From: Sulfurimonas sp.
GTDB taxonomy: Bacteria > Campylobacterota > Campylobacteria > Campylobacterales > Sulfurimonadaceae
DNA length: 32,536 nucleotides
Assembly: GCA_027064045.1 (NCBI GenBank)
Contig: JAMOQK010000063.1
Span: 1 to 32,536 of the forward strand
Direction: 5' to 3'
A program made the translations under genes and the position numbers. The notes under the pieces were generated by a model. That model was not told where the DNA came from. It was given only the letters and a program-made list of their open reading frames with translations, and searched no databases. Of the stretch, positions 1 through 32,536 are shown piece after piece. Position 1 is the stretch's first letter; the number at the start of each line of letters is the position of its first letter.

Positions 1-2
1 AT

Positions 3-473
3 GATATAACCTCTCATCCATGAAAAATATACTTGTTCAGGTCTTCTTCCTTGATTATTTAATCTTTGAATTATATTATTATCTTTTAGTTTATTGAAAA
101 CTGCATTTACATTATTAGTACCTTGATTTGTAAAACCTAATTCTTTTCTATATTCTTTAAAATATTGTGTTGTTATTGCATTCACTAATTAATCCTCTTT
201 TAAAAATAATAAAATATCATCAATTAGTTTAGAACTTACTTGTCCATTATTACCTATATGTTCATCATCTGGTGGTATCCCCAATTGACTATTAATATGT
301 TTAACTATTGTTGGTTTATCTGAATTTTTATTTAAATATTTTGTAATTCCATGACTTATTTCAAGTAATCCATCTTTTGTTATTGTTCCATTTTCTGGGT
401 TAAATAAATCAATAGATATTGAAATATTTAATTTGTTTAATAATTCTTGCATTAGTTCTTGTTTTGTTTTCAT
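3..473 (-). pseudogene. Hypothetical accessory protein split by an in-frame TAA at 189-191; continues open to the window edge
   Basis: The 94-aa ORF (189..473) ends ...LLFLKED*. In the same frame, reading continues LVNAITTQYFKEYRKELGFTNQGTNNVNAVFNKLKDNNIIQRLNNQGRRPEQVYFSWMRGYI with no further stop to the edge. It could instead be two coupled genes, since a GTG at 185-183 has an SD-like GAGGA upstream. Confidence 0.5.
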
Positions 474-581
474 AACAACCTCTAAACAATATTAGATTCA
501 TTGTATCTAAATTTGATTTATATAACTTTATATTTTAAATTTTTTATGTTAATTTACCCTATCAGATAACTATTAGTTAAT

Positions 582-640
582 CAACATTTTAGCACCAACC
601 ACATTAATCCATCATAAATAATTCTAATGCTAAAATGTTG
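582..640. repeat. Perfect 13-bp inverted repeat (CAACATTTTAGCA / TGCTAAAATGTTG), 33-bp spacer
   Basis: 582-594 is the exact reverse complement of 628-640. ATAAC (566-570) and GTTAT (653-657) flank it roughly symmetrically. Confidence 0.8.
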
Positions 641-1020
641 TTTCTACGCCTTGTTATATGAACGAATGTAGGCTATGGAGTTTGTGGGCGGATTTGGATA
701 TTTTAGTCTGTTTTTGAGTTACGATTATTTGCTTTTGTGATGAAAAATCATCTGCTTTATTTAAGTATTGACTGCTTTTAAATGCCAACTTGTTGCTATT
801 TCTATTTTTAAGCAATGAAGTGATTATTGAAAGTTTTGAGAGAATGTTATTTGTATGAATTTTTATTTGTAGCATTTGCATTTTAACCACTATCACTCTT
901 GTCATGAGCTGATCTCTCTTGAAGTTTACACATTTGAAAGTTATAACAGATTTAACTCTTTAGGCTTAAAAATATGTCACGGAGCAATGGAATTTGCCGT
1001 TAGGCTTCATATAAGTACCT

Positions 1021-1274
1021 ATCCAAAAAGAACACCAATTATCAGCGATAAGAAAACAGTTCTAGTGATAGGCAGATTTTTGAAGAACTAACTGGTTAAT
1101 TCAAGAAAATCTAACGACACAATAGGACTGTTTTCTTATCGCCCATAGGGAAGCTCAAAAAAGCAACTACTGACTTCGTTAAAAACTCTTGAAGCTACCA
1201 GTAGCTCCTACAAGTTTTTGCCTTGCATTAGTCACTTTTTTGAGCTTCTGATAGTTGGTGTTCTTTTTATGGAT
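1021..1274. repeat. Nested inverted-repeat element with predicted four-way junction architecture
   Basis: P1 1025-1045/1248-1268 (21 bp, one G.T). P2 1046-1064/1123-1141 (19 bp, one wobble; first 15 perfect). Mini-hairpin 1142-1150 (CCC-ATA-GGG). P4 1151-1163/1235-1247 (13 bp perfect). Helices abut with no unpaired bases between them. Confidence 0.8.
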
Positions 1275-2504
1275 GCAGTTGTTTTGCAACTTGCGAAAAC
1301 TTTAAAAGCAGACCATGTTTTTATTGGCGAATTGCAAGAAGATAAGTTTTCAGTCAAAACACTTTCATACTGTATGGACAATAAAATTGTAGATGGGCTT
1401 GAATATATATTGAAAAATTCACCTTGTGAAGTTGTATATGATGGAAAAGTAGTTGTTTATCCAAAAAATGTTACTAAGATTTTCCCCCTAGATCAGGATT
1501 TAGTAAATTTAAAAGTTGAAGGCTATGCTGGAATTCCACTTTTTAATAGTAAAAATAAAACATTTGGAGCCATAATAGTTTTATATCGTAAGCCAATAGA
1601 AAATCCAGACTTTGTTTCTTCTATAATAACTCTGTTTGCAAATCAAGTAGCAAATGAAATAGAAAAACAACACTATATAAAAGAGATAGAAACATTAAAC
1701 AAAACACTTAAATCTAAGATAGAAAAAATAAATGAAGAGATTGAAAAAAACAACCAAAAAGAAAAAATGCTTCAACGACAAAGCAGTCTTGCTCAAATGG
1801 GTGAGATGATATCTATGATAGCTCATCAATGGAGACAACCTTTAAGTGCTATTAATGCTTCAGTTATAGCAATTCAATGTACAACAGCATCAGAAAGATT
1901 TGATCTATCAGATAAAAATGATAGAGAACAATTTTTACAGTTTTTAGATAAAAAATATAATAATATAATTGAATATTTGCAAGGCTTGTCTGAAACTATA
2001 GATGACTTTAGAAACTTTTTTAAACCAGATAAACAAAAAGAGCTTGTAAATTTACAAGAACCGATAAATAGAGCTTTAAAAATAGTAGAAAATTCTATGA
2101 ACAGTAAAGGCATAGAAGTGAATTGTGATTTTCAAATAGATGAACAAATAGAGTTATATCAAAATGAGATAATGCAAGTTATACTAAATATACTTAAAAA
2201 TTCAGAAGATAATTTTATAGAAAAAAATATACAAAATAGTAAAATTGATATAACTATATACAAGCAAAATGATAATTATGTTATCTCTATAAAAGATAAT
2301 GGTGGAGGGATACCTCAAGATATATTGCCAAATATATTTGATCCATATTTTAGTACAAAAAATGAGAAAAATGGTACAGGACTAGGGCTTTATATGTCAA
2401 AGATTATGATAGAGGAACATCATAATGGTAAATTAAAGGCTGAAAATATTGAAAATGGTGTAGAGTTCAACATAAACATAAAAAATATAAGTACCTCTCC
2501 ATAA
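1269..2504 (+). CDS. GAF domain-containing sensor histidine kinase, probably N-terminally truncated
   Basis: GAF-like start (MDAVVLQLAKTLKADHVFIGEL), H-box MGEMISMIAHQWRQPLSAIN, N-box ILNILKNSEDNF, G-boxes DNGGGIP and GTGLGLYMSK. The track start at 1218 lies inside the inverted-repeat element; ATG 1269 begins the GAF-like sequence. Confidence 0.85.
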   Translation: MDAVVLQLAKTLKADHVFIGELQEDKFSVKTLSYCMDNKIVDGLEYILKNSPCEVVYDGKVVVYPKNVTKIFPLDQDLVNLKVEGYAGIPLFNSKNKTFGAIIVLYRKPIENPDFVSSIITLFANQVANEIEKQHYIKEIETLNKTLKSKIEKINEEIEKNNQKEKMLQRQSSLAQMGEMISMIAHQWRQPLSAINASVIAIQCTTASERFDLSDKNDREQFLQFLDKKYNNIIEYLQGLSETIDDFRNFFKPDKQKELVNLQEPINRALKIVENSMNSKGIEVNCDFQIDEQIELYQNEIMQVILNILKNSEDNFIEKNIQNSKIDITIYKQNDNYVISIKDNGGGIPQDILPNIFDPYFSTKNEKNGTGLGLYMSKIMIEEHHNGKLKAENIENGVEFNINIKNISTSP

Positions 2505-2574
2505 ATCTTAAGCTCCATTGGGAAGAAATTCATCAAACCCGGATTCACATCATAGTTGTTTTTTTAATAGATAC

Positions 2575-3084
2575 TTAATATTTTCGTTTAAACTTAAAAT
2601 CTTCCTCAGCTACTTTTCTAGCACCATTAAAACTCATGATTTCACCACCATATTTAGCTTGAAATTTTTTTGCATCATCCAAAGAGGCAAAAGCATACTT
2701 GCTAACACGACTCATGGTTCCTCTTTTTTTACTACCAACCACATACTTAGCATCTCCAACAGAAATAAATTTTAAAGAAGCTACATCAACCACTTGAGGA
2801 TTTTTAAGAGTTACACCCTTTCCTAAATGCTCCTCTAAACAATGTATGGAACAGTACTGATACTGCTTACCTTTATAAATAGCTGCATGATTTGTCTTAT
2901 AATATCTCGCTAGTTTCATACCACATCTCGCACAATATCTTTTATTTTTTCCTTTTTGAAGTAAAACAGCCTTATCTGGAGTTACTGATTGGTACAAACT
3001 CGACTTAACTTTCAAATCATTATTTGTCCCACAACCACTCATTATCACAACCAAAAGAACAAAACTAATCAATTTCAACATCAT
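2575..3084 (-). CDS. NosL-like lipoprotein
   Basis: Lipobox-like VIMSGCG; metal-site-like CARCGMKLARYYKTNHAAIYKGKQYQYCSIHCLEEH resembling NosL. Confidence 0.7.
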   Translation of the reverse strand: MMLKLISFVLLVVIMSGCGTNNDLKVKSSLYQSVTPDKAVLLQKGKNKRYCARCGMKLARYYKTNHAAIYKGKQYQYCSIHCLEEHLGKGVTLKNPQVVDVASLKFISVGDAKYVVGSKKRGTMSRVSKYAFASLDDAKKFQAKYGGEIMSFNGARKVAEEDFKFKRKY

Positions 3085-3105
3085 TTTCCTTTTTTATTAT
3101 TATCC

Positions 3106-4566
3106 TTAGATTTCACACAAAGAACTATTTCTTGCATTTAACATAGTTTTGTGACCACTAAGATACTCATCTACTTCTATGGCACACTCTCTACCCTCAT
3201 AAATCGCCCAAACAACCAAAGATTGTCCCCTTCTGCTATCACCTGCACTAAATACACCATCAAGTGAAGTTTTATAACCACTTGTTTTTATATTGCTTCT
3301 CTCATCAGTTTCTAACGAAAGCTCTTTTATAACATCATCTTGCAATGGTCCTAAAAAGCCCATAGCCAAAAGTACCAAGTCTGCTTTTAGTACAAACTCA
3401 CTCCCTTCTATCTCTTTAAAACCTCTACCTTCCCACTCGATTTTAACACAGTTTATACCTGTAACTTTATCATCTGCATCTTTGATAAAAGATTTTGAAA
3501 GTACATTAAAATCCATCTCGCAACCCTCTTCTTGAGAAGTTGAAAGTTTAAAAATCCTTGGATATGTTGGCCAAGGCATATCAGCAGTTCTTTTTAATGG
3601 TGCTTTTGGCATCAACTCTATCTGAGTTACACTCTTAGCCCCTTGACGGATAGAGTTACCAACACAATCACTACCAGTATCTCCCCCACCTATCACAACT
3701 ACATGTTTATCAGTTGCCAAGATACTTTTATCTTCTGGTATCACTTCACCCTCAACTCTACTGTTTGCCTGAGATAAAAACTCCATTGCAAAATGGATAT
3801 TTTTTGCATCACGATTTTCTATAGGTAAGTCTCTAGGGTTTCCTGCACCTGTTGTGATTATCACAGCATCACTGTTTTTTTGAATATCACTAAGAGGTAT
3901 ATCTACACCAATATTTGCATCAGTTATAAACTTCACACCCTCTTTACTCATCAAATCAACCCTTCTTTGAACTACATCTTTTTTATCTAGTTTAAAGTTA
4001 GGTATTCCATATCTAACAAGCCCACCAATTCTGCTCTGTTTTTCATAAACAGTTACATTATGTCCAGCTTTGTTTAGTTGATTTGCAGCGGCAAGTCCTG
4101 CTGGACCACTACCAATGATGGCTACATTTTTACCACTTTGTCTTTTTGGTATTTGTGGTTTCATCCACCCTTTTTTATAAGCTTTTTCTATGATGGAATA
4201 CTCTATATTTTTTATCCCAACAGCAGTCTCATTCATGCCAAGTACACATGCCGTCTCGCAGATGGCAGGGCAGATTCTTCCTGTAAACTCAGGAAAATTA
4301 TTTGTACTCATAAGAGTTCTAAAAGCACCCTCCCATTTTCCACGATAAACTTGGTCATTAAACTGAGGTATAAGGTTACCAAGTGGACAACCATAACTAG
4401 AATGGCAAAACGGTACACCACACTCCATACATCTAGCACCTTGTTCCTCCATATCCTCTTTTGGCAATGGTGTTATAAACTCATTATAATGTTTTACACG
4501 CTCATGTGGAGGTTCAAGAGTAAAATTTTTTCTCTCATAATCTTTAAATCCTGTTATTTTTCCCAT
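3106..4566 (-). CDS. gltD: Glutamate synthase small subunit
   Basis: Cys-rich N-terminus ARCMECGVPFCHSSYGCPLGNLIPQFND; FAD/NAD motifs GSGPAGLAAA and GGGDTGSDC; adjacent to gltB. Confidence 0.95.
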   Translation of the reverse strand: MGKITGFKDYERKNFTLEPPHERVKHYNEFITPLPKEDMEEQGARCMECGVPFCHSSYGCPLGNLIPQFNDQVYRGKWEGAFRTLMSTNNFPEFTGRICPAICETACVLGMNETAVGIKNIEYSIIEKAYKKGWMKPQIPKRQSGKNVAIIGSGPAGLAAANQLNKAGHNVTVYEKQSRIGGLVRYGIPNFKLDKKDVVQRRVDLMSKEGVKFITDANIGVDIPLSDIQKNSDAVIITTGAGNPRDLPIENRDAKNIHFAMEFLSQANSRVEGEVIPEDKSILATDKHVVVIGGGDTGSDCVGNSIRQGAKSVTQIELMPKAPLKRTADMPWPTYPRIFKLSTSQEEGCEMDFNVLSKSFIKDADDKVTGINCVKIEWEGRGFKEIEGSEFVLKADLVLLAMGFLGPLQDDVIKELSLETDERSNIKTSGYKTSLDGVFSAGDSRRGQSLVVWAIYEGRECAIEVDEYLSGHKTMLNARNSSLCEI

Positions 4567-4567
4567 C

Positions 4568-7500
4568 TCACACCTCCTCTTTTTTAAGAGCTAACACTCT
4601 TTTATAATCTTGTGGCATCACTTTTATAAACTTAGATTTTGCATCTTTCCAGCTATCTAAAATCTCTTTTGCCTCTTTTGATGATGTGTATTTTACATAA
4701 TTTTCTATCATTGATTTAACTTCTGTCTCATCTTCATCACTCTCTATGGCATCCAAATCAACCATACCACCATTTATTCTCGATTTTAGATTACCTTTTT
4801 CATCATAAATATAAGCGATACCCCCACTCATACCAGCACCAAAATTTTTACCAATATCTCCAAGTATCACAGCACGACCACCTGTCATATATTCACAACC
4901 ATGATCGCCTATGCTACCAACAACAACTTTAGCACCACTGTTTCTCACACAAAATCTCTCACCGGCCTGACCATAAATATAAGCTTCACCACTTGTCGCA
5001 CCATAAAATGCTACATTTCCAAGAATTGTCGTTCTGTTTGCATCATAAGTTGAATTTTTTGGTGGATAAAGTATCAACTTACCACCACAAAGACCTTTAC
5101 CAAAGTAGTCATTTGCATCGCCCTCTATCTCAAATGTTATACCACTATTTACAAATGCCCCAAAACTCTGACCACAACTTCCATCTGCTTTAAAGTAGAT
5201 AGTATCTTCAGGTAATCCAACTTCTCCATATTTTTTTGTCATCACAGATGAAAGCATAGTTCCAACAGTTCTATTTATGTTCCTTAGTTTTATATACTCT
5301 TTTATCGGTGTTTTATTATCTATGGCAGATTGTGAAAGTTTTATCAACTCATTATCTAATGCCATATCTATACCGTGGTCTTGCTGCGAGGTTTTATAAG
5401 GCGTATCTTCACTTCTTACATGCATCTTATGTAAAAGTTTATCAAGTTGTAGATGTTTTGCTTTGAAGTGATTAATACCCTCTTTAGCTTTAAGCTTATC
5501 AACTCGCCCAACCATCTCATCAATAGTTCTAAATCCAAGTTCAGCCATAATCTCTCTTAAATCTGTTGCTAAAAATCTTACAAAGTTCACAACATGTTCA
5601 GCTTTACCTGTATATTTTGCTCTTAAATCTTTATCTTGTGTTGCAATTCCAACTGGGCATGTGTTTAGATGACATTTTCTCATCATTATACAACCCTCAA
5701 CAACTAAAGCACTCGTAGCAATTCCCCACTCTTCAGCACCAAGAAGAGTAGCGATTGCAAAGTCTCTACCAGTTCTAAGCTGTCCATCAGTTTGAACCAC
5801 TATACGACCTCTAAGACCATTTTTTATAAGTGTTTGATGTGTCTCAGCCAAACCAAGTTCCCAAGGAAGCCCAGCATGTTTTATAGATGTTTGGGGTGAT
5901 GCACCTGTTCCACCATCAAAACCAGAGATAAGGACAACATCGCTATAAGCTTTTGCAACACCAGCTGCAATAGTACCAACTCCCACTTCTGAAACCAGCT
6001 TAGTATTTATTCTGGCATGTGGGTTTGAGTTTTTCAAATCATGTATAAGCTGTTTTAAATCCTCAATAGAATAAATATCATGGTGTGGTGGTGGGGAGAT
6101 AAGCCCTACACCTGGAGTTGAATGCCTTATAGCACCTATTATCTCATCCACCTTATGACCAGGAAGTTGTCCACCCTCACCAGGTTTTGCACCTTGAGCT
6201 AGTTTTATCTGCAACTCCTCTGCATTTACAAGATAGTTTGCAGTTACACCAAATCTACCACTTGCAACCTGCTTGATTTTTGAGTTTTTATTTGTACCAA
6301 ATCTCTTAGAATCTTCTCCACCCTCGCCAGTATTACTTTTTGCACCGATAGAGTTCATAGCTATTGCCAAAGTTGTATGAGCCTCTTCACTAATTGAGCC
6401 ATAACTCATAGCACCTGTTGCAAACCTTTTCATAATGTTTTCAACTGGCTCAACCTCATCAATAGGAATAGGCTGTTGTTTTGTAAACTCTAACAAACTT
6501 CTAAGCGTCACAAACTCCTCTTGTGGCTCATCTATAATTTTTGTGTATCGTTTAAAAGTGTTATAGTCATTATTTTTTGTTGATTGTTGAAGTAAGAAAA
6601 TAGCCTCAGGTGAGAAAAGATGATTTTCACCCCTTTGTCTATAAGAGTACTGACCACCAACGCCAAGGTCATTTGCTTCTATAATCTGTTTTGGATAAGC
6701 AATAGCATGACACAAAAGAGTTTCTGTTTCTAAAGTATCGGCATCTATACCACCAAGTCTTGATGGTGTCCCTTTAAAATATTTATCTACAAGCTCATCA
6801 CCTAAACCAACTGCTTCAAAAATTTGAGCGCCAGTGTATGAACGGATAGTAGAGATACCCATTTTAGACATGATTTTATATATCCCTTTACCTATGGCAA
6901 TTATATAGTTTTGTTCAGCTGTTTGTGGAGATATGTCCTCTTTTATCATCTTTCTTTTTCTCATATCTTCTATGCTTTCAAATGCTAAATAAGGGTTGAT
7001 AGCATTTGCACCATAACCAATAAGAGTTGCAAAATGATGAATCTCTCTAGCCTCTGCAGTTTCTACAACTAAACCACAGTTTGTTCTAGTTCCTTTAGCT
7101 ATAAGATGATGATGAACTGCACTTGTAGCTAAAAGTGTTGGAATTGCCGCTTTTGTTTTTGAAGTTCCACGAGTTGAGAGGATAATAACCTGATAGCCAT
7201 CTTCAAGTGCTTTAGACGCTTCCTCTTTTATCCTCTCTAATGAACTCTCCATAGATCCTTTTTTGGTAGCATCAAACAAGATATTAATAGTTTTTGCTTT
7301 AAAATTAAACTTACTAACACCCCTTAGTTTTTCAAGTTGCACATTTGTTAAAATCGGTGAAGATAGTTTGATAAAATTTCTATTTTCATCCACTTCTTGA
7401 AAAAGGTTTCCTTGAGATCCTATATATGATGTTAAACTCATAACAGATTCTTCTCTGATTGGGTCTATTGGTGGGTTTGTAACTTGAGCAAAAAGTTGGT

Positions 7501-9067
7501 GAAAATAGTTATAAAGATTTATAGATTTATGAGATAAAACTGCCAAAGAAGCATCATTCCCCATAGAACCAGTTGCTTCATAAGCATCATTTGCCATTGG
7601 TGTCAAAACAGTTTTTAAATCTTCTTGAGTATAACCAAAACATTTTTGTCTTTGTAAAATAGTATTATGATTTGGTTGTTTTACCTCTGTATTTAGTGGT
7701 AAATCATCAAGGTTTATCTTTTGATTTTCTATCCACTCTTTATATGGATATGCTTTTGAAATCTGTTCTTTTATCTCTGTATCATTGATAATTCTTCCAT
7801 TTTCCAAATCAGCCAAAAACATTTTACCAGGTTGAAGTCTCCCTTTTAAGACTATATCTTCACTAGGAAATTCCAAAGCACCCTGCTCACTTGCCATAAC
7901 TAAAATATTATCTTTTGTTAATGAGTATCTTGAAGGTCTTAAACCATTTCTATCAAGTGTAGCACCTATAAATCTACCATCAGTAAAAGCAACCGAAGCT
8001 GGTCCATCCCAAGGCTCCATAAATGTTGCATGGTACTCATAAAAAGCTTTTCTTGCCTCATCCATCTCATCATCACGCCAAGCTTCAGGTATCATCATCA
8101 TCATAACATGTGGAAGTTTTCTACCAGCTAGAGTTAAAAGTTCTATAACATTATCTAAAACAGAACTATCACTCCCTTTGTCTTCATTTATAAGATATGG
8201 ATAGATTTTATCAAGTTCATCATCACTAAAAAGTTTTGATTTTAAAAGTGATTTTCTCGCTCTCATCCAATTAATATTTCCCCTAAGAGTGTTTATCTCC
8301 CCATTGTGAGCAATATATCTAAATGGTTGAGCCAATGCCCATGACGGAAAAGTGTTAGTTGAAAATCTACTATGAACCAAAGCGATAGCCGATTCAAAAT
8401 CATCTTCACTCAAATCTGCAAAAAAGAGTGGTAACTGCTCAGTGATGAGCTGACCTTTGTACGAGATGGTTTTATAACTCATGGATGGCATATAAAAATA
8501 CCCTGTCCCCTGAATTGGTGATGCAGTGACAAGAGATTGTGCGTACTTTCTTATAACAAAAAGCTTTCTTTCAAACGCTTCAGAGTCTATTGTCTGAGCC
8601 TTTTTTATAAAAACATGTCGAACTATCGGTTCAACTGCTTTTACTGTATCTCCAAGTGTTTCATTGCATGTTGGAACTTTTCTCCATCCCAAACACTCTT
8701 GACCAAGTTCTTCTATACACTCTTCAACTATACTCTCACACTCCGTATAAGCATTTGGATCTCGAGGTAAAAACACAACACCAACACCATAAGAACCAAA
8801 TTCTGGCAACTCTATCCCCTGCTCCTTTGCAACCCTTCTCATAAACTTATCTGGCATCTGAGTAAGTATCCCAGCACCATCACCTGAGTTCTTCTCAGCT
8901 CCAACAGCACCACGATGTTCAAGATTTGCCAGAAGCTTTAAACCTTTACTAACTATATCATGAGATTTTTCACCCTTCAGATGTGCAACAAACCCCACAC
9001 CACAAGCATCATGCTCAAACTCAGGATCATAAAGACCCTCCCTTGACGGATAACATTTTAGTTTCAT
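4568..9067 (-). CDS. gltB: Glutamate synthase large subunit
   Basis: 1499 aa. Class II amidotransferase start after a propeptide (HDACGVGFVAHLKG), FMN/central region (SEVGVGTIAAGVAKAYSDVVLISGFDGGTGASP), C-terminal GXGXG domain. Confidence 0.97.
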   Translation of the reverse strand: MKLKCYPSREGLYDPEFEHDACGVGFVAHLKGEKSHDIVSKGLKLLANLEHRGAVGAEKNSGDGAGILTQMPDKFMRRVAKEQGIELPEFGSYGVGVVFLPRDPNAYTECESIVEECIEELGQECLGWRKVPTCNETLGDTVKAVEPIVRHVFIKKAQTIDSEAFERKLFVIRKYAQSLVTASPIQGTGYFYMPSMSYKTISYKGQLITEQLPLFFADLSEDDFESAIALVHSRFSTNTFPSWALAQPFRYIAHNGEINTLRGNINWMRARKSLLKSKLFSDDELDKIYPYLINEDKGSDSSVLDNVIELLTLAGRKLPHVMMMMIPEAWRDDEMDEARKAFYEYHATFMEPWDGPASVAFTDGRFIGATLDRNGLRPSRYSLTKDNILVMASEQGALEFPSEDIVLKGRLQPGKMFLADLENGRIINDTEIKEQISKAYPYKEWIENQKINLDDLPLNTEVKQPNHNTILQRQKCFGYTQEDLKTVLTPMANDAYEATGSMGNDASLAVLSHKSINLYNYFHQLFAQVTNPPIDPIREESVMSLTSYIGSQGNLFQEVDENRNFIKLSSPILTNVQLEKLRGVSKFNFKAKTINILFDATKKGSMESSLERIKEEASKALEDGYQVIILSTRGTSKTKAAIPTLLATSAVHHHLIAKGTRTNCGLVVETAEAREIHHFATLIGYGANAINPYLAFESIEDMRKRKMIKEDISPQTAEQNYIIAIGKGIYKIMSKMGISTIRSYTGAQIFEAVGLGDELVDKYFKGTPSRLGGIDADTLETETLLCHAIAYPKQIIEANDLGVGGQYSYRQRGENHLFSPEAIFLLQQSTKNNDYNTFKRYTKIIDEPQEEFVTLRSLLEFTKQQPIPIDEVEPVENIMKRFATGAMSYGSISEEAHTTLAIAMNSIGAKSNTGEGGEDSKRFGTNKNSKIKQVASGRFGVTANYLVNAEELQIKLAQGAKPGEGGQLPGHKVDEIIGAIRHSTPGVGLISPPPHHDIYSIEDLKQLIHDLKNSNPHARINTKLVSEVGVGTIAAGVAKAYSDVVLISGFDGGTGASPQTSIKHAGLPWELGLAETHQTLIKNGLRGRIVVQTDGQLRTGRDFAIATLLGAEEWGIATSALVVEGCIMMRKCHLNTCPVGIATQDKDLRAKYTGKAEHVVNFVRFLATDLREIMAELGFRTIDEMVGRVDKLKAKEGINHFKAKHLQLDKLLHKMHVRSEDTPYKTSQQDHGIDMALDNELIKLSQSAIDNKTPIKEYIKLRNINRTVGTMLSSVMTKKYGEVGLPEDTIYFKADGSCGQSFGAFVNSGITFEIEGDANDYFGKGLCGGKLILYPPKNSTYDANRTTILGNVAFYGATSGEAYIYGQAGERFCVRNSGAKVVVGSIGDHGCEYMTGGRAVILGDIGKNFGAGMSGGIAYIYDEKGNLKSRINGGMVDLDAIESDEDETEVKSMIENYVKYTSSKEAKEILDSWKDAKSKFIKVMPQDYKRVLALKKEEV

Positions 9068-9126
9068 AATAAGACTTCTTATTTTGGATTTTCTAAATTC
9101 TATCTAATAATATATATAAGTTTGCT

Positions 9127-9155
9127 TTGAAGTATAAATATTTTTCTGTTATAAT
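9127..9155 (+). promoter_or_regulatory. Putative sigma70-type promoter for the 9228 gene
   Basis: TTGAAG (9127-9132), 17-bp spacer, TATAAT (9150-9155), in the divergent intergenic region. Confidence 0.45.
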
Positions 9156-9227
9156 GATTTTCAAGAAACGATACCTTCACACATAAAAATTATAAAAATG
9201 CTTCGTTAAACAAAAGGATAAGAATAA

Positions 9228-10541
9228 TTGAATTGGCTAAACTTTTTTGAAACTAAAACACAGATAAACCACCCTTTTGGAAGAGGTACAAATGCTAATC
9301 TTGCTCCAGATGAGGAGATACTTTTTAACAAGTCATATGAAGCGTTTGAAAATGGTGATATTTTAAATGCTTATCAATATTTTTTGACATCATTACAAAA
9401 TTTTACAAACGAAACTGCTAACAATAACATTGTAACAAAGCTACAAGATGACATATTGATCTTTGAGATTTACCAAGGAACTGCAAAAATCAAAGGGCAT
9501 ATAACAAAAGAACACCTATATGCTGAAGTGATTATAACAAAAAAAGACAATATAAATGTAGCTATAAAAAGATATATATTAGAGAGAAATTATCAACTAA
9601 CTTATGCTTATTATTTTAGTGATGACAAGTATATTAAACTAAAACTTTTTCATGACAACATAGCTATGAATCCACATAAAATATTTTTTCCACTAAGAGA
9701 GATAGCATTAAATGGAGATTTTGACAAAGAGTATATAAAATCTGAATTTCCAAATGTAATTCTTGAAGATATACAACATTTAGAAAAGTTAAGTGATGAT
9801 GAACTAAATATAAAATATAAATTTTTACGCAACTGGATAGATGAGGTAGAGAGTAAAATCACAATGTTACCATCAAATGATAAAGATGGAATGCAAGCTT
9901 TTATATATCTTAATCTTTTGTTTAAAATAGACTATTTATTGATACCAAAATATGAAATTTATCAAGATATAAGTAAAAAAATACAGCAATATTTCAATGA
10001 TGAAACTAATACTGTTGAAACAAAAAATGAAGAGCTAAGAGAGTATATCATCAAATTAAAAAATATAGATTTTGCTGAATTTAAAACAAAATTCTATAAT
10101 GCTAAATACACTTTTAACCCAACTGAAAAAACTTCTGTTGAGGAGATAAATAACTTTATAAGCGAATCATTACTGAGAATAAGATGGTACAAAAATAACA
10201 GATACAATCAAATAATCCCAACTATTTACAAATATATAGCTTTTTATATCTTATATAATTATGGGTTACATCCTGTCATAAAAGAGTTGTTACATACACT
10301 TGTAGAGATTCAAAATCCTCAGTTTTTTAAAGAGTTAAACTATCCTACACTTTACAATGAGGAAAAAAACTCTTTTTCAAAAAGAGTTATCATCTCAAAA
10401 ATAGAAGACACCATAACACCGTATCAAAGTCGATTTAAACTACTCAAACCTTTTGGAGACAAACTTAACTTCACCTCTTTAAATGAGTTTAGCAATAGTT
10501 TTTACCTACAAATAAAAGATTTAAATTTTGAGGAGATTTAG
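9228..10541 (+). CDS. Uncharacterised protein directly upstream of a trypsin-like protease
   Basis: 437-aa ORF with TTG start; AAAGGA upstream. Stop TAG 10539-10541 is followed immediately by ATG 10542. Confidence 0.75.
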   Translation: MNWLNFFETKTQINHPFGRGTNANLAPDEEILFNKSYEAFENGDILNAYQYFLTSLQNFTNETANNNIVTKLQDDILIFEIYQGTAKIKGHITKEHLYAEVIITKKDNINVAIKRYILERNYQLTYAYYFSDDKYIKLKLFHDNIAMNPHKIFFPLREIALNGDFDKEYIKSEFPNVILEDIQHLEKLSDDELNIKYKFLRNWIDEVESKITMLPSNDKDGMQAFIYLNLLFKIDYLLIPKYEIYQDISKKIQQYFNDETNTVETKNEELREYIIKLKNIDFAEFKTKFYNAKYTFNPTEKTSVEEINNFISESLLRIRWYKNNRYNQIIPTIYKYIAFYILYNYGLHPVIKELLHTLVEIQNPQFFKELNYPTLYNEEKNSFSKRVIISKIEDTITPYQSRFKLLKPFGDKLNFTSLNEFSNSFYLQIKDLNFEEI

Positions 10542-11636
10542 ATGGCATTAAACACACAATTAATCCTTGAAACATACATTGAGAATATTATCCAAATAAT
10601 GACACCTTATGGCACTGGCTCAGGCTTTATTATAGACAACATGATTATTACAAACTCTCATGTAGCTAGTGGTTTAAAAGAGGTTGTAATCAGTTCAAAG
10701 AAGATAAAAAGAGCTATAGCACCAGTTATATATGATGATCCATACTACGATTTAGCTTTTATTGATTTTGATATAAACACACCAAAAAATCCTTTAAAAT
10801 TCACAACTAAAATGGTTGAAGATGGAGATACCACCATAGCCATAGGACACCCTTACGGTTTAAACTATACAGCAACAGAGGGCATAGTATCTCGTGCGTC
10901 AAGACTTCAAGATGACTTAGAATATATACAAATAGATGCAGCCATAAATCCAGGAAATAGTGGTGGTCCACTTTTAAATATGGACGGAGATATTATTGGA
11001 ATAAATACTTTTATTATCCAAAATGCAAATAACTTAGGGTTTGCTCTACCATATTTTTATATACAAGAGGCTATAACTGCTTTTAAAAAAACAGGTAAAA
11101 AAAATATTATAAAATGTAGATCATGTAAAAATCTTATCGAGGAAAAAGAGATTAAAAATGATTATTGCCCAGAATGTGGAGTTAAACTAGAGATTGCAAA
11201 ACTCAGAAGAAAAGGGTATAACCCAGTTGGTGCTACAAAACTTTTAGAAGATATTTTATCTTCACTAAATATAAATGTAACATTAGCCAGAAGGAGTCAA
11301 GCTTCTTGGAAAATCGACAAAGGTAGTGCAAGAATAAATATAAACTACTACGAAAACGGAATCATCATAGGTGATACAAAACTATGTGCAATACCAAATA
11401 AAAATATAGAAAAAACCTATGACTATATGCTTAGTCAAAATAAAGATTTATCATATCTGCAATTTTCAATTAATGAAAACAGTATATATCTTTCATATCT
11501 TATTGTAGATTCATCTTTAACATTTAATGAAGGGCAACTAGCTATAAAAAGACTCTTAGAAAACTCAGATAAGTATGATGACATCTTAATAAATGAATTT
11601 GGTGCTATCAAACTCAAAAGAGATGAAGAAGAATAA
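10542..11636 (+). CDS. Trypsin-like serine protease with zinc ribbon and uncharacterised C-terminal region
   Basis: His site TNSHVASG, Asp site DDPYYDLAFIDFD, Ser site NPGNSGGPLL; zinc ribbon CRSCKNLIEEKEIKNDYCPECG. No obvious signal peptide and no PDZ domain recognised. Confidence 0.85.
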   Translation: MALNTQLILETYIENIIQIMTPYGTGSGFIIDNMIITNSHVASGLKEVVISSKKIKRAIAPVIYDDPYYDLAFIDFDINTPKNPLKFTTKMVEDGDTTIAIGHPYGLNYTATEGIVSRASRLQDDLEYIQIDAAINPGNSGGPLLNMDGDIIGINTFIIQNANNLGFALPYFYIQEAITAFKKTGKKNIIKCRSCKNLIEEKEIKNDYCPECGVKLEIAKLRRKGYNPVGATKLLEDILSSLNINVTLARRSQASWKIDKGSARININYYENGIIIGDTKLCAIPNKNIEKTYDYMLSQNKDLSYLQFSINENSIYLSYLIVDSSLTFNEGQLAIKRLLENSDKYDDILINEFGAIKLKRDEEE

Positions 11637-11657
11637 AACAAAAAAGGATTATCCCAC

Positions 11658-13613
11658 ATGCCAAAACAATTTTTAGAATTTAAAATAGATTTAGAAAGTT
11701 TTATTGACGAATTAAAAATAAGACTAGACAATAATGAGAAAAAAATTCAACAACTTTTAGATATGAAAGTAAAAACTTATACCTCTTTTGTAAAACCATT
11801 AGAAATGATGGAGGAGTACTTAGAACAGTTTTTCACTCCACTTTCACACATAAACAGTGTTAACAACTCAGATGAAACACAAAAGATTTATGCCGATTCA
11901 CTTCCTATAATAACGGAGTATTCTACAAAACTATCTCAAAATTTAGATATTTATAATGCTTATAAAGAGATACAAAAAAATGAAAAAGATAGTTTAAATG
12001 ATGAACAGTTAAGAGTTTTAGAGTTAAATATCCAACATTTTGAACTAAGTGGTGCGAACTTAGATGACAAAATAAAAGAAAAACTACAAGAGATAAATAT
12101 ATCTTTAAGTGAATTATCAAACAACTTTTCCCAAAATCTGCTAGATGCAACAAATGCTTATGAATATATAATCACAGATGAAGCCGATGTAGATGGGATT
12201 CCACACAGTGACAAAGAGAGTGCTTCTTTTCAAGAAGATGGTAAAACAAAATATAAATTTACACTCCACATGCCATCATATATAGCTTATATGACCTATG
12301 GTAAAAATGCAAAAATAAGAGAGGAACTATATAAAGCTTATGTAACTCGCGCACCACAAAATGAACAAATAATAGATAAAATTTTAGCATTAAAAAATGA
12401 GATGGCAAAACTACTTGGATTTGAAAGCTATGCAGCATATTCACTCGCATCAAAAATGGCAAAAGATGAAAAAACTGTTTTAAACTTTTTAGAAACCTTA
12501 CTAAAACACTCAAAAGCACAAGCAAAAAAAGAGTTAGATGAGCTTCAACAAATTGCACCAAAACAACTACAAAGTTTTGATACAGCTTACTACTCAGAAA
12601 TATTAAAAAAGAAAAATTATGACTTGGATGAGGAACTTTATCGCCCATATTTTGAGCAAAAAAGTGTAGTAGCTGGGATGTTTGAGTTTTTACATAAACT
12701 ATTTGGTATAAAATTTGAAAAAGTCAAAGAAAAACTTTGGGATGAAAAAGCAACTTCATATAACCTCTATCTAAATGACAAACTACAAGCTAGAGTATAT
12801 CTTGATTTAGAAGCTAGAGATAGCAAAAGAGGTGGTGCTTGGATGCACAACTGGCAATCTCACTGCAAAGATGAAAATGATAATGAGCAACTAGCTTCTG
12901 CATTTATAGTTTGTAATTTTCCACCATCAACAAAACAAAATCCGTCACTTCTAAGACATGATGATGTAGTTACACTTTTTCATGAGATGGGACATGCTAT
13001 ACACCACATGCTAAGTAGTGTTAATGAAAATGAAGTTAGTGGAGTAAATGGAGTTGAGTGGGATGCAGTAGAGTTTCCATCTCAATTTTTAGAAAACTTT
13101 GCTTATGAGCCAAAAGTTTTAAAAATGTTTGCTTCACACTATAAAAATGGTGAAATTATTTCAGATGATATGATCCAAAAACTAGTAGATAGTAAAAACT
13201 TTATGTCAGCTATGGGGATGTTAAGACAGCTTGAATTTTCCATATTTGATTTTAAACTACACACAAAACTTTATCAAGCAAGAGAGGTACAAAACCTCCT
13301 AGATGAGATAAGAGTTGAAACAGCACTTATAAAAACACCAAGTTACAATAAATTTCAAAACGGATTTGCACATATATTTGCTGGTGGATACGCCGCTGGA
13401 TATTACAGTTACAAATGGGCTGAAGTTTTAAGTGCAGATACTTTTATGAGCGTTGTTGATGAGGGTATATTTAGTTCAAAAACAGCAAAAGACTACCTAA
13501 ATATCATACTTAAATCTGGTGGTTCAAAAAGTATGGAAGTGCTTTTTAAACAACTTATGCAAAGAGATGTAAATCCAGATAATCTATTGAGACTAAATGG
13601 GATTAAACAGTGA
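11658..13613 (+). CDS. M3 family metallopeptidase (oligopeptidase A-like)
   Basis: HEMGHAIHHM zinc motif, GVEWDAVEFPSQFLENF and FAGGYAAGYYSYKWAEVLSAD motifs typical of M3 peptidases. Confidence 0.92.
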   Translation: MPKQFLEFKIDLESFIDELKIRLDNNEKKIQQLLDMKVKTYTSFVKPLEMMEEYLEQFFTPLSHINSVNNSDETQKIYADSLPIITEYSTKLSQNLDIYNAYKEIQKNEKDSLNDEQLRVLELNIQHFELSGANLDDKIKEKLQEINISLSELSNNFSQNLLDATNAYEYIITDEADVDGIPHSDKESASFQEDGKTKYKFTLHMPSYIAYMTYGKNAKIREELYKAYVTRAPQNEQIIDKILALKNEMAKLLGFESYAAYSLASKMAKDEKTVLNFLETLLKHSKAQAKKELDELQQIAPKQLQSFDTAYYSEILKKKNYDLDEELYRPYFEQKSVVAGMFEFLHKLFGIKFEKVKEKLWDEKATSYNLYLNDKLQARVYLDLEARDSKRGGAWMHNWQSHCKDENDNEQLASAFIVCNFPPSTKQNPSLLRHDDVVTLFHEMGHAIHHMLSSVNENEVSGVNGVEWDAVEFPSQFLENFAYEPKVLKMFASHYKNGEIISDDMIQKLVDSKNFMSAMGMLRQLEFSIFDFKLHTKLYQAREVQNLLDEIRVETALIKTPSYNKFQNGFAHIFAGGYAAGYYSYKWAEVLSADTFMSVVDEGIFSSKTAKDYLNIILKSGGSKSMEVLFKQLMQRDVNPDNLLRLNGIKQ

Positions 13614-14617
13614 GGATACTAAGTTTAGTTTTACTTTTTGTATCCTTAGCTTTTGGAGATAAGATTTTGAAAATAGCAACATACAATGTAGAAAATCTAT
13701 TTGATTTAAGTCCAAATGGCTATAAATATAAAGAGTATAAGCCAAATACAAAATCGCTTTGGAACAAAAAGAACTATAAAATAAAATTAAAAAATATTGC
13801 AAAAGTTATAAAAGATATAGATGCTGACATCATAGCCCTGCAAGAGATAAGTTCACTCAAAGCCTTAAAAGATTTACGATACACACTTAAACAAGCTGGT
13901 CTATACTATCCCTACTATGCAATAGCAGATAACAAAACAACAGCTATAAAAGTAGCTTTACTAAGTAAAATACCATTTGTTTATACAAAAGAATTAAAAG
14001 TAACCTCTTCATACAAATACAGAAATATTTTAGAAGTAAAATTTCGTATAAATTCTCAAGATTTATATATATTTGTAAATCATTGGAAATCAAAATCTGG
14101 ACCTGAAAGCATGAGGATAGTTTCTGCCAAAAAGCTCATAAAAAGAGTCAAAGAGATAGGATATGATAAAAATATAATACTTTTAGGAGACTTCAATTCA
14201 GACTATGAAGAGTATAAAATCTTTAAAAGAAAAAGAAAACATAATGACACACATGGCAAAACAGGGATAAATCATGTTTTAAAAACTATAAAGCAAAACA
14301 ACCTCGTCAAAAATACAAAATATGAAAAGCATAATTTTTATAACCTTTGGTACGATACAAAAAAAAGAGATAGATACTCATATATTTTTAGAGGTAAAAA
14401 AGAGGCAATGGACAACATTTTAATCTCCCAATCCCTGCTAAACAAACAAGGTGTCTCCTATATGGAACATTCTATAACAAACTTTAAAAAAGCATACCTT
14501 TTTAAAAAAAATCATATCTATCGATGGCAAATGAGCAGAGGAAGAATAAAAAAACATAAAGGCAAGGGTTATTCAGACCACCTACCTGTCATAGCAAAAT
14601 TCAAAGTTCAACCTTAA
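13610..14617 (+). CDS. Endonuclease/exonuclease/phosphatase family protein
   Basis: GTG start overlapping the M3 peptidase stop. Motifs ATYNVENLFD, DIIALQEIS, VNHWKSKSG, LLGDFNSD, YSDHLPV. N-terminal signal-like sequence. Confidence 0.88.
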   Translation: MRILSLVLLFVSLAFGDKILKIATYNVENLFDLSPNGYKYKEYKPNTKSLWNKKNYKIKLKNIAKVIKDIDADIIALQEISSLKALKDLRYTLKQAGLYYPYYAIADNKTTAIKVALLSKIPFVYTKELKVTSSYKYRNILEVKFRINSQDLYIFVNHWKSKSGPESMRIVSAKKLIKRVKEIGYDKNIILLGDFNSDYEEYKIFKRKRKHNDTHGKTGINHVLKTIKQNNLVKNTKYEKHNFYNLWYDTKKRDRYSYIFRGKKEAMDNILISQSLLNKQGVSYMEHSITNFKKAYLFKKNHIYRWQMSRGRIKKHKGKGYSDHLPVIAKFKVQP

Positions 14618-14691
14618 AACAATATCTAAAAACTAGACTTAATTTTAAGAGACTTTCGATAAAATGACATAATTATTTTTAAAGAGCAAAC

Positions 14692-15798
14692 TTGGACTTA
14701 AATCTAAAAACACATACACAACATTTTACCAACCCTCTTTACTTAGAAAGTGGGCGTATATTAGAACCTTATGACATCACTTATGAGACATATGGGGAAA
14801 TAAATGAAGACAAAAGTAATGTTGTTGTAGTTTGTCATGCCCTTACAGGTTCACATCATGCAGCTGGAATTTATGAAGATGAGAATAAAGCTGGATGGTG
14901 GGATGGTCTTATAGGTTCAGGCAAAGCGATAGATACTGATAAATATTTTGTAATATGCTCAAATGTTATAGGAAGTTGCTTTGGCTCAACTGGCCCTATG
15001 AGTATGCAACACCCATATCAAGAGTATTATCGCTATAAATTTCCAGTTATTACCATAAAAGATATGATAAAAGCACAAAGAATACTTTTTGATAAACTTG
15101 ACATCCATAGAGTTCATGCCATAGTTGGTGGAAGCATGGGTGGAATGCAAGCACTTCAATTTGCTATCCACTACCCAAATTTTGCAAAAAACATCATCTC
15201 TTTAGCTGCAACTTATGCAACACAACCATGGGCAATAGCTTTCAATAAAGTAGCTCAAGAATCTATACTAAAAGACCCAGATTTTAAACAAGGGTATTAT
15301 GACCCTGAGATAATCACAGAACAAGGTTTAAATGGTATGGCAGTAGGTAGAATGGCAGGACACATAAGCTTTCTATCGCACGAATCTATGGCAAAAAAAT
15401 TTGGACGAGAGTACAAAAGAGATGATGGTCTTTATGAACTTTTTGGTAAATTTCAAGTGGAATCATATTTAGAATACAATGGACATAATTTTACAAAATG
15501 GTTTGATCCTTTAGCTTACCTATACATCACAAAAGCTATAAATATTTTTGATTTAGGAAGAGGATTTGACTCTTTAGCCGAAGCTATGAAAAAGATACAA
15601 GCAAAACTTCATCTTATAAGCTTTAAAGATGATATACTTTTTAAAAATACAGAGATGAAAAAAATATCTGATACACTAGATGAGATAGGTAATAACAATC
15701 ACACATATATAGATATAGATAGTGATTATGGGCATGATGCCTTTTTAGTAGAACTTGATAAATTTGATAACTATATAAAGGAAGCATTAAATGGCTAA
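14692..15798 (+). CDS. metX: Homoserine O-acetyltransferase
   Basis: Alpha/beta hydrolase with GSMGGMQALQ nucleophile elbow, YETYGEIN, CHALTGSHHAAG, GHDAFL. TTG start. Confidence 0.93.
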   Translation: MDLNLKTHTQHFTNPLYLESGRILEPYDITYETYGEINEDKSNVVVVCHALTGSHHAAGIYEDENKAGWWDGLIGSGKAIDTDKYFVICSNVIGSCFGSTGPMSMQHPYQEYYRYKFPVITIKDMIKAQRILFDKLDIHRVHAIVGGSMGGMQALQFAIHYPNFAKNIISLAATYATQPWAIAFNKVAQESILKDPDFKQGYYDPEIITEQGLNGMAVGRMAGHISFLSHESMAKKFGREYKRDDGLYELFGKFQVESYLEYNGHNFTKWFDPLAYLYITKAINIFDLGRGFDSLAEAMKKIQAKLHLISFKDDILFKNTEMKKISDTLDEIGNNNHTYIDIDSDYGHDAFLVELDKFDNYIKEALNG

Positions 15799-15982
15799 AA
15801 AAAAAGAAGATTTTGAAACAAAATTGGATAGTGCAAAACAAATATTAGATACTCTTATGAAACCTGAAATAACACTTCAAGAGAGTGTAAAAGCATATGA
15901 AAAAGGGATGAGCGAGTTAAATGATGCTCAAAAAATACTTCAAGATGCTCAAATAAAAATCAATGAGATAAAGGCTAGTTAG
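15791..15982 (+). CDS. xseB: Exodeoxyribonuclease VII small subunit
   Basis: 63 aa; small coiled-coil protein with ...ITLQESVKAYEKGMSELNDAQKILQDAQIKI. Confidence 0.85.
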   Translation: MAKKKEDFETKLDSAKQILDTLMKPEITLQESVKAYEKGMSELNDAQKILQDAQIKINEIKAS

Positions 15983-16779
15983 TGATAGCTGCAACTCTTC
16001 AACTATCTGCTCAAGGTCTAAGTTCTACAAAATTATATAACTATATTAGAATAGCACATAAAAAAGGAGTCAAAGTTTTACTCCTTGGAGAATATATTTT
16101 AAATCCTTTTTTCAAAGAATTACAAAGTATGAGCATAAGCATGATAAAAGAACAAGCAACTCTTCAAAGTAAAATACTAAAAGAGTTATCCTCCACATAC
16201 AACATGACAATAGTTGCTCCACTTGTTATGGTAAAGAAAAAAAAAGTTTATAAAACCATAGCAAAATTTGCCCCATCTTCCACCTCATACTATGAACAAC
16301 AAATTCTCATAAACTATTCACATTGGAATGAAGAAAAATTTTTTGCAAACGAAATAAAAAAAATACAGTCTCCCTTAGTTTTTAAGATTAATGGTTTTAA
16401 GTTTGGTGTAGTCAGTGGATTTGAACTCCATTTTGATGAGATTTTCGCAAAATTAAGAGATAAAAATGTTGATTGTATCTTAGTTCCAAGTGTATCTACT
16501 TTTGAATCTTACCAAAGATGGAAAGCACTTATAACAACTCGTGCTTTTACACATAACTGCTACATATTACGAGCAAACCGTATTGGGGAGTATAAAGACA
16601 AAGAGTACACATGGAAATTTTATGGAGATTCGGTACTAGCCTCACCAAATGGGGAACTTTTGGAACATTTAGGAAATAAAGAGGAGTTAATGATAGTTGA
16701 CATGAGTCATACAGAAGTTATACAAGCTCGTCGTTCTTGGGGCTTTAAAGAGATGTTAAACAAAAGAAACTCGCTATGA
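15982..16779 (+). CDS. Carbon-nitrogen hydrolase (nitrilase) family protein
   Basis: Nitrilase-fold signatures VLLLGEYILNP, CILVPSVSTFESYQRWKALITTRAFTHNCYILRANR, GDSVLASPNGELL. GTG start overlapping xseB stop. Confidence 0.8.
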   Translation: MIAATLQLSAQGLSSTKLYNYIRIAHKKGVKVLLLGEYILNPFFKELQSMSISMIKEQATLQSKILKELSSTYNMTIVAPLVMVKKKKVYKTIAKFAPSSTSYYEQQILINYSHWNEEKFFANEIKKIQSPLVFKINGFKFGVVSGFELHFDEIFAKLRDKNVDCILVPSVSTFESYQRWKALITTRAFTHNCYILRANRIGEYKDKEYTWKFYGDSVLASPNGELLEHLGNKEELMIVDMSHTEVIQARRSWGFKEMLNKRNSL

Positions 16780-17447
16780 TGAGATATTTTCACCGACAAA
16801 TTCAACTTTGGGGGGAAGATACTCAACTCCTTTTGCAAAACAAAAAAATTGCCATCATAGGTTCTGGTGGACTTGGAAGTTCTTTAGCTTTTGCTTTAGG
16901 TTCAAGTGGAATAGGTGAGATTCACATGGTTGATTTTGATGAAGTAAGCCACCATAATATCCACAGACAAATCGCTTTTAAAATAGGTGATGAAGGCAAA
17001 AACAAAGCTATGCTCAATGCAAAACTTATCGAGCTTAGATCTCCACATGCCAAAGCAATTGCTCATGAATGTGATTTTAAAGAGTGGAGTAAAAAAGGTA
17101 TAAAAGTTGACCTTATCATAGATGCAACAGACAATCTGCCAACAAGAGCTGAGATAAATATCTATGCAAAAGAACAAAAACTACCTTGGGTATATGGAAG
17201 TGTCGAAGCTTTTCATGGACAAGTTGCTTTTATAGAAGCGTCTTCATTTTCTGATGCTTTTAAGATTATTCAAAAAACACCAGAGGGCATTGCAACCCCA
17301 ATAGTAATGCACATAGCTTCACTTCAAGCAAATCTAGCACTTAGATTTTTAGCAGGTCTTAGTGTTAAAAAAGATATGCTTTATTATCTATTTTTCAATG
17401 ATGAAGGGGAGTTAGTTACTCAAAAATTTGGACTTCCAAAAAATTAA
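16776..17447 (+). CDS. ThiF/MoeB/HesA family E1-like adenylyltransferase
   Basis: RYFHRQIQLWGEDTQ, GSGGLGSSLAFALGSSGIGEIHMVDFDEVSHHNIHRQI, DLIIDATDNLPTR. Confidence 0.88.
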   Translation: MMRYFHRQIQLWGEDTQLLLQNKKIAIIGSGGLGSSLAFALGSSGIGEIHMVDFDEVSHHNIHRQIAFKIGDEGKNKAMLNAKLIELRSPHAKAIAHECDFKEWSKKGIKVDLIIDATDNLPTRAEINIYAKEQKLPWVYGSVEAFHGQVAFIEASSFSDAFKIIQKTPEGIATPIVMHIASLQANLALRFLAGLSVKKDMLYYLFFNDEGELVTQKFGLPKN

Positions 17448-17456
17448 ATATAATTT

Positions 17457-18848
17457 TTAGTTATTGGCAAAATATCTTTCAATCCCATCAGCTAATCCAA
17501 TAGCTAACTTTTTTTGATATTTTGCATTTACCAATCTTCTGGCTTCTTTTGGATTAGACACAAAACCAACTTCAACCAATACAGCTGGCATTTGCGCACC
17601 AACTAAAACCCAAAACGGTCCCTCTCTGACTCCACCATCTTTCACATTTTTATAACTTCTATTTAATGAGCCTAACATCCCTCGCTGTAAGTCTATAGCA
17701 AGTTTATTTGATGCTATAATTTTATGACGATTTAGAAGACCTAAAAAGTTATTTTGTTCATACTTTTTCATATCGCTCATATCAGCAGAATTCTCTTTTG
17801 CAGCAACTTTTGCGGCTCTTTTAGAACGAGATGGGGATAAAAAATAACACTCTATCCCACATGCCTTAGAAGCTTTTTTTCTACTTACAGAGTTTGCATG
17901 GATAGAGATAAAAATATCAGCATCCTTCTTGTTTGCATAAGCTGTTCTGTTTCTCAACTTAATAAACCTATCACCATTTCTAGTCATATATATTTTATAT
18001 CCACGGGAGTTTAAAATTTTTCTCAACCGATGTGCTATTTGAATAACTATCATCTTTTCTCTATAACCTCTATATCCAATAGCTCCAGGGTCTTTACCAC
18101 CATGACCTGCATCTATAACAATGATTTTATTTCTATCCACCCTTACAGGTATATTTGATTTAGTTTTAACTTTTTTACTCACATTTTTTTTATGCATTAC
18201 TTTCATATTTATAATTAACTGAGTTGAATCTTTTTTAAATGAAATCTTGAGTTTCGTTGAATTTTCAATAGCTAATCTTAAAACATTTGGCTTATACTGA
18301 GCAAGTCTAATCCTCTTAATACCTTTCTTCCTCAAAGTTTGAGATTTTAGTAGTATTGATGCGTCTATATCAAATATATATTTATATTGTTTATGTTTTG
18401 AATCATACAGAGTAAAATAATTAATCTGTCTTGAAGTTAATTTTTTATCAAATTTTAAAACTAATTGTGAATTTCTCCAACCAGCAAATTTAAGCTTATG
18501 TGCTGATTTGATTTTAATAGTATTTTTATGTTTTGATTTTTTCTTTTTTTTAGATATTTTTTTTGAAGTTTTATGGGTAATTTTTAATAACTCTTTGGAA
18601 TAATGAGAAATGTCAATATGAAGTTTTTTTCCACTTTTTACTATCCCCTCCAAAGAACGAACTCTTAAATGTTCATCTTCAGAAATAATAGCATGAAGAT
18701 ACAGATTTTTATAATCATTATATGCACGAAACTGACTACTCTTACCCCCATTCCTCATAAATCCATCAGCACGCTTTAAGATTTGATTATCACTTAGGGC
18801 ATGAAGTGAACATATAAAAAATAAGAATAATATTAGTAAGCGAAACAT
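17457..18848 (-). CDS. N-acetylmuramoyl-L-alanine amidase (AmiC-like)
   Basis: Signal peptide; amidase_3 motifs IVIDAGHGGKDPGAIG, EKMIVIQIAHRL, SIHANS, VLVEVGFVSNPKEA. Confidence 0.92.
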   Translation of the reverse strand: MFRLLILFLFFICSLHALSDNQILKRADGFMRNGGKSSQFRAYNDYKNLYLHAIISEDEHLRVRSLEGIVKSGKKLHIDISHYSKELLKITHKTSKKISKKKKKSKHKNTIKIKSAHKLKFAGWRNSQLVLKFDKKLTSRQINYFTLYDSKHKQYKYIFDIDASILLKSQTLRKKGIKRIRLAQYKPNVLRLAIENSTKLKISFKKDSTQLIINMKVMHKKNVSKKVKTKSNIPVRVDRNKIIVIDAGHGGKDPGAIGYRGYREKMIVIQIAHRLRKILNSRGYKIYMTRNGDRFIKLRNRTAYANKKDADIFISIHANSVSRKKASKACGIECYFLSPSRSKRAAKVAAKENSADMSDMKKYEQNNFLGLLNRHKIIASNKLAIDLQRGMLGSLNRSYKNVKDGGVREGPFWVLVGAQMPAVLVEVGFVSNPKEARRLVNAKYQKKLAIGLADGIERYFANN

Positions 18849-18855
18849 ATATCTG

Positions 18856-19947
18856 CTATTCGCCTTTTATCAGTTTGTCCATCAACTCTTTTACAGAAAT
18901 TATCTCTTTTAATCTATATCCATTTGTACCAGAAAAGAACAAACCAGTTTCAAGATTTCCATTATAAGCATCGCTTAGTCTATCTGCTATACAAAAACCA
19001 ACAACTTTAGCTTCCTCACCACGCTTACAAGGTGAAACACAATTTGATATACACTTAATAGCAGGACCTTGTCTTTTCTCAACAAGTCTTGTTAAATTTG
19101 TTCTAATCCCTTGAGCTGGATAACCAACAGGTGAACCCATAAGTTCAATATCTTCTTCTTTGGCATTTAAAAGAACTTGCTTAAAATTGTCATGTGCATC
19201 ACATTCGTGTGTACCAATAAATCTAGTACCCATCTGAACGCCACTCGCACCAAGTGACATCATCTCTTCAATATCTTTTTTATCCCAAATACCACCCGCA
19301 GCTATAACAGGTATATCACCCCATTTTTTAGCTTCTTCAACCACTGGTTTTACAAGATTTTCAAGCTGATTTTCCTCTTTTTTACAATCTTCGTAAGAAA
19401 ATCCTTGATGTCCACCACTCTTTGGACCTTCTAAAACCACAGCATCTGGAAGTCTGTCATATCTACCTTTCCATCTTTTACAAATGATTTTTAAAGCTTT
19501 AGCAGATGACACAATAGGCACAAGTGCTACATCAGGATACCCCTCCGTAAATTCTGGCATATTTGTAGGAAGCCCTGCTCCGGTTATAATAATATCTACA
19601 CCAGCTTCACAAGCATCTTTTACAACACGACCATAATCATTTATAGCATATAAAACATTTGCAGCTAAGGGCTTATCCCCACAAACTTTTCTTGCATTAT
19701 TTACAATAGCTTTTAAAGCTTCTGGCGAATAAAAATTAGCCTCACCCAAAGGCTTACCATCAACTAATTTTTTAGAGTACCTCTTATCTTCATAGTAACC
19801 AGTTCCAACTGAACTAATCACACCTAATCCACCCTCTTTTGATACAGCCCCAGCTAGTCTATCCCAACTGATACCAACACCCATACCACCTTGAACAATA
19901 GGTTTTTCAATCGTATATTTTCCAATTTTTAAAGACCCAAAACTCAT
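18856..19947 (-). CDS. Nitronate monooxygenase / 2-nitropropane dioxygenase family protein
   Basis: IVQGGMGVGISWDRLAGAVSKEGGLGVIS, GPKSGGHQGF, VIAAGGIWDKKDIEEMMSLGASGVQMGTRFIGT. Confidence 0.88.
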   Translation of the reverse strand: MSFGSLKIGKYTIEKPIVQGGMGVGISWDRLAGAVSKEGGLGVISSVGTGYYEDKRYSKKLVDGKPLGEANFYSPEALKAIVNNARKVCGDKPLAANVLYAINDYGRVVKDACEAGVDIIITGAGLPTNMPEFTEGYPDVALVPIVSSAKALKIICKRWKGRYDRLPDAVVLEGPKSGGHQGFSYEDCKKEENQLENLVKPVVEEAKKWGDIPVIAAGGIWDKKDIEEMMSLGASGVQMGTRFIGTHECDAHDNFKQVLLNAKEEDIELMGSPVGYPAQGIRTNLTRLVEKRQGPAIKCISNCVSPCKRGEEAKVVGFCIADRLSDAYNGNLETGLFFSGTNGYRLKEIISVKELMDKLIKGE

Positions 19948-21147
19948 CTATTTAACCTTTAATTTTGCAAATTTTCTTTTTCCAACCTGAAGCACATACT
20001 CACCAGCACCAAGCTGTAGTTGTATATCAGATACCTTCTCTTGGTTTATTTTAACAGCACCTTGCTTAATATCTCGCCTAGCTTGAGAAGTTGATGGCTC
20101 AATGTTACAATCTACTAATGCTTTTGCTATCCAAATCTCTCCATCACAGCTAAATTCAGCTATATCTGTTGGTATCTGACTTTTTGCATGAACTCTCTCA
20201 AACTCTGCTTTTGCATTTTGCGCAGCATCAGCCGAATGAAATCTCGCTGTAATTTCCAGTGCTAAATCTTCTTTAACTTTTTTAGGGTGAAGCGAACCAT
20301 CTTCTACACCGTTTTTCATCGTAGCAATCTCATCTAATGATTTATCACTTAAAAGTTCATAATATCTCCACATAAGATCATCTGAGATACTCAAAACTTT
20401 TCCAAACATATCGTTTGACTCATCTGCTACAGCTATATAGTTACCTAAAGATTTACTCATCTTCTGCACACCATCAAGACCCTCTAATATAGGCATCATC
20501 AACACTGCTTGTTGCTTTTTAATATCATAAGCTTTTTGAAGTTGTCTTCCCATCAAAAGATTAAACTTTTGATCAGTTCCACCTATTTCGATGTCACTTT
20601 GAAGATGAACACTGTCATATCCTTGAAGAAGAGGATACATAAATTCACTAACAGCTATAGGTGTATTTGAAGAGTATCTTTTAGAAAAATCATCTCTCTC
20701 CAACATTCTAGCAACTGTTAGATTTGAAGCAAGAGACAACATACCAATAGCACCTAATTCTTCCAACCACTCTTTATTATAAACTATTTTAGTTTTACTT
20801 TCATCCAAAATTTTAAATGCCTGAGTTGTATAACTAACTATGTTTTTTTCTATATCTTCTTGCGATAAAACTTTTCTTGTTACATTTTTACCAGTTGGAT
20901 CACCAATCGTTGCTGTAAAATTACCAATAAGAAACTGTACAACCCCACCATACTTTTGAAATGTCGCAAGTTTGTGTAAAAGTACAGTATGACCAAGGTG
21001 CAAATCTGGTGCAGTTGGATCAAAACCACATTTTACAGTATAGTTTTTCCCCTCTTCAACATAAGCTTTTACAAGCTTGTGTATCCTTTCATCATCTATA
21101 ACCTCAGCACTACCTCTGCTTATCTCTCTTAATGCTTCATCTATCAT
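19948..21147 (-). CDS. tyrS: Tyrosyl-tRNA synthetase
   Basis: HIGH-like motif PDLHLGHTVLL, KMSKS motif, C-terminal S4-like region (ARRDIKQGAVKINQEKV). Confidence 0.96.
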   Translation of the reverse strand: MIDEALREISRGSAEVIDDERIHKLVKAYVEEGKNYTVKCGFDPTAPDLHLGHTVLLHKLATFQKYGGVVQFLIGNFTATIGDPTGKNVTRKVLSQEDIEKNIVSYTTQAFKILDESKTKIVYNKEWLEELGAIGMLSLASNLTVARMLERDDFSKRYSSNTPIAVSEFMYPLLQGYDSVHLQSDIEIGGTDQKFNLLMGRQLQKAYDIKKQQAVLMMPILEGLDGVQKMSKSLGNYIAVADESNDMFGKVLSISDDLMWRYYELLSDKSLDEIATMKNGVEDGSLHPKKVKEDLALEITARFHSADAAQNAKAEFERVHAKSQIPTDIAEFSCDGEIWIAKALVDCNIEPSTSQARRDIKQGAVKINQEKVSDIQLQLGAGEYVLQVGKRKFAKLKVK

Positions 21148-21171
21148 CTATCTTTATATCCCCAACATTTT

Positions 21172-23322
21172 TTAATTTTTATAAGCATCATCTGTTCTTA
21201 TAAAATGTATAACTTTTATTTTTCTCTCTATTTTAGCACGAATAGTGTTAATATCTGCTTCGTTAGACTCAAAACCTATCTCACAATAACGAATATAATC
21301 TCCACTCTCTTTACCCAATTGAACAGAACTTATATCTATATTTAGTTTTACTAAATATGTCAAAAAGTTTGCCAATGCACCTTTTTCATTATGTAACGAA
21401 ACAATTATATTATAATGGTAAATATTTTGCTTCTCCCACCTTACAAATAACATTTTTTCATGTGCGTCTATTTTTTTAGCTGCTGTTTTACACATCTTAT
21501 GATGAACATGTGCTTTACCTTTTTCTAAAAATGCAACTATCTCATCACCAACCTTAGGATGGCAACAATAATCAAATACAACATCTGATATACTAGAGGT
21601 ACTAAAAACCTCTACCCCAGAGATAATAGATGATTTTAACTTAAATCTATGTCTAGTCAAAAACTGTTTAAATCTACTATTTTGACTTATTTTTTTTGTA
21701 AATCTATTTATGACTTCACGAAAATTATCTATATCACAAGAGATACTTCTTCTTTCACACTTGATAGTATCAAACCACTCTTCCACTCTTGAATAATTAA
21801 GATTCATCGCAGTTGAGACTATATTTATACTAGATTTTATATTTATATCACGGATTCTAGCATTACAGTTTGAGCGTATATTTGTTTTTGCTTTAGATGT
21901 TTTAACAGCATCTATCCAACTACACCTAGTCATAATATTATCAGTTGTATCTATTTTGACAATATCACCATTGTGTAACTCTGTCAATAAAGGTGCTTTT
22001 ATTTTGTTTATAAATGAAGACTCGGCTTTGTTACCTATATCTGTATGAACTGCATAAGCATAATCAAGCACAACAGCTCCACGAGGCAAAGTAAAAGGTT
22101 GCCCCTGAGGTGAGAAAACAACTATATCATCACTGTATAAATCATTTTTTATAAGTTCATAAAAATCTTCTACCGATTCATTTTGATAACCTAAATTATT
22201 TAACCAATCAAGTTTTATATTGTTTCCACCACTTTTATATTTCCAATGAGCAGCTACACCAAGTTCAGCAGTTTTATGCATCTCAAAAGTTCTAATCTGA
22301 ACTTCAAATATTGCAGTATTATAAAAAACAGTTGTATGAATAGTCTGATAACCATTATCTTTAGCAACTGCGATATAATCTTTAAATCTTGAAGATAGTG
22401 GTTGAAAATGCAAATGAATTAAACCCAAAATATTATAACATTTAACTGGCTCTTTTGTTAAAATTCTAACAGCTAGAAGGTCTAACACCTCATCTATAGA
22501 AACACCCTTTCTTTGCATCTTCAAGTAAATAGAATAACGGTGTTTTACACGGGATATTATCTCAAAATCATCTTCACAAAAACCATTGCTTGTAAATATT
22601 TTTTCTATGGCTTGTTTAAATTCTTCAAGCTTCATCTCAATAGAATGAAAATTTTTATCAAGATAGTTATCTATATGGTGTTTTTCCTCTTTAAAAAGAT
22701 AGCTAAAACTCAAATCTTCTAAGATATTTTTTAAAAAAGAGATACCAAGACGATGAGCAATCGGAGCATATACAACTAAAGTTTCTTCTGCTATCCTTTG
22801 TTGCTTGTGTTCAGGCAAAGAATCAAGAGTAAGCATATTGTGAAGCCTATCACAAAGCTTAACCACTAAAACCCTTACATCTTCAACACTTGCTAAAAGC
22901 ATTTTTCTAAAAGACAATGCCGAAACAACCAACTTTTCACTTGAATGAGAAGGGATTAATTCGCTATCTCTTATGGAGTCTATCTTAGTCAATCCCTCTA
23001 CAAGGTGAGAAACATCTTCACCAAAATATTTAGAAATTTCATCTATTTTAATTTCAGTATCTTCAACTACATCATGCAACAATGCGGCTATTGACATAGA
23101 TTCATCATTTGTTATTGCAGCGACAATACTAGCGACTAAAATGGGATGAACAATATAAGGTTCACCACTCTTTCTAAATTGATTTATATGTGCTTGGGTT
23201 GAATAAGACAAGGCTTCTTTTAAAGCCTTGGTAGGTGTTATCTGAGAGAAGAGATATTTTGTTGCTAACTTTTCATCATGTAGATGCTTGAGTTTTTCAA
23301 TATCTACCTGAGAAAGTCCCAA
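21172..23322 (-). CDS. Bifunctional (p)ppGpp synthetase/hydrolase, RelA/SpoT family
   Basis: HD motif AALLHDVVEDT, synthetase motif DNGYQTIHTTVF, TGS region (VFSPQGQPFTLPRGAVVLDYAYAVH), C-terminal ACT-like domain. Confidence 0.95.
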   Translation of the reverse strand: MGLSQVDIEKLKHLHDEKLATKYLFSQITPTKALKEALSYSTQAHINQFRKSGEPYIVHPILVASIVAAITNDESMSIAALLHDVVEDTEIKIDEISKYFGEDVSHLVEGLTKIDSIRDSELIPSHSSEKLVVSALSFRKMLLASVEDVRVLVVKLCDRLHNMLTLDSLPEHKQQRIAEETLVVYAPIAHRLGISFLKNILEDLSFSYLFKEEKHHIDNYLDKNFHSIEMKLEEFKQAIEKIFTSNGFCEDDFEIISRVKHRYSIYLKMQRKGVSIDEVLDLLAVRILTKEPVKCYNILGLIHLHFQPLSSRFKDYIAVAKDNGYQTIHTTVFYNTAIFEVQIRTFEMHKTAELGVAAHWKYKSGGNNIKLDWLNNLGYQNESVEDFYELIKNDLYSDDIVVFSPQGQPFTLPRGAVVLDYAYAVHTDIGNKAESSFINKIKAPLLTELHNGDIVKIDTTDNIMTRCSWIDAVKTSKAKTNIRSNCNARIRDINIKSSINIVSTAMNLNYSRVEEWFDTIKCERRSISCDIDNFREVINRFTKKISQNSRFKQFLTRHRFKLKSSIISGVEVFSTSSISDVVFDYCCHPKVGDEIVAFLEKGKAHVHHKMCKTAAKKIDAHEKMLFVRWEKQNIYHYNIIVSLHNEKGALANFLTYLVKLNIDISSVQLGKESGDYIRYCEIGFESNEADINTIRAKIERKIKVIHFIRTDDAYKN

Positions 23323-23325
23323 AAA

Positions 23326-23547
23326 TTATTCCTCTATATCTATAAAGCCTTTAATTGTAACAAGGCCTTCAGCAATTTCCATCAAAGCTAAATCAGCAGC
23401 TTTTATACTTTTTGGATCTATATTCAATTTACTTGGCGCACCATTTAAAAGCTCATCACTTCTTTTTGCAACTGCAATTGCAAGTTGATAATTATCCATA
23501 TTTGGGTTATCTTGTAAAATTTTTGCTGTTAATTCTTCTGTTTTCAT
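23326..23547 (-). CDS. rpoZ: DNA-directed RNA polymerase omega subunit
   Basis: 73 aa; NYQLAIAVAKRSDELLNG and IKAADLALMEIAEG; located between relA/spoT and pyrH. Confidence 0.88.
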   Translation of the reverse strand: MKTEELTAKILQDNPNMDNYQLAIAVAKRSDELLNGAPSKLNIDPKSIKAADLALMEIAEGLVTIKGFIDIEE

Positions 23548-23562
23548 ATATTTTCCTTTATA

Positions 23563-24285
<723 letters not shown>

Positions 24286-24375
24286 TTATAATTTCTAAAA
24301 TCCGTGAATTATACTTAAAAATGTCTTTTATTTTGCTTTGGAAGCAAACTGATTAACAAAACAAAAAAAATATAA

Positions 24376-25665
24376 CTAAATAAGTCTAACTCGAACAGAT
24401 TGTTCATGTGCAGTTAAACCCTCAGTATTGGCAATCAAAGCACACTGCTCACCAATCTCATTTATAGCTTTTGAACTAAAAGAGATGATAGATGTCTTTT
24501 TCATAAAGTTTTCAACTCCAAGTGGGGAGTAAAACTTAGCAGTTCCACCAGTTGGAAGAGTATGATTTGGACCTGCTACATAATCACCTATCGCTTCTGG
24601 CGTGTTGTGACCCAAGAAAATAGCACCTGCATGTTTTATAAACGGTAGTAACTCAAAAGGTGACATGGTAGCAACCTCAAGATGTTCAGGAGCGATTTTA
24701 TTCATCAACTCTATGGCTTCATCCATATCTTGAGTTATTATAATAGCTCCTCTTTCCTCTATAGATTTTCTCGCTATCTCTTTCCTTGGAAGTTTTTCAA
24801 GCCAGTTTTGTATCTCAACTTTTACATCATCAGCTAATTTTTGCGAAGGTGTTATGAGAATTGAACTTGCCATCTCATCATGTTCAGCCTGAGATAACAA
24901 ATCTATCGCTATATGATTTGCATTTGCAGATTCATCGGCTAATATCCCTATCTCACTAGGACCTGCTATCATATCTATATTTACTTCACCAAAAACCATC
25001 TTTTTAGCAGTTGCTACAAAAATATTTCCAGGTCCAGTTATAACATCAACTTTGGGAATACTTTGTGTCCCATAAGCCATAGCAGCAATAGCACTAGCCC
25101 CTCCAACTTTATAAACTTCACTTACACCACAAAGATGACAAGCAGCAAGTAAAAGTTCATTTGGTTCATTATCTGGTGTTGGTGTACAAACTATAATCTT
25201 ATTAACTCCAGCAACCTGAGCAGGGATAACATTCATCAATAGTGATGAGGGATAAGCAGCCTTACCACCAGGTATATAGAGTCCAGCAATATCAACAGCA
25301 GTCACTTTCTGCCCTAAAATAGTTCCATTGTTCTCATCATCAAACCAAGATTTTGGTTTTAATTTCTCATGGTAAGATTTAATCCTATCATATGATAGAT
25401 GTAGTGCCTCTTTTAATTTTTCATCAAGATTATCATAAGCTTCACTCATCAGGCTAGTTGAAATTTTTAACTCTTCATCGGCATGTGGAGTCCAATTGTC
25501 AAACTTTGAAATATGCTCAAAAAGTGCTTTGTTTTTATCTTTTTTTATCTCATCAATAATATTGCCAACAATAGCCCCAACACGACTCATATCCATCTTG
25601 CCACGACCTAAGAGTTCATCAAACTCCAATTGAAAACTATTTTTTTTCGTATTTGTAAAAATCAT
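24376..25665 (-). CDS. hisD: Histidinol dehydrogenase
   Basis: [62 protein letters not shown]. Internal ATG 25665 is a likelier start than the track start 25710. Confidence 0.95.
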
Positions 25666-26092
25666 TCTTTTTTTTGCCTTTATTAAGTTTATCAAACTCA
25701 GTTTTAACAATTGCTAATGCTTCTAAGAAGTTTTTAGATTTAATCATCCCCATAAGAGGTTGATACATAGGTGTCCCATCAGGAAGTAAAAACCAAATAG
25801 TTGGAAGACCTGGTGCATATAAATCTTCAGGAACATAGTCACCCTCATTCAACCAAGATCTAATAGCTATAAAATCTCTATTTAAGGCCTTTGCAACCAC
25901 TGGATTACTTAGTGTTTGCTTATCTAGCATTACACAGTATTTACAAGTATCTCTTGAAACTACAAACAATACTGGCTTATGTTGTTGTTTTGCCATTTTT
26001 ATACCAGTTTGATAATCTTTTGCCCACTGCACATTTGCCGCCATCACAGATGTAGCAACTAGCAACATCATATATACTAAAATTTTACGCAT
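25637..26092 (-). CDS. Secreted thioredoxin-fold protein
   Basis: Signal peptide MRKILVYMMLLVATSVMAA; CKYC redox motif (SRDTCKYCVMLDKQTL); GLPTIWFLLPDG. Confidence 0.85.
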   Translation of the reverse strand: MRKILVYMMLLVATSVMAANVQWAKDYQTGIKMAKQQHKPVLFVVSRDTCKYCVMLDKQTLSNPVVAKALNRDFIAIRSWLNEGDYVPEDLYAPGLPTIWFLLPDGTPMYQPLMGMIKSKNFLEALAIVKTEFDKLNKGKKKNDFYKYEKK

Positions 26093-26600
26093 GTTTTTTT
26101 ACCTTTTTAAGAAGTTCTTTTGAGCAATCTTTTGCACTTTTATTTGTTACATCTATAACTATATCTGCAAGTTTAAGATACTCTGGTCTTCGCTGTTCAT
26201 AAAGTTCTTTTGCTTTTTTCAAATCTTGCAAAAGTGGTCTTTTTTTAAGTTTTCTTTCTGCATTTGGATGTTCTTTTATCCTTTTAATAATCGCTTCAAA
26301 AGGGGAATCCAAAAGCACAACTATACCAATTTCCTTCAGATTTTCAACCTTGTAAAAACCACCTCCTGTAGAGATTAAAGTACTTTTTACACTATTTTCA
26401 AGCCAAAAAGATATATCTTTTTCCAATTTTCTAAAATGGCTCTCACCCTCATCAGAAAAAATTTCTTTTATCTTTTTGTTTGTCATACTCTCTATAATGT
26501 CATCGGTATCTATGGCAATATACTTAGAATGTTTTGTAACTTCACGAGCTACACTGCCCTTACCTACTCCCATAAATCCTATCAAAATAATATTTTTCAC
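26085..26600 (-). CDS. aroK: Shikimate kinase
   Basis: P-loop GFMGVGKGSVA, DTDDIIE, FRKLEKD, STGGGFYK, RPLLQD, RRPEY. GTG 26600 start fits VKNIILIGFMG better than the track start. Confidence 0.92.
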   Translation of the reverse strand: MKNIILIGFMGVGKGSVAREVTKHSKYIAIDTDDIIESMTNKKIKEIFSDEGESHFRKLEKDISFWLENSVKSTLISTGGGFYKVENLKEIGIVVLLDSPFEAIIKRIKEHPNAERKLKKRPLLQDLKKAKELYEQRRPEYLKLADIVIDVTNKSAKDCSKELLKKVKKHA

Positions 26601-26601
26601 A

Positions 26602-27897
26602 TCATCCCTTTGGCATACTAAAAGCACTCATATCAAAATCAGGCTTTGTCTTTCTTGTTTTTCTATATATAAGCATAGGCTCAACCATATTGTACTCTAA
26701 AATCATCATACTTACCATAAAACTCACAGCAGAAATTTGAAGTACCCAACTGTAATAAAAAGCAAAAATAAATCCAACCAATGAGCCTATAAAAAGTATA
26801 AACTGCAATCTTGAAAGATTTTTGTTTATCATCTCATTCATAGTTGGAATAGTCATATATCCCATACCATTTAGATGAAACCATACCAAAAAAGGGATTA
26901 TTTTATACATCATCCCAATCATGATAGATAGTATAAAACCCCCACCTATAAGGATGGCAACCATCACAATATACTCATGCTTAAAATATTCATCAAATAT
27001 CCAAAGAAATGAGCCAAGTGTTAAAAATATACTTGCAGCTCTCCAATACCACACAGTTACATCACTAATAGGTCTTTTCCTTTTACCTAGTTTTAACCAT
27101 ACCGTTGTAGCAAATGCCCAAACAAAAAGTGCTATCCAAATCTTGGCAATTATGGCATATTCTTCATAAAAGACACTAAACAACAACCATAGAACAAGCC
27201 CAGTTGAGATAAGCCAAACAACCCTTCTTTTACAAAATCGTTTAAATTTTGGAGCAACATAAAACATAGGTAAAACCTGAAAGGCAACACCAATAATCAA
27301 AATAACACCAAACCCAAAAATCGCCCAAACGCTATGAATATTTGCGACAATATAGTGTGCTTTGGTTATGTCATCAGTGATATAACCATAAACAAGATAC
27401 AACCCCATAAAAACTATCAAAAAAGCAAAAATTACACTTGTAGATATAGCCTTTATTGTAGCATTAAAATTTGAAACAGTTTTTAAAGAAAGTGCAATGG
27501 CAACTAAAATCATTAAAAAACCACTACCTAAACCAACAAAACCCACAAGTTCCAAAGAGTGATCGCCTAGAAACAGACCAAACAATAAACAAAGTGTTCC
27601 AATAAGCAAAAGGAGATATGAATATTTTGTCACAAACATAACACGAGGCATCTTAGCACCTGCTAAAACAGGGAGCATCTGTGTCATAGCACCAAGCATA
27701 ACAAATGCCAAAAAACCAATAGTTATGGCATGTGTAATAACAATAGAATCCATAGAAAATCTATTCATCAAAGATGCACTATCACTAAAAAACATAAAAG
27801 CACCAGCCAACACACCAAACAAAGGAGCAGTTAAAAAAAATCTAACTGGTGCAGAGATTGGTGGTGCTTGATCTGTTGAGAGTCCAGCTAATTTCAC
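26602..27897 (-). CDS. Polytopic membrane protein, possible NnrS- or heme-copper-oxidase-like fold
   Basis: Many hydrophobic segments; intramembrane His motifs ITHAITIGFLAFVMLGAMTQMLPVLAG, NIHSVWAIFGFGVILIIGVAFQVLPMFY, IIPFLVWFHLNGMG. Confidence 0.65.
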   Translation of the reverse strand: MKLAGLSTDQAPPISAPVRFFLTAPLFGVLAGAFMFFSDSASLMNRFSMDSIVITHAITIGFLAFVMLGAMTQMLPVLAGAKMPRVMFVTKYSYLLLLIGTLCLLFGLFLGDHSLELVGFVGLGSGFLMILVAIALSLKTVSNFNATIKAISTSVIFAFLIVFMGLYLVYGYITDDITKAHYIVANIHSVWAIFGFGVILIIGVAFQVLPMFYVAPKFKRFCKRRVVWLISTGLVLWLLFSVFYEEYAIIAKIWIALFVWAFATTVWLKLGKRKRPISDVTVWYWRAASIFLTLGSFLWIFDEYFKHEYIVMVAILIGGGFILSIMIGMMYKIIPFLVWFHLNGMGYMTIPTMNEMINKNLSRLQFILFIGSLVGFIFAFYYSWVLQISAVSFMVSMMILEYNMVEPMLIYRKTRKTKPDFDMSAFSMPKG

Positions 27898-27906
27898 ATG
27901 CCACCC

Positions 27907-28347
27907 CTACTCAACAACCATAGATTTCATCATCTCAACAACTTTGTCTGATTCTTCACTTAAATGTTGTTGTGCCATAGGATATAACATCTGCTCCTCT
28001 TTCATATTATGTTGCTGAAGTAAAATCATCAAAGTTTCGCTCAAGCCAAAAAACTTATCTTTATCATCTGCATCTATCGCTTCACACATCTGCTTCATTA
28101 AAGTTCTCATCTGTGAATGCTCATGTCTCATCATAGCAGTTGGACCTTCAGTCATACCTGTTTTGTTCTCAAACTCCACAAACATCACACGCTCTTCCAT
28201 CTGAAAATGTCTCTCAGCCTCTTTTGCGAACTCTTCACATGCCTCTTTTGCTTCACTAAGTGACTTCATAGCTTTTTCTTCCATCAATGCAAAAAAATTA
28301 TCACACTTCCTATGATCTGCTGCTAAAAACTCTTTAATTGTACTCAT
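27907..28347 (-). CDS. Hemerythrin HHE domain protein
   Basis: Four-helix His/Glu pattern: ADHRKCDNFF, HFQMEERVMFVEFE, MMRHEHSQM, QQHNMKEEQMLYP. Confidence 0.85.
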   Translation of the reverse strand: MSTIKEFLAADHRKCDNFFALMEEKAMKSLSEAKEACEEFAKEAERHFQMEERVMFVEFENKTGMTEGPTAMMRHEHSQMRTLMKQMCEAIDADDKDKFFGLSETLMILLQQHNMKEEQMLYPMAQQHLSEESDKVVEMMKSMVVE

Positions 28348-28430
28348 AATATATATACCTCAGCTAAAATAATTTCCGTATTATATTCAAATATAATAAA
28401 TCTTTAATTACTATTAGCATAAAGAATCTT

Positions 28431-28454
28431 TTTTTGATATAATTATATCAAAAA
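28431..28454. promoter_or_regulatory. Perfect 24-bp palindrome TTTTTGATATAATTATATCAAAAA upstream of the Alg44-like start
   Basis: Self-complementary over 24 bp; contains TATAAT (28438-28443) and ends 8 bp before ATG 28463. It overlaps an SD-like AAAAGG. Confidence 0.75.
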
Positions 28455-28462
28455 GGTAATCG

Positions 28463-29839
28463 ATGGCTATAATTGAATCAAATCAAATGCGTCGCGCCCA
28501 TCGAATCGACATCCCTCTTATTGTAATTATTGATGGTGTTGCTTACAAATCAAAAGATTGGTCAATGACTGGGGTTGGTATTGACAACTTAAATATAACA
28601 CTAGAAATAGATGATATTATAGATGCTTCTATTGTTTTAGCATTAAAAGAAGCAAAATTAGAAATCCCAGTAAAACTACAATTTAAAGTTAAAAGAGGTA
28701 GTGTAAGTGGTTTTGAATTTAATCAAATATCTGAAAAAAACAAACGAGTCTTAAGAGAATTTTTAGAACTATCCATAGAAGGGAAACTTGATCAGATTGA
28801 TGGTTTAATCAGTATATACAACGAACCAGTTATAAATACCCCCATAAAAGAATCTGTAGTTTTAAGTGATGAAGAAGACAGCATGCTAAAAAAAGCATTT
28901 ATTAAGCGTTCTAAACTTTACATAAAACTAGCTATCATATTTTTTATACTTGTAATAGCTACCATCTACTACAACACCTCTTATATATATCGTTCTATTG
29001 GTACTGTATCTGGCAATTTTATTAAAATAGCACCAAATATTAGTGGTAAAATCAGAAAAATAGATATTAAAGTTGGAGATAAAGTGACTAAACAAGATCT
29101 TCTATTTGAGTTAGATGATAAAATGATTTTGAACAAAATAGACATTATAGATGCCAAATTAACAGATTTAAAAGGATATAAAAACACCAATACACAGCCA
29201 AGAAACACAAACTCTCAACTTTTAAACTTATTAAAAAGTGAGCTTAACAGAACATATAACTCTTATAGATCAGCAAAAGAACTTTACAAACAACGGATAA
29301 TCACAATTAATGATTTAAGAAAAATAAAAGAGACTTATAATAGAGCAAAAATAAAATATTTACAGGAAAAAAACAAGCATACCACTATAAGTACTTCTTC
29401 TAGTATGGTTAGCCTTGTTACTCAATTTGAGCTAAAAAGAGAGGAACTAATCAATACCTTAAACTATTTACGAGTATTTAGTCCTTATGATGGTGTTGTA
29501 TATGCTATAAAATCCCACGAAGGTGATTATGTAAATGCTAAAGATGAAGTAATTGTTTTAGAAACAGATGAAGTTTCCTTTGTTGTATGCAAACTAAAAC
29601 AAGATGAGACATTACAGATACAAAAAGGGATGAAAGTTAAGATATATGCTTCAAGCACAGATGAAACATACTCTGCACATGTACAAACAATCGGAAATCT
29701 ATCTTTAAATACTAAATCAGAAATAACAAATGAAGTTAGCTTAAAAGAGGTAACACTAAAAATTGTTTTTGATAATCCAAGCGTAAGACTTCCTCTAAAT
29801 GAAAGAGTAAAAGTCTGGTTTTATAGACCCCTCTTTTAA
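28463..29839 (+). CDS. PilZ domain plus HlyD-family membrane-fusion protein (Alg44-like)
   Basis: PilZ motif pair RRAHR...DWSMTGVG near the N-terminus; one TM helix (LAIIFFILVIATIYY); HlyD-like biotinyl-lipoyl halves (GNFIKIAPNISGKIRKIDIKVGDKVTKQDLLFELD ... VFSPYDGVVYAIKSHEGDYVNAKDEVIVLE). Confidence 0.88.
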   Translation: MAIIESNQMRRAHRIDIPLIVIIDGVAYKSKDWSMTGVGIDNLNITLEIDDIIDASIVLALKEAKLEIPVKLQFKVKRGSVSGFEFNQISEKNKRVLREFLELSIEGKLDQIDGLISIYNEPVINTPIKESVVLSDEEDSMLKKAFIKRSKLYIKLAIIFFILVIATIYYNTSYIYRSIGTVSGNFIKIAPNISGKIRKIDIKVGDKVTKQDLLFELDDKMILNKIDIIDAKLTDLKGYKNTNTQPRNTNSQLLNLLKSELNRTYNSYRSAKELYKQRIITINDLRKIKETYNRAKIKYLQEKNKHTTISTSSSMVSLVTQFELKREELINTLNYLRVFSPYDGVVYAIKSHEGDYVNAKDEVIVLETDEVSFVVCKLKQDETLQIQKGMKVKIYASSTDETYSAHVQTIGNLSLNTKSEITNEVSLKEVTLKIVFDNPSVRLPLNERVKVWFYRPLF

Positions 29840-29841
29840 TA

Positions 29842-32526
29842 ATGGCTCTTGTAAAAAAAAGATACGGTAAGAAAGACGGGCTTATAAGTCTTATAGAACC
29901 ATTATTACTATATGGTACTATAGCCTCCATACTCTTTTATGTTATATGGCCATATGTATATTATATCAAAAATGAAACACTACTAGTTTTGGGAGTGTTT
30001 GCTACTTGGCGATATGGCTGGTTACTTATAAATTTCACTAGAGCATTTCTTTATGCAAAAGTAGCTTACCCAAATCTAAAGAAAAAAATAAAAAACTTGG
30101 ATGAAGATGTAAAATACCCAAACCATGTATATTTTTCCATACCCTCTTACAAAGAAGAATCTTGGGTAAGTGTTGAAACATTTAAATCAATAATGAATGA
30201 ATTATCTGTTATACCATCTAGTGCAACTATTATAGTCTCAACTTCTGGTGACCCACAAGAAGATGCTATTATATATCAAACTTGCAAAGCACACCATGCT
30301 TTTGATAAGGTTGAACTTGTATTCCAACATCAAAAAGAGGGCAAAAGGATAGCCATGGGTCACTCTATGAGAGCTATTGCTAGAAGATATTATAAAAAAG
30401 ACAAAGATTTTAATAGTGTTACTTTTTTTATGGATGGAGATAGTTACCTTGAAAGAGGATTTTTTCAAAAATTACTTCCCCATTTTGCAATAGATTCAAA
30501 TCTAGGTGCAGTTACCACAAATGAAGCCGCATTTATACGAACAAATTCAAATTGGTATAAAGACTGGTTTAACCTTAAGTTTGGACAAAGGCATACTCTT
30601 TTTCAATCTCATTCACTCTCTAAAAAAGTTTTAACACTAACAGGGAGACTATCTGCATACAGAACAGATATTATTGTACAAGAAAAATTTATCAGTCGCG
30701 TAGAAAACGATATAATCACAACAGTGATGCATGGAAAATTTAGATTTTTAATGGGTGATGATAAAACCACTTGGTTTAACCTACTTGAAGCTGGTTGGAA
30801 TATGAGATACCTACCAGATACCTTATGCTACTCTTTAGAAAGTAGAGATGCAGACTTTTTAGATCTTAGTCGCTCTCTACCTTATAGATGGTATGGAAAT
30901 ACTTTAAGAAATTCAAATCGTGCTTTAAGTCTTGGTCCAAAAAAAATAAAAAGTTTTTTTATCTGGTGGGCAATCTTAGATCAAAGAATTTCCATGTGGA
31001 CATCATTAGTTGGAATTACTGGAGCTATTATCTTAGGAATTTTTAAGTCATATTTTTATCTACTTTTTTATCTTGTTTGGATTTTATATGTAAGGATGTT
31101 CCAACTCATCATAATCGCATATAATGGACATCCAGTATCTATAAGAACTATCCCACTCATGCTTTATACACAATGGGCTGGTTCAATAGTAAAAATAAAA
31201 GCTTTATTTCATCTATCTGATCAAAAATGGTCAAAAGGAAATGAGATACAAAGTAGTGATGATAGTGTTGCAAAAATCAACCATCCACTATTTGACAAAA
31301 TGCCAGATATACTAATGATTTTTTCATATAGTTTTTTTATTTATATCATGCTTTTATCTCACAATATGATTTCCCTTCCAGATTTGGATTTACTTAAAGA
31401 AAAAACTATTAAGATAAAAAAGGACAATAACATTATAGATTCTAGTAATTTTGGTGTTATTGTGAATGATAATAAAGATGATGCCAAAGCTATCAATAAG
31501 CTTATAAAAAATGCAAAAGACAACACAACCATAATCTTACCAGAAGGAATAATAGATTTATATTCTTCTATCATAATCAATCGTTCAAACATAACCATAA
31601 AAGGTGCATCAAAAGAGAAAACAATTATTGTTTCGCATTTAAAAACAGCCGATCAAGTTGCTATATATGTCAAAGGAAAACGGTTAAAAAAAATAACCAC
31701 CCTCAGCAAAGATATAAAATACGGTCAAAGTATCATAACTGTAAATAAAAATCTACAAAATCATACAAATTGGATTAAAATCAGAGAGCCAAATGATAAA
31801 GAATTTTTCAATAAACTAAACTCCTTAATCTGGAGGAGAAGATACCCTTATCTTAGACAAGAGATAGTAAAAATCACTTCTAAGCACAAAAAACTTTTAT
31901 TTTTAAATAGTTCTATTACTACCTCTTTTAAGGCAAATTATGCAGAAATATACAGTTTGAAAATGATTGAAAATGTAAAGCTTAACTCATTTACAATTAA
32001 ACAAAAGATTCAAAATCATACGATACAAGAAACTGTTGGTATATATGCAAATATATTTCCAAACCATATGGTTGATATGTTGAAATTTGAATATGTGGCA
32101 AATTCAAATCTAAGCGAAATTAAAATTCTAAATGCTGGAAGTAATCCACTTGTTTTTGAAAATGTTTATGGTTGTAAGGCTACAAATATTTACATAAATG
32201 GTTCTTGGAATAAAGGAAAAAAAGGAAATGGGTATGTTCGTTTTAGTCGTGCCTTTAATTCAAGGTTTTCAAATTCTATTGTCAAAAATATCAGACACCT
32301 AACTATACAATGGAGCAGTGCGAATAATGTTTTTGAAAATTTAGAGATGCATGTAGATATTAATCTTCATGGTGGATACTCGCACGATAACAACATCAAA
32401 AATATAATCTTCAATATCCCATCTTTTCATAAATGGAAAGGTATAACGCTAACACCACCAAATGCAAGATGGGCGCCACCAGATGGCTCAAAAAATTACG
32501 CCCAAAATATAAGCTATAAAAAATAA
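29842..32526 (+). CDS. Alg8-like family 2 glycosyltransferase fused to a C-terminal right-handed beta-helix domain
   Basis: N-terminal TM helices; GT2 motifs FFMDGDSYLERGFF, SRVENDI, GDDKTTWF, LPYRWYGNTLRNSNRALSLGP, WWAILDQRISMWTSLVG. After the last TM (ILMIFSYSFFIYIMLLS), pectate-lyase-3-like NFGVIVNDNKDDAKAINKLI and a beta-helix-like region to the C-terminus. Confidence 0.85.
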   Translation: MALVKKRYGKKDGLISLIEPLLLYGTIASILFYVIWPYVYYIKNETLLVLGVFATWRYGWLLINFTRAFLYAKVAYPNLKKKIKNLDEDVKYPNHVYFSIPSYKEESWVSVETFKSIMNELSVIPSSATIIVSTSGDPQEDAIIYQTCKAHHAFDKVELVFQHQKEGKRIAMGHSMRAIARRYYKKDKDFNSVTFFMDGDSYLERGFFQKLLPHFAIDSNLGAVTTNEAAFIRTNSNWYKDWFNLKFGQRHTLFQSHSLSKKVLTLTGRLSAYRTDIIVQEKFISRVENDIITTVMHGKFRFLMGDDKTTWFNLLEAGWNMRYLPDTLCYSLESRDADFLDLSRSLPYRWYGNTLRNSNRALSLGPKKIKSFFIWWAILDQRISMWTSLVGITGAIILGIFKSYFYLLFYLVWILYVRMFQLIIIAYNGHPVSIRTIPLMLYTQWAGSIVKIKALFHLSDQKWSKGNEIQSSDDSVAKINHPLFDKMPDILMIFSYSFFIYIMLLSHNMISLPDLDLLKEKTIKIKKDNNIIDSSNFGVIVNDNKDDAKAINKLIKNAKDNTTIILPEGIIDLYSSIIINRSNITIKGASKEKTIIVSHLKTADQVAIYVKGKRLKKITTLSKDIKYGQSIITVNKNLQNHTNWIKIREPNDKEFFNKLNSLIWRRRYPYLRQEIVKITSKHKKLLFLNSSITTSFKANYAEIYSLKMIENVKLNSFTIKQKIQNHTIQETVGIYANIFPNHMVDMLKFEYVANSNLSEIKILNAGSNPLVFENVYGCKATNIYINGSWNKGKKGNGYVRFSRAFNSRFSNSIVKNIRHLTIQWSSANNVFENLEMHVDINLHGGYSHDNNIKNIIFNIPSFHKWKGITLTPPNARWAPPDGSKNYAQNISYKK

Positions 32527-32536
32527 ACTATCTATA

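Follow-up and report, generated by a model that had tools for sequence, protein, structure and literature searches.

Alg8-type synthases, β-helix epimerases and fusions within exopolysaccharide (EPS) operons are all known. AlgG-type epimerases, which are separate proteins in alginate machines, have been described as encoded by all alginate-producing bacteria (PMC4444821), and in AlgE7 a single site, with H154 as the base and Y149 as the acid, serves both the lyase and the epimerase reaction (PMC8824271). The part of an EPS-operon survey consulted here (PMC7112194) documents the fusions BcsAB, BcsZ-BcsC and GT-PgaB, which resemble the gene described below in joining synthase or modification/export parts, as well as deep-sea bacteria whose atypical alginate operons lack outer-membrane transport or acetylation genes; the same part makes no mention of an Alg8-β-helix fusion. 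Nor did we find a prior report of one in the openly accessible journal literature that was searched. The Alg8-β-helix fusion appears to be new, and it is plausible that the enzyme family of its β-helix half is new as well.

The window, the whole stretch of 32,536 nucleotides analysed here, is the entire contig C63 of a Sulfurimonas MAG that has a size of 1.53 Mb and a completeness of 75%. It contains an 894-aa ORF that runs uninterrupted from ATG to stop and ends 10 bp short of the contig end.

29842..32526, forward strand: fused synthase-β-helix gene, 894 aa, with full-length homologues
30118..30900, forward strand: GT2 catalytic domain of the Alg8 family, residues 93-353 (Pfam match; D198-x-D200 and GDD 305-307 intact)
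31300..31368, forward strand: last predicted TM helix, residues ~487-509 (hydropathy; predicted topology)
31417..32523, forward strand: C-terminal β-helix-type domain, residues 526-894 (profile matches and homologues)
31438..31641, forward strand: N-terminal β-helix region, residues 533-600, the sole part that generic β-helix models recognise

The synthase half is assigned by sequence to the Alg8-type GT2s. Pfam Glyco_tranf_2_3 (PF13641) matches residues 93-353 with an E-value of 1.3e-27, and the acidic motifs D198-x-D200 and GDD 305-307 are invariant across the aligned fusions. The nearest annotated GT2 relatives, at 34-36% identity, reside in complete alginate clusters (Rhizobium/Roseobacteraceae), and an Alg44-like partner accompanies the gene; a BLAST of the fused synthase against its own genome's BcsA yields no match. 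These results uphold the original prediction of an Alg8-type membrane GT2, and the motifs it quoted are all located in the 894-aa protein, namely RWYGNTLRN at residues 349-357, WWAILDQRISMWT at residues 375-387, SSNFGVIVNDNKDDAKAINKLI starting at residue 534 and INLHGGYSHDNN starting at residue 840. Hydropathy predicts a positive N-terminus, two N-terminal helices, the GT2 domain and then three more helices. Given this order and a cytoplasmic GT2, the β-helix C-terminus would lie in the periplasm, in agreement with the earlier proposal of a β-helix positioned at the synthase exit.

As in Alg8 systems, a PilZ/HlyD-type gene lies directly upstream, and its stop codon falls 2 bp before the synthase ATG.

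28463..29839, forward strand: Alg44-like partner, 458 aa, a PilZ-TM-HlyD-type adaptor (Pfam and motif reading)
32410..32536, no strand: 127-bp exact overlap with contig C47 (contig-end sequence identity)

The Alg44-like protein matches HlyD (PF13437, HlyD_3) above the cut-off at 1.5e-11 and PilZ (PF07238) below it at 0.0023; the c-di-GMP motifs of PilZ read as intact in the sequence (RxxxR 10-14, DxSxxG 32-37). Past the overlap, C47 continues with a putative TolC-like outer-membrane gene in convergent orientation, after which come bcsA/B/Z/C. The TolC-like character of this neighbour is suggested by its coiled-coil-rich sequence, which has no Pfam match. The cellulose operon on C47 (L003, 2602-12031) is complete, bcsA-bcsB-bcsZ-bcsC, with a SPOR-like gene before it. 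In G368 the outer-membrane gene, the SPOR-like gene, bcsA and bcsB are continuous on one contig, and this arrangement is also seen in G378 and G454. A second operon type, found in L018 and G387, runs from an OMP gene through the Alg44-like gene and the fusion to one or two PL7 copies, and L019 shows the last three of these elements. In all three loci the PL7-family genes are directly downstream of the fusion, and the L018 PL7 keeps the RSELK, QIH and YYKAGVY motifs. The fused protein thus shares with Alg8 the GT2 domain, its DxD/GDD motifs, the level of identity given above and the upstream partner, but differs in its C-terminal β-helix, its separate clade and its putative TolC-like outer-membrane neighbour. 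Unlike Alg8 systems, its locus lacks algD, algE, algG and algK, and none of AlgE, AlgK or AlgG adjoins the fused gene.

After the last membrane helix, a right-handed β-helix-type domain of ~365 aa is predicted from profile matches to its N-terminal region, in an ORF that is unbroken, as had been claimed. TIGR03805 (beta_helix_1) matches at 2.1e-6, under its cut-off, and Pect-lyase_RHGA_epim matches 3/3 homologues, at best 2.5e-5 and likewise under cut-off. The top PDB profile matches are β-helix proteins, among them 7chu, a putative pectin lyase (2e-8), and 9ozd, the RbmB lyase (8e-6), and the AlgE4 epimerase 2pyg matches at 0.01. All Pfam, NCBIfam and PDB β-helix matches are confined to the first ~60-100 residues; for the full domain, no Pfam or NCBIfam model scores above cut-off and no solved structure is found by sequence match. 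AlphaFold runs on a 3-row alignment gave low-confidence models (pLDDT 39 for the full-length protein and 46 for the domain). With the better of these (pLDDT 46, pTM 0.42), Foldseek places many β-helix enzymes among the top PDB matches, none of them significant (best E 0.013). The same low-confidence model finds no meaningful match among Foldseek viral structures, searches of viral contigs and phages for the domain find none, and a turn-periodicity analysis of the domain gives a signal too weak to interpret. The PL31 structure 6kfn has no sequence match to it and an insignificant Foldseek match with that model. By these comparisons the domain belongs to a family of its own, one that has neither a curated full-length model nor a solved structure.

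Three described β-helix systems come closest. AlgG resembles the domain in being a β-helix periplasmic to an Alg8-type synthase, but the fusion lacks DPHD, shows no profile similarity and is covalently joined to the synthase. The absence of DPHD had been predicted, and a motif search finds no [DE]PH[DE] in the domain. The relation to AlgG that this prediction had left to be checked does not survive: hhalign gives a probability of 0.5%, no NosD or Beta_helix match is found, and AlgG homology is rejected. Second, AlgE4 and AlgE6, among the secreted AlgE1-7 proteins of Azotobacter, give PDB profile matches in the N-terminal region only, and a Salipiger relative of the domain shares the β-helix+RTX layout beside an alginate operon; the fusion itself has neither DPHD/DPHE nor RTX. 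Finally, RbmB of Vibrio cholerae (9ozd/9ozl), a β-helix lyase whose structure was solved with bound Vibrio polysaccharide, is one of the domain's nearest neighbours by sequence and by fold, but the similarity spans only the N-terminal ~60 residues and RbmB is not fused to a synthase.

The remainder of the domain carries a strongly conserved signature, read from an alignment of 16 fusions, two of them incomplete at contig ends, that come from 15 genomes.

32209..32235, forward strand: signature 1, NKGKKGNGY, residues 790-798 (N790, K791, G792, G795, G797 and Y798 invariant)
32293..32313, forward strand: signature 2, RHLTIQW, residues 818-824 (R818-H819 invariant)
32356..32376, forward strand: signature 3, DINLHGG, residues 839-845 (D-x-N-x-H-G-G invariant)
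32470..32484, forward strand: signature 4, WAPPD, residues 877-881 (invariant among the fusions)

The invariant residues of signature 1 are kept in 16/16 fusions and in the Thermus, Vibrio, Streptomyces and Salipiger relatives. Among 15 diverse family members the invariant positions include R672, N790, K791, G792, G795, G797, Y798, R818, H819, N829, D839, N841, H843, G844, G845 and N850 (numbering of the 894-aa protein), all of which are invariant among the 16 aligned fusions too. Because R672, N790-K791, R818-H819 and D839-x-N841-x-H843 do not vary in the aligned fusions, the β-helix domain is probably an active enzyme. The original prediction had singled out INLHGG as the nearest feature, of unclear activity; the motif is present and falls within the invariant D-x-N-x-H-G-G signature of the family, so it is likely part of an active site.

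Relatives of the domain outside the Campylobacterota were reached by tblastn against plasmids. The Thermus thermophilus homologue is 28% identical over residues 595-890 (E 1e-35), and further relatives occur in Vibrio pelagius, Streptomyces, Agarilytica and Salipiger. In T. thermophilus AA3-7 (L042, 2932-3904) two overlapping ORFs make up the homologue, whereas that of SNM7-6 (L036) is intact. The Streptomyces versions (L040, 1509-5963; L041, 2856-6125) form the C-terminal parts of large multidomain proteins, and the L041 protein also contains ricin-B-like and weak PI-PLC-like domains. The Vibrio pelagius homologue (L039, 6329-8323), annotated as 'GH28-related', belongs to a locus for uronate utilisation that also contains uxaC, heparinase II/III, a kdgM porin and a gene of the alginate-lyase family. 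Salipiger sp. CCB-MM3 encodes a 922-aa hypothetical protein (L043, 13550-16318) with the same β-helix family and C-terminal RTX repeats; ~1.5 kb downstream of its gene, on the same strand, follows the dehydrogenase gene of an alginate operon that is complete. Within the Campylobacterota, contig C61 of G378 (L100, 204-8565) carries a solo β-helix of 388 aa that probably has a signal peptide; two PL7-family lipoproteins come next.

The reading we favour, to which we give about an even chance, is that an Alg8-family processive GT2 is joined to a periplasmic β-helix domain of the lyase/epimerase type that acts on the nascent chain, with a PilZ-HlyD/TolC-like conduit. The synthase would build the chain, and the last membrane helix would deliver the β-helix into the periplasm near the chain exit. 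There, as a C5-epimerase and/or lyase, the domain would apply C5-proton chemistry in cis to the emerging chain, and so do the job of the separate AlgG-type epimerases in alginate machines. The PilZ-HlyD protein would couple synthesis to c-di-GMP and, with the TolC-like protein, might form a conduit in place of AlgK/AlgE. C5-proton chemistry is favoured by the conserved N/K/R/H/D/N/H set with its one acid, by the PL7-family genes that travel with the domain, by the Salipiger β-helix+RTX relative just upstream of an alginate operon and by the Vibrio relative in a uronate-degradation locus. Counting against this reading are the absence of DPHD, the amino-sugar-type locus of G378, the dehydrogenase-negative unfused sister G473 and the four fusion genomes that lack a UDP-glucose dehydrogenase.

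Several of these observations would suit a different enzyme. BcsZ, for cellulose, and PgaB, for PNAG, trim or release chains, and the domain could likewise be a glycoside hydrolase or transferase that trims or releases a neutral or amino-sugar chain. The Pect-lyase_RHGA_epim match and the GH28/GH55-type annotations of relatives agree with this, as does the bcs operon that adjoins the locus in several genomes. The unfused sister G473, which is 98% complete, yields no nucleotide-sugar dehydrogenase match to an AlgD query, and the G378 solo copy has a PgaC-like synthase and a polysaccharide deacetylase as neighbours. Together with its PL7 genes, that locus suits a polymer of amino sugars better than a polyuronate, and by its gene content the β-helix module would be common to Alg8-type and Pga-type systems. 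D839, however, is the sole acidic residue conserved across the wider family, a point against a glycosidase of the standard two-carboxylate kind, and PL7-family genes accompany the domain in several genomes. We consider a hydrolase or transferase unlikely, if a serious contender.

The domain might instead be a non-catalytic guide or scaffold that hands the chain to the HlyD/outer-membrane conduit. Its place at the synthase exit would suit such a role, and no separate AlgK/AlgG-type periplasmic scaffold gene adjoins the locus. Against it stands the polar cluster N, K, R, H, D, N, H, which persists all the way from Thermus to Sulfurimonas, stand-alone secreted relatives included, and exceeds what binding alone usually needs, so that a purely structural role seems improbable.

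Comparably doubtful is the reading as an alginate synthase that has diverged and whose β-helix is the equivalent of AlgG, its polymer being ordinary alginate, the context that the original prediction had implied. The nearest annotated GT2 relatives belong to alginate clusters, PL7 genes follow the fusion in three loci, and G000 has a ManC/AlgA-like gene. AlgD, by comparison, is found in 0/15 fusion genomes, whereas the unfused operon-type genomes G463, G437 and G506 carry one, 70-72% identical to that of G091. The AlgI-type MBOAT is missing from G000, G014 and G340, and AlgE (PF13372) from G000 and G340; G014 has one AlgE elsewhere, unlinked to the locus. MBOAT is also missing from the operon-type G091, so its absence alone is not diagnostic. 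Operon-type loci of G091, G051, G087 and G103 (L013-L016), the first and third examined by domain searches and the other two read by synteny, contain Alg8, Alg44, an AlgE-type gene, an AlgD-type dehydrogenase and, encoded separately, a NosD/Beta_helix protein of ~870 aa that keeps DPHD; PL7 and AlgA are also present in G051 and G091. With AlgG and AlgK not adjacent, no AlgG match for the domain and the fusions in a clade separate from operon-type Alg8, the alginate context is not borne out. Since AlgD is in no fusion genome, yet is carried by the unfused operon-type systems that were checked, the name alginate should be avoided for the product, and the polymer is probably something else.

A polymer with a UDP-glucuronate-derived sugar is our leading guess, at weak strength. 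A UDP-glucose dehydrogenase-type enzyme is encoded in 11/15 fusion genomes, a count that has no baseline, the enzyme being common in bacteria generally. It is TuaD-like in G000, G454, G507, G486, G481, G523 and G476, and of the E. coli type in G368 and G369 and, by sequence resemblance, in G387 and G378. It is missing from G361, G014, G475 and G466, which are 91-96% complete.

That the fusion is an assembly artefact, or two genes joined by chance, has a negligible probability: the incomplete host MAG and the nearby contig end would allow it, but the fusion recurs across independently assembled genomes, among them the 99% complete G368, where it lies inside a 198-kb contig with neighbours identical in kind. 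Two other Sulfurimonas MAGs hold the full-length fusion at 45-46% identity, and both halves have dN/dS well below 1 relative to G368 (0.05 for the GT2 and 0.09 for the β-helix, with dS saturated). A frameshift or assembly join is rejected on this shared full-length architecture and dN/dS, and the continuous ORF stands. A search profile built from three Sulfurimonas fusions was run genus-wide and order-wide; it finds the fusion in 7/135 genomes of the genus and in two other families of the order, which overturns a restriction to 2-3 Sulfurimonas MAGs. The fusion noticed at first is thus real but no one-off, its architecture being conserved in 16 proteins from three families in one order of Campylobacterota.

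Quick trees, with SH-aLRT as their only support, bear on its ancestry. In the GT2 tree the fusions form one clade, with the unfused G473 synthase as a long-branched sister and operon-type Alg8 apart, and the subgroups of the β-helix tree match those of the GT2 tree. This agreement makes a single ancient fusion event most likely, and one fusion followed by loss or transfer would be the simplest history. The G473 synthase (L099, 7465-11541) is 521 aa long and has an Alg44-like gene. The G378 solo domain nests among the L018/G387 domains and looks like a secondary release from the fusion.

Taken as a whole, the locus may represent a new class of synthase-dependent exopolysaccharide machine, in which an Alg8-family synthase is covalently linked to an active β-helix CAZyme, the first of a new family, that modifies or cleaves the synthase's own non-alginate polymer in cis as it is made, with export of the HlyD/TolC-like type, responsive to c-di-GMP, replacing AlgK/AlgE; we put this forward as a tentative proposal, possible rather than probable. 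In synthase-dependent secretion, the coupling of synthesis to modification is usually approached through complexes of several proteins, which are difficult to reconstitute. A polymerase and a periplasmic editing domain on one polypeptide, if true, would make this coupling directly testable. The domain may also define a new family of carbohydrate-active enzymes, one whose members extend to thermophiles, actinomycetes and marine degraders. For Sulfurimonas, an ecologically important marine sulfur oxidiser, the fusion points to an unrecognised, c-di-GMP-linked exopolymer.
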